From Peptostreptococcaceae bacterium (GTDB taxonomy: Bacteria; Bacillota; Clostridia; Peptostreptococcales; Filifactoraceae): a stretch of 45,526 nucleotides of DNA. Location: positions 1-45,526 of the forward strand of contig JAUMYO010000010.1 of assembly GCA_030528605.1 (NCBI GenBank). Direction: 5' to 3'. How positions within the stretch are numbered: position 1 is the stretch's first letter; each line of letters starts with the position of its first letter. The notes under the pieces are model-generated. The model was not told the DNA's origin, made no database searches, and was given only the letters and a program-made list of their open reading frames with translations. The position numbers and the translations under genes were made by a program. Below are positions 1 through 45,526 of this stretch, one piece after another.

Positions 1-41
1 CTCTTTTTCTATCTCTATATCTATCTCTTTCTCTATCTCTC
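1..41. repeat. Pyrimidine-rich TCTATC-type microsatellite inside the replisome organizer linker
   Basis: Repeated units of tctatc and tctctatc fill the first 41 bases. On the minus strand they encode the Glu/Ile/Lys/Asp linker after the DNA-binding domain of the replisome organizer. Such a repeat may vary in copy number between strains without breaking the frame when units are multiples of three. Confidence 0.5.
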
Positions 42-471
42 CGTTGCAGTTTTGTTGCAAAAGGTTGCAAGGTGTTGCACCGTTGTTGCATTGCAACGCT
101 TTTTGCTCTCGTGATTTCCTTGAACACCTTGTGGAAGCTGTTTCTGAGCCTATAAGACTTGGTAGTTCTGTTAGAAAGTATTCATCATTTTCCATAATCA
201 CTTCCATTAAATTCTGTGCCACAAGATAGTTTACTGTAACCATTACATCATCTTCCGTTTCATCAATAGTTAATGCAAGTTCTTTTATAAAGTCGGTTTC
301 CACCCCATCATAATATAGTTTTCCACTATCTTTTAGGCTTAATAACAAGAGTTTGAGGTAGATAATTGTGTAAGTATCTCCTCCGGATATTCTCCTTAAC
401 CTTTTTATCCTCTTGTCTATAAAGAAATCTTCTTTCAGTTTTAGCCAATAATATCTTCTGTTTTCTGCCAT
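1..471 (-). CDS. Phage/plasmid replisome organizer, N-terminal part (runs off the left edge)
   Basis: The frame is open from an ATG at 471 to base 1, giving 157 codons with no stop, so the C-terminal part lies outside the window. The protein begins MAENRRYYWLKLKEDFF and continues with a winged-helix-like segment (residues about 5-105), the pattern of the phage replisome organizer N-terminal domain (Phage_rep_org_N) that loads the replication machinery on phages and Gram-positive mobile elements. It is followed by a Cys/Asn/Gln-rich stretch and then an acidic/basic low-complexity linker of alternating Glu, Ile, Lys and Asp (residues about 143-157). The start directly abuts the stop of a 29-codon frame upstream (TAA then ATG), implying translational coupling. 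With the relaxase downstream of base 1671 it marks this stretch as a mobile element. Family assignment is by motif memory, not a search. Confidence 0.72.
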   Translation of the reverse strand, partial: MAENRRYYWLKLKEDFFIDKRIKRLRRISGGDTYTIIYLKLLLLSLKDSGKLYYDGVETDFIKELALTIDETEDDVMVTVNYLVAQNLMEVIMENDEYFLTELPSLIGSETASTRCSRKSREQKALQCNNGATPCNLLQQNCNGEIEKEIDIEIEKE

Positions 472-561
472 TTATTCTTCCCTTTCTTCCAATAAAAAAG
501 ACGATAGATGTTTACTTCTACCGCCCTTTCGTAAATTTTTATGTTTGTTTCGTGTTTCCAT
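472..561 (-). CDS. Small basic hypothetical protein (29 aa) coupled to the replisome organizer
   Basis: An ATG at 561 lies 1 base after the stop of the ORF6N gene and the frame closes with TAA at 474-472, immediately before the next ATG. The product, METRNKHKNLRKGGRSKH then a short tail ending EEREE, is very basic in its first half and acidic at its end. No classical ribosome binding site is visible, so translation would depend on coupling to the upstream gene. I do not recognise a family. The exact packing stop-start-stop-start of three genes is the only argument that it is real; it may simply be a spacer. Confidence 0.35.
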   Translation of the reverse strand: METRNKHKNLRKGGRSKHLSSFLLEEREE

Positions 562-562
562 A

Positions 563-1558
563 TTAGACTTTTAAGTCTTTATTGCTTAATATTCCGCTAA
601 ACATCATATGATACATATCTTTCGATGATTCTTCTATCTTGGTAATACTTGATATTTTATTTCCTGCATCCTTTGATGAAGCTCCACAAAGATAAAAGGC
701 TTCATGCTCTGTTCCATAGTCTATTGCAATGTATCTATCGTGATATTTTTTCCCGGCTATCTTCAGTTTCAAGTTGATCGTGGGATAGCCTTTTCTAAAA
801 TCATCTAAAATATTTTTTGTGAGCATATCCTTATTTTTAACATTATCGCTAAAAACTATAATTTGGGTATTATCCCTTGCGGCTCTTAAAAGTTCCAATG
901 TTTTAAGTCCAATATAGTTGTCTATGACATAAATGCTTTTCTTTGCTGACTTATATATTTTCGTGTAGGCAACATCTGCCTCTATCTTATCTCCATTCAT
1001 CAAGAGAAAATGTTTGTATGTGTCCGGGTCTATAAAATGATCCATAACTTTCTTCAAATCTTCTTTTGTAGCTAAGGTATTCACCTTGCTATCGAGTCTT
1101 GCTATATCACTTGTATTTTGGTTTGTTTGAATTGCTATTTGAACAAATTCCTTTGAACCGATAAAATCTTGATTTTCGATAATAAAGTCTTTCATCTGCT
1201 TAAACATTCGTATTAAAGCCTTGCTTTGTTTCACTGCAAGTTCTCCCCTTAATACAGTCATTAGCATATATATTCCCTGTTCTGTAAACGCATACGGTAG
1301 TTTTCTACGCCCGCCCCAACTTGATGTCGATTTTTTCGATATCAAGTTTTCAAACTCTGACTTCGTTAACTGAAACATAAAATCATCATCAAATTTCTCC
1401 GAATTATTTTTTACTTGTTCATTAAATCTTGTCGTTGTATATCCATAAATTTCAGCAAGTTCAAAATCAAGCATAACCTTTTGACCTCTTATATCATAAA
1501 TCCTACTCTTTATAGTATCTTCTTCGATTACTACAATTTCATTATCTTGTTTTGCCAC
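563..1558 (-). CDS. ORF6N (KilA-N-like) DNA-binding domain protein with C-terminal phospholipase-D-like domain
   Basis: The N-terminal half carries an ORF6N domain (about residues 18-120), with the typical run IYDIRGQKVMLDFELAEIYG and, later, the motif AFTEQGIYML shared by phage antirepressors. The C-terminal half (about residues 185-330) resembles the HKD/PLD fold seen in nucleases: a predicted strand IYVIDNYIG, a conserved KKYHDRYIAID segment with His and Asp, and a final FYLCGASSKDAG motif. The most likely start is the GTG at 1558, 7 bases after a strong GGAGGTG; the ATG ten codons earlier (1588) lacks a ribosome binding site. ORF6N proteins usually regulate phage or element gene expression; a PLD-like tail could add nuclease activity or just a binding fold. 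The gene is AT-rich like the rest of the element. Confidence 0.72.
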   Translation of the reverse strand: MAKQDNEIVVIEEDTIKSRIYDIRGQKVMLDFELAEIYGYTTTRFNEQVKNNSEKFDDDFMFQLTKSEFENLISKKSTSSWGGRRKLPYAFTEQGIYMLMTVLRGELAVKQSKALIRMFKQMKDFIIENQDFIGSKEFVQIAIQTNQNTSDIARLDSKVNTLATKEDLKKVMDHFIDPDTYKHFLLMNGDKIEADVAYTKIYKSAKKSIYVIDNYIGLKTLELLRAARDNTQIIVFSDNVKNKDMLTKNILDDFRKGYPTINLKLKIAGKKYHDRYIAIDYGTEHEAFYLCGASSKDAGNKISSITKIEESSKDMYHMMFSGILSNKDLKV

Positions 1559-1670
1559 ACAATACACCTCCAATATCTTTTTTATCATAATCAGCTTACA
1601 GACTATACGTTCATTTTATCTTCAAAATTTTAATTTCATCCTGCATTATACCAAAAATATCACTTCTTTT

Positions 1671-3371
1671 CTATCTCTCTGTTTCTTTTGACTTTGTACC
1701 TTTGTTCTTGTAATGCTCTTTAATCCATGCTTTTTGCTGATCTTCTTTTCTGATTTGCTTTTGGAATTCCTCTATTGCCATTTTAACACTTGGCTTTTCT
1801 CCTCTTGCTATAGCTTTTTTATAGGCTATTTCTATCTCCATATTTATATCTATTCCAAAATTCTTATTTACTTCATCTACTACATATTTGATATGTTTTA
1901 TTTGACTGATTTCATCTTTTATAAATTTTTGGTTGAAAGTAAGATGATTTATATCTGTCTGTAAGGCTATCTTTTCTTTTTCCCATTTCTTTGTTTCTAT
2001 CTTCTCACTTCCGCTTAATTTTTTTAGAATAGATTTTGCCCTGATATATTTATCAATTTCTTCTTTATGAGAATTGTAATATTCTTCTTTGCTTGCACCT
2101 GCTATTTTACTGAAGATAGAATTATCCGCTCCCTTGTATCTATCATAGACGGTTTTATTTTCTCTTATGATTTCAGCCTGTTTGATTAGGGTTTCTATGT
2201 TTTTAATTTGCTTGTTACAATCTGTTATTCTTTCCTTATTTTCTTTCAGTCTTGTAGTTACTTCCTCTTTTTTACCCTGTATATCTAAAATTGTTTTTAA
2301 GTTATTCCTGCTCATATAGGATAAGGTGTGCATATACTTTTTAGAATCAAACTGTTCTTTTCTCATTCTGCTATCATAACTTAAATTTTTAGATAGTTCT
2401 TTTTGAATGTTATAGTAGGTTTCAAGATAGGAATAGACATCAAAAAGGTCCGGAGTTAAGTTATACTCTTCTTGTTTTTCTTTGGAAAATCCTTTCAACA
2501 AGCCTTTTACCATAGTTACCAAACTTAAAATCCAACTGCTTATTTCTGCCATTTCTTCTTTTAGTTTTTTTAACTCTGTATTTAAAGCTATGATTTTTCG
2601 GTTTTGATTTCCTCTTTCTGTCTGTATTCCTTTTTTCTCCATCTGATAGCTTGCTGTTCCCAAATGAACTTGCGGGAGTTCTTCTCTTCCTTGTTCTTCA
2701 AAGGTGCGTGGGTCGATTCTTTTATTTATGTTATTTTTTGCTAAATACTCATTTGCTTTCTTTGAAAAGTTCTCCCTCCATTCTTTCGCTTTATCAGGCT
2801 CGTTCCAATCATTTAAGTTTACTTTTCTTGATTTGTAGTTTCCGCTTTTCAGTTTTATCTTTTCTCCGTTTTCATCAAGGATATATTCTTTTCTGCATTT
2901 CGGTTTCCAGTTTCCTTCACGATCCATTTCTCTAAGGGTAAGTAAGATATGAGCATGAGGTTGTTCTTGATTGTCGCTTGCCTTCTTATTATGAATATTA
3001 CAATCTGCTATCATCCCTTTAGATGTAAAGTTTTCTTCTATAAACTCACTGATGAGGTTTATCCTATCTTCTTCACTTAATTCTCTTGGGAGTGCAAAGA
3101 GCATATTTCTTGCCAGTTGTGAGTTTTTACTTTTCTCTATCTCTTCTACACTGTTCCACAAGTATTCCCTATCAGAAAATTTTTTAGGGACATGTTCCGG
3201 AAGAAATATTTTTGAAAATACAAGATCATCTATTTTAGAGTAATCCTCTAATTTCCCATATCTATTATCTCTTAATCTATCTCTCGCATTATATGCAGCT
3301 TTAGGGATAACTTTCCCTCCACCTGTTCTTGTAACAATATCTACATGGGTATGCAAACTTTTGATTTCCAT
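1671..3371 (-). CDS. mobL: MobA/MobL family relaxase
   Basis: This 566-residue protein is a conjugative or mobilization relaxase, which nicks one strand at oriT and stays bound to the 5' end. The N-terminal third (residues about 1-230) holds the family signatures: HTHVDIVTRTGGGKVIPKAA with the AAYNARD segment, a catalytic-region stretch LARNMLFALPRELS, and the metal-binding triad-like motif QPHAHILLTLRE (HxH). The remaining two thirds are mostly charged coiled coil (about 260-540), which commonly mediates multimerisation or contact with a coupling protein. The ATG at 3371 is preferred because AAAGGAG lies 9 bases upstream; an ATG at 3416 would add 15 residues. The candidate oriT lies immediately upstream. 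No type IV secretion genes are visible, so the element is either mobilizable or its transfer genes lie left of the window. Confidence 0.85.
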   Translation of the reverse strand: MEIKSLHTHVDIVTRTGGGKVIPKAAYNARDRLRDNRYGKLEDYSKIDDLVFSKIFLPEHVPKKFSDREYLWNSVEEIEKSKNSQLARNMLFALPRELSEEDRINLISEFIEENFTSKGMIADCNIHNKKASDNQEQPHAHILLTLREMDREGNWKPKCRKEYILDENGEKIKLKSGNYKSRKVNLNDWNEPDKAKEWRENFSKKANEYLAKNNINKRIDPRTFEEQGREELPQVHLGTASYQMEKKGIQTERGNQNRKIIALNTELKKLKEEMAEISSWILSLVTMVKGLLKGFSKEKQEEYNLTPDLFDVYSYLETYYNIQKELSKNLSYDSRMRKEQFDSKKYMHTLSYMSRNNLKTILDIQGKKEEVTTRLKENKERITDCNKQIKNIETLIKQAEIIRENKTVYDRYKGADNSIFSKIAGASKEEYYNSHKEEIDKYIRAKSILKKLSGSEKIETKKWEKEKIALQTDINHLTFNQKFIKDEISQIKHIKYVVDEVNKNFGIDINMEIEIAYKKAIARGEKPSVKMAIEEFQKQIRKEDQQKAWIKEHYKNKGTKSKETER

Positions 3372-3535
3372 TCTTTTCCGCTCCTTTCGACTTACGATTT
3401 TTGTATTTTCGGGCATAAGAAAAGCAGATAGATTTTTCTTGATTTTTTTCTATCTGCCAATCTTTATCCAATATCTAATTTTTATATTTTAATATCCTAA
3501 TGATGAAAGCTATCTTTACTCCCTTTTTCAAAGGG

Positions 3536-3660
3536 CGCAAAGATACACCGTTTGACTACGGTGCTTTGCGTTCCTGCGGAAAGCTATACGCTCCGCTAAG
3601 GAAACAAAAACGCTAAAGCATTTTTATTTGTTCAAGGGGGCTACTCCCCCTTAAACCCCT
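3536..3660. other. Candidate origin of transfer (oriT)
   Basis: The 371-base gap between the relaxase and its small partner contains two prominent hairpins. The first has arms cgcaaag (3536-3542) plus caccg (3546-3550) against cggtg (3559-3563) plus ctttgcg (3564-3570), with a 3-base bulge. The second has arms aaggggg (3634-3640) and ccccctt (3646-3652) with a 5-base loop and is followed by aaacccct. A G/C-rich hairpin next to a relaxase start is the usual arrangement of MobL/MobQ-type origins. The nic site itself cannot be placed. Confidence 0.45.
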
Positions 3661-3787
3661 GTGGACTTTGTTTTTTGTAGATTTTTCAAATCAACAAAAA
3701 AGCAAAGTGTTTCTCTTCTTTTCACTTTGCACCATCCATTTTCGTATTTAGTTTTCCTAAAATCCACCTATCTAATCTATTATCTTT

Positions 3788-4198
3788 TTAGTCTTCACTT
3801 TCTAAAAAGTTATCTTCCCTATCTTCATCAAAGTTTTCCTCTTTCAGTTTGTCAGCATTATCCTTTTTATCATCAGGATTTTCTGTTTCTTTCCTATCCA
3901 GTCCTCTATCTTTCAAGTGAATTTCTGTAAGTTCCTTTAGCTTTTCTCTGTTCCTGTTATCTGATAGTACATAGTCTAAAAAGGTATAAATTAAATCGTT
4001 ATTCGTTTCTTCCTGCATACCTGTAATTTCTCTTTCAAAGGCTTCAAACACTCCACCTTTTTTGATTTTTCTTTGCGTCTCAGCTTTTCTTTTTAATTTG
4101 TTTTTCTTTTGATTAAGCAACTTCATTTTATTTTGTGCCTTTTCTATTTTGTCCGCTTCTTTCTCTATCTGTTCCATTACTTTTTCTAATTCTTTCAT
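3788..4198 (-). CDS. Mobilization accessory coiled-coil protein (hypothetical)
   Basis: The 136-residue product is almost entirely charged helix: MKELEKVMEQIEKEADKIEK leads into a Lys-rich segment, then a short less charged core around residues 50-75 (GVFEAFEREITGMQEETNND), and ends in a strongly acidic tail. Proteins of this kind sit upstream of MobL relaxases in Gram-positive elements and are thought to help relaxosome assembly, like MobC, but I see no ribbon-helix-helix motif that would prove DNA binding. The start has GAGGT 7-8 bases upstream, and a TATAAT-like box lies just before it. The candidate oriT follows downstream, so the two mobilization genes flank the origin. Confidence 0.6.
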   Translation of the reverse strand: MKELEKVMEQIEKEADKIEKAQNKMKLLNQKKNKLKRKAETQRKIKKGGVFEAFEREITGMQEETNNDLIYTFLDYVLSDNRNREKLKELTEIHLKDRGLDRKETENPDDKKDNADKLKEENFDEDREDNFLESED

Positions 4199-4252
4199 TG
4201 TAATTACCTCATATTATATCAATTCTATAAAATATATTATGTTTTTATGGAT

Positions 4253-4302
4253 TTATAAAAAAATATGAGTTAGGATTTCAATTTACCCTAACTCATATTT
4301 TA
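4253..4302 (-). terminator. Strong intrinsic terminator after the secreted-protein cassette
   Basis: Fourteen-base arms (4261-4274 and 4287-4300, aaatatgagttagg and its complement) flank a 12-base loop. Read on the minus strand the stem runs into seven Ts. It lies between the stop of the 66-residue membrane protein and the start of the mobilization accessory gene. The stem is A/T-flanked on both sides, so it may also work in the plus direction. Confidence 0.8.
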
Positions 4303-4323
4303 TCAAGCTTTCAATAACACTAT

Positions 4324-4524
4324 CTAATCTTTACTTTTATATACTATAGAGAAAAATAGAATTGATATAGCAATTAATGATATTGACAAAGGTAACGCTC
4401 TAGCCATTAATGCTTCTGCAATATAATCACCATATAAACAAATATATACTAAATATAAAGTGATTAACGAAAAGCTTATTCCCAAACAGCATTTACAAAT
4501 ATAATCGACCTTTCTCATAAGCAT
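4324..4524 (-). CDS. Small two-helix membrane protein (66 aa)
   Basis: Two hydrophobic segments are visible, about residues 14-31 (LGISFSLITLYLVYICLY) and 41-60 (ALPLSISLIAISILFFSIVY), separated by a short loop with Asp and Glu. There is a Cys pair near the N terminus. The ATG lies 3 bases after the stop of the secreted-protein gene, so the two are almost certainly co-transcribed and probably coupled. No family is recognised. Small two-helix proteins beside a secreted protein are often immunity or export partners, but nothing in the sequence proves that here; it is an inference from position only. Confidence 0.6.
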   Translation of the reverse strand: MLMRKVDYICKCCLGISFSLITLYLVYICLYGDYIAEALMARALPLSISLIAISILFFSIVYKSKD

Positions 4525-4526
4525 AT

Positions 4527-5156
4527 CTAATGATCTTCAGAGTAGCTACGAATAGCTGGCTCATCTACACTAACATAATATGTTTTAGTCCATAGAACAC
4601 CATCCCAATTACTTCTATGCTCTTGTACAACTTTTACTGAATGTCTATGTGTGCCTTTTTGATAATAAAAATCTCTCGTTCTAGCACTACCCTCTGGACC
4701 AGAAAAAGATACTTTCTCAGAAACGGTTTTGCTACCAGAAGCGCTTATACCAAATGCTTTAAATATGGATTTTTTAGCTTCACTTGGAAAATTTCCACTT
4801 ATATTACCAGATATAGTAGCTGTTATTGTTCTTGAGCTCTCATAACTAGCTCCTTTCGCAATGCTTATTATAAAATATGGGTTTGATAACCAGTTCCATT
4901 TGGATGTTATTCCCTGATCATATACAGTATAAGTGTCATATTCTCTATAGTTATCTCTTAACATAGTTTCTTGTGTATCAATGGAGTCAAACGATCCCAA
5001 ATAAACTTCATCAACTCCATTATACTCGAATGATTCATATTGCATCATATTCATATCGTTTGTATTTTCTTGTGCAAATACACCAGTAGGAAATACCATT
5101 GATGTTACTAACATCGTTATTGCCAACATTGTAATAAACGTTTTCTTTTTTAACAT
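4527..5156 (-). CDS. Secreted hypothetical protein with signal peptide (209 aa)
   Basis: The first 28 residues form a classical Sec signal peptide: MLKKKTF, a hydrophobic core of about 16 residues, and a VFA-Q cleavage site. The mature protein has an acidic start, then a beta-rich domain (about residues 75-195) with alternating Ser/Thr/Gly strands such as TITATISGNISGNF and ASGSKTVSEKVSFSGPEG, an aromatic segment RDFYYQKGTHRHSVKVV, and WTKTYYVSVDEPA near the end. It has no cysteines in the mature part. I have seen similar small secreted proteins in Firmicutes accessory regions but cannot give a function; the strand pattern is loosely like beta-pore-forming or bacteriocin-type proteins, which is speculation. 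The start follows AAGTGAG, and the gene sits between a tiny peptide frame and a small membrane protein. Confidence 0.65.
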   Translation of the reverse strand: MLKKKTFITMLAITMLVTSMVFPTGVFAQENTNDMNMMQYESFEYNGVDEVYLGSFDSIDTQETMLRDNYREYDTYTVYDQGITSKWNWLSNPYFIISIAKGASYESSRTITATISGNISGNFPSEAKKSIFKAFGISASGSKTVSEKVSFSGPEGSARTRDFYYQKGTHRHSVKVVQEHRSNWDGVLWTKTYYVSVDEPAIRSYSEDH

Positions 5157-5197
5157 TTCACTTATCTCACTTTACTTTCGAATTAATTTTAAAAATA

Positions 5198-5257
5198 CTA
5201 ACCACATAAAGTTAAGGTATCTCCATTTTTATACCTTTGAGGATTTTTATAATTCAT
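5198..5257 (-). CDS. Candidate 19-residue peptide with a strong ribosome binding site
   Basis: An ATG at 5257 is preceded by AGGGGGTGAGG at 4 bases, one of the best ribosome binding sites in this element. The frame MNYKNPQRYKNGDTLTLCG closes with TAG at 5200-5198. It lies between the XRE regulator and the secreted protein, on the same strand. The peptide is polar and basic with a single Cys next to a C-terminal Gly and lacks a signal sequence. It could be a leader peptide that tunes the downstream gene, a small secreted or modified peptide, or a chance frame. Confidence 0.42.
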   Translation of the reverse strand: MNYKNPQRYKNGDTLTLCG

Positions 5258-5299
5258 AAACCTCACCCCCTCATATCTTCAAATCAATATCATAACTAA

Positions 5300-5527
5300 T
5301 TAACTAGAACAACATGAACATCTATACATACCAGTACCATCTAAATCAAAAATCTTATATATACAAACACATAAAGCATTTGCTATATCATTCGCTATCT
5401 TTAGAGTTGGAATAGTCTTTCCGGTTTCTATTTTATTTATACTTATTCTTGATATTCCTATTTTCTTACCCAATCTATGTTGAGATAAGCCCAACGGCTT
5501 TCTATATTCTTCAATTCTATTATTCAA
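5300..5527 (-). CDS. Cro/CI-type (XRE) transcriptional regulator with Cys-rich tail (75 aa)
   Basis: Residues 1-60 form a complete helix-turn-helix of the XRE family: LSQHRLGKKIGISRISINKIETGKTIP is followed by LKIANDIANAL. The last ten residues are MYRCSCCSS plus its neighbours, so three cysteines sit close together and could bind metal or sense redox state. The start codon is TTG at 5527, chosen because AAAGGGTGAG lies just upstream and no ATG is available. It has a near-perfect own promoter (5557-5585). As first gene of the small cassette it probably regulates the 19-residue peptide and the secreted protein downstream. Confidence 0.75.
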   Translation of the reverse strand: MNNRIEEYRKPLGLSQHRLGKKIGISRISINKIETGKTIPTLKIANDIANALCVCIYKIFDLDGTGMYRCSCCSS

Positions 5528-5556
5528 AATCTCACCCTTTCCATTTGGTTAATTTA

Positions 5557-5585
5557 AGTTTACCATAGCCGTTTCTGTTTGTCAA
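5557..5585 (-). promoter_or_regulatory. Sigma-70-type promoter of the small XRE regulator cassette
   Basis: On the minus strand TTGACA (5585-5580), a 17-base spacer and TAAACT (5562-5557) form a promoter about 30 bases before the TTG start of the regulator. Confidence 0.75.
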
Positions 5586-5850
5586 TAGTTTTCGTTAGCA
5601 CTTCTGAATTTTTTCGTCGGTTACTCCTGATATAGTTCCTGCCCCCGAATCTCACAACGACGTTTCGTTCTACTTGGCAGGCTCTTTTCTCAGATTTAGA
5701 AAGTCATCGCCTACTTCCCCATAGATACATATCCTTACAGACCGCTCATTCAATTGTCAAAGAGCAATTTTCTTTATGTCTGTATGATATTGTATTTTTG
5801 CTATTCTTCCCGTATGTCCTAAATCTTGGAATATCTGTTTTTGTCCCCAC
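5586..5850. other. Gene-free segment between divergent regulators, function unknown
   Basis: About 265 bases without a convincing reading frame. It contains a short partial inverted repeat (acgacgtttcgt, about 5655-5666) and blocks of mixed composition less AT-rich than the neighbouring element genes. It could be a structured RNA, a relic of a lost gene or part of the element's maintenance region; I could not match it to a known RNA. Confidence 0.3.
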
Positions 5851-5851
5851 T

Positions 5852-5883
5852 TTTCCACAATTGTGGAAATGGTATGGTATAAT
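5852..5883 (+). promoter_or_regulatory. Extended -10 promoter with perfect 18-base palindromic operator
   Basis: The sequence tttccacaattgtggaaa (5852-5869) is its own reverse complement. It ends 8 bases before TATAAT (5878-5883), which carries the extended TGG just upstream; there is no good -35 box, whose place is taken by the palindrome. A repressor bound here would block the promoter, and the XRE regulator starting at 5923 is the natural candidate for autoregulation. Confidence 0.75.
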
Positions 5884-5922
5884 ATCTATTATGAATATTT
5901 TATATCAAGGAGGTTATCCGTT

Positions 5923-6735
5923 ATGAAGTGTAAAATAACCTTACAGGAACGCTTAAAAGATTTAAGAGTTGCTCATAATTTGAATTTAGAGGAATTAGCT
6001 AAACTAACAGGTATTTCAAAATCTGCTTTAGGCAACTATGAAAATGATGATTACAAAGAAATAAATCATGGTAATTTAGTTACACTTGCACAGTTTTATA
6101 AGGTATCTACCGACTATTTACTTTGTCTTACAGAAAATAAAAATCACCCAAATACAGATTTAACTAATCTACACTTGAGTGATGATATGATTGATTTATT
6201 GCTAAGTGGTTCTATCAATAACCGCTTACTTTGCGAAATTGCTACACATGATAAGTTTAGGGAGCTTATGGCTGATACGGAGATTTTTGTTGACGGTGTT
6301 GCCACTAAACGATTTAACGACTTAAATTCTTCTCTTGAAACTGTAAGAGCTGAAATCATAAACCAAAATCCCAATGTATCTAATGACCATACTTTGAGAA
6401 CTCTATCAGCTGCCCAAGTAGATGAAGAAGATTTCTTTTGTCATATTACTCATAAAACATGGGATACTATTCTAAAAGATATTCGTAAAAATCATGAACA
6501 TGATATTGATAGTATCGCCGATAACAATGAAAATGTCTTGTCCGTTCAGAAAGTTCGTCAAATCATGAAGTCTTCCGGAAAGAACATTGATAAATATATT
6601 GAGGTTTTTTGTTCTTCCATGGGAATAAAATATGAAAGGTTATCTGAAAGCGAAAAGGAGTGTTTTAGAAAAATACTTAAAAAATCTCCTTCCATAAAAA
6701 AATCAGGCATCAGCTTTAGGAAAAGAAAAAGGTAG
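5923..6735 (+). CDS. XRE-family transcriptional regulator of the mobile element (270 aa)
   Basis: Residues about 6-68 form a Cro/CI-like helix-turn-helix (LQERLKDLRVAHNLNLEELA, then TGISKSALGNYEN and a LAQFYKVSTDYLL motif). The rest (about 80-270) is a long helical C-terminal region without recognised enzymatic motif, ending in a very basic KKSGISFRKRKR tail. Regulators of this shape are common in integrative and mobilizable elements of Clostridia. The ATG at 5923 is chosen because AGGAGG lies 7 bases upstream; an in-frame ATG at 5863 lies inside the promoter. It is the only plus-strand gene of the left element and sits at its right border, facing the chromosome. Confidence 0.8.
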   Translation: MKCKITLQERLKDLRVAHNLNLEELAKLTGISKSALGNYENDDYKEINHGNLVTLAQFYKVSTDYLLCLTENKNHPNTDLTNLHLSDDMIDLLLSGSINNRLLCEIATHDKFRELMADTEIFVDGVATKRFNDLNSSLETVRAEIINQNPNVSNDHTLRTLSAAQVDEEDFFCHITHKTWDTILKDIRKNHEHDIDSIADNNENVLSVQKVRQIMKSSGKNIDKYIEVFCSSMGIKYERLSESEKECFRKILKKSPSIKKSGISFRKRKR

Positions 6736-6810
6736 TCCCAATATTTTAATCTGTGTATTTTGTTTTAACAATCGTAAGTAGGCTTGATAATTTGTATTTT
6801 ATATTTGAGG

Positions 6811-6876
6811 TTATTCTATATTGGAATAACTTCTCTTATAGAATACAACATCCTGTGTCAGTGTTAGCTTTTTCAT
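6811..6876 (-). CDS. Possible 21-residue peptide or remnant at the element/chromosome border
   Basis: An ATG at 6876 is preceded by GAAAGGAAAAGA and opens MKKLTLTQDVVFYKRSYSNI, closing at 6811 on a small hairpin (arms gttattc and gaataac). It could be the surviving start of a larger gene cut at the insertion border. AT-rich composition links it to the mobile element, and the GATC-rich host sequence begins at about 6900. Confidence 0.25.
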   Translation of the reverse strand: MKKLTLTQDVVFYKRSYSNIE

Positions 6877-6898
6877 ACTCTTTTCCTTTCTAAAAACT

Positions 6899-8893
6899 CT
6901 ATTGAACGATCTCGCGATACACCTTGGAGGTGATCTTATACACTGCAAAATAGCTGATGGCAAAGATCGCCATGATGATCAGGATATTGGTCAAAAATCC
7001 GTTCATTTTGGTTATACCGAACAATCCGAGCAGCTGGAACAAAATTTTGAAAGCTCCTGCCATATGGATCCCCGCAACAAACAATGGTAAAAAGAAAAGC
7101 CAGAGTAGTTGTTGATCCGTCGTTTGTTTGATCATCTCGTCGGAGAGACCCACTTTTTTCATGATCTGATATGCTCTTCGATCTTCATATCCCTCGGATA
7201 TCTGTTTGTAATACAATACCAACACGACCGCTATCAAAAATACTGAGCCGATGATGAGACCCAAGAGGACGAAGCCGCCATTGAGTGAATAGGCATCCGC
7301 CACGGATCCTCTTTGCGTAACGAAACTGAGACCTTCCTGTTCAAAGATCGCCTTTGCTCGCTCGGAATAATCTTCCGATCCATTCTTTACATTCCACATA
7401 AAGACATATTCCATTTGATTTTCGATCTCTTCTCCGGCTTCCCGGTTCGGAAATTTGTAGTAGCTTGCAAATTCCTTGACCTCTTCGACGGACGAAACGA
7501 TGATCACGCTGCTCTCATTCATTATCCGGTTGAATTTTGGCGCATCATCGATCTGTCGGACCCGAAGATCTTTACCCAAGAAAGAAATATCCTCTTTAAT
7601 TTCTTTCATCGTATGACCTGCTTGGAAGCCGATCTCCCCTTCGCGAAGCTCGATCGGTCTCGGTGCTATCATATTATATTGTGCCACCGTATAAATGGTG
7701 AGAAATTCACTATCCATCACATCGATCTCATCCCTCAAAGTGATCGGTATAAATTTCTCATCTTCTCTCTTTGCCGTAACGGTGACCTGCATCCCGTAAC
7801 AGGCCTTATCGATCATCTCATCGTCTTGCAATGTCTTTTGGAGCAAAACATCGATGTCTTTTTTTACTTCTTCCGGTCGATCGCCTTCCTCGGATGACGG
7901 AAAGATCCCTTCTCTTGCCACGCGATAAGATAGAGGAATATAGCTGTCGACCTGATCTCCCACGCCGGAATAGATCGTCAGCGTCACCGCCAGCACCACG
8001 ATGATCCCCGAACATAGGATACAGATGCTCGCCAGACCGACGGCATTGGACTTCATTCGATAAAGCATCCCTGAAGTCGATATGAATCGTGAGGTGCGAT
8101 AGTAATACTGCTTGTTGTTTTTCAGCATCTTCAGCACTGCCACCGACAAGGAGACAAAGGATCCGTATGTCCCCACCATCACGAATAGGATCGCAGCGAA
8201 GAAATACATCAGTGATGCCAGCGAACCCTCGACCGTCAGCGCGATATAATAACCGATGCCCATGCAGCTGAGCCCGATGATCAGGAATATCCAATTGACT
8301 TTCGGCTCACGCTCACCGGCAAACTGTTCGTTCATCAGCCGGATCGGGTCCGACAGACGCACTTTCAGGATATTCAACAGATAACTGAGCGTCATATTGA
8401 TCAAGATGATCTTCAGGGTCCCTCGGATCGCCGTAAAGTCGAGAGGATATTTGTCAAAAGAGATATTCTTGTCCTGCAAAAGAATATTGCTCGACCAGAA
8501 CACGAGCTTCCCGATCAAAAATCCTCCTAAAATGGCGATGACCGTTATTGCTACAAAACTGATGAACTGTCCGATCAGCAAGACACGAGCGATATGCTTC
8601 TTCTCCAGACCCATCACGCCATATAATGCCAGTTCTTTGTTTCTTCGCCCCATCAGAAATCGATTCGCATAAAGCGAAAAAATGATGAGCACGATGCCGG
8701 TTATCAGTACGCCGAACTCCATCATCGCAGGTAATGAAGCATGCCTGCTCTGTACATATTCGTTGTGGATCAGCGACAGCATGATGTAAAACATTGCAGA
8801 CATGATCCCGGTCGCCAAAATATACGGGATCTGTAATAGCCGATTGGCTTTGATATTCTTCAACGCAAGTGACGACAAGATCTTATTCTTCAT
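6899..8893 (-). CDS. bceB: BceB-type FtsX-domain ABC transporter permease
   Basis: A 664-residue permease with the architecture of Bce-type antimicrobial-peptide transporters: one N-terminal helix (SLALKNIKANRLLQIPYILAT), further helices up to about residue 310, a large extracellular domain between about residues 315 and 525 and the final helices after it (GGFVLLGLIIGSVFLIAVV onward). The motif ARVLLIGQF and the NRFLMGRRNKELALYGVMGL stretch are typical FtsX features that contact the ATPase. It overlaps the ATPase gene by 11 bases, so both are made together. In this family the permease removes bacitracin-like or lantibiotic peptides from lipid II-cycle intermediates and also signals to the histidine kinase. 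The peptide recognised cannot be predicted. Confidence 0.88.
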   Translation of the reverse strand: MKNKILSSLALKNIKANRLLQIPYILATGIMSAMFYIMLSLIHNEYVQSRHASLPAMMEFGVLITGIVLIIFSLYANRFLMGRRNKELALYGVMGLEKKHIARVLLIGQFISFVAITVIAILGGFLIGKLVFWSSNILLQDKNISFDKYPLDFTAIRGTLKIILINMTLSYLLNILKVRLSDPIRLMNEQFAGEREPKVNWIFLIIGLSCMGIGYYIALTVEGSLASLMYFFAAILFVMVGTYGSFVSLSVAVLKMLKNNKQYYYRTSRFISTSGMLYRMKSNAVGLASICILCSGIIVVLAVTLTIYSGVGDQVDSYIPLSYRVAREGIFPSSEEGDRPEEVKKDIDVLLQKTLQDDEMIDKACYGMQVTVTAKREDEKFIPITLRDEIDVMDSEFLTIYTVAQYNMIAPRPIELREGEIGFQAGHTMKEIKEDISFLGKDLRVRQIDDAPKFNRIMNESSVIIVSSVEEVKEFASYYKFPNREAGEEIENQMEYVFMWNVKNGSEDYSERAKAIFEQEGLSFVTQRGSVADAYSLNGGFVLLGLIIGSVFLIAVVLVLYYKQISEGYEDRRAYQIMKKVGLSDEMIKQTTDQQLLWLFFLPLFVAGIHMAGAFKILFQLLGLFGITKMNGFLTNILIIMAIFAISYFAVYKITSKVYREIVQ

Positions 8894-9647
8894 CGGATGC
8901 CGCCTTTCTGTTCAGGATCACCAAACTTGCGGAAATACGCTCAGCAAATTCCGATGTTTTATTATCCCCTTTATAAATTTCGTGGTACACGATCCCATCT
9001 TTTATGAACAAGACCCGATCGGCATAAGAAGCAGCACGGATGGAATGGGTCACCATCATGATGGTCTGTTTCTTTCGGTTCAATTTGCCGAACAGATCTA
9101 ATATCATATCCGAAGATCTGGAATCCAGAGCACCCGTCGGCTCATCGGCAAGTAAGATATCCGGCTCCGTAATGACCGCCCGCGCGATCGCGATCCGCTG
9201 CTTTTGTCCTCCTGATATCTCGTAAGGATACTTTTCCAAAATGTCCTGAATGTTGAGCATCGGAGCCAGATCGGCGATCCTTTTTTCCATCTCCTCGATC
9301 GAGATGCCGGATAGCACGAGCGGTAAAAAGATATTATCTTTGTTTGAAAAAGTCTCGAGCAAACTGAAATCTTGAAATACAAATCCCAACTTTTCGCGCC
9401 GAAAAGCGGAGACCTCTTTGTCTTTGATCTGCGCAAAATTTTTGCCGCCCAATATCACTTCCCCATTCGTCGCTTTATCCAAAGTCGCCACGATGTTGAG
9501 CAAGGTGGACTTTCCGCTTCCGCTCTCACCCATGATCGCGACAAACTCTCCATCGCTGACCGAAAAAGTCACATCTCTGAGAGCTTCCGTACTCGATGCA
9601 CCCCTTCTTCCTCCGTAGATCTTTTTTAGATTTCTTACTTCCAGCAT
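8883..9647 (-). CDS. bceA: BceA-type ABC transporter ATP-binding protein
   Basis: A complete 254-residue ABC ATPase. Visible motifs are Walker A GESGSGKSTLL (about residues 40-50), the Q-loop VFQDFSLLE, signature ISGGQKQRIAIARA (about 143-156), Walker B DILLADEPTGALD and the switch His in MMVTHSIRAASYA. This sub-type (MacB/Bce class) works with FtsX-domain permeases. The start has AGGAGG 6 bases upstream. The gene is first of the bceAB operon, with a BceR-like site and a -10 box about 130-200 bases upstream. It energises removal of cell-wall-active peptides by the overlapping permease. Confidence 0.92.
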   Translation of the reverse strand: MLEVRNLKKIYGGRRGASSTEALRDVTFSVSDGEFVAIMGESGSGKSTLLNIVATLDKATNGEVILGGKNFAQIKDKEVSAFRREKLGFVFQDFSLLETFSNKDNIFLPLVLSGISIEEMEKRIADLAPMLNIQDILEKYPYEISGGQKQRIAIARAVITEPDILLADEPTGALDSRSSDMILDLFGKLNRKKQTIMMVTHSIRAASYADRVLFIKDGIVYHEIYKGDNKTSEFAERISASLVILNRKAASDEE

Positions 9648-9779
9648 ATTATCCTCCTATATCCTACGATCTTTTCCGTTCGATCTATCGTTTCTTTGGA
9701 TCAAGATCCGATCCAACTCAGTATGAACGAAATATTTTATCTTGTCCTTTTGGATCTCACCTTTCTTGTTTATGGTCTT

Positions 9780-9852
9780 ATTATAAAATATCTTTGATCT
9801 TCCTGCCTTTATTTAACATTACAAAAAAAGATCCAACCTTACAAAATCGTAA
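9780..9852 (-). promoter_or_regulatory. bceAB promoter region with BceR-like operator
   Basis: On the minus strand TATAAT (9785-9780) has no good -35 box (AGGCAG at 17 bases), which fits an activator-dependent promoter. About 70 bases upstream of the expected start lies TTACG-N4-TGTAA (9852-9839); on the other strand it reads TTACA-N4-CGTAA. This agrees with the published Bce-type regulator consensus TnACA-N4-TGTAA at all but one position, as I recall it. The same bases form the inner stem of the terminator of the kinase gene. Confidence 0.6.
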
Positions 9853-9860
9853 GATTGGAC
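9822..9860 (-). terminator. Intrinsic terminator after the histidine kinase gene
   Basis: Minus strand: an 11-base stem (tccaa-t-cttac against gtaag-g-ttgga, one G-T pair) closes a 6-base loop and is followed by tctttttttg. It separates the kinase/regulator transcription unit from bceAB. Confidence 0.8.
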
Positions 9861-9952
9861 CATCCGATCCTCCAAGATAAATTCTGAGTAAGGGAATGGC
9901 AGTCCGGTGCCTTGACTACTTGATCTTATTTGGCATCTGACTCTTAAAATTT

Positions 9953-10879
9953 TTATAAACTTTCTCCTTTTGAATTTTTGATCTCCTGAAATTCGATCGA
10001 GAAAGTCGTTCCTTCATTCAGTTTGGATCGTACTTCGATCCGATGATCGAGCCTTTCCGCGATGCGCTTCACAAGGAAAAGTCCCAGCCCCGTGGATTTT
10101 GCATTCAATCTGCCGTTAAAACCCGAATATCCTTTATCAAAGATCTTGGGCAGATCCACCTCCGAAATGCCGATCCCCGTATCTCGAATATATAGCCGAT
10201 CATCTGAAAAGTAAATATGAACACTTGCTCCTTTGGCATATTTGACCGCATTGCTCAAGATCTGCTCGATCAATACGCTCAACCATTTTCCGTCGCTTAA
10301 GACCTCTCTACCCACTTCGTTGTAATCGAGCTTGATCTTTGCCGATATGAAAAAGATGCTGTATCTTTTGATGAGCGGACGAATGATATCATCCAGATCG
10401 ACAAGATCAAATTCCAAGTCCGTACCGGGGTCTATCAATTTCAAATAGTTCATTGCCATATTGGAATAACTCTCGATCCTTACCAACTCCTGACGCATCA
10501 TTCGGATCCTTGTTTCAGGGTCTTGTTCGTCACCTTGCGTCAATAGATCGGCTGCCGTGATGGGTGTTTTCATTTGATGTATCCATAGCAAAAAATATTC
10601 TTGCACATCTTTTCTTTCCTTACACAAAAGGTTCTCAAGCTCCAATTTCTGCTGTCGGACCTCTTCCAGTTCTTCCTTCAAGCGAAATTCTTCTGCAAAA
10701 CCGACATATTTGATCCCCCAAATGATACTTACAAAAAATGATACCAATGCACAGGTATAGATATATATCTCCAGATCCACACCGCTTAATATCCATACCG
10801 CTCCAAAGGTCAGCATCGAAAAGATCAATATCCCGATCTCTCCTCGAATGCTTCGGAAATATTTTTTTGTTCTACTCAT
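9953..10879 (-). CDS. bceS: BceS-type intramembrane-sensing histidine kinase
   Basis: About 308 residues. Two N-terminal helices (about residues 12-29 and 36-56) enclose only a very short outside loop, the mark of intramembrane-sensing kinases that take their signal from the Bce transporter rather than from a ligand. The phosphoacceptor is the His in FLLWIHQMKTPITAADLL; the N box is EQILSNAVKYAKG and the G boxes are DTGIGISEVDLPKIF and STGLGLFLVKRI. The start is uncertain: ATG at 10879 (MSRTKKYF) is preferred, ATG at 10909 and TTG at 10927 are alternatives, none with an ideal ribosome binding site. The gene follows the regulator after about 165 bases and has its own terminator. Confidence 0.88.
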   Translation of the reverse strand: MSRTKKYFRSIRGEIGILIFSMLTFGAVWILSGVDLEIYIYTCALVSFFVSIIWGIKYVGFAEEFRLKEELEEVRQQKLELENLLCKERKDVQEYFLLWIHQMKTPITAADLLTQGDEQDPETRIRMMRQELVRIESYSNMAMNYLKLIDPGTDLEFDLVDLDDIIRPLIKRYSIFFISAKIKLDYNEVGREVLSDGKWLSVLIEQILSNAVKYAKGASVHIYFSDDRLYIRDTGIGISEVDLPKIFDKGYSGFNGRLNAKSTGLGLFLVKRIAERLDHRIEVRSKLNEGTTFSIEFQEIKNSKGESL

Positions 10880-11043
10880 AACCTTTCTTTCTTTATCTTT
10901 TATCTGCATCCGATCATCCAAAACCAAGGCTCGATCTCATACTGTTGTCCAATAAAATGAGCATATACATTTTGTTTCGATGAAACGACGAAACAACGAG
11001 TGTTTCCCTACAAGCTATACATGATCGTTGTGAAATGCCGACC

Positions 11044-11736
11044 CTAAAAGATATTGGTATTATATATATCGTTCAATCCGTAGCCTACATTCTTTTTCGT
11101 TACGATCAAGTTGCCAAGTCCGATCTCGTCCAATTTCTTTCTCAATCGAGCCACATTGACCGCTAAGGTATTGTCGTCGATGTATCCATCTTTTTGCCAA
11201 CATTTTTCCATGATCGACTCCCTGCTGACAAATCCTCCCCGCTTTTGAAAAAGACTCTCCATGATCTGCTGTTCCGTTCTCGTCAGATGGACCTCCCGAT
11301 CGTGGTATATGATCTTCATCTCTCCCAAGCTCAATCGGATCTCTCCATAGCTCAGGTGATCTACCCCTTCCGAAAGATCATAGCATCTTCGCAGGATCGC
11401 TTGGATCTTCGCTATCACGACCGCAAAGTCAAAGGGCTTGGTGATATAGTCATCCGCTCCGGACTGCATCGCCATGACGATATCCATATTCTCCGCCTTC
11501 GATGACAAAAACACGATCGGTACTTTAGAGACCTTACGGATCTCACTGCACCAATAATATCCGTTATAATACGGCAGCATGATATCCACGATCACGAGAT
11601 GCGGTTCCTCCTCAGCAAAATCATCCATCACCTTCGAAAGATCTTTTGGCGACGACACTTCAAAATTCCATTTTTTCAATTCATTCGATAAGGAAGTCAA
11701 GATCACTTCATCATCTTCTATAATAAATATCCTCAT
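11044..11736 (-). CDS. bceR: BceR-type OmpR-family response regulator
   Basis: A 230-residue OmpR/PhoB regulator. The receiver domain (1-118) shows the acidic pair EDDE near the N terminus, the phosphorylated Asp in VIVDIMLPYYNG, Ser in FLSSKAE and the Lys of TKPFD. The C-terminal winged helix (about 130-225) has LTRTEQQIMESLFQKRGGFV and DDNTLAVNVARLRKKLDEIG. The family partner is the intramembrane-sensing kinase encoded next, and the expected target is the bceAB promoter at about 9780-9852. A promoter about 230 bases upstream gives it a long untranslated leader. Confidence 0.92.
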   Translation of the reverse strand: MRIFIIEDDEVILTSLSNELKKWNFEVSSPKDLSKVMDDFAEEEPHLVIVDIMLPYYNGYYWCSEIRKVSKVPIVFLSSKAENMDIVMAMQSGADDYITKPFDFAVVIAKIQAILRRCYDLSEGVDHLSYGEIRLSLGEMKIIYHDREVHLTRTEQQIMESLFQKRGGFVSRESIMEKCWQKDGYIDDNTLAVNVARLRKKLDEIGLGNLIVTKKNVGYGLNDIYNTNIF

Positions 11737-11968
11737 TCGATCCTCTCATTCTTTTTTGATGGCATATCTTCCGTGAACAGCTCTATTTAGATCTCGCAGC
11801 AAACTTTCATACTATTCTTCGATAGATGCGGTCGATCTGTTTTGTGACCACGAAGATCCGTTGGATCTTTTACAAAGTACCGATCGTTGATATCCATGAT
11901 CCAAAAGAGTAGTGGTATATTATCTCGCTCGGCTTTCGGTCCGACCGGGAGATCTCCTTCATTTTTTA

Positions 11969-11998
11969 ATTATAGCATACTCAAACGAATAGCGACAA
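11969..11998 (-). promoter_or_regulatory. Promoter upstream of the response regulator gene
   Basis: Minus strand: TTGTCG (11998-11993), 18-base spacer, TATAAT (11974-11969). It lies about 230 bases before bceR. The stretch between them has one poor 30-codon frame and otherwise nothing I can identify, so a long leader or a second nearer promoter is possible. Confidence 0.6.
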
Positions 11999-12054
11999 TC
12001 TCTTTACAATGATATCAAATTTTTCATCCTCCTTACCGATCGCTCGTTTCAGAG

Positions 12055-12090
12055 AAAAATAAAAGCCCATGTAAGGATCCCTACATGAGC
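12055..12090 (-). terminator. Intrinsic terminator downstream of pnp
   Basis: Minus strand: GCTCATGTA and TTACATGGGC pair around gggatc (12090-12065) and are followed by ttttattttt. It ends the rpsO-pnp transcription unit. Confidence 0.82.
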
Positions 12091-12180
12091 ATTATTCTTT
12101 GTTGAAGCTCCCGGTCCGCTTTTTTCAAACGACCCGGGTCTTGTTTTGTTTTCTTTTTGTCATCCCGAAAAATAGCGTTC

Positions 12181-14322
12181 CTATCTTTCTTTTCGGTCAT
12201 GCTTGTCATGTCTTTCATGTCGATCATGTTTTTCAGAACGTTCCGGCTTTGGAAGAAGTACTTTTCTGGATAGGTTCAATCTACCTTGTCCGTCGATCTC
12301 TGTCAGTTTTACCTGAACTTCATCGCCGACTTTGAGTACATCATCGATCTTTTCGACTCGCTTGTGATCATACTGAGATACATGCAGCAGTCCTTCTTTG
12401 CCCGGAAGGATCTCTACGAAAGCTCCGAATGCCATCATGCGTGTAACTTTTGCATTGTAAACTTTGCCTACTTCAGGCTCCTCTACGATGCCTTCGATGA
12501 TCTCTTTCGCTCTTTTGCCCATATCTCTTTCGACAGCAAGGATGAATACTGTACCGTCATTTTCGATATCGATCTTAACGCCGGTCTCCTCGATGATCTT
12601 GTTGATGACCTTACCGCCGGTACCGATGACGTCACGGATCTTATCCGGATGGATATGCATCGTGATAACGGCAGGAGCATATTGAGAGATCTCCGGTCTC
12701 GGTTCGGTGATCGTTTTCTGCATCTCACCCAGGATGTGCATCCTTCCTTCTTTCGCCTGAGCGAGTGCCTGTCTCAAGATCGACTCGTCGATACCTGAGA
12801 TCTTGATATCCATCTGGATCGCCGTGATCCCGTTTTTCGTTCCGGCAACCTTGAAGTCCATATCGCCGAGGAAGTCTTCCATCCCTTGAATATCGGAAAG
12901 GATCGCTACTTTTTCATCTTCTTTGATCAATCCCATCGCGATACCGGCAACCATATCTTTAAGCGGTACACCGGCGTCTAACAGAGATAGTGTACTTCCG
13001 CAGACCGATCCCTGCGAAGTCGATCCATTGGACGACAATACCTCGGATACGACACGGATCGCATAAGGGAATTCTTCTTTGCTCGGTAACATCGGCTCGA
13101 TCGCACGCTCAGCAAGCACACCATGTCCGATCTCACGACGACCGGGACCACGAGATGGTCTAGCTTCTCCAACGGAATACGCCGGGAAGTTATAGTGGTG
13201 CATATATCTTTTTTCAACTTCTTCACCAAGTCCGTCGATGGTTTGCGCATCGCCCAAAGAGCTTAGCGTCGTTACCGAAAGAACCTGTGTCTGTCCTCTG
13301 GTAAAGAGTCCGCTACCATGAGTTCTGGGCAGCATCCCGACCTCTGTCCAGATCGGACGGATCTCTTCCATCGCACGGTTGTCCGGACGGATCCGATCGA
13401 CCAGGATCAATTCGCGAACACCATTTTTGGTAAGTTTGTAGATCACTTCGTCCACTTCTTTTAGTTGTTCCGGATAGATCGCAGCAAAGTACTCCAAAGT
13501 CTCCGCTTTTACCTTATCCATATTTTCGATACGCTCAGTCTTATCCTTTGTAAGGATCGCAGCCTTCATCTTATCCTTCGCATACTCCGTAACAGCCTGC
13601 TCGATCTCTTCGGAAACGGCGAATACTTTATATTCCGCTTTTTCTTTTCCTACTGCTGATCGGATCGTTTCTACGAAAGCAACGATTTTTTTGATCTGCT
13701 CATGAGCGAAAAGGATCGCACCGAGCATCACTTCTTCGGACACCTCATTGGATCCGGCTTCCACCATCATGATCGCATCCTTCGTACCGGATACTACAAG
13801 GTACATCCGGCTGACAGCTCTTTGCTCCAAGTTCGGGTTCAAGATATATTCTCCATCGATCAGTCCAACCGCGACCGAACCGGTCGGTCCATTGAACGGG
13901 ATCGAAGATATCGAAAGTGCGATCGACGATCCGATCATAGCGATCGTATCGGGGTTCACTTCCGGATCGACGGAAAGAACGGTCGCTACAACTTGTACAT
14001 CATTTCGATAGCCTTTTGGAAACAACGGACGGATGGGTCTATCGATAAGTCTGGATGTCAGGATCGCTTTTTCGGAAGGACGCCCTTCTCTTTTGATAAA
14101 TCCACCGGGGATCTTTCCAACCGAATACAATCTCTCTTCAAAATCAACGCTTAGCGGAAAAAAATCGATCCCTTCTCTAGGCTCTTTGGAATTGGTTGCC
14201 GTTACAAGAACTACGGTATCCCTGCAACGGACCAGGCAAGCACCGTTTGCAAGCTCCGCCACTTTGCCGATCTCAACTTCAAGGGTGCTGTTTCCTAATT
14301 GCATTTCAAATTTTTGTACCAT
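12181..14322 (-). CDS. pnp: Polyribonucleotide nucleotidyltransferase (PNPase)
   Basis: A full-length 713-residue PNPase, the 3'-5' phosphorolytic exonuclease of mRNA turnover. It has two RNase PH domains (first with [20 protein letters not shown], second with [15 protein letters not shown] and [16 protein letters not shown]), a KH domain ([20 protein letters not shown], about 555-605) and an S1 domain ([20 protein letters not shown], about 620-690). The start is the ATG at 14322, 5 bases after GGAGG. After the S1 domain the protein ends in an unusual His/Asp/Arg/Lys-rich tail ([16 protein letters not shown]), which could add RNA or metal affinity. It follows rpsO with a terminator-like hairpin between, the classical arrangement. 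Confidence 0.96.
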
Positions 14323-14346
14323 CAATACCTCCAATTTATTATTATA

Positions 14347-14372
14347 GAAAAAGAGCGGAACACTCCGCTCTT
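14347..14372 (-). terminator. Hairpin/terminator between rpsO and pnp
   Basis: Minus strand: a perfect 9-base stem (aagagcgga against tccgctctt) with loop gtgt, followed by tttttc. In many bacteria this spot carries both a partial terminator and a processing site, letting rpsO and pnp be expressed at different levels. Confidence 0.85.
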
Positions 14373-14379
14373 AATTGTC

Positions 14380-14643
14380 TTACTTTCTAAGTCCAAGTCT
14401 TTGAATAAGTTCGTTGTATCTCACAAGGTCTTTCTCTTTTAGGTATCTTTGAAGGTTTCTTCTTGTACCGACCATCTTAAACAGTCCTCTTCTTGAGTGG
14501 TGATCTTTTTTGTGAGTCTTCAAATGTTCATTCAGCTCATTGATCCTGAATGTAAGGATCGCGATCTGAACATCTGCGGATCCGGTATCTCCCTCATGGA
14601 TCGCAAAATCTTTTATGATCTGCTCTTTTTGTTCTTTAGTCAT
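14380..14643 (-). CDS. rpsO: 30S ribosomal protein S15
   Basis: An 87-residue S15 of standard length, which binds 16S rRNA early in assembly of the small-subunit platform. Family signatures are clear: [19 protein letters not shown], the [18 protein letters not shown] segment whose His/Asp/Ser residues contact rRNA, and the final [21 protein letters not shown]. The start has AGGAGG 7 bases upstream. A promoter and structured leader lie directly upstream; in many bacteria S15 represses its own translation by binding such a leader. Confidence 0.97.
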
Positions 14644-14760
14644 TTTTTTCCTCCTATTTTACAATGCCCTGACCCAAGGTCTTCGTCGGAGTGTCGAAGA
14701 TCTTAGCGACAGGTGATATCCATACTTTGTTATGATAACACATAATAGCCGTATCGTAAA
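14644..14760 (-). promoter_or_regulatory. rpsO promoter and structured leader
   Basis: Minus strand: TTTACG (14760-14755), 17-base spacer, TATCAT (14737-14732) form a promoter about 90 bases before rpsO. The leader contains a stem TCTTCG/CGAAGA (about 14683-14704) followed by GGGTCAGGGC and the ribosome binding site AGGAGG. A leader of this size in front of rpsO suggests S15 autoregulation, inferred from position. Confidence 0.62.
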
Positions 14761-14881
14761 GCCCTGATCCGCTATAAATCAAAATCTTTTTGTAAAGATC
14801 GCCATATCGATCCGCAACGCTTTGAGATCGGTACTGCATTTTGTTCAAAAAATATAGATCGGATCCGGTCCTTTCGATCGA

Positions 14882-15406
14882 TCAGACGATCGGGGTCTCA
14901 CTGAAATAATACACGTTACCCTCGCCTCCCAAATGATCAAGCCGCGGATCATATTTTAAGCCTAAGGATTCTGCCGTTTTTCTTGACGGTACATTATCCT
15001 CACTCGTAAGAGCAACTACCCGATATTTATGACCCGATCTCTTCAAGACCAGATCGATGATCTCTCGAGCAGCTTCTTTTACAAAGCCTCTCCTCGTCTT
15101 AAGCGGATCGATCCGATAATACAAGTTGAGATACTTTGTATCGTTGATGCTCGTATATCGTAATCCGCAGAGCCCGAATACTTTATGGTCTTCTTTGTCC
15201 ACCAAAACATAGTACCCGAATCCGTGTTGTTTATGATGGGCGATCACTGTATCAAAGAATCGTTTGAATTCTTCTCGGTTCGTTTCCGTCCAACCGGGAT
15301 TATATATATTTGCTAACGGATCTGAATGAATGGAATATAAAATTTCGAGATCACCTTGATCGGGTACTCGTATGATCGATCGTGGTGTTTCTATCATCTT
15401 TATCAT
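14882..15406 (-). CDS. GNAT-family N-acetyltransferase (RimJ/RimL-like)
   Basis: A 174-residue acetyltransferase of the RimJ-like group: RSIIRVPDQGDLEILYSIHS at the N terminus, then VFGLCGLRYTSINDTKYLNL, the acetyl-CoA loop region RRGFVKEAAREIID and the terminal DNVPSRKTAESLGLKY motif (Asn and Ser/Lys of the GNAT fold). The ATG at 15406 follows GGGAGAAGAAG; in-frame starts further upstream (15472, 15508) would add a poorly conserved tail. It lies between ribF and rpsO on the same strand, but the roughly 140-base gaps suggest it may have its own promoter. Substrate unknown; ribosomal protein or small-molecule acetylation are both possible. Confidence 0.82.
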   Translation of the reverse strand: MIKMIETPRSIIRVPDQGDLEILYSIHSDPLANIYNPGWTETNREEFKRFFDTVIAHHKQHGFGYYVLVDKEDHKVFGLCGLRYTSINDTKYLNLYYRIDPLKTRRGFVKEAAREIIDLVLKRSGHKYRVVALTSEDNVPSRKTAESLGLKYDPRLDHLGGEGNVYYFSETPIV

Positions 15407-15545
15407 CTTCTTCTCCCTTTCCTGTGTAAAACTTTCCGCTCTTTTATCGACATGATCTTTAACGAAAAACATCGCCTCTTGACAGTATAAGATCTTATTT
15501 GTCATCACTTTTGTTTACTCAAAGGCAGGCAAACGGATCTTCGTT

Positions 15546-16478
15546 TTATAACATCGAATTTTCTCTGATCTGCCGAACATCCTCGTCCATCTGAGCGATC
15601 AAACCGTCCAGTGACGAAAACACCAATTCTTCGCGAAGTTTGCGGACAAATTTCAGTTTGATGGTCTTGCCGTAGATGATCTTATCAAAGTCCAAAATGA
15701 AAGTCTCTACCGTCAACGGGTTTTCTCCAAAGGTCGGATTGTTTCCCACGCTGGTCGCGCCATCATACCGGACACCGTCATATTCAACGATGGTTTGATA
15801 TACGCCTTTTGCCGGAACCGCTTGATCCGGTATCAGACCCAGATTGGCAGTCGGATAGCCCAAGGTGATCTTTCCTCTTTTTTTCCCATGTACGACTTTT
15901 CCGATGATCTCAAACGGTCGTCCGAGATATTCCTCCGCTTTCCTGATGTCTCCTTCTTCGATCGATCGTCGGATCTTGGAGCTTGAGATCCGTTCTCCGT
16001 CGATCTTCTTCAGCGGGATCAATTCCACCTTCACCCCTTTGGTCTCGAGGTATCGTTTGATACTCAAAGCATCCAACATCTCACATCCAAATCGGGCATC
16101 TTCTCCCATCACCAAATATTTTGCTTTCAGTTTTTTGATGAGTACCTCGTCACAAAATCGGAGTGCCGTTTGCGTTTGCAACCCCTCATCAAAAGGCACC
16201 TGCAGTACGGTATAGATCCCTTTTTCAAAAAGGATCCTTTCTTTTTCCTCCGGCGGCATGATCAAATAGACCAACTTTTTATATAAAACATTTTGCGGAT
16301 GGACTTCATAACTGAATACGATCGAGATCAGATCCTCACGCTTTGCGATCTCGACCGTCCGATCGATCAGCTCCATATGTCCGCGATGGAGTCCGTCAAA
16401 ATTTCCGATCGTTATGACCGAATGGTCTTTGATCTGGATCCGTTCGATATATTCTTTAAATGTAATGGAGTTGTGCAT
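15546..16478 (-). CDS. ribF: Bifunctional riboflavin kinase / FAD synthetase
   Basis: A 310-residue enzyme that phosphorylates riboflavin to FMN and adenylates FMN to FAD. The N-terminal FAD synthetase domain has GNFDGLHRGH at residues 25-34 and the later GERISSSKIRRSIEEGD motif. The C-terminal riboflavin kinase domain (about 185-300) starts with GKVVHGKKRGKITLGYPTAN, where the PTAN motif binds the nucleotide, and ends with VFSSLDGLIAQMDEDV. Length matches the family. It starts 13 bases after truB, the common truB-ribF order of Firmicutes, so it is the last gene of the long rimP-nusA-infB operon. Confidence 0.95.
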   Translation of the reverse strand: MHNSITFKEYIERIQIKDHSVITIGNFDGLHRGHMELIDRTVEIAKREDLISIVFSYEVHPQNVLYKKLVYLIMPPEEKERILFEKGIYTVLQVPFDEGLQTQTALRFCDEVLIKKLKAKYLVMGEDARFGCEMLDALSIKRYLETKGVKVELIPLKKIDGERISSSKIRRSIEEGDIRKAEEYLGRPFEIIGKVVHGKKRGKITLGYPTANLGLIPDQAVPAKGVYQTIVEYDGVRYDGATSVGNNPTFGENPLTVETFILDFDKIIYGKTIKLKFVRKLREELVFSSLDGLIAQMDEDVRQIRENSML

Positions 16479-16491
16479 TCTTTCTCCTCAT

Positions 16492-17403
16492 TCATCTTGT
16501 CAATGTTTCCGATTTGAGATAGATCTCTTCTTCTTCGGTCACTCTTCCGATACCGATGAATCGGTCTTGATAATAAACTCGGTACAAACCTTCGGATGGT
16601 CTTTGTCCCAGATAACGCTGTGCTCTGATCTTTGCGCCGTTCGCATAAAGATCGATCCCGCCGCTTAAACTCAGCGAAGGATATTTCAACAAAATATCAT
16701 CGATATCTTGTACCGCTTCGTCCAGCCGCTTGTTTTCGATCTTTTGTTCCAATTCTTCGATCGTAAAACTGTCCGAGATCTCCTGACCATCCACATCGGT
16801 CCGGAGCAGCATGGCAAGAGTTGCCGGCTCACCAAGTCGCTCCCCGATATCTTTAGCAAGAGTACGGATATAAGTCCCCGCCGAACAGGTGACTTCGATG
16901 CGGAGCGTATTTTCTTCGCGATCCAGTAAGCGGATCCGATCGATCTCGATCGGTCTGGAAGGGATCTGCGGAGTCTCCTTGCCCTCTCTTGCGAGTTTAT
17001 AAAGCCTTTGTCCGTCGATCTGAAGTGCGGAGAACTTGGGCGGAGTCTGCATCGATCTTCCCGAAAAAGTATTCAATACATCGATGATCTCTCGATCCGT
17101 ATACTCTTTTACCGTCTGTTCCGCTTCTATTTTACCATAGGTGTCTAAAGTATCCGTGCATTTACCCAGCAGTATCTCCGCGATATAAGTTTTTTGTTTT
17201 TCAGTAACATATCGCGTAAATTTGGTCGCTCTACCGATCGCAACGAGCATTACGCCCGCCGCGTTCGGATCTAAAGTACCGGTATGACCGACCTTGATCT
17301 TTTCACCATAACCTCGCCTGATCATACCTCGGATCTTTGCTACGAGATCGTTGGATGTCATGCCCGTCGGTTTGAGTGTATTGATGAATCCATCTTTGAT
17401 CAT
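16492..17403 (-). CDS. truB: tRNA pseudouridine(55) synthase
   Basis: A 303-residue TruB that makes pseudouridine 55 in the T-arm of tRNAs. The N-terminal KPTGMTSNDLVAKIR motif and the catalytic motif KVGHTGTLDPNAAGVM with Asp45 are intact; YDK-like Q-KTYIAEILLG, GRSMQTPPKFSALQIDG and CSAGTYIRTLAKDIGERLG follow in order. The C-terminal 60 residues form a PUA-like domain. The ATG at 17403 overlaps the TGA of the DHH phosphoesterase gene (ATGA) and has GAAAGGA upstream; a longer frame reading back to 17484 is not supported. Confidence 0.96.
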   Translation of the reverse strand: MIKDGFINTLKPTGMTSNDLVAKIRGMIRRGYGEKIKVGHTGTLDPNAAGVMLVAIGRATKFTRYVTEKQKTYIAEILLGKCTDTLDTYGKIEAEQTVKEYTDREIIDVLNTFSGRSMQTPPKFSALQIDGQRLYKLAREGKETPQIPSRPIEIDRIRLLDREENTLRIEVTCSAGTYIRTLAKDIGERLGEPATLAMLLRTDVDGQEISDSFTIEELEQKIENKRLDEAVQDIDDILLKYPSLSLSGGIDLYANGAKIRAQRYLGQRPSEGLYRVYYQDRFIGIGRVTEEEEIYLKSETLTR

Positions 17404-18377
17404 TTCTCGTCCTTTCGGATCTGTTCTTCTGCTGCTGCTTGAAGTTTCTCGATGACCTCTTGCAGATCCCCGGTGATCGTACAACCGGAAGCGTTGTAAT
17501 GACCGCCACCGTCAAACTTTTTCGCGATCTCACAAACATTGATCCGTCCCTTAGAACGCAAGGATATCTTAAACGATCTTGGTCCTCTTTCTTTTACCAA
17601 GACTCCGACGCTGACACCTTTCGTATCGATCGGAATATTCGCAAGCGACTCGGTATCTTTGTAATCGGCGCCCGAAGCTTCCAACATCTCGATCGTCATA
17701 GCCATGATGCCTACTTTGTTTCGGATCCGAAAACTGTCCAATGTCATTTTTGTCAACAAGCGAAGCTCCATGCTCGTGTTCCGATAGATCTCGTTTGCGA
17801 TGAGGTCGCGGTCCGCACCTTTCTTGGTCAAAAAGGCCGCCGTATAGAAGGTATCTTCGGTTACCGAAGGGAACATAAAATTCCCGGTGTCGGTCGAGAT
17901 CCCCGTGTATAATGCCGTTGCGACCTCCCGATCGATCGCTTCTTCGTCGATGTTCCGAAGGATATCGGTCAAGACTTCACAGCTCGATCCTATGCTCGGA
18001 ACGATATAGTCCAGATCTCCAAACCCCGGATTGCTCATATGATGATCGATATTCAAGATGCAGGCTGCATTATCGATGATGTTTTCATCGATCGCCACCC
18101 TGCCCTTCTCCGCAGAGTCCAAAATGATCAGGTCATATGCTTCTTCACCGAAATATTTTTGTACCGATGTGATATCCCGTAGAACTTCGTGATTTGTAAA
18201 AAGGAATCGAAGATCGTCCGGAATATCATCCTCCAATACATGGATCGCATTTTTGCCGATATTTTTCAGATATTTTATCATAGCGACCGAGGATCCCACG
18301 TTATCCCCATCGGGGTTAACATGGGAGGTCACTACAAAATTTTTGCTTTGTTTGATCCTGTTTATAATTTTTTCCAC
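17400..18377 (-). CDS. nrnA: DHH/DHHA1 bifunctional oligoribonuclease/PAP phosphatase
   Basis: A 325-residue NrnA-like protein that degrades short RNA oligonucleotides and can remove the 3' phosphate from pAp. Motifs: HVNPDGDNVGSS (about residues 19-30) and ILDSAEKGR, the family DHH in ILNIDHHMSNPGFGD, and the substrate-binding GGGHYNASGC near the C terminus. The start is GTG at 18377, sharing one base with the rbfA stop, and it overlaps truB by 4 bases. Position between rbfA and truB is the standard Firmicutes order. One oddity: the first motif reads HVNPDGDN rather than the usual HxxPDGDxxGS spacing with DPD, a minor variation. Confidence 0.93.
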   Translation of the reverse strand: MEKIINRIKQSKNFVVTSHVNPDGDNVGSSVAMIKYLKNIGKNAIHVLEDDIPDDLRFLFTNHEVLRDITSVQKYFGEEAYDLIILDSAEKGRVAIDENIIDNAACILNIDHHMSNPGFGDLDYIVPSIGSSCEVLTDILRNIDEEAIDREVATALYTGISTDTGNFMFPSVTEDTFYTAAFLTKKGADRDLIANEIYRNTSMELRLLTKMTLDSFRIRNKVGIMAMTIEMLEASGADYKDTESLANIPIDTKGVSVGVLVKERGPRSFKISLRSKGRINVCEIAKKFDGGGHYNASGCTITGDLQEVIEKLQAAAEEQIRKDEK

Positions 18378-18769
18378 TAGATCTCCTCTTCAGGGTCTCC
18401 CTCAGGCATTTCATCCGAAGATGGGTTGAGCTCCCTGATCAATTTGCTCATATATGCTCCTTTTTCGATCGAGTCATCCAAACGGAACACGATCTCAGGC
18501 GTATAGCGGATGTTGAGTTCTCTCCCGACTTCCTTGCGTACATAGCCGGCAGCATTTTTCAGCCCTTCTATCACCGATCCGGCGTCGTTTCCGAGCACCG
18601 AAACATATACATAGGCATATCGCAGATCTCGAACCACATCGACCGATGTAACGGAGATCAGGGAGTTTGAGTTTTTGATCTTGCTGTCTTTTATTTGTCC
18701 TTCAAACAGCATCGCACTCACGATCTTGCGGATCTCCTCCCCGACACGCCTTGTCCTTGCATAAGCCAT
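18377..18769 (-). CDS. rbfA: 30S ribosome-binding factor A
   Basis: A 130-residue RbfA, the KH-fold factor that helps mature the 3' end of 16S rRNA in the small subunit. Signatures are YARTRRVGEEIRKIVSAML at the N terminus, ISVTSVDVVRDLRYAYVYVS in the middle and the typical GYVRKEVGRELNIRYTPEIV with FRLDDSIEKG. The C terminus is extended by about 15 acidic residues. It lies 11 bases after infB and abuts nrnA. Confidence 0.94.
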   Translation of the reverse strand: MAYARTRRVGEEIRKIVSAMLFEGQIKDSKIKNSNSLISVTSVDVVRDLRYAYVYVSVLGNDAGSVIEGLKNAAGYVRKEVGRELNIRYTPEIVFRLDDSIEKGAYMSKLIRELNPSSDEMPEGDPEEEI

Positions 18770-18780
18770 TTTGTCCCTCT

Positions 18781-21519
18781 CTATCTTTTCACTTCTTTCA
18801 TCTCATACGCTTCAATGATATCATTTTCTTTGATATCGGAATATTTTTCGAGACTGATACCACATTCATATCCCGTTGCGACTTCTTTGACTTCATCTTT
18901 GAATCGTCTCAAGGAGTCGATCTTTCCATCATAGATCACGATGCCGTCGCGAACCAATCGCACTTGTGCATTTCTTGTGATCTTTCCGTTCGTGACATAG
19001 GAACCTGCCGCAAAACCTGCTCCCGGAACCTTGAAGACCATACGGACCTGAGCGGTTCCAAGCTGTTCTTCCACAAATTTCGGAGCAAGCATTCCCTTCA
19101 TAGCCGTCTCGATCTCCTCGATCGCCTGGTAGATGATCGAGTAGCTTCGGATATCCACCTGCTCTTTTTCTGCAAGCGAGACCGCTCCCGTGGTCGGTCT
19201 GACGTTGAAGCCGATGATGATCGCATTGGAAGCTGATGCCAACATGACATCCGACTCGGTGATCGCACCGACGCCGCCGTGGATCACGCGGACGACAACT
19301 TCTTCATTACTGATCTTCTCAAGAGAGCTCTTGAGTGCTTCGATAGAACCTTGCACATCCGCTTTGATGATAAGGTTGAGGTCTTTGACGCTTCCTTCCT
19401 GCATTTGAGAGAACAGATCTTCCAAATGGATCTTTGAAGTTGCCTTCATATAGTCTTCCCGGATCTTCTCTTTTCGTCTCTCCGCGATCTCGCGAGCGAT
19501 CTTGTCGCTTTCTACCGCGACAAACGGATCTCCCGCGTTTGGAACTTCATTGAGTCCCAGGATCTCTACTGCAGTCGATGGACCCGCTTTGCCCGTCTTA
19601 TTTCCTTTCGAGTTGATCATCGCCCGCACCTTACCGTAAGATGCACCTGCAACGACCGCATCCCCGACCTTAAGTGTACCATTTTGTATAAGGATCGTCG
19701 CGACCGCTCCTCGTCCTTTATCCAGATTGGACTCGATGACCGATCCGACCGCTTTTCGGTTCGGATTTGCTTTGAGTTCTTCCATCTCAGCGACCAAAAG
19801 GATCATTTCCAACAGTTTATCGATCCCTTCTCCCGCTTTGGCAGAGACCGGGACATCCGCTACATCTCCTCCCCAGCTTTCTACCAACACATTGTGTCCC
19901 GAAAGTTCTTGTCGTACTTTCTCGATATTCGCTGTCGGTTTATCGATCTTATTGATCGCGATGATCATCGGCACCTGTGCAGCACGAACATGGTTGATCG
20001 CTTCAACCGTCTGAGGCATGATCCCGTCATCCGCCGCAACGACAACGATCGCAACGTCCGTGACCTTCGCTCCTCGAGCTCGCATCTCGGTAAAAGCTTC
20101 GTGCCCCGGTGTATCCAGGAACACGATCTTTTGTCCATTTACCATTACTTCGGATGCCCCGATATGCTGTGTGATACCGCCGGCTTCTTTCAGCGCGACC
20201 CCTGTACTTCGGATCGAGTCAAGCAATGTCGTCTTACCATGGTCAACATGTCCCATCACGGTAACGATCGGTGCTCTCGGCAATAGATCCGCCGGATCGT
20301 CTTCTTCGATCTCCATCTCAAAGATATCTTCTTCTTCGATCTCTTGTCGCATCAACAGGATATCATATCCCTCAGCGATCTTCTCCGCGGTCTCAAATCG
20401 GATGTCCTGATTGATGCTTGCCATGATCCCCATCTTCATCAGCTTCATGATCACTTCGGTCGCTTGGACTTTGAGGATCTCCGCCAGTTTGCCGACCGTG
20501 ATATCTTCTCCGATAACAAACATACCGTCCTCGATACTGCCGTCAAATGCCTGAGCTTCTACTTCCATCGTATGTTTTGTTTTATCTTTTTTCTTCTTGG
20601 TATGCGTTTTCTTGCTCAAGTCACGGCGCTGATACTTCGCCTCCCCGGATTCAAATCGATTATCCACTTTTTTCTTATCTTTAAGTTTTTTCTTTTCCTC
20701 GATCTTGAGCTCTTTACGCTTTTCTTCCTTTTTGATCTGGATACTTAGCTCTTCTTTTGTCGGATCCGGCTTGCTGTCACGCTTAAAGTCTTTTTTCGGT
20801 TGTTTGCGATCTCCGTGATCCTTGTCTTTGCTTTGACCGAAATCTCTTTTTTGCCCGCCTTTATCCGCAAAATTCTTCTGGAACGGTCTCTTTTCACCTG
20901 AATGCTGTTTTTGTCCTTGGTGATTTCTTCGTTCGCTTTGACCTTGATGCCCCGAGCCTCTGCGCTCTCCTTGATGTTCTCTGCGGTTGTCCGTAGAATG
21001 TCCCTCTCTCGGTCTACGATCTCCATATTGACGGTTCTGATCTCGGTTACCTCGATCGTCTCGGAATTTTTTATCCTGCGCTCCCCTTTGAGATCCATCG
21101 CCCTTTTCTTTATGCGTTCCCTTGTAGTTTTTGTCTTTTGTGTGCTCCAAATTTGCTGATAGCTCCTTTTCTCTATGCGTTTGTTCTGATGCTCTTTTTG
21201 GTTCAGCCTTTTCCGGATCTTTTTGGGGTTGAGTCTTCGGTTGCTCTTTCTTCGCTCCCTCCGCTATCGGCTTCGGATCCTCTTTTTTGGTCTCCGGTTT
21301 TTCAGAAGGTTTGACTTCTTCCTTTTTCGGTCGTGCTTGTTCCGCCTTAGCCGATCGGCTTGCTTGAGCAAGCCTTCGCATCATTTGTTGCGCCTCCTGC
21401 TCCGTTACACTTCCCATGTGATTCTTTATATCAAATCCTACTGCATTGAGCTTCTCGACCAGATCCTTGGATGAAAGATCCAGGTTCTTTGCAAGTTCAT
21501 ATATTCTTATTTTCTTCAT
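18781..21519 (-). CDS. infB: Translation initiation factor IF-2
   Basis: A 912-residue IF-2, the GTPase that brings initiator tRNA to the ribosome. Order of parts: IF2_N motif (residues 3-50, [20 protein letters not shown]), a very long low-complexity Lys/Glu/Asp/Arg/Gly/His-rich linker (about 53-315), a second IF2_N motif (about 333-385), the G domain starting with GHVDHGKT at 423-430 and including DTPGHEAF and NKIDKP, then domains II-IV. The linker of more than 260 residues is longer than in B. subtilis. The gene overlaps ylxQ by 23 bases and is followed 11 bases later by rbfA. Confidence 0.97.
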
Positions 21520-21826
21520 GCATATTACCTCCTATTATGGTTCTTATGCTGTCGGCAAATCCTTTATCAGTGATCGAAACGACTACCCGATCTCCAACAC
21601 CTATCGCCTTTCCTAACTCTTGACGAGTTAGATCCTCTACCACCGGTATCCCTCTATATCTCGCCTTATCTTTGATCCTTTTCGATGTGTTTTCCGATGC
21701 GTCCGATGCCAAGATCACGATAAGTGCTTTTTTGTTTTTTATATTTTCCAGTGTTATCCCTTCGCCCGATGCCAGTTTACCGGCTTTTTTGGCAAACCCG
21801 AGCAAAGTCATCAATTTACTCTTCAC
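21497..21826 (-). CDS. ylxQ: L7Ae/YlxQ-family RNA-binding protein
   Basis: A 109-residue member of the L7Ae/L30e family (YlxQ, also called RplGA), which binds kink-turn RNA. Core motifs: [19 protein letters not shown], then a strand/loop [16 protein letters not shown] and [14 protein letters not shown]. The frame begins with GTG at 21826, overlapping rnpM by 11 bases; an ATG five codons later (21811) is an equally good start. It sits between rnpM and infB as in most Firmicutes. Confidence 0.9.
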
Positions 21827-22100
21827 TTTCTTTCGATCCCTCTTTCAACAGATCATAGATCTCTCGAGGCAAGTCCGCTTTTATACTGCGCTCGATCGCT
21901 TTGGTCTTGATCGCTCTTTCGATACATTCGCGGGATAGATGGATGTACGTCCCTCTTCCGTTCGCTTTTCCTCCGGGGTCCAAAAATATCTCCCCCTCTT
22001 TGTTTTTCACGATCCGCATCAATTGCTTTTTGTCGTCCCTTTCGTTGCAGGCAACGCATTTTCTTTGAGGGATCTTTCTCTGCTTTAAGATCTGCGACAT
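21816..22100 (-). CDS. rnpM: RNase P modulator RnpM (YlxR)
   Basis: A 94-residue YlxR-family protein; in B. subtilis it binds the RNase P RNA and lowers its activity, hence RnpM. The hallmark RKCVACNERDDKKQLMRIV (with the CxxC pair) is followed by GRGTYIHLSRECIERAIK. The start has GAGGAGGGTG upstream, and the gene begins 19 bases after nusA. A second frame over the same bases (start 22116) is only a shadow. Confidence 0.94.
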   Translation of the reverse strand: MSQILKQRKIPQRKCVACNERDDKKQLMRIVKNKEGEIFLDPGGKANGRGTYIHLSRECIERAIKTKAIERSIKADLPREIYDLLKEGSKESEE

Positions 22101-22119
22101 CTTGCACCCTCCTCATCTC

Positions 22120-23205
22120 TTACAGTTGAATGATCTCGTTCTCACTCTTGATATCGATCTTCCATCCGGTCAATTTTGCCGCGAGTCTGGCGTTTTGCCC
22201 CTCTTTTCCGATCGCTAAGGAAAGTTGATGATCCGGAACGATCACGACCGCCGACTTCTCTTCCTCATCGACTTCAACACGGACTACTTTTGCCGGGCTG
22301 AGTGCACTGGAGATATATTCTACCGGATCCTCCGAATACTCGATGATATCGATCTTCTCTCCTTTCAGCTCATTTACTACCGCACCGACTCGTCCGCCGC
22401 CGGGTCCGACACAAGAACCGATCGCATCGATATCTTCATCCAACGAGAGCACCGACATCTTTGTTCTGGATCCCGCTTCTCTCGCGATGGATCGGATCTG
22501 TACCAATCCCTCCCGGATCTCAGGAACTTCTCGCTCAAATAGCCTTTTTACCAATCCCATATGCGTTCTGGATACGATGATCTCCGGCACATTATTCTTT
22601 TCTTTCACTTCCAGGATATATACCGTCTTCCTGACATTTAGCCGATAGTCTTCCGTGGACATCTGCTCTTGACTTGGCAACAACGCCTCACATTCGATCA
22701 CTTGTCCTTGTTCTCCGATCGTGCTCAGGTTGATCAAAACATTTGCTCGAGGACCGTTTCCTATACGTCTTACGATCTCTCCGGTAAGTATTTCCGATTG
22801 GATCTTTGAGAACTCCTGATAGACGATCGCCCGACCGGCTTCTTTTATCTTTTGAACGACCATTTGTCTTGCTGTCTGAGCAGCGACCCGTCCAAAATTT
22901 TTCGGTGTGACCGTCTCTTCCACGATGTCCCCCACCTTGTACTTCATATCAATCTCCTGTGCTCCTTCCAGCGATATCTCTCCATCTTCAAGATCGATCT
23001 CTCTTTTGTTCACAACTTTCTTTGAAGTAAATACTTTGATCTCTCCGCTCACCCGATCGATCAGTACCTGAACATTGTTTGATGCGCCGAAATTTTTTTT
23101 ATACGCATTGACCAATGCGTTTTCTACCGCAGCAATGATCACTTCTTTGTCGATCCCTTTCTCTCTTTCAATCTGATCCAATGCTGTTATAAAATCAGCG
23201 TTCAT
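22120..23205 (-). CDS. nusA: Transcription termination/antitermination protein NusA
   Basis: A 361-residue NusA of the short Gram-positive type: NusA_N domain (1-130) that contacts RNA polymerase, an S1 domain (about 135-200, GEIVRRIGNGPRANVLINL), and two KH domains (about 205-345) with CVGPGGGRVGAVVNELKGEK and LAIGKEGQNARLAAKLTGW. The C-terminal acidic repeats of the enterobacterial protein are absent, as expected. It follows rimP by 36 bases and leads the nusA-rnpM-ylxQ-infB block. Confidence 0.97.
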   Translation of the reverse strand: MNADFITALDQIEREKGIDKEVIIAAVENALVNAYKKNFGASNNVQVLIDRVSGEIKVFTSKKVVNKREIDLEDGEISLEGAQEIDMKYKVGDIVEETVTPKNFGRVAAQTARQMVVQKIKEAGRAIVYQEFSKIQSEILTGEIVRRIGNGPRANVLINLSTIGEQGQVIECEALLPSQEQMSTEDYRLNVRKTVYILEVKEKNNVPEIIVSRTHMGLVKRLFEREVPEIREGLVQIRSIAREAGSRTKMSVLSLDEDIDAIGSCVGPGGGRVGAVVNELKGEKIDIIEYSEDPVEYISSALSPAKVVRVEVDEEEKSAVVIVPDHQLSLAIGKEGQNARLAAKLTGWKIDIKSENEIIQL

Positions 23206-23241
23206 TTTTTCTTTCCCTCCTATATCTAATACGACTTGTGT

Positions 23242-23709
23242 CTACAAAACAACTTTTAATCGGATGATCGCAATATCTTTTCGATCAAATCCCAAGACCT
23301 TCTTATCGGTCCGGATCTGAACGATATCATCTTCCGTCAGACCCACCAAGATCCCGTCGTACTCTTTTCTGCCGTCGATGGCTTTGTATAGTTTCAGCTC
23401 GACCGCTTTGCCTTTCTCGCGAACAAAATCCCGTTCCTTTTTTAGCGGTCTGTCCAGACCGGGCGAGGAGATCTCCAGCATGTAATGTTCTTTGATCGGG
23501 TCCTTTTGGTCAAGCAGTTCGCTTACGATATGGGAAATTTGTTGACAGTCCTGCAAAGTTATTCGTTCCTCCTCCGCTTTTCTATCTACAAAGATCCTGA
23601 GATACCATTCACTGCCTTCTTTAACATATTCGGTATCCACCAACTCAAACTCATCCGGCAAAACGCCCCGGATCAATTCTTCTACCAACGATTCTGTTTT
23701 GTTTGCCAT
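23242..23709 (-). CDS. rimP: Ribosome maturation factor RimP
   Basis: A 155-residue RimP needed for 30S subunit maturation. Signatures are the N-terminal acidic ELVDTEYVKEGSEWYLRIFVD and the conserved YMLEISSPGLDRPLKKERDF motif, followed by an SH3-like C-terminal domain. The ATG at 23709 lies 6 bases after GAGGAGG. First gene of the nusA-infB operon; its ribosome binding site follows directly on a strong hairpin. Confidence 0.95.
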   Translation of the reverse strand: MANKTESLVEELIRGVLPDEFELVDTEYVKEGSEWYLRIFVDRKAEEERITLQDCQQISHIVSELLDQKDPIKEHYMLEISSPGLDRPLKKERDFVREKGKAVELKLYKAIDGRKEYDGILVGLTEDDIVQIRTDKKVLGFDRKDIAIIRLKVVL

Positions 23710-23726
23710 CGTTCCTCCTCAAAACG

Positions 23727-23808
23727 AAAGAGTGGGTTTCTTCCCACTCTTTTCAAAAAAAATCTATCCGCTATTCAAGATGATATCATATTTTTTTCTC
23801 ATTTTCAA
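23727..23808 (-). promoter_or_regulatory. rimP-nusA-infB operon promoter with leader hairpin (attenuator-like)
   Basis: Minus strand: TTGAAA (23808-23803), a 17-base spacer and TATCAT (23785-23780) form a promoter about 70 bases before rimP. Between it and the ribosome binding site lies a 10-base perfect stem (23727-23736 with 23743-23752, loop of 6) followed by tcgtttt. The hairpin ends about 17 bases before the ATG. It is well placed to terminate or stabilise the operon transcript; it also could serve as terminator for the lipoprotein gene upstream. Confidence 0.7.
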
Positions 23809-23866
23809 GCATTTTAAGCAATTTAATTTTGATCTGCTCTCCTATCCTTTTCCCGGATCATCTGCC

Positions 23867-24778
23867 TCAGCGATCATTGTTGCTTTCCGGATTATTCGGA
23901 TTGAGTCGGTACCCTTCGATCAACTTGTCATTTTCCAAGATGAAAGGTCGAGCGGTCTCCTGCCCCCATTCCACATCATAATGGTCCATCAGATAATCGT
24001 TCAATTGTACTCGGTCCTCAAATTTTATCGCTTGATAAGGCTCTTGGAAAGAAAGTTTCTCAACAAACAAAAGTTTCCCATCCGACATTGGAAGCAAGAC
24101 TCCTACATGCCCGATAAATAAGACCGGCTCATCCGTTCCGTCATCAAAATTAAAAAAAACGGAGATCATGCTGATCTTATCGCTGTTTCTAAAACGGATG
24201 CCTTTTTCTTCCCAGTTTTCCTTTATCTTTCTTAAATGTACTTCCCGATCTTTGGTCACCTCTGCCGGGATATGCGAGAACAGGCTCCTGAAGACCTTCT
24301 CTTCCTCATCGCTAAACAGCTTTTTCTTCTCGATACTGTCGATGTCCAAAAAAAGCGGTCCTTCCAGATCTGCTTTCGGATCTGAGATCTCTATAAAACT
24401 TTTCATCAGACCAAGCGATGTGATACGACAATTGTATCCGACAAAGTCCGGATCTTTGCTCTCAAGCAGATCTTTCATTGCGATGACATCGTACTCCGGC
24501 TGTAATGTGTCGATCGTTTCAAAGCCATCTTTTGTCAAGGTTTTTCTTTCGACCGTTTCATTAAATTCATTGACATGAGCGAAGAAATCATCAATATCCG
24601 CCTCCGAGATCTCCGCTTTGCGAAATGCTTCTCGAACCTCTTCTTGGGATGCCTTATCCGAAAGATTGCTATATGTCAAAGTTTTTGCAAATTCCGGTCC
24701 CTTACTTTCTTCCTTTGTGCACCCGACTAAGATCATCCCGATGATACAGGTCACCACTAATAAAAATTTTTTGTTCAT
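23867..24778 (-). CDS. DUF4300-like lipoprotein
   Basis: A 303-residue lipoprotein. The signal peptide MNKKFLLVVTCIIGMILVGC ends in the lipobox LVGC, with lipidated Cys20. The mature protein begins with a TYSNLSDKASQEEVREAF segment that I associate with the DUF4300 family of Gram-positive lipoproteins; a GYNCRITSLGL motif and a VLFIGHVGVLLP strand follow. Function unknown. It lies between alaX-like gene and the rimP operon on the same strand but with its own spacing. Confidence 0.78.
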   Translation of the reverse strand: MNKKFLLVVTCIIGMILVGCTKEESKGPEFAKTLTYSNLSDKASQEEVREAFRKAEISEADIDDFFAHVNEFNETVERKTLTKDGFETIDTLQPEYDVIAMKDLLESKDPDFVGYNCRITSLGLMKSFIEISDPKADLEGPLFLDIDSIEKKKLFSDEEEKVFRSLFSHIPAEVTKDREVHLRKIKENWEEKGIRFRNSDKISMISVFFNFDDGTDEPVLFIGHVGVLLPMSDGKLLFVEKLSFQEPYQAIKFEDRVQLNDYLMDHYDVEWGQETARPFILENDKLIEGYRLNPNNPESNNDR

Positions 24779-24845
24779 TTCCGTCTCCTTTTTTTAATGT
24801 TCATCATTCAGTCGTACCGGTCACGGATCGACTGTTTGATCCTTT

Positions 24846-26015
24846 TTAGCCGATCTTTCTCTCCAGTTCCTGCTTCAAAAATGCTATAAATCGTTTTTGC
24901 GTATCCGTATTCGGAAATATTGCTTGTGCATTCGGACCTTTGCCGCCGCCTTTTCCTCCGATGGCTTTGATCCCTTCTTTAAAAAGAAGACCCAGATCGA
25001 TGTCCTTCTTCGTCCGCGCGATCAAGCGTCCATCTTTTACAGAGCCCAGCACGAGACTCTCATGATCCGTCTGCAATATATCTCCCAGATGAAGCAATAT
25101 CTCGTGATCGATCTCATCAAATAGCTCAAACACCGAGCCGTTTGAAGCGGAGCGACATTCTTTCGCCAGATGCTTTGCGATCATCAGTTTGTATCCATAG
25201 ATCTCTTCTTTTGCCTGCTCCAAGTCTTTTTTCGTTTGGATGATGCGCTCCAAAAGATGTTCATCGTCCGAGTTCATCTCCTGACGAAGCGTCCGGGTGA
25301 TCTCAAATCTTTTGTTATAGTCTCTGACCGCTCGTTCTCCGCAAACAAAGCTCATTCTGGTCATCCCCTTGTATTGCTCGGTCTTTATGATCTTAAGCAT
25401 CCGAACTTCCGCGAGACTTCTCAGATGGATCCCGCAGCAGGCACAGCAATCCGTACCTTCGATCGATACCACCCGAATGTCCCCTTCCGCAGCGATCTGT
25501 TTACGGATCGGGAAGCCGGACAGCCCATCGGCATCCGTGATGTCGGATCGGACTGCGATGTCCTGAAGGATCTTTTGATTTACTTTTTCTTCGATCCGAT
25601 CAAGAAGCTCCCGGCTCATCTTCGGAATGTCGATATCGATCGTCACCAGCTCCGCGCCGAGATGAAAGCCTTTGTTGTTGCCTCCGCATTCACGCAAGAT
25701 CATGCCGGAAAGGACATGCTCGCCCGTATGCTGCTGCATCAGGTCATATCGCCGCGCCCAATCGATCTTCATGTGAACGATCCCCTCGGCAGGTCTGTCT
25801 TCGGCATAATGGTATATCACACCATCCTTCTCCTGAACATCAAAGATCCGAACGCCGTCGATCGTCCCATGATCTGCAGGTTGTCCTCCTCCTTCGGGAT
25901 AAAAGATCGTCTCATCCGTGATCACTTTATAGTATCCGTCCTGCGGAATGATATCGAGGACCCTTGCCTGATATTCTTGCAGGTATGGATCTTCATAATA
26001 CTTTTTGATCGTCAT
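24846..26015 (-). CDS. Alanyl-tRNA editing hydrolase (AlaX-L type)
   Basis: A 389-residue free-standing editing protein that hydrolyses mischarged Ser- or Gly-tRNA(Ala). The AlaRS-like editing domain carries the zinc motif HTGEH (His96, His100) and the second part CCACCGIH (Cys193/194, His197). The YPEGGGQPADHG motif typical of this family lies at about 39-50. The C-terminal third (from about 235) has a coiled coil and a DHHA1 domain with IGGKGGGKGPNAQA. The ATG at 26015 has AGGAGGAG 3 bases away; the longer frame to 26063 is not supported. Good match in length to AlaX-L. Confidence 0.92.
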   Translation of the reverse strand: MTIKKYYEDPYLQEYQARVLDIIPQDGYYKVITDETIFYPEGGGQPADHGTIDGVRIFDVQEKDGVIYHYAEDRPAEGIVHMKIDWARRYDLMQQHTGEHVLSGMILRECGGNNKGFHLGAELVTIDIDIPKMSRELLDRIEEKVNQKILQDIAVRSDITDADGLSGFPIRKQIAAEGDIRVVSIEGTDCCACCGIHLRSLAEVRMLKIIKTEQYKGMTRMSFVCGERAVRDYNKRFEITRTLRQEMNSDDEHLLERIIQTKKDLEQAKEEIYGYKLMIAKHLAKECRSASNGSVFELFDEIDHEILLHLGDILQTDHESLVLGSVKDGRLIARTKKDIDLGLLFKEGIKAIGGKGGGKGPNAQAIFPNTDTQKRFIAFLKQELERKIG

Positions 26016-26073
26016 ATCTCCTCCTCTTTCGGTTTGAGTATCAAAGCGGCATGCTCCGCTCATAGGGTCTGCA

Positions 26074-27393
26074 TCATATGATATTCGGCGTGATCCGTCG
26101 CTTGATCTGATAACGATAGTACAGATTCGCGCTCATATAAAACAGGTAGCGGGCAGGATGTCTGAAAAATTCTTTTCGCAAGATCGTCCTCTCGAGGATC
26201 GACGGGATCTCAAAGACTTTATCATACAGAGCCCAATATGCCTTAGTCAGTTCTTCGGGTGTCATATTTTTAGGGATGTGGACCGCCTGACTTCCGTTGT
26301 AGGAATACATATCTTCGATGTAGATGCGATCCGCCGCCTTCATTTCATCATAAAACTTCGTACCCGGGATCGGCGTCAGGATATAGAACCTCGGGACAAC
26401 GACTTTATTCTTGCGGATAAAATCCGCCGTGAGCCGTATCGACTCCAAAGTATCCCCATCCGCCCCCACTACCATTTCGGTAGAGATGTCGATCCCGGCA
26501 GATCGGATATTGCGGATCAGGACCGGATAGTCTTTGACTCTCGCCCAAGACTTGTTCATACTGTCCAGACTTTCCTGCAATATACTCTCCAAACCGAAGC
26601 TCAGCGTAGTACAACCGCTCTTTGCCAACTTTTTCAAAAGCTCGGCATCCTTCCCGATCTCGATGGAGCACTGACTCATCCATTTCATCCGAAGCGGGAT
26701 GATATGGTCAAGCAGCTCCATCATATACTCTCGATCGGACATGATATTGTCATCGAGCAACATAAATTTGCGAAAACCGAGCGATCGGATATGCTCGATA
26801 TCCCGTATGACATCCGGGATCGGACGACGGATATATTTGTTTTTATACAGGCAATATACCGAGCAAAAGCTGCAGGATTTCGGACATCCGCGTCCGGCCT
26901 GGACCGGCAACAGATCCCCGATCTTCTTGTTCAATACCAGATCGAACCGTGGAAGTGGCGTATCGATCCTCGTGATCGGGATCCTGTACTCGTTTTTCAG
27001 CTCGCCTTTTTCAAGATCTGCGATCATTTGGGGATAAGCATGCTCTCCATCGCCAACGATCACCGTATCACAATACTTTTTGGCTTCCTCCGCCATCAGG
27101 CTGACCATGTAGCCACCCATGAATACCGTCTTTCCTCGACGCTTAAATTCCTTCGCAATATCGATGCTGCGAACGACAGCATGCCCCATACTGCCGATCC
27201 CGATCAACGAGGCATCGGTATCGAAAGGAATGTCTTCTATCGTCTCAAATATGATCTCAACCTCCCAGTCCGGCGGAGTAAGTGCCGCAAGCAACGGCAT
27301 CGCCAGACCGACAAAATACAATCTGGATTTCTTGATCGGCTTCTTGTCATTATCATAGGGAGAAGATTGGATCAATAAAATTTTCTTCTTCAT
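26074..27393 (-). CDS. B12-binding-domain radical SAM protein 1 (divergent member)
   Basis: A 439-residue protein. Residues 1-140 resemble a cobalamin-binding Rossmann domain (KKKILLIQSSPYD, then IGIGSMGH and FMGGYMVSLM), without the DxHxxG base-off motif. The radical SAM core has the cluster motif Cys170-x3-Cys174-x2-Cys177 (GRGCPKSCSFCSVY), then MLLDDNIMSD and an LTPIPGTKFYDEM segment. The C-terminal 40 residues are aromatic and basic. Enzymes of this class perform methylations, cyclisations or C-C couplings on unactivated carbons. It is the most diverged of the four in this cluster and the last in the array. The ATG at 27393 is preferred over an upstream TTG at 27435. Substrate unknown. 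Confidence 0.85.
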   Translation of the reverse strand: MKKKILLIQSSPYDNDKKPIKKSRLYFVGLAMPLLAALTPPDWEVEIIFETIEDIPFDTDASLIGIGSMGHAVVRSIDIAKEFKRRGKTVFMGGYMVSLMAEEAKKYCDTVIVGDGEHAYPQMIADLEKGELKNEYRIPITRIDTPLPRFDLVLNKKIGDLLPVQAGRGCPKSCSFCSVYCLYKNKYIRRPIPDVIRDIEHIRSLGFRKFMLLDDNIMSDREYMMELLDHIIPLRMKWMSQCSIEIGKDAELLKKLAKSGCTTLSFGLESILQESLDSMNKSWARVKDYPVLIRNIRSAGIDISTEMVVGADGDTLESIRLTADFIRKNKVVVPRFYILTPIPGTKFYDEMKAADRIYIEDMYSYNGSQAVHIPKNMTPEELTKAYWALYDKVFEIPSILERTILRKEFFRHPARYLFYMSANLYYRYQIKRRITPNII

Positions 27394-27522
27394 TTTTCTG
27401 TTGTTCCAAACAATATGGCATAAATCGATTATCAATAAGCATTCAGACCAGATCCATTTATTTCAACAAGGCGATGACCCATCATCATTTTTTGTAGATT
27501 TGGATCCTGATCTCATCTTGTC

Positions 27523-28962
27523 CTAACCGCCGTGAAACATTTTTTTGAAGTATTGCCAGCTGACAAAACTGCTTCCCCAGGACATTTTGAGCACCTCGAA
27601 GAATCCGTATTTCCGTATCATCCTCAAAATACTCTTAGGTCTCATCACGATGCGATAATACAGACGGATGATCTGCCAATAATAAGCGCGGATGCTCATC
27701 TCCGTCGGATGGAGCACGATATGCGCAAGATCCCATTTTGCATGATCTTCACGCGGTACGATGATCTGTTCTTCATAGCTTCCGAAAATATCGGTCCCCG
27801 GCAATGGCGTCAGCGGCTGTAGATTGACAAAGCTGATATCCATCTCCTTTATATTTTTCTCAAGCACCCGAAAATCTTCTTTGCTGTAATCTAAATTCAG
27901 GATCATCGTCGCATAGAGTTCGATATTATATTTTTTCAAAATATCTACGGCTTGACGATTGATCTCGACCGTCGTTTTTTTATTGAAATCCATCAGATCT
28001 TTTTTTCGGACCGATTCGATCCCGACGATCACCGCCCGAAGTCCGTTCTTGGCAAGCCTTGCCATCAACGGCTCATTCTTTGCGATAAAATCCGCACGCC
28101 CATAGACCAAAAAACGCTTGTCGAGCTTCTCTTGTTCTAGCAGTTCGCAAAAATGCGTCAGGCGGGCAGGATCAAACAAAAAATCATCATCGACGATATA
28201 GATCTCTTGCTCCGGAATGCTTTTCAACTCCTCGACCACGGATCCGATGTCTCTGGCAAAATATTTTCCGCCCGTCACTTCTTTGCAAAAGCAGAAACTG
28301 CAGTTAAAAGGACAGCCAAAGGAAGTTTTTATCAGCGCGCAGGGGTTGTGGAACATATAATAGTAGCGGCTTCTGTATCTTGCCACTTTATCCCTCGCCG
28401 GCGGTTTATAAGGAAAGCTCGCTACCTTCCGTTGAATGATCTTGGGATGATAGGTCCCTTCGATATGGATCTTTCCGTCTATCCGATGAAGATCTCCCCT
28501 TTTCGGAGTCTCCTCCTGTTCCTCTTTTCCCTCGATCCCGATGTGAGGTGTTTTTTTTCGATCGATCGCATGATCGACGATCCGCTGAAATGTGCCGATC
28601 GGATCGCTGCATATGATATGATCGATCGCCTCATCCACAAAGTCCTCCGGTACGACCTCGGCATGGACTCCTCCTGCCACCGTGATCGTATCCGGTAAAA
28701 TGCTTTTGACGATCCTTGAATACTCCTTGATGATCCCAACATGGGTGATATAGCCCGTTATACCGACAATATCCGGCAAATACTCCCGAATGTAAAAGTC
28801 GATCGGTTTTTTCTCCAAGATCATGTCCAAGATCATGACCTCGGCTTTATCTTCCGATATATTCCCCGCCAAATACTCCAGTTCGAGCGGCTCGCATATC
28901 ATCACATGCTGCAGTCCGATCGTCTCCTTCGGCGGTTTCGGTCTGATCAAAAGAATCTTCAT
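27523..28962 (-). CDS. B12-binding-domain radical SAM protein 2
   Basis: A 479-residue protein. N-terminal cobalamin-binding-like domain: MKILLIRPKPPKETIGLQHV, then DIVGITGYITHVGI and TVAGGVHAEVVPEDF. The cluster motif is Cys217-x3-Cys221-x2-Cys224 (SFGCPFNCSFCFC). The radical SAM barrel contains IYIVDDDFLFD and a PLTPLPGTDIFGSYEE motif; near the C terminus HIVLHPTEMSIRAYYW closely matches the two sister proteins at 29808 and 32169. The last 40 residues are hydrophobic/aromatic and could touch a membrane. It carries an insert of about 40 charged residues between the two domains (about 135-175) that the others lack. Substrate not predictable; a lipid or envelope molecule is an inference. Confidence 0.85.
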   Translation of the reverse strand: MKILLIRPKPPKETIGLQHVMICEPLELEYLAGNISEDKAEVMILDMILEKKPIDFYIREYLPDIVGITGYITHVGIIKEYSRIVKSILPDTITVAGGVHAEVVPEDFVDEAIDHIICSDPIGTFQRIVDHAIDRKKTPHIGIEGKEEQEETPKRGDLHRIDGKIHIEGTYHPKIIQRKVASFPYKPPARDKVARYRSRYYYMFHNPCALIKTSFGCPFNCSFCFCKEVTGGKYFARDIGSVVEELKSIPEQEIYIVDDDFLFDPARLTHFCELLEQEKLDKRFLVYGRADFIAKNEPLMARLAKNGLRAVIVGIESVRKKDLMDFNKKTTVEINRQAVDILKKYNIELYATMILNLDYSKEDFRVLEKNIKEMDISFVNLQPLTPLPGTDIFGSYEEQIIVPREDHAKWDLAHIVLHPTEMSIRAYYWQIIRLYYRIVMRPKSILRMIRKYGFFEVLKMSWGSSFVSWQYFKKMFHGG

Positions 28963-29158
28963 CCCAACTCTCCAAATCTAGTTTTCTTGATATAATAAGC
29001 GCACCACAAGCCTGTCATTGCAAATACTCTGACAAAAAGATCCTGTCGACATCCGGTCCGCTCCTCACCGATAAGACATCTTGCAGCTTTGCCGTGTAAC
29101 ATGATCAACTGAAATGATATCGTGGTGATCCGGCAGGATCTCAGTATCCGATCTGAAA

Positions 29159-29803
29159 CTACGCTTTGCTCCTACGAAAAACGGTCACCAGGATCGACGG
29201 CATCCAAAAGCTTTCCCGCAGAACAAACATCTCCTCACACTTCAGCTCAGGGGGTGAGATGGCGATCACTCCCTTCTTTGAAAGATATTTTGCGGAACCC
29301 GTCGTCAGCTTGGTCAGCAGAAAGGCGATGCGATCATAAAGATCATTCGCAGAGCCATGCGCAAGGATCAAAAGTCCTCCCTCACGAAGAAGGTCCGTCA
29401 TATCGCGGACCGCTTTCCGCTGATCCGGATAATATGGCAGCGAATGCGTACAGGTTATGAGATCAAAAGTTTTTTCGATCGTATCCAGTTCGGAAACATC
29501 CTTCAGCAAAAAGTCGGCATCGATCCCTTTTGATCTTGCGATATCGAGCATTCCGCTTGAATAATCGATCCCGGTGAGATGGACCTTCTTCTCTCCCGAC
29601 TTATTCGGCAAAAGATCCTTTTCGAGATCCTCCAGAAGCTGTCCCGTACCGCATCCGATGTCCAGTATCTCCTTCAGCTCCAATTTATTGTATTTTTTTA
29701 TCATTTCGATCACGGCATTTCTTGTGATGCCGAGCGAATATTTCTGCATGAGCAGACGATCGTATCGGCTCGACCAATAATTCCAGATCCTCTTGTTTGA
29801 CAT
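29159..29803 (-). CDS. Class I SAM-dependent methyltransferase
   Basis: A 214-residue methyltransferase with motif I ILDIGCGTGQLLEDLE (about residues 46-61), the acidic GIDYSSGMLDIAR that binds the SAM ribose, and FDLITCTHSLPYYPD plus LREGGLLILAHG further on. The C-terminal segment around residues 155-205 is hydrophobic (RIAFLLTKLTT, ESFWMPSILVTVFRR), similar to enzymes acting on quinones or lipids. It starts 4 bases after the stop of radical SAM protein 3, so the two are translated together and probably act in the same pathway. Confidence 0.85.
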   Translation of the reverse strand: MSNKRIWNYWSSRYDRLLMQKYSLGITRNAVIEMIKKYNKLELKEILDIGCGTGQLLEDLEKDLLPNKSGEKKVHLTGIDYSSGMLDIARSKGIDADFLLKDVSELDTIEKTFDLITCTHSLPYYPDQRKAVRDMTDLLREGGLLILAHGSANDLYDRIAFLLTKLTTGSAKYLSKKGVIAISPPELKCEEMFVLRESFWMPSILVTVFRRSKA

Positions 29804-29807
29804 ATCC

Positions 29808-31181
29808 CTACCGATCCAAATATATTTTTCGCAGCAAGTAGCGCGACAACATCCTTTTAAAGTATTGTAGATCCAAAAACTGATAGAGTCCCGCTTTTCG
29901 GGCTCTTTTATAAAGCTTCAGAAACAGTTCCCGATAGTATCGATAAAATTGTCTCTTGCTGAGATTTCTCGGTCGTACGACCAGATGAAGAAAATCCCAG
30001 TCCTCGATATTATCGCTGATAAGCTCATGTTTGTATTCCTCATAGAGCGGCGTCCCCGGGATCGGAGTGAAGATCGAGATCGTTACATGGAGCACCTGAT
30101 TCTTGACGACCCAATCATAGATCCGATCAAAATCTTCTTTTGTCGCTTCGATCCCCACGATCATCAGCGCGATACATTCCCCGCCGGCTCCGTTGATGAC
30201 GCGGACCGCTTCTTCGTTATTGGTAACATTCGTTCTTTTATTGTAGGCGAGCAATTCTTTGTCGCTCGTTGCTTCCAACCCCACCAAAAAATACTTGAAG
30301 CCGATCTCTACCAGAGCTTTGACGATATCCTCGTTTTGAGAAACAAAGTCAGCTCGCGCATAGCAGGTGTAGGTCTTTCGGATACCATTTTCTTTCACCA
30401 ACCGTATGAATTCCCAAAGCCTTTTTTTGTCCACGAGAAAATCATCGTCCACGATCTGGATATTATCGACCTCAATGCCTTTCAGCTCTTCGATCACAAG
30501 CTCCAGATCACGGGCTTGGTATGCTCCCTTATTCAGCAGCGTACAATAGCAGAACTTACAGTCAAAAGGACAGCTGAACGAGGTCTTGAGGGTCGCCATC
30601 GGCGTCATATCAAGATATCGAAAACGATGCTTATGTTTATAGAAGAAGCTCCGATCCGGTATCGGCAAAGAATCGATGTCGATCCGCTCATATGGATTTA
30701 CGATCCATTCTCCGTTCTTATCCCGAAAACAAAGGCCATTGATCTCCCGAAAGTCTTTTGCTATCGGTGCTCGTTCTTTTACCGCTTCGATCGCGCGGAT
30801 CAGATCCACAAAACCTTCCACAGACTCACTTCTTGCGATAAAATCGATATTCTCGTCATAAAAGCGTTCATAGTTCAGCTGCGCATGTACCCCGCCAACG
30901 ATGGTCACGATGCTTTTCTGAAATTTTTTTGCGTCTTTGAACATCCGCTTCATCACATTTTCCTGTGTCAAATATCCCGTGATCGCAACCACATCGGGTC
31001 GATAGCTCGCCAAAACTTTTCTAAAAGGCTTATTCTCACAGATGTAATCAAAGATCTGATCCTCATAACCCGCATGCATCAGCCCGGTATGAAGATATTC
31101 CAGCTCCAGCGGCTCGTTGTCCAACATCCCCGTAAAGCTCAAATCGTTCGGTGCAGGCGGTCTTACCAAAAGCACTCTCAT
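29808..31181 (-). CDS. B12-binding-domain radical SAM protein 3
   Basis: A 457-residue protein. N-terminal domain: MRVLLVRPPAPNDLSFTGML, DVVAITGYLTQENV and TIVGGVHAQLNYERF. Cluster motif Cys204-x3-Cys208-x2-Cys211 (SFSCPFDCKFCYC). The barrel shows IQIVDDDFLVDKKRLWEF and SIFTPIPGTPLYEEY, and near the end HLVVRPRNLSKRQFYRYY, the same C-terminal signature as in its sisters. The C-terminal tail is rich in Tyr, Phe, Leu and Arg. A strong AAAAGGAGG precedes the start. It heads a two-gene unit with the methyltransferase that follows after 4 bases. Reaction and substrate unknown. Confidence 0.86.
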   Translation of the reverse strand: MRVLLVRPPAPNDLSFTGMLDNEPLELEYLHTGLMHAGYEDQIFDYICENKPFRKVLASYRPDVVAITGYLTQENVMKRMFKDAKKFQKSIVTIVGGVHAQLNYERFYDENIDFIARSESVEGFVDLIRAIEAVKERAPIAKDFREINGLCFRDKNGEWIVNPYERIDIDSLPIPDRSFFYKHKHRFRYLDMTPMATLKTSFSCPFDCKFCYCTLLNKGAYQARDLELVIEELKGIEVDNIQIVDDDFLVDKKRLWEFIRLVKENGIRKTYTCYARADFVSQNEDIVKALVEIGFKYFLVGLEATSDKELLAYNKRTNVTNNEEAVRVINGAGGECIALMIVGIEATKEDFDRIYDWVVKNQVLHVTISIFTPIPGTPLYEEYKHELISDNIEDWDFLHLVVRPRNLSKRQFYRYYRELFLKLYKRARKAGLYQFLDLQYFKRMLSRYLLRKIYLDR

Positions 31182-31360
31182 CTCATCCTCCTTTTCCCGG
31201 CAGATCTCTCATCTCTTAAAAACTTATACTACGACCTTTTTATCTCATCATATCGATCCGATCTCTATGAGCGATATCCCTAAACATCGGTCAGAGCGAT
31301 CTGCCGATGGTGTCGAATAGATCATGAAAATATTTCTATGTTTCCTATCAGGCTTCGGTA

Positions 31361-32185
31361 TTATTTTTGTGCCGGCAGCAGATCGATCACAACATACTCC
31401 GGACGATTATAGAAGCGCGGGATCCTAGTGGATTCTCTTGCAAGACCCCTGCTTACGATCATCCGATATCCCTTGAGCTCATATAGTCCGCCCGCAAATT
31501 TCGGGAAAAATCCCTGATTCGGAGCGAGCAGACCGTTCAGGATCTTCGGGATCCGCCACTGACCTCCATGGGCATGCCCCGCCATCGACAGATCAAAATC
31601 CTTATACATTTCATATCGCTCCGGGCGATGCGTCAGCAATAGAGAAAAGATCTCCTTGTCCACTCCGGATCGCAATGCTTTGAGCTGGATTTGCCACTGA
31701 GACTCTCCGACCTCCGGATCATCGATCCCGAAAAGATCCAGACGCTGACCACGAATGTCCAGCTCTACCTTCGATCCTTCCAAAACCTGAATACCATACA
31801 AGGAAACGGTCCGCTTCAAACGATCGAGCTCATCGGTCCAGCATTCGTGATTCCCCGATACATAGTAGCTCGGGTAGCTTTTGCCTGCCCATTGTAAAAA
31901 TTCCCAGGCTTTTTGCTCCGGAAGATCGTCATCGATGATATCTCCTGCAAGCAATAAGATATCCGGCTGACTTTGCTCGACGGCATCGATCAGAGTCCTT
32001 TGACCTTCTCCATAATCACAACTGTGAAGGTCCGCAACAAGAGCGATCCTTACCGGCTTTTCGATCCTGCTGTCCTCGACGGAATAGTTTACGGTAAGGA
32101 GTCTATGATCCAGACCGATCCCGGTCAAAAGGATCACAGCTCCTGTAAACATCAACCACTTTTTATTCTTAAAGATCTTCTTCAC
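31361..32185 (-). CDS. Membrane-anchored calcineurin-like metallophosphoesterase (YkuE-like)
   Basis: A 274-residue protein with one N-terminal helix (about residues 9-24) and a metallophosphoesterase domain behind it. Metal ligands are visible in order: ADLHS (Asp52, His54), LAGDIIDD (about 79-86), SGNHE (110-114), LLTHRPERY and SMAGHAHGG. This is the YkuE-like layout, an outside-facing phosphoesterase, sometimes linked to lipid or nucleotide-sugar hydrolysis. The GTG start at 32185 has AGGAG 6 bases upstream and overlaps the end of radical SAM protein 4 by 17 bases, so it is translationally coupled to it. The coupling is the main hint to its role in the cluster pathway. Confidence 0.87.
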   Translation of the reverse strand: MKKIFKNKKWLMFTGAVILLTGIGLDHRLLTVNYSVEDSRIEKPVRIALVADLHSCDYGEGQRTLIDAVEQSQPDILLLAGDIIDDDLPEQKAWEFLQWAGKSYPSYYVSGNHECWTDELDRLKRTVSLYGIQVLEGSKVELDIRGQRLDLFGIDDPEVGESQWQIQLKALRSGVDKEIFSLLLTHRPERYEMYKDFDLSMAGHAHGGQWRIPKILNGLLAPNQGFFPKFAGGLYELKGYRMIVSRGLARESTRIPRFYNRPEYVVIDLLPAQK

Positions 32186-33596
32186 TTATTCTCCTGTTCT
32201 TGCGTATCTCCCGTTCTCTGATCCCTGCGTTCCAAAAGTTCTTGATATAGACTGAGATCAAAGTATTGAATCCGAACAACATCTTCAGCGTATTCCCGAT
32301 CGGAAAGGCTTTTACCGTGTATTTCAAGGAATGCCAGTTCAGATTGACGCCGAAAGTAAATTTGAGCACTTCCCAATAGTATCTGCGAAGACTCATTTTA
32401 GAAGGCATGATCAACACATCTCCAAAATTCCATTTCTCGTAATCCGTCTCATCATAGAGCAAGCGATCTTTATATTGCTCGAATAAAGGGGTAAGCGGAT
32501 GAGGGTTCAGCGGCGAAAAAGTCAAAAGATCCGGCTTGAGCAATTTTTTGTAAGCATTCAGCTTTTTGAAATCCGATCGATCCCAATCCGGATGAAGGAT
32601 GAACGATCCCCAGCATGCGATGCCGTTTGCTCGCAAGATCTCGGTCGCCTTCAAATTTTCGTCCACGGTAGCCGCTTTATTATATTTTTTTAGCTGCGCA
32701 TCGTCAAAGCTTTCGTATCCCACGATCACTGCGATCAGTCCATTTTTTCGCAAGCGTTCAAAAAGCTCCGGCTTTTCCAAGATCGAATTGACCGATCCGT
32801 AGCAGATATATCTTTTTGTTATCTTCTTGTATTCCAGCAGATCGCAAAAACGCTCCAACCTTTTCCGATTGATCAAGAAATCATTATCGCAGATCATGAT
32901 ATAAGGCTCATCCAGTGCTTGGATCTGGCTTACGATATCATCGATAGCGATCTCTCGAAGAGCGGGCCCTTCCAGTTTCCAACGCACACAAAATTCGCAT
33001 CGGTTACGGCATCCGAAGGCGGTTTGGACGACAGCACAAGGCTGAAATCCTACATACCGATATTCCTTACGATACCTTTTCGTAGATTCGGTGTCCGGTA
33101 CGATATACTCATTAAAACAAAATTCTTTCTCGTTTACAAAATCGAGCTCTTTACTATAGATCCCTTCGATCGGCTCGAGGAGTCGCTCTCCGCTTCGGAT
33201 CCGATCCATAAGCTCTTTATAGTTTGCTCTCGTCGTAGATCTAAAAACATGGTCCACGCTTTCATCAAAAAAAGAATTGGGATAGACCGTCGCCTGTACC
33301 CCGCCTACGATGACGGTGGTATGAGGATCGAATGCTTTTACGATCTTTGCGATCGACAGCACATTTTCCACATCGGTACATTGAGACGTGATCCCGACGG
33401 CATCCGGTCTGAGATCCTTCAGATAATCCTCCACCTTGGCATTCGTTTCGACCATAAAATCTGCGAGCAAAACCTCATGACCCTGCTCTTTTAAGATCGT
33501 CGAAACGCATTCGATCCCCAGTGGTTCTCCGAACAAAAAATTTTTTACGGTAGTAATATTTTTATTGACCCAAGGTCTTATCAACAAAACCTTCAT
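32169..33596 (-). CDS. B12-binding-domain radical SAM protein 4
   Basis: A 475-residue protein of the same sub-family as the two before: MKVLLIRPWVNKNITTV, DAVGITSQCTDVEN and VIVGGVQATVYPNSF in the cobalamin-binding-like domain; cluster motif Cys196-x3-Cys200-x2-Cys203 (AFGCRNRCEFCVRW); IMICDNDFLINRKRLERF in the barrel; FSPLNPHPLTPLFEQYKD and VLIMPSKMSLRRYYWEVLKF towards the end. It differs by Gln instead of His in the GGVHA motif, by Arg/Asn-rich cluster surroundings, and by a longer C-terminal tail. GGGGAAG precedes the start. It overlaps the phosphoesterase gene. Substrate unknown. Confidence 0.85.
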   Translation of the reverse strand: MKVLLIRPWVNKNITTVKNFLFGEPLGIECVSTILKEQGHEVLLADFMVETNAKVEDYLKDLRPDAVGITSQCTDVENVLSIAKIVKAFDPHTTVIVGGVQATVYPNSFFDESVDHVFRSTTRANYKELMDRIRSGERLLEPIEGIYSKELDFVNEKEFCFNEYIVPDTESTKRYRKEYRYVGFQPCAVVQTAFGCRNRCEFCVRWKLEGPALREIAIDDIVSQIQALDEPYIMICDNDFLINRKRLERFCDLLEYKKITKRYICYGSVNSILEKPELFERLRKNGLIAVIVGYESFDDAQLKKYNKAATVDENLKATEILRANGIACWGSFILHPDWDRSDFKKLNAYKKLLKPDLLTFSPLNPHPLTPLFEQYKDRLLYDETDYEKWNFGDVLIMPSKMSLRRYYWEVLKFTFGVNLNWHSLKYTVKAFPIGNTLKMLFGFNTLISVYIKNFWNAGIREREIRKNRRISEEDL

Positions 33597-33738
33597 CTTC
33601 CCCTTCTTTCATCTAAATATCGCTTATGCCGCATTTTTCATTTGCAAATGTCAGTCTGTATTCTATCATAAGAGCATGTGATTTTTACGGTAAATGTGTA
33701 AAGTAAAGACGACCGAAAAAAGAGCGAGTCTCAAAAGA

Positions 33739-34725
33739 TCATTCCTTCTCCGAAGAGCTGAGCTCAGGATCCTTCATACAGCGGATCCGATAAGACCATC
33801 GATGCTCCAGACTTTTTGCGATCTTTTCCAGCCATCGGTCGGGGAGATAACGACTTGCGAGATGAAAATACAATGCCTTGGGTGTCGCACCGACTCTGCT
33901 TTTGGAATAAGAAGTCGTCTGTCCCAAAAATATCTTCTTCCCCTGCCCAAGTTCTATCAGCTTGATCAGGATATTCAGATAGAGATCATAGGCTTTGTTT
34001 TTGGTATGATCAAAACCGCAAAACAAAAATATCAGCTCGTCACTCGACTCTTTGATCTGAAAAAAGCCGACCGACACATCTTGTTCATCTTTTATACGAT
34101 ATAACTGAGCCGGGCATCGTCGAAAAAAATCGATCCGCAACTTTTCCAGTTTTCCTTCGGAGCGTTCATAAACCTCCTCATAATAACGGTACATCTTAAG
34201 ATCGAGATCCTCATTTTCCATCTTTTCAAACCGAAGCCCCTTGCCCCTTCGGATCGCCTTGCGGATACGGTAGCGATAATGGCTTCGCATTCGAGAGAGA
34301 TGACCTTCCGGCGTATCTACGCTTAATTCAAAGGTCGGCAATGTGAGTCCTTTCGGTAAAAAGAGCCCGCCGTCCGTGTTTAGGATCAGGATCAGTCCGA
34401 AGGTTTGAAGATATGCCGATAGCGTTGCAAGCGAGGCTCTCGGACAGCAATAGCCTGCGGAAGCGACCGAGAGGGGGATCCCTGCTATCTTGATCGGGAT
34501 CTTGATGCAGAACTTCTGGCTAAAAGTAAGGATATCGAGCCAAAGGCGATAGGTCACCAATACGATCCCCTTTGCTTCATTCAGATGATACCGCTGATCA
34601 CAAGGGTTCACCTCTTCCAAAAAAGACAGAAAACTTCTCTTTTGAAAAAAATTCTCCGTCAGATCATCCCATAAAGGTGGAAGATCTTCCGCTCTTGCAA
34701 AGATCTTGAATTTTTCATTTATCAT
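33739..34725 (-). CDS. FemAB/GNAT-like acyltransferase (peptidoglycan- or polysaccharide-type)
   Basis: A 328-residue protein with a degenerate first GNAT-like half and a second half bearing SRMRSHYRYRIRKAIRRGKG, the basic helix typical of FemAB-like and Acetyltransf_6 proteins, followed by VGFFQIKESSDELIFLFCGFDHTKN and AYDLYLNILIKLIELGQGKKI, the acyl-carrier site of such enzymes. A KIFLGQTTSYSKSRVGATP motif completes the fold. Members transfer aminoacyl or acyl groups to cell-wall precursors or surface polymers. Its ATG overlaps the stop of the upstream acetyltransferase gene (ATGA). Substrate is not predictable. Confidence 0.68.
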   Translation of the reverse strand: MINEKFKIFARAEDLPPLWDDLTENFFQKRSFLSFLEEVNPCDQRYHLNEAKGIVLVTYRLWLDILTFSQKFCIKIPIKIAGIPLSVASAGYCCPRASLATLSAYLQTFGLILILNTDGGLFLPKGLTLPTFELSVDTPEGHLSRMRSHYRYRIRKAIRRGKGLRFEKMENEDLDLKMYRYYEEVYERSEGKLEKLRIDFFRRCPAQLYRIKDEQDVSVGFFQIKESSDELIFLFCGFDHTKNKAYDLYLNILIKLIELGQGKKIFLGQTTSYSKSRVGATPKALYFHLASRYLPDRWLEKIAKSLEHRWSYRIRCMKDPELSSSEKE

Positions 34726-35825
34726 ATATCGATCTCAAACACTTTATATCGTGCACTTTCCTCTTTCAAAAATTTTGAAGTCAAATTCGATGACGCGTGG
34801 TTTCCCGATAAGATCCATCCGGATCCTATGTATCGATACCGATCTTTATTAAGCTCATAACAATGTTTCAAAAGTGCATAGATCGCACCGGTCCTTCGGT
34901 ACTTGGGAATAACACCGAATTCCGTCAGTTTGATCGTATCGATGCTTTTCGGAAACAGACGACTTTTGATAAAAGCTTTTACCCCCAGCTCCTGCCCGGG
35001 ACCGATCAGCTGGTTGAAATCAGGATACCATAGCACAAACGCGACCGGTCCTCCGTCCTTGTAGGCAAACAGGATGTTCTCCGGCTTTAGAAAGAGCTTG
35101 TACTCCTTGAACAGCTCGATATCTTCTTTTTCTCGGCTCTCGTAATAATAATCGTGCTCCGTAAAAGCTTGATTATTGATAAAACTATAGGTCTTCGCCG
35201 ACTCCTCGATATTTTTGAGATCGGCATGACGGATCTCAAAATGCGCCAAACGCTCCTGCAATTTTGGCGAGATCTTCAGATCCAGCGCCCCGATCTCTCC
35301 GCGAAAACTTACCAGTTCCTTCACCCTGCTCGCAAAGGGTTCCAGATTCTTTGCATAATAGCTCAGATTATAAGAGCTTCCGATGCTTCGTATCTTATCA
35401 AAACCCTCCGACAGGATCCCCAGACCGTAATTGACATGCAGATCCAGTCCGATCAATATCTTGGCGATCCCCCGCTCTTTGGCAAAAATCTTCGCGTGAT
35501 CAATGATCGATCCTGCGACCGACCGATCATCCTCCATCTCTAAAAAAGCGATCTGTACAGTGTCTTTCATACGATCGATCACCGCCAGAAAAGCAGATGC
35601 AACGATCTCATCCCCTTTTTCCGCAACGATCGGAACGATCTCCGATGTTTTTTGGATCTCCATCTTTCTTTTGAAAAGAGCTTTGATCGTCCTCGTCTGA
35701 TTATCACGATAATACGGATCTCCCGCATAAAGCTTTTTATGAAATTTTATGATCGCATCAAGGTCTTCATGCCCCGCCTTCCGAACTACGATCTTTTCAT
35801 CCCTTCGATCCCTCATGATCTCCAT
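34722..35825 (-). CDS. GNAT-superfamily acyltransferase (367 aa)
   Basis: A 367-residue protein whose N-terminal half (about 10-150) has a weak GNAT fold (KIVVRKAGHEDLDAIIKFHK, EIVASAFLAVID) and whose C-terminal half has a second: AYKDGGPVAFVLWYPDFNQL, LTEFGVIPKYRRTGAIYALL (the acetyl-CoA loop) and YIGSGWILSGNHASSNLTSK. Double-GNAT proteins of this size (YghO-like) are found near lipid and wall genes. It is the first gene after a leader with two hairpins and overlaps the FemAB-like gene by 4 bases. The start ATG at 35825 has only a weak ribosome binding site; ATG at 35816 with GGAG is possible. Confidence 0.68.
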   Translation of the reverse strand: MEIMRDRRDEKIVVRKAGHEDLDAIIKFHKKLYAGDPYYRDNQTRTIKALFKRKMEIQKTSEIVPIVAEKGDEIVASAFLAVIDRMKDTVQIAFLEMEDDRSVAGSIIDHAKIFAKERGIAKILIGLDLHVNYGLGILSEGFDKIRSIGSSYNLSYYAKNLEPFASRVKELVSFRGEIGALDLKISPKLQERLAHFEIRHADLKNIEESAKTYSFINNQAFTEHDYYYESREKEDIELFKEYKLFLKPENILFAYKDGGPVAFVLWYPDFNQLIGPGQELGVKAFIKSRLFPKSIDTIKLTEFGVIPKYRRTGAIYALLKHCYELNKDRYRYIGSGWILSGNHASSNLTSKFLKEESARYKVFEIDI

Positions 35826-35840
35826 CTTTCACTTATCACT

Positions 35841-35878
35841 AAAAAAAGGCTGAACAAGCAACCTCCTGCAACAGCCTT
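35841..35878 (-). terminator. Intrinsic terminator just before the acyltransferase gene
   Basis: Minus strand: AAGGCTG and CAGCCTT (7-base arms, 19-base loop with a further short pairing) followed by seven Ts, ending about 16 bases before the ATG at 35825. Confidence 0.72.
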
Positions 35879-35990
35879 CTTACAAACTCCATCCAAACCC
35901 GGCCTTCCATTTCAAGGATCACAGCTCTGTTAAAAAACTCCCGTAGAAAAGCTAGGGCGAAAGCTTTTGCTCGATCTTTTTGACAATATA
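35841..35990 (-). ncRNA. Candidate small RNA or regulated leader upstream of the acyltransferase pair
   Basis: A promoter at 35997-36025 would start a transcript at about 35990. The roughly 150 bases that follow carry a hairpin (aaaagct 35947-35953 with agctttt 35962-35968) leading into a T6 run, a small stem cctt/aagg, and a final stem aaggctg/cagcctt (35872-35878 with 35846-35852) followed by seven Ts, a proper terminator. It stops 16 bases before the acyltransferase ATG. Either an independent small RNA or a leader with conditional termination would fit. No known riboswitch signature was found. Confidence 0.5.
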
Positions 35991-35996
35991 TTTGAC

Positions 35997-36041
35997 ATTA
36001 TAAAGGATAGGAGTCCTTGCCGCAACAAAAATCCTATCCTT
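35997..36041 (-). promoter_or_regulatory. Promoter covered by a 10-base inverted repeat
   Basis: Minus strand: TTGCGG (36025-36020), 17-base spacer, TATAAT (36002-35997). The arms aaggatagga (36003-36012) and tcctatcctt (36032-36041) form an inverted repeat whose 19-base centre contains the -35 box. The repeat could be an operator, or a hairpin that ends transcription from the gene upstream. Confidence 0.6.
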
Positions 36042-36173
36042 GAACAAATTTAGCTCTTATTTTTTAACTCATTATTCATTTTTTACATAAATCATCAGCA
36101 TTGCAAAAATTTCCGGCTTCTCCTAAGATCCTTCGTTGATATCGCCTCAGACTGACCTGATCCGACTCGATCT

Positions 36174-36923
36174 TCAGCTTCCCATTTCAAGATCTTCCAT
36201 CTCTTCCACCAGATGTTTCCAATAATATTTCGGCAGATTGCCTTTCTGCAGCTTACGATCTACTTTTTCACGGATCGATATCGTACGATGGAAAAGCTTC
36301 CACAATTCCGCAAATACGAGCTCGTCATCGCTCCACTCAGCATTGACAGCTTCCGTAAAAAAGATCTCCGTATCCTTGGTGTCATAATAAGCAAGCATTC
36401 CTCTTTTCTTATCAAAGATCGCAAAGCGTTCATTCCGAAGCCGCTCTCTAAAATGAGGGATGATGATCGTCAAGATATCGTTCTTCGGTTCGATCGTTGA
36501 AAGCAAGGTACCGTCCTTCATCTCCCTGAAACGCACCAAACCCAGATATCGATGTCTTTCGCCGAGGACCTGTTTCACATATTTTCTCATCTTCATCACA
36601 TCATCATCCATCATATCCATCACGCGCGGACCGACCTCGATCGCCTTGTAGATCGTCTTTATGGCTGCCGTATCTTTGTCTTCCGAGCTCGACAAAAAAC
36701 AGGCTTGAACATCCCGAAAAAACTGATCGGATATTTCGTTCCTAATATACTTCTCCACCCTTCGGGCTTTAGCAAGATCCGTTTGGATAAATGATCCATC
36801 CTGATCCAGCGCGATCTGTCTAGGTTCGCTGCTGACGCTTGCGATTCCTGAGCGGAATTTGTACGCTTCAAAAACCGTGCTCAAAAAACCGTCAAAACTT
36901 CCGTCATATCGATAATTTTTCAT
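36174..36923 (-). CDS. TIGR03915-family (DUF4130) putative DNA metabolism protein
   Basis: A 249-residue protein starting MKNYRYDGSFDGFLSTVFEAY, the hallmark of TIGR03915, and ending in LWKLFHRTISIREKVDRKLQK and LPKYYWKHLVEEM. It contains the family segment RYLGLVRFREMKDGTLLSTIEPKNDI (in two parts here about residues 128-155). The family always occurs with the radical SAM family TIGR03916 encoded upstream and is thought to act in DNA repair or modification, possibly as a uracil-DNA-glycosylase partner, without biochemical proof that I know of. The start at 36923 is chosen because GGAGG lies 5 bases ahead; the two genes overlap by 20 bases. Confidence 0.88.
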   Translation of the reverse strand: MKNYRYDGSFDGFLSTVFEAYKFRSGIASVSSEPRQIALDQDGSFIQTDLAKARRVEKYIRNEISDQFFRDVQACFLSSSEDKDTAAIKTIYKAIEVGPRVMDMMDDDVMKMRKYVKQVLGERHRYLGLVRFREMKDGTLLSTIEPKNDILTIIIPHFRERLRNERFAIFDKKRGMLAYYDTKDTEIFFTEAVNAEWSDDELVFAELWKLFHRTISIREKVDRKLQKGNLPKYYWKHLVEEMEDLEMGS

Positions 36924-38220
36924 CATTGCCTCCATTCAACAGTTTGATCCCTGCAAAAGGATCCGAAAGTCTGTCCTTTTGATCGAAGAAGCTGAGTTGA
37001 ACGGGAGAAGACGTCTCATTTTCGAGCAAAAGACCGCGTATATATTGCTTGTCATCCTTACGGCAACCGTAAAACTCTCCATCGACGGTGATGAAATATT
37101 TTGCTCTTTTGAAAACGACACCGATCTTTTTGAGATGCTCGTAGCGGATCCGTCCATGCTTTCTCGCTTTGATGATCCGAAGCGCAGAAGTGACCCCCAA
37201 TCCCGGCACGCGCAAAAGCTCTTCATAAGATGCTCGATTGATCTCGACCGGAAAATGATGATAATTGTTGATCGCCCAATTCGCCTTCGGATCCAAAAGC
37301 GGATCAAAAAAAGGCATCTCTTCGCTCAAAAGCTCCTTGGCTTCAAATTTATAAAACCTCAGCAACCAGTCCGCCTGATAGAGTCGGTGCTCCCGAAGAG
37401 GTGAAGTTTGCTGAAGATCGGCGAGGATCCCTTTTTTATTGACGGGAATGTACGCCGAATAATACACTCTTTTAAGGTCAAAGTTTTTATACAGATATTC
37501 GCTCTTGTTCAATATGGTGTAGTCGCTCTCACCGGTCGCCCCGATGATCATCTGTGTCGTTTGCCCCGCAGGAACAAAGGATGGCGTACTCTTGATCAAA
37601 GCACGTTCATCCGCACGCTGGATCTGTCTTTCAAGGACACAGCTCATCGATCCCACGATATCGCTCACTTTTTTATCCGGTGCCAGCAATCGCAGTCCGC
37701 GGTTATCCGCAGTTTCGATATTTACCGAGACCCGATCCACATACATCCCTAAGGTATGGATCAGTTCCCGACTTGCTCCGGGAATGACTTTCATATGGAT
37801 ATATCCGTTAAAAGCTTCCTTGATCCGTAACCTGCGGGCGATCTCGATCAGCCTTTCCATCGTATGATCCGGATCTTTTAAGATGCCGGAACTCAAAAAA
37901 AGCCCTTCGATATAATTTCTTCGATAAAAGTTGATCGTCAGATCCACGATCTCGTCCGGAGTCAGCGTCGCACGCTCGATATCGTTGCTTCTCCGGTTGA
38001 TACAATACTCACAGTCATAGATACAATGATTCGTCATCAGTATCTTGAGTAACGAAATACATCGTCCGTCAGCGGACCAGGAATGACAGATCCCACTTTT
38101 AGCGGCACTTCCGATCCCATCCTTCGTATTTTTTCTCGTGCTCCCGCTGGAGGAACAAGAGACATCATATTTTGCCGAATCACTCAAGATCCTTAATTTT
38201 TCCTCGATCGTTCTGCTCAT
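36904..38220 (-). CDS. TIGR03916 putative DNA modification/repair radical SAM protein
   Basis: A 438-residue radical SAM protein with cluster motif Cys66-x3-Cys70-x2-Cys73 (NHCIYDCEYC), a barrel with EGLFLSSGILKDPD and TQMIIGATGESD, and a C-terminal helix-hairpin-helix INRASYEELLRVPGLGVTSA that suggests DNA binding. The first 50 residues are rich in Ser and Lys and have GICHSWSADGRCISLLK, also a family mark. The ATG at 38220 lies 8 bases after AAGGAGGG. Translation is coupled to the TIGR03915 partner by overlap. This pair is conserved in Clostridia and elsewhere; its exact reaction is not established. Confidence 0.92.
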   Translation of the reverse strand: MSRTIEEKLRILSDSAKYDVSCSSSGSTRKNTKDGIGSAAKSGICHSWSADGRCISLLKILMTNHCIYDCEYCINRRSNDIERATLTPDEIVDLTINFYRRNYIEGLFLSSGILKDPDHTMERLIEIARRLRIKEAFNGYIHMKVIPGASRELIHTLGMYVDRVSVNIETADNRGLRLLAPDKKVSDIVGSMSCVLERQIQRADERALIKSTPSFVPAGQTTQMIIGATGESDYTILNKSEYLYKNFDLKRVYYSAYIPVNKKGILADLQQTSPLREHRLYQADWLLRFYKFEAKELLSEEMPFFDPLLDPKANWAINNYHHFPVEINRASYEELLRVPGLGVTSALRIIKARKHGRIRYEHLKKIGVVFKRAKYFITVDGEFYGCRKDDKQYIRGLLLENETSSPVQLSFFDQKDRLSDPFAGIKLLNGGNDEKLSI

Positions 38221-38432
38221 ACGATACTTCCCTCCTTCTATCCGATCCGCTTCCGCTTTCCAAGATCTTTCCGGTATAAGATCCAAAGCGGTATGAGTTT
38301 TCTACTTTCGGAAAAATATTCATTCTGTAAGTATGATTTTTCCTATTTTGTCGTTTTTTTCCGACCTAAGCTGATTATAACACAAAATAAGAAAATAAAC
38401 CGGAAATTTTCTTATTTTATTCTTTTTTTACG

Positions 38433-38459
38433 AAAAAAGCAGCCGATCCCTCAGCTGCC
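38433..38459 (-). terminator. Intrinsic terminator after the M56 peptidase gene
   Basis: Minus strand: GCAGC and GCTGC pair around an 11-base loop, followed by tttttt. It lies 30 bases after the stop of the M56 gene. Confidence 0.68.
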
Positions 38460-38489
38460 TGATTCTTTAAGCTCTAATTCCAAAGTATT

Positions 38490-40643
38490 CTACTCAAACG
38501 ACCTTTGATCGAAAGGATAGTGATCCAAGTAACTCCGAAATACCTGTACAAATCCCATGGAGAGATCGACATGGACCTCGTATTTATGATCTTTATCGGT
38601 GTAATAGTCCTGATAGTCATCATCGATGGATATCTTGCGATCCAAAACGGCGTTCTTGTCAACAAACTCATGTATAAATTCATTAGCAAGCTCCATTCCT
38701 TCTTCTTCCGTCAGTTTTTTATAAAATATCCGATCCGTATTCTTATCTGCCGGATCCTCTTTGCTGAATACATCCTGATATTTTTTCGCTTTTTCTAAAT
38801 TCAGATAAAGAATCGAAGGCACTTCCTCCGTTCCGGAGTTGAAAGCTTTATCTTTCAACATGCTGAGATCTCCTCCGCTGACATGATGATAATACCTTCC
38901 CGGCGAGTGCTTCCAAACTCCAAGGTCTTCAAGCTCTGTTTGGTAGGTATAAAACTTCAGAGTAAAATTTATAAGTTTATCTCCCTTAAACGTTGTACTC
39001 AGCTTCAATAGATTCCCGTACTTCTCTTGATCCGCTGACGGAACATATTTTCCAAAGTACTGTTCATCGATATTGCCGATCTCCTCACTAAAAGCGAGAT
39101 CGATCATGTCCAGATCCTCCGTTAGAAGATCCGGAAGATATTTATCCGTGATCTTCTCTACGGTCCGGGCATTTTTCATCGCTTGGTGTCGAGCATTTTC
39201 TTTATCATAAGGAAAGCCAAGCGTTTTATACAGAAGTTTAAAGTTTTCTATGGTCTGTCCCGCCTCATTCAGATCATAAGGGAAGCTATTATCGGACTCT
39301 CTCGCCAGATGCTCATCCATCTCTTCACGTTTCAAAAGATGGTGAAACTCTCCCCAGCCTTCACAAAGAAATGTAAATCGGACCCATTCTAAATTATCGA
39401 CCAAAGAAAAAAGTATCGTTGCATCTGCATTAAAAAAGTCGGTATCCGCACCCGGTCGTATCTCTCGCCATTCTTCTTCCGACATCATCTTTTTCTCCGA
39501 CTCCAGATAAGGTCGGATCCTTTTTAGCGTCGTTTCATCGATCGTATAATAAACTTGGACTCCGTACGGCGGCTCCGATGAATGTATCCTGAATTCACGT
39601 TTAGAATATTTGTACGGAATATAAAGACGATCGATGATATTTTCGACTTTAGAATTATCTCCAACATATTTCGTCTTAAACCCATAGAGATCTTTTGCAT
39701 TATTGATGAGAGGACCGTTATTTTCAGTAAAGAAAAAAACGCCGGCAAAAACGATCAAGGCACAAGCGGCAAGGATCGATATGAACTTTGGCTTTTGATA
39801 TTTTAGGACGGATAGGATCCTCTTCCTGATCGAGCTTTCGCCAAAAGCTACTCTCGTTTCAAAAAAGCTCTTTTTAGAAGCAAGTTTGAGCAATGTGTCG
39901 GAATAATCCTTCTTGTGACCGCTCCCGAGAAGGTCGAGCACTTTTTCGTCACAAGACAATTCCATATCTTCCGACAGCCAATGGAAAGCAAGCCAAACAA
40001 AAGGATTGAGCCAGTGTAGGCAAAGGATGAGCCAACAAAATGATTTGATCAAATGATCGAAACGAGAAACATGCACTCTTTCATGTTCCAGGATACATCT
40101 CATCTCGATATCATTCAAGTTTTCCGGAATATATATTCGAGGTCTCAAGCCAAATACAAATGCGGTATCGATCCGATCGGATACATAGATATTTTCATAC
40201 AAATGCTTGGATGTTTTAAGATCTTTATTCAAAATATATATTTCATAGATCGATCGCAGGATCAAAAACCCCAAGCCCGCGATCCAAAGAAGCGACAGAA
40301 GTCGTATCGGGTCAAGCGATGGGCTCAAGTTCAAAGCGGGATCATTTCCGGATATGAACAAAGAGCCTTCAGAGATCTCGTCCATCGGGATTCCGGGAGA
40401 AGAGATCATCCCATCTACCATAAACCGATCTGTCGTACCGATCACTTTCTTTGAAAAAAGATCCGGTCCAAAAGCAACTTTGAAGGAAAAAGGTACGCAT
40501 AGTTTTGCAAAAGCCATGACCCAAAGAGCGTAAAGATACCTGTTGGGTAATTCTTTTACAAAAGATCTTATCAGTAGAACGAACAGAATAAAATAAGTCC
40601 CCTGAATGCTCAGATCCAGCGTCGACACGAAAAGATCTTTCAT
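38490..40643 (-). CDS. BlaR1-like M56 metallopeptidase with DUF4825-like sensor part
   Basis: A 717-residue membrane protein. Several helices in the first 310 residues enclose the M56 zinc protease site HERVH (His187-Glu188-x2-His191) and the downstream Glu in EDMELSCDEKVL. A further helix at about 289-306 precedes the outside part. That part begins with KDLYGFKTKYVGDNSKVENI at about 317, the start typical of DUF4825, and not with a penicillin-binding (SxxK) domain as in true BlaR1/MecR1. So the signal is probably not a beta-lactam. The start overlaps the stop of blaI by 4 bases (ATGA); the protease most likely inactivates that repressor on signal. Confidence 0.87.
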   Translation of the reverse strand: MKDLFVSTLDLSIQGTYFILFVLLIRSFVKELPNRYLYALWVMAFAKLCVPFSFKVAFGPDLFSKKVIGTTDRFMVDGMISSPGIPMDEISEGSLFISGNDPALNLSPSLDPIRLLSLLWIAGLGFLILRSIYEIYILNKDLKTSKHLYENIYVSDRIDTAFVFGLRPRIYIPENLNDIEMRCILEHERVHVSRFDHLIKSFCWLILCLHWLNPFVWLAFHWLSEDMELSCDEKVLDLLGSGHKKDYSDTLLKLASKKSFFETRVAFGESSIRKRILSVLKYQKPKFISILAACALIVFAGVFFFTENNGPLINNAKDLYGFKTKYVGDNSKVENIIDRLYIPYKYSKREFRIHSSEPPYGVQVYYTIDETTLKRIRPYLESEKKMMSEEEWREIRPGADTDFFNADATILFSLVDNLEWVRFTFLCEGWGEFHHLLKREEMDEHLARESDNSFPYDLNEAGQTIENFKLLYKTLGFPYDKENARHQAMKNARTVEKITDKYLPDLLTEDLDMIDLAFSEEIGNIDEQYFGKYVPSADQEKYGNLLKLSTTFKGDKLINFTLKFYTYQTELEDLGVWKHSPGRYYHHVSGGDLSMLKDKAFNSGTEEVPSILYLNLEKAKKYQDVFSKEDPADKNTDRIFYKKLTEEEGMELANEFIHEFVDKNAVLDRKISIDDDYQDYYTDKDHKYEVHVDLSMGFVQVFRSYLDHYPFDQRSFE

Positions 40644-41011
40644 CGGTATTCCTCCTCATGTTCATCGATCAGTTTTTTCAGATCTTCGATCTCTTTTCTC
40701 GACAATCTCTTCTCTCTGACAAATGCCGCCAAAAAACTTGGCAAAGAGCCACTAAAAGCGTTTAACACAAACGCATGGCTGTTCATGCTCCTATATTTTT
40801 CATGAGAGATCCTTGATGTTACGATCGAATCCGAATTTTCAAAATAACCGATATTGCAAAGTTTTTTAAGCACGGTATAGGTAGTAGATTTTTTCCATCG
40901 GAGCTTTTCTTCACAAAGCTTCACCAATTCGCCTGAAGCGATCGGTTCATTCTCCCATACGATCCGCGCAAATTCCAATTCTTTTTCACCGAGTTCATAG
41001 TATTTGCCCAT
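40640..41011 (-). CDS. blaI: BlaI/MecI-family transcriptional repressor
   Basis: A 123-residue BlaI/CopY-type repressor: ELGEKELEFARIVWENEPIA, the helix-turn-helix LVKLCEEKLRWKKSTTYTVL and a conserved Lys/Leu-rich second part with FENSDSIVTSRISHEKY, then a C-terminal dimerisation region LPSFLAAFVREKRLSRKEIE. The ATG at 41011 follows AAAGGA at 7 bases; a TTG one codon earlier is less likely. Two inverted repeats of the form GTCTAT-N5-ATAGAC lie 40-85 bases upstream and probably are its operators. Confidence 0.92.
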   Translation of the reverse strand: MGKYYELGEKELEFARIVWENEPIASGELVKLCEEKLRWKKSTTYTVLKKLCNIGYFENSDSIVTSRISHEKYRSMNSHAFVLNAFSGSLPSFLAAFVREKRLSRKEIEDLKKLIDEHEEEYR

Positions 41012-41050
41012 CAAATTTTCCTTTCCATTCCGATGATGATGTGATCTGAT

Positions 41051-41107
41051 GGTCTATCGTCTATAGACCTTTTCTTCTAGTCTATCACCGATAGACCGTC
41101 ATGTCAA
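41051..41107 (-). promoter_or_regulatory. blaI promoter with two matching repressor operators
   Basis: Operator 1: ggtctat-N5-atagacc (41051-41069). Operator 2: gtctat-N5-atagac (41080-41096). Their centres are 28 bases apart. Minus strand: TTGACA (41107-41102), 17-base spacer, TAGACT (41084-41079); operator 2 overlaps the spacer and the -10 box, so binding would block transcription of blaI and the M56 gene. Confidence 0.82.
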
Positions 41108-41115
41108 TAAAAATT

Positions 41116-41144
41116 TTGCCAAAAACTTTTCCCTGCGGTATAAT
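41116..41144 (+). promoter_or_regulatory. Promoter of the FUSC-like gene
   Basis: TTGCCA (41116-41121), 17-base spacer, TATAAT (41139-41144), about 40 bases before the start codon at 41185. It faces away from the blaI promoter, with the two -35 boxes separated by only 8 bases. Confidence 0.72.
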
Positions 41145-41184
41145 GAACTGAGATCTACATAAACTGTCAAATGAAAGGAACCGT

Positions 41185-41703
41185 ATGAAGAAGTTTATGA
41201 ACATTCCCCTCCCCGGGATGCGCGTGATCAAAACTGCTCTTGCAGTATTCTTATGCTTGGTCATCGTTGCGCTTTTGGGGGAAAAGTATTCCGGTTATTC
41301 CGCGATCGTTGCCATCGTTTGCATGCAGAAAGATTGGGATGACAGCATCTCGATCTCAAAGGATCGAACGATCGGAACGGTGATCGGCGCATCGTTTGGG
41401 ATCGCAACATACAAGATTCTTGGATCCTTGGAGATCGAACAAAGATTGGTGTTGCCGTATCTGACAGTTTGTATCATGATGATCGTTTTGATGATCGTGA
41501 TGATATCCCTAAAAAAACACAATGTTACCGCGGTCACATGTATAATATTTTTGAGCGTGGCAGTCCTTCGAGATCCTTCGGTCGATGTTTGGCTTTTTGC
41601 TTTGCGTCGTGTGATGGATACTTTGATCGGGATCGGGATCTCTCTGCTCGTGAACATCGTATTGACCGAAGATTTTTTTAAGAAATTCAATTTTTTTCAG
41701 TAG
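41185..41703 (+). CDS. Short FUSC/aromatic-acid-exporter-like membrane protein
   Basis: A 172-residue protein with four or five helices: residues about 15-33, 35-48, 64-80, 90-108, 112-126 and 140-160 are hydrophobic. GMRVIKTALAVFLCLVIVAL at the N terminus and the RTIGTVIGASFGI motif are typical of the membrane half of the FUSC/ArAE family (DUF939-like), exporters of aromatic acids. The cytoplasmic C-terminal half of the family (about 150 residues) is missing; the frame closes normally, so this is a natural short form or a truncation. GAAAGGAAC precedes the ATG. It diverges from blaI. Confidence 0.75.
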   Translation: MKKFMNIPLPGMRVIKTALAVFLCLVIVALLGEKYSGYSAIVAIVCMQKDWDDSISISKDRTIGTVIGASFGIATYKILGSLEIEQRLVLPYLTVCIMMIVLMIVMISLKKHNVTAVTCIIFLSVAVLRDPSVDVWLFALRRVMDTLIGIGISLLVNIVLTEDFFKKFNFFQ

Positions 41704-41753
41704 CAGGATCCGATCGATCTTAAGAAGAACATATGCCTTAAGCGATCTATTTA

Positions 41754-41762
41754 TGATATAAT
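41754..41762 (+). promoter_or_regulatory. Extended -10 box upstream of asnB
   Basis: TGATATAAT (41754-41762) lies 35 bases before the asnB start; TGCCTT at 41734-41739 is a weak -35. Confidence 0.5.
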
Positions 41763-41796
41763 GTTTCTTTGGAAATAGTTATGACAAGGAGAATTT

Positions 41797-43629
41797 ATGT
41801 GCGGTTTTGTTGGATTCTATAGCAAAAAGATAAATAATAAAGATGAAGTGATCAAAAAGATGAGTGACCGGATCATCCATCGAGGACCTGACAGCGAAGG
41901 TTTCTTTGTAAATGATGAAGTCGCTTTAGGTTTCAGAAGATTGAGCATCATCGACTTGGAAGACGGTTCCCAGCCTATTTTTAATGCGGATCGCTCCAAA
42001 GTCATCATTTTTAACGGCGAGATCTATAATTATAAGCAGCTCCGAAGAGATCTGGAGGATAAGGGATATATTTTCAGCACAAAAACGGATACCGAGGTCA
42101 TCCTTCACGGCTATGAGGAGTATGGCAAGGAGATCTTGCAAAAACTTCGCGGGATGTTCGCTTTCGTGATCTGGGACGAAGTTTCAAAGGAACTTTTCGG
42201 TGCCCGAGATCATTTCGGCATCAAACCTTTTTATTATATGCAGCGGGATGATGAACTTCTCTTCGGTTCCGAGATCAAGTCCTTCTTACCTTTCCCTCAT
42301 TTCATAAAAGAGGTCAATCCGGAGGCACTCAAGCATTTTCTGGTGTTCCAATACTCGGTGCTGGATGAGACTTTTTTTAAGAAGGTCTATAAGCTCAGAC
42401 CGGGTCATTGCTTTACTTTCAAAAACGGATCGATGGACATCCAGCGTTACTTTGAGATCGAATACGATCCGAAGGACAAACCGCTGAACGAATATGTAAG
42501 AGAAGTTCAAGAGGAAGTCGAAAAGTCCGTAGAAGCTCACCAGTTCGCAGATGTTGAAGTGGGTGCTTTTTTGTCCGGCGGAGTGGATTCCAGCTATGTC
42601 GTCTCTACTGCAAGACCGGACAAAACTTATTCGGTCGGATTTGAGAACGAAGGTTTTGATGAGACCGTTTATGCGAAAGAGCTGTCCCAAAAGCTTGGGA
42701 TCAAAAACATATCCAAGATCATATCCAAGGATGAATTTTTTGAAGCGATCCCAAAAGTACAATACTATTCCGATGAACCGCATGCGAATCTTTCTTCCGT
42801 TCCGCTATTCTATCTGTCACAGCTTGCCGCAAAAGATGTGAAGGTCGTTCTTTCCGGCGAAGGAGCTGATGAGCTTTTTGCCGGCTATAACGAGTATGAG
42901 GTCCCGACTGTCGCCGGACTTTATTCTTTTTTGCCGATGGCACTGAGGCGTTCGATCTACAACGCAAACAAGCACAAGCCCCATTTTCGCGGCAAGAGCA
43001 TCATCACAAAGTATGGACAGACGGTCGAAGAAAGATATATCGGGCAAGCGAAGATCATGTCGGATGATGAGGCAAATTCGATCCTCCAAGATAAATATAA
43101 AAATCCGATCCTGGCAACGGACCTGACCTCAAAACATTACAAAAGAGTCTCCGATCGGGATGATGTGACCAAGCGCGGCTATCTGGATATGAATATGTGG
43201 ATCGTTGACGATATCCTTTTGAAGGCTGACAAGATGACGATGGCAAACTCGCTCGAGCTTCGCGTTCCTTTTTTAGATAAAGAGATGTGGAGTCTTGCGC
43301 GCAAGATCCCGTCAAAATACAAAGTACAGGGCACGACAACAAAGTATGTCTTCCGTCTTGCAGCAGAGAAAAAAGTACCGATCGATTGGGCAAAAAGAAG
43401 AAAAGCAGGCTTTTTGGTCCCATTTATCCACTGGATCCGAGAGGAAAGATACTACAAGATCGTAAAAGAGCAGTTCAGTAAAGATTTTGTCAAAGAATTT
43501 TTTGACCAAAATGCGATCGATGCGCTCTTGGAAAAGCATTATGCAAAAGAGTCCAACGAAGGACGAAAGATCTATACGATCTACGCTTTCTTATTATGGT
43601 ATGAAGAATATTTTGTAAAACTTGCATAG
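41797..43629 (+). CDS. asnB: Asparagine synthase (glutamine-hydrolysing)
   Basis: A 610-residue AsnB that makes asparagine from aspartate, ATP and glutamine. Residue Cys2 (after Met) opens the class II glutaminase domain MCGFVGFYSKK, with RIIHRGPDSEGFF, RLSIIDLEDGSQP and NGEIYNY as substrate-binding motifs. The synthetase domain carries the PP-loop LSGGVDSSYV at residues 259-268 and LSGEGADELFAGYNEY and DKMTMANSLELRVPFLD further on. Length and motif order match the Firmicutes AsnB/AsnO group. It overlaps no gene but is followed by maf after 8 bases. Confidence 0.96.
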   Translation: MCGFVGFYSKKINNKDEVIKKMSDRIIHRGPDSEGFFVNDEVALGFRRLSIIDLEDGSQPIFNADRSKVIIFNGEIYNYKQLRRDLEDKGYIFSTKTDTEVILHGYEEYGKEILQKLRGMFAFVIWDEVSKELFGARDHFGIKPFYYMQRDDELLFGSEIKSFLPFPHFIKEVNPEALKHFLVFQYSVLDETFFKKVYKLRPGHCFTFKNGSMDIQRYFEIEYDPKDKPLNEYVREVQEEVEKSVEAHQFADVEVGAFLSGGVDSSYVVSTARPDKTYSVGFENEGFDETVYAKELSQKLGIKNISKIISKDEFFEAIPKVQYYSDEPHANLSSVPLFYLSQLAAKDVKVVLSGEGADELFAGYNEYEVPTVAGLYSFLPMALRRSIYNANKHKPHFRGKSIITKYGQTVEERYIGQAKIMSDDEANSILQDKYKNPILATDLTSKHYKRVSDRDDVTKRGYLDMNMWIVDDILLKADKMTMANSLELRVPFLDKEMWSLARKIPSKYKVQGTTTKYVFRLAAEKKVPIDWAKRRKAGFLVPFIHWIREERYYKIVKEQFSKDFVKEFFDQNAIDALLEKHYAKESNEGRKIYTIYAFLLWYEEYFVKLA

Positions 43630-43637
43630 GAGATGAT

Positions 43638-44213
43638 ATGGAACCGAGATTAGTCCTGGCATCCAATTCGCCCCGACGAAAAGAGATCATGGAGATGCTT
43701 CCATGGGACTTTATCGTCGAGGCGGTGGAGACCGATGAATCGATGGATGAAACGCTGAACATAGAACACAATCTAAAAACTTTGGCATACCGAAAAGCTC
43801 TACCGATCGCTCTAAAGTATCCGGATGCGGTAGTGATCGGCGGCGACACCGTCGTATTGGCAGATGGGGATATTCTGGGCAAGCCGAAAGATGAAGAAGA
43901 TGCGAAAAAAATGTTGCGCCTGATCTCTCATCATCCTCATGATGTATATACGGGCGTGTGCATTTTGTGCCGGAACAGATCCATCGATATCCGCTTTATC
44001 GAAAAAACCGCGGTCCACATGAGCCCGATGGATGAAGATGAGATCGAAAGTTATGTGAAAAGCGGCGAGCCTTTCGGCAAGGCGGGCTCCTATGCGATAC
44101 AGGGCAAAGGCGGTGTCCATGTAAAAAAGATCGACGGGGATTATTACAATGTCGTGGGATTGCCGCTCAATCATCTGTATAAAGAATTGAAAACGATCAT
44201 GGACCGAGCTTGA
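43638..44213 (+). CDS. maf: Maf-family nucleoside triphosphate pyrophosphatase
   Basis: A 191-residue Maf/dTTP-type pyrophosphatase that hydrolyses non-canonical or excess nucleotides. The N-terminal LVLASNSPRRKEIMEML and the catalytic VIGGDTVVLADGDILGKP (with Asp) are diagnostic; YVKSGEPFGKAGSYAIQGKGG near the C terminus completes the fold. GGAGATGAT at the asnB stop serves as ribosome binding site, so asnB and maf form one operon. Confidence 0.94.
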   Translation: MEPRLVLASNSPRRKEIMEMLPWDFIVEAVETDESMDETLNIEHNLKTLAYRKALPIALKYPDAVVIGGDTVVLADGDILGKPKDEEDAKKMLRLISHHPHDVYTGVCILCRNRSIDIRFIEKTAVHMSPMDEDEIESYVKSGEPFGKAGSYAIQGKGGVHVKKIDGDYYNVVGLPLNHLYKELKTIMDRA

Positions 44214-44241
44214 GGATCATCCCAAAGATGGTCCTTTCTTT
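44214..44241 (+). terminator. Intrinsic terminator after maf
   Basis: ggatcatc (44214-44221) and gatggtcc (44227-44234) form an 8-base stem with a G-T pair and 5-base loop, followed by tttcttt. It begins immediately after the maf stop. Confidence 0.82.
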
Positions 44242-44517
44242 ATGCCCTTCATAACATGCAAAGATCCGATCTCTGTGAGATACTGAAACCTGATAGACAG
44301 CATAGAAAATTTTTCTCGCCTTTTTGATACGATCAGCAAATTTCTATAACAAATTTTACACGGTCCCCTTAATTTTGACGAATTGCCTAAAAGTGCCTAA
44401 AATACAACGCTTTATAAAATCAACTCAATTTTAGAAAACGATAAAAACCGATTATTGCCGATTATTTTTATGCCGTTTTTCTGACGGTATAAAAACATAA
44501 GGGAAAGGATATGTAAT
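44242..44517 (+). promoter_or_regulatory. Recombinase promoter region, probable element border
   Basis: Host-like, GATC-bearing sequence ends at about 44335 and AT-rich sequence follows, so the left attachment site of the second element should lie in about 44242-44375. Promoter: TTGACG (44375-44380), 17-base spacer, TAAAAT (44398-44403). The spacer and -10 region contain a tandem repeat TGCCTAAAA (44384-44392 and 44394-44402). A hairpin tgccgt/acggta (about 44471-44489) sits before the ribosome binding site AAAGGA. Confidence 0.62.
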
Positions 44518-45294
44518 ATGCAAAATAACCGTGCGGCGCTATATATAAGAGTCTCAACAGATGAGCAAGCAAAAGAAGGTTACTCGTTAGATGCCCAGAA
44601 AAAGCATCTTATCAATTACGCCAAAAATAATAATTTTGAAATCGTGGATATATACAGTGATGAGGGAGTGTCCGCCAGAAAGTCGTACAAAAAGAGGCGA
44701 GAGTTTGTCCGACTGATCGCAGACGTGCAAGCCGGGAAGATCGATATCATCCTTTTTATAAATCTCGACAGATGGTTCCGGAATATCGCCGACTATTACA
44801 AGATCCAAGAGATCCTGGATAAGTATGGCGTAGGTTGGAGAGCCACCACCGAGCATTATGACACCACGACCGCAAACGGTCGCTTATACGTCAATATCCG
44901 ACTAGCCATAGCGCAGGATGAAGCCGATCGTTCCGGAGAGCGTATAAAATTCGTTTTTGAGCGCAAGATCTCCGACGGCGAGGTCGTATCCGGAAGCTTA
45001 CCTCTAGGGTATAAGATAGAGAATAAGCGGATCGTGATCGATCCGGAGAAGGCGGTGATCGTCCGTGAGCTATTCCGTAATTATATTGCGCTCGGCAGCA
45101 AGCGTGCCGCAATGCTTAAAGTGCAGAAGGATTTCGGTTGCAAATTGTCGTATAGCAGCGTGTTAGCCTATTTCAAAAACACATTATATGTCGGCAAGTA
45201 TCGAGATAATCCGACATATTGCCCTCCGATCGTAGATCAAGAGGTATTTGACAGGGTTCAAAAAATGTCTGAAAAAACTAGAAAAAACTATTGA
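44518..45294 (+). CDS. Serine site-specific recombinase, C-terminally truncated
   Basis: A 258-residue protein. The resolvase domain (1-150) has the catalytic Ser in ALYIRVSTDEQAKEGYSLDA and the conserved R-containing ILFINLDRWFRNIADYY; the recombinase domain (about 160-250) has PLGYKIENKRIVIDPEKA and VLAYFKNTLYVGKYRDNPTY. Large serine recombinases have about 450-550 residues with a zinc-ribbon and coiled coil behind this point. Here the frame stops after VQKMSEKTRKNY, right where that part should start, so it is truncated and probably cannot integrate or excise alone. Its stop codon overlaps a strong promoter. Unlike the left element it shares the host's GATC richness (10 copies in 44521-45120), suggesting long residence or a closely related host. 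Confidence 0.85.
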   Translation: MQNNRAALYIRVSTDEQAKEGYSLDAQKKHLINYAKNNNFEIVDIYSDEGVSARKSYKKRREFVRLIADVQAGKIDIILFINLDRWFRNIADYYKIQEILDKYGVGWRATTEHYDTTTANGRLYVNIRLAIAQDEADRSGERIKFVFERKISDGEVVSGSLPLGYKIENKRIVIDPEKAVIVRELFRNYIALGSKRAAMLKVQKDFGCKLSYSSVLAYFKNTLYVGKYRDNPTYCPPIVDQEVFDRVQKMSEKTRKNY

Positions 45295-45319
45295 CTTTTT
45301 ATAATACACGTATTATAAT
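45291..45319 (+). promoter_or_regulatory. Strong promoter with built-in palindromic operator
   Basis: TTGACT (45291-45296), 17-base spacer, TATAAT (45314-45319). The spacer contains ataatac-ac-gtattat (45301-45316), a perfect inverted repeat with 7-base arms, so a phage-type repressor would cover both boxes. The -35 overlaps the last codons of the recombinase. Confidence 0.8.
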
Positions 45320-45325
45320 ATAATT

Positions 45326-45468
45326 ATAGCAAGGGCGACAGAGTCGCAAAATAAAAAGCCCCCGAAGGCGACCAAACCGAAACGGGGACTTAAAGATAAC
45401 AAACTAAATAATTAGCCTGCCCCTTTATTTTAACACAAGTGCAGGCGGAAAGTAAAGGAGAGAAAAAA
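45326..45468 (+). promoter_or_regulatory. Structured leader of the next element operon
   Basis: From the expected transcription start to the next ATG lie three hairpins: gcgac/gtcgc (45335-45347), aag-cccc/gggg-ctt type (about 45356-45392) and gcctgc/gcaggc (about 45415-45446). AAAGGAGAG precedes the ATG. Probably controls translation or processivity of a phage operon; no known family recognised. Confidence 0.45.
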
Positions 45469-45507
45469 ATGGGGTCGTGTCAAGTTGTTGTGGAGTTTTT
45501 CTATTGA
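45469..45507 (+). pseudogene. Interrupted reading frame at a possible insertion-sequence end
   Basis: ATG at 45469 follows a strong AAAGGAG, yet the frame closes after 12 codons (MGSCQVVVEFFY). The sequence directly after the ATG, ggggtcgtgtcaagttg, and an outward TTGACA-type box suggest that another element starts here and cut the gene. The window ends 19 bases later, so this cannot be settled. Confidence 0.35.
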
Positions 45508-45526
45508 CAAGCTCCAAATGGTTTAG

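Follow-up and report, generated by a model that had tools for sequence, protein, structure and literature searches.

Pathway setting of a radical SAM gene block

B12-radical SAM enzymes put methyl groups, rings or bonds onto unactivated carbons, and for most of the many known sequences we know of no function. The window (the whole stretch of DNA that was analysed, 45,526 nucleotides of a contig from a Peptostreptococcaceae bacterium of the Filifactoraceae) encodes four such proteins close together, raising the question of what they make. An initial annotation recognised four B12-type radical SAM open reading frames, a methyltransferase and an anchored phosphoesterase on one strand, all of which are present on the minus strand, and took positions 26074-33596 as the cluster. 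That gene set does lie in this interval, but the conserved block runs on to 35825, and its end was moved there since the A7 and A8 genes belong to it. The labels A8, A7, R6, R4, MT, R2 and R1 were coined in this analysis for the block genes:

34722..35825, minus strand: A8, 367 aa, predicted tandem-GNAT N-acyltransferase of the YghO / bacterial ceramide synthase-like family; core (Pfam GNAT and profile matches)
33739..34725, minus strand: A7, 328 aa, predicted FemX/FemAB-type GNAT-fold transferase; core (Acetyltransf_6 in most orthologues)
32169..33596, minus strand: R6, 475 aa, B12-binding radical SAM protein, GCxxxCxFCxRW signature; accessory, 23/33 (Pfam, alignment, tree)
31361..32185, minus strand: calcineurin-like phosphoesterase with a membrane anchor, 274 aa, YaeI/YkuE-like; inserted in this genus only, non-core
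29808..31181, minus strand: R4, 457 aa, B12-binding radical SAM protein, SCPxxCxFCYCT-type signature; core, 33/33 (Pfam, alignment)
29159..29803, minus strand: MT, 214 aa, class I SAM-dependent methyltransferase; 29/33 (Pfam)
27523..28962, minus strand: R2, 479 aa, B12-binding radical SAM protein, GCPxxCxFCFCK signature; core (Pfam, alignment, tree)
26074..27393, minus strand: R1, B12-binding radical SAM protein, RGCPxxCSFCSVY signature, separate lineage; core (Pfam, alignment, tree)

The A8 and A7 genes overlap by 4 bases. R1 is given from an ATG (26074-27393); the longest open reading frame there, 26074-27435, begins at a TTG.

Recurrence and composition of the block

The block A8-A7-R4-MT-R2-R1-R6 recurs in 33 genomes, and a chance association is excluded because it recurs in dozens of them. 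A7 and R4 are found in all 33, A8 in 32 (the exception is a cluster cut by a contig end), MT in 29 and R6 in 23. Eight further loci, seven obtained with R1 as the query and one from a named record (Acetoanaerobium noterae), each have A8, A7, MT, R2 and R4 clustered. A8 and A7 were detected in 14/14 tested carriers and, at comparable score, in 0/31 non-carriers; one non-carrier has an 83-bit relative of A8. Three to five B12-radical SAM proteins are tied to a fixed acyltransferase pair, and the genes are present or lost together, with A. noterae among the cultivable species that have them.

Most same-strand neighbours (151/183 pairs) overlap or lie no more than 30 bases apart. MT is fused to R2 in two species and R2 to R1 in one. 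This conservation, which the initial annotation had proposed to look for in relatives, supports its reading of the locus as a dedicated multi-step pathway that includes the methyltransferase and acyltransferases. The phosphoesterase, also counted into that pathway, must be taken out of it: the N-terminally anchored protein is confined to three species of one genus (G000, G004 and G005), hence it is not a core gene.

The distribution of the block is patchy across many families of the phylum, and its flanks are unrelated. Within genus g4, G007 carries it whereas G006 and G008 do not. R1 identity is only 62% between two genomes of one genus (G001 and G002) and 83% between genomes of different genera (G001 and G010). 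Across the carriers, the block has no conserved transporter, acyl carrier protein, acyl-activating or head-group enzyme, and no conserved regulator or resistance gene. Rfam matches near the clusters (RAGATH-18, T-box, RT-5) are inconsistent in placement and include no riboswitch, so control by a B12 riboswitch was rejected, and promoter and terminator scans did no better than shuffles. A defence system was considered and dropped, the only matches being weak cross-matches to generic radical SAM, methyltransferase and phosphoesterase models. The initial annotation knew of no described pathway with this gene set, and a search of open-access papers turned up none.

The B12-radical SAM proteins

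R1, R2, R4 and R6 all exceed the Pfam cut-off for Radical_SAM. A B12-binding domain (PF02310) N-terminal to the radical SAM domain exceeds its cut-off in R2, R4 and R6 and is borderline in R1 (31.4 bits against a cut-off of 32.1 in the protein search; 34.3 bits, above it, in the genome search). By domain content, the four belong to the N-terminal-B12-domain class of predicted cobalamin-dependent radical SAM enzymes. The CxxxCxxC motif, reported earlier as intact in all four, is also kept in 127/127 aligned orthologues.

Proteins 2, 3 and 4 had been read as duplicates, and R2, R4 and R6 do group together, to the exclusion of HpnR, BchE and others (support 99/98); judging from this tree they are ancient paralogues. 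R1 had been placed in the same paralogous set, from which the tree removes it: it belongs to another lineage, forms its own clade and is no recent paralogue. It is also the best conserved gene of the block, with 57-90% identity in nearly all carriers and 49% in G577, and a clear gap separates cluster R1 proteins (at least 49%) from all other B12-radical SAM proteins of the class (at most 39%). R4 is the most variable core radical SAM protein, with one to three copies per cluster.

None of the four reaches the NCBIfam cut-off of any characterised equivalog, and close orthology to a named B12-radical SAM enzyme was therefore rejected. The best curated matches of R1 are PhpK / HpnJ / BchE-type models, at 76-86 bits and far under cut-off. 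Among solved structures, R1 and R2 match radical SAM proteins only remotely, and A7 has no match. For R2, R4 and R6 the best NCBIfam match is HpnR, the hopanoid C-3 methylase (TIGR04367), which shares their B12-binding and radical SAM architecture. That these three are themselves hopanoid methylases is nevertheless next to inconceivable, since they score 153-178 bits (R1 60 bits) against a cut-off of 650 and are only ~23-24% identical to HpnR. A search for squalene-hopene cyclase in 22 carriers gave no full match, just fragments scoring at most ~31 bits, and the hopanoid pathway was rejected for want of a cyclase.

Radical SAM chemistry includes the coupling of unactivated carbons, and the four proteins might act like Tes or bacterial Mss, joining lipids tail to tail into membrane-spanning forms. 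Tes contains additional Fe-S clusters but lacks a B12 domain. Mss is described as having the same catalytic architecture as Tes, and both Mss and membrane-spanning lipids occur in Clostridia (PMC13274423). However, R1, R2, R4 and R6 are of the B12 type and related to HpnR, BchE and PhpK, an architecture that argues against Tes or Mss, and the coupling of diacylglycerols needs neither three to five paralogues nor N-acyltransferases. Such a pathway is improbable here.

The acyltransferases

A8 has a GNAT domain in Pfam and matches Escherichia coli YghO over its full length in a profile comparison (probability 99.4, E 1.5e-21). The protein that occupies the CerS position in a Sphingomonas sphingolipid cluster is a second such match (E 8.7e-26). 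On these matches A8 is a full-length tandem-GNAT homologue of the YghO / CerS-position family, although identity is low, at about 25%. We know of no function for YghO, and members of its family also occur outside sphingolipid loci. In Caulobacter, the bacterial ceramide synthase (bCerS / CerS, CC_1154) is an N-acyltransferase bound peripherally to the membrane (PMC11087976, PMC11324152).

This homology would suit a canonical sphingolipid pathway with A8 as ceramide synthase, but the CerS partners Spt (serine palmitoyltransferase) and CerR (ceramide reductase) are absent from the block, in which A8 is always paired with A7 and B12-radical SAM proteins. Five carriers estimated to be 97-100% complete (G007, G379, G509, G469 and G577) gave no alpha-oxoamine synthase match at E 1e-15 or better, and where such an enzyme does occur, non-carriers share it. 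The canonical pathway was rejected on these grounds as very improbable; as products, ceramides, like hopanoids, are disfavoured.

A7 has no Pfam hit on its own, and Acetyltransf_6 is found in 27/31 of its orthologues. Its predicted model is weak (mean pLDDT 56.5) and its best Foldseek PDB matches, at about 15% identity, are Sbb17/Sba18, MprF and FemX, all of which are aminoacyl-tRNA dependent. As a lead, A7 appears to resemble most the FemX-type transferases, which have a double GNAT fold; since the structure models of both A8 and A7 are of low confidence, A7 was used for its fold family alone. In-frame stops interrupt A7 in one carrier (G007). An apparent A8/A7-like pair on Rhizobiaceae plasmids was set aside, the neighbour of the GNAT there not being A7-like.

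Nature of the product

The product of the block is probably a small molecule that has not been described, and it may be associated with membranes. We put at about even the chances that it is a self-contained operon for one family of N-acylated, membrane-associated metabolites, of the aminolipid or lipo-amino-acid type, built with three to five B12-radical steps. In the scheme that we infer, with its substrate, donors, order of steps, types of reaction and lipid product, the ceramide-synthase-like A8 would put an acyl chain onto an amine from primary metabolism, and the FemX-type A7 would supply a second acyl or aminoacyl group. R1 and R2, taken to be cytosolic and membrane-bound, would then perform the two obligatory radical reactions, both at unactivated carbons and most simply read as C-methylations. 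Paralogues of the R4 and R6 types may contribute between one and three more steps, depending on the species, and MT may methylate a polar atom or an intermediate.

A hydrophobic substrate had been proposed at the outset, in part because relatives of the radical SAM proteins act on lipids. The proposal keeps some footing in the homology of A8 to the CerS-position protein and in the radical SAM C-termini: all four clades have a net-positive, aromatic C-terminal stretch, as BchE has, HpnR less so and ThnL not, in a comparison with a handful of controls in which the ThnK C-terminus is also basic. The argument from relatives is not supported, in view of ThnL. The protein taken as ThnL of the thienamycin cluster scores 222 bits against the HpnR model, above R2, R4 and R6, and ThnL acts on a carbapenem, making a thioether (C-S bond) with no methylation (PMC13331322). 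By analogy, this enzyme argues against the lipid reading, as does the likeness of A7, in its weak model, to aminoacyl-tRNA-dependent natural-product enzymes. The block's want of a transporter and of carrier, activating and head-group functions, the YghO relatives outside sphingolipid loci and the in-frame stops in the A7 of G007 also count against the favoured scheme. A lipid product is plausible.

A non-lipid natural product is a less likely alternative that deserves weight, in which the GNAT/FemX pair would draw on aminoacyl-tRNA or acyl-CoA to assemble a small scaffold, akin to a peptide or a nucleoside, for the B12-radical SAM proteins to decorate. The thienamycin cluster likewise brings together three of them (ThnK, ThnL and ThnP), in a region (L123) with no A8 or A7 homologue, and in the tree the R2/R4/R6 clade has ThnL and Kozakia HpnR as its sisters and nearest references. 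The best fold matches of the weak A7 model are streptothricin-type aminoacyl-tRNA-dependent peptide synthases, and the patchy spread, variable accessory genes and a tree unlike the species grouping are as expected of specialised metabolism. However, A8 falls in a CerS-like family, and the C-termini of the radical SAM proteins appear to face the membrane. The block comes with no conserved transporter, regulator or resistance gene, and the conservation of R1 is unusually high for an enzyme of specialised metabolism. A product of this kind could represent a new natural-product family from anaerobes.

Should the N-acylated metabolite favoured above prove to be a lipid, it might represent a new class of membrane lipid or biomarker of anaerobes. 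More specifically, it is possible, if doubtful, that anaerobic Bacillota make undescribed amide-linked membrane lipids, multiply C-methylated or otherwise radical-modified, that are sphingolipid-like without serine palmitoyltransferase and undergo as many as five B12-radical steps, diversified through the gain and loss of paralogues. The block links a ceramide-synthase-like family with B12-radical chemistry, and the hunt for its product is tractable, as carriers can be compared with non-carriers of the same genus.

Gene Content of the Cluster

Four open reading frames of 440-479 residues, each with B12-binding and radical SAM domains (R1, R2, R4 and R6), lie on the minus strand between 26074 and 33596. 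A methyltransferase (MT) and an anchored phosphoesterase (PE) are encoded with them on the same strand, as the initial annotation had described. Two genes of acyltransferase type, A7 and A8, adjoin the set.

Features of the radical SAM cluster
26074-27393, minus strand: R1, B12-binding and radical SAM domains
within 26074-33596, minus strand: MT, class I methyltransferase
within 26074-33596, minus strand: PE, phosphoesterase with N-terminal hydrophobic anchor
33739-34725, minus strand: A7, directly upstream of the 26074-33596 set
34722-35825, minus strand: A8, overlapping A7 by four bases

A domain search of the whole genome gave 25 matches to radical SAM and 8 to the B12 domain, so the four adjacent proteins account for half of the B12-domain genes. 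Every enzyme belongs to a known superfamily, and the whole is a B12-radical-SAM biosynthetic cluster. No description of this gene combination was found in the open-access literature searched, in keeping with the initial annotation, which knew of no described pathway with this gene set; an earlier account elsewhere is possible.

Conservation of the Gene Block

Searches with R4 (P0004), each at a fixed E-value limit, returned adjacent triplets of R2, R4 and R6 relatives. They hit 7 of 11 genomes in the family, 24 of 297 in the order and 15 of 391 in the class. The surrounding DNA contains a single block, A8-A7-R4-MT-R2-R1-R6, reordered locally, and the genes flanking it differ from family to family. 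Among 33 genomes with R1 and R2, profiles detected A7 in 33, R4 in 33, A8 in 32, MT in 29, R6 in 23 and PE in 3; in the sole genome lacking A8, the locus ends at a contig end. Since R4 was the original query, its universality was rechecked with R1 as an independent query. Across the class, close R1 matches were confined to genomes from the R4 search, except one at a contig end, and an identity gap separates cluster members (49% or more) from matches elsewhere (39% or less). R1 also found 7 further genomes in a phylum draw, all seven with A8, A7, MT, R2 and R4 (in G1023, where ORF picking masked the R1 ORF, R1 was counted from the query match itself). The same five genes are present in a named record of Acetoanaerobium noterae. 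The gene neighborhood, whose conservation had been suggested as a check, is retained in the 33 genomes, the 7 further ones and A. noterae.

The A8 and A7 profiles, run over 45 genomes, matched 14 of 14 carriers of the block and, at comparable score, 0 of 31 non-carriers, one of which has a remote A8 relative (83 bits). Neighboring genes overlap or sit within 30 bases in 151 of 183 pairs. Natural fusions join MT to R2 in two species (L071:9923-12148, L073:10075-12297) and R2 to R1 in one (920 aa, L030:14592-17354). The block is an operon-like functional unit, and in all likelihood it serves one dedicated pathway.

Variant clusters in G469 (L096) and G404 (L099) lack MT and R6 and have three R4-type proteins transcribed divergently from R2-R1-A8-A7. 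The A7 copy of G007 (L026; G007:C1:519286-520230) has one TGA and two TAA codons in frame and may be decaying or mis-assembled, the remaining cluster being intact. NZ_CP154629.1 (L105), listed in PLSDB as an A. noterae "plasmid", is 2.6 Mb, a size that points to a probable chromosome.

History of the Radical SAM Proteins

In a tree of 134 radical SAM proteins, R1, R2, R4 and R6 form orthologous groups, each spanning families. When HpnR (Kozakia plasmid), BchE and an S. cattleyicolor protein (taken as ThnL) serve as references, R2, R4 and R6, with two stand-alone R4 relatives, make up one clade (support 99/98), to which HpnR and the S. cattleyicolor protein are nearest; R1 lies in a separate part of the tree. 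The duplication originally proposed for proteins 2, 3 and 4 therefore stands for three of the four proteins, with R1 outside. Judged from the tree, this duplication is old and preceded the spread over families. Cluster trees match species groups only loosely: R1 is 62% identical between G001 and G002 of one genus and 83% between G001 and G010 of different genera. The mismatch is consistent with either the block having moved as one piece or repeated losses. The stand-alone R4-type genes, in other gene settings (L095:8781-10157 in G662; L098:7036-8364 in G610), nest inside the R4 clade.

Substrate of the Radical SAM Proteins

Close orthology to a characterized enzyme was not found, as R1, R2, R4 and R6 all fall under curated scores. 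The closest characterized family for R2, R4 and R6 is HpnR, and the initial annotation took lipid-acting relatives to point to a hydrophobic substrate. That argument is not supported in view of ThnL. The S. cattleyicolor megaplasmid encodes a close TokK homologue (1278 bits), taken as ThnK. Adjoining it and an asparagine-synthase-like enzyme is a 474-residue protein that scores 222 bits against HpnR, above R2, R4 and R6, and is taken to be ThnL from its genomic place. ThnL catalyzes thioether formation in carbapenem synthesis (PMC13331322). Since the protein taken as ThnL is more HpnR-like than R2, R4 and R6, and ThnL works on a carbapenem, homology gives neither substrate class nor reaction type. 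A non-lipid natural product from the cluster is plausible, though less likely than a lipid-like one.

The C-termini were compared by the most basic 40-residue stretch within the last 130 residues. Across the four clades this stretch has a mean net charge of +7 to +8 and contains six to nine aromatics, like BchE (+10, 10 aromatics), less like HpnR (+6, 4) and unlike ThnL (-1, 5) and ThnP (+3, 4); ThnK (+7, 4) is a partial exception. With these few controls, the pattern is suggestive of membrane contact by the C-termini.

Tes/Mss-type coupling, a chemistry of the lipid-acting relatives first considered, is unlikely: the architecture of the radical SAM proteins speaks against it. A hopanoid product is disfavored, as no hopanoid cyclase was found among 22 carriers.

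The Acyltransferases A8 and A7

A8 matches only GNAT in Pfam. Its profile aligns with Escherichia coli YghO over the full length (probability 99.4, E 1.5e-21), and plasmid YghO-like genes were inspected for family function. In Sphingomonas parapaucimobilis such a gene lies in a region annotated as encoding an NAD(P)H-binding protein, acyl carrier protein, PLP aminotransferase, LptF, LptG, desaturase and N-acetyltransferase. This is the order of cerR, acpR, spt, lptF2, lptG2 and cerS in Caulobacter, where the N-acyltransferase is CC_1154 (PMC11324152). In Roseomonas the gene is flanked by LptF/LptG and a desaturase on one side and a nucleotidyltransferase on the other, an arrangement that matches CC_1155, CC_1154 and CC_1153. 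From gene position, we infer that both proteins are ceramide synthases. The A8 profile aligns with the Sphingomonas protein over its full length (E 8.7e-26) and with the C-terminal three quarters of the Roseomonas protein. These matches place A8 in a family that very probably includes the ceramide synthase of bacteria, an N-acyltransferase bound peripherally to the membrane (PMC11087976). A ceramide product of the cluster itself is disfavored: a search at E 1e-15 detected no oxoamine synthase in five carriers estimated to be 97-100% complete. In the remaining genomes, carriers and non-carriers do not differ in this enzyme.

A row of five genes is conserved on Rhizobiaceae plasmids; it encodes a YghO-like GNAT, a ThiF-family adenylyltransferase and further proteins of unknown function.

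Rhizobiaceae rows with a YghO-like GNAT
L108:5975-11117
L109:5996-11090
L112:6034-11054

The A7 protein of the window has no Pfam match; Acetyltransf_6 is found in 27 of 31 orthologues. A weak AlphaFold model from a three-sequence input (mean pLDDT 56.5) has its best PDB matches among FemX-type proteins (Sbb17, Sba18, MprF and FemX). Sbb17 and Sba18 are aminoacyl-tRNA-dependent peptide synthases, and use of tRNA by A7 is a lead from this model.

Proposed Pathway

From the observed gene content, linkage and family membership, a putative substrate and order of steps may be proposed. A8 would N-acylate an amine and A7 would attach a group, either acyl or aminoacyl. Two fixed radical steps would fall to R1 and R2, and between one and three variable steps to paralogues of the R4 and R6 types; MT would carry out a polar methylation. 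The lipid-like version of the pathway is, in our estimate, about as likely as not and the most probable single reading.

Other Genes in the Window

At 36174-38286, a further radical SAM ORF (36904-38286) overlaps a 253-aa ORF, a pair that presumably resembles paired radical SAM/DNA-repair-like proteins. The region 38490-41014 is predicted to encode a BlaR1-like metalloprotease-type sensor and, overlapping it, a small MecI/BlaI-like regulator.
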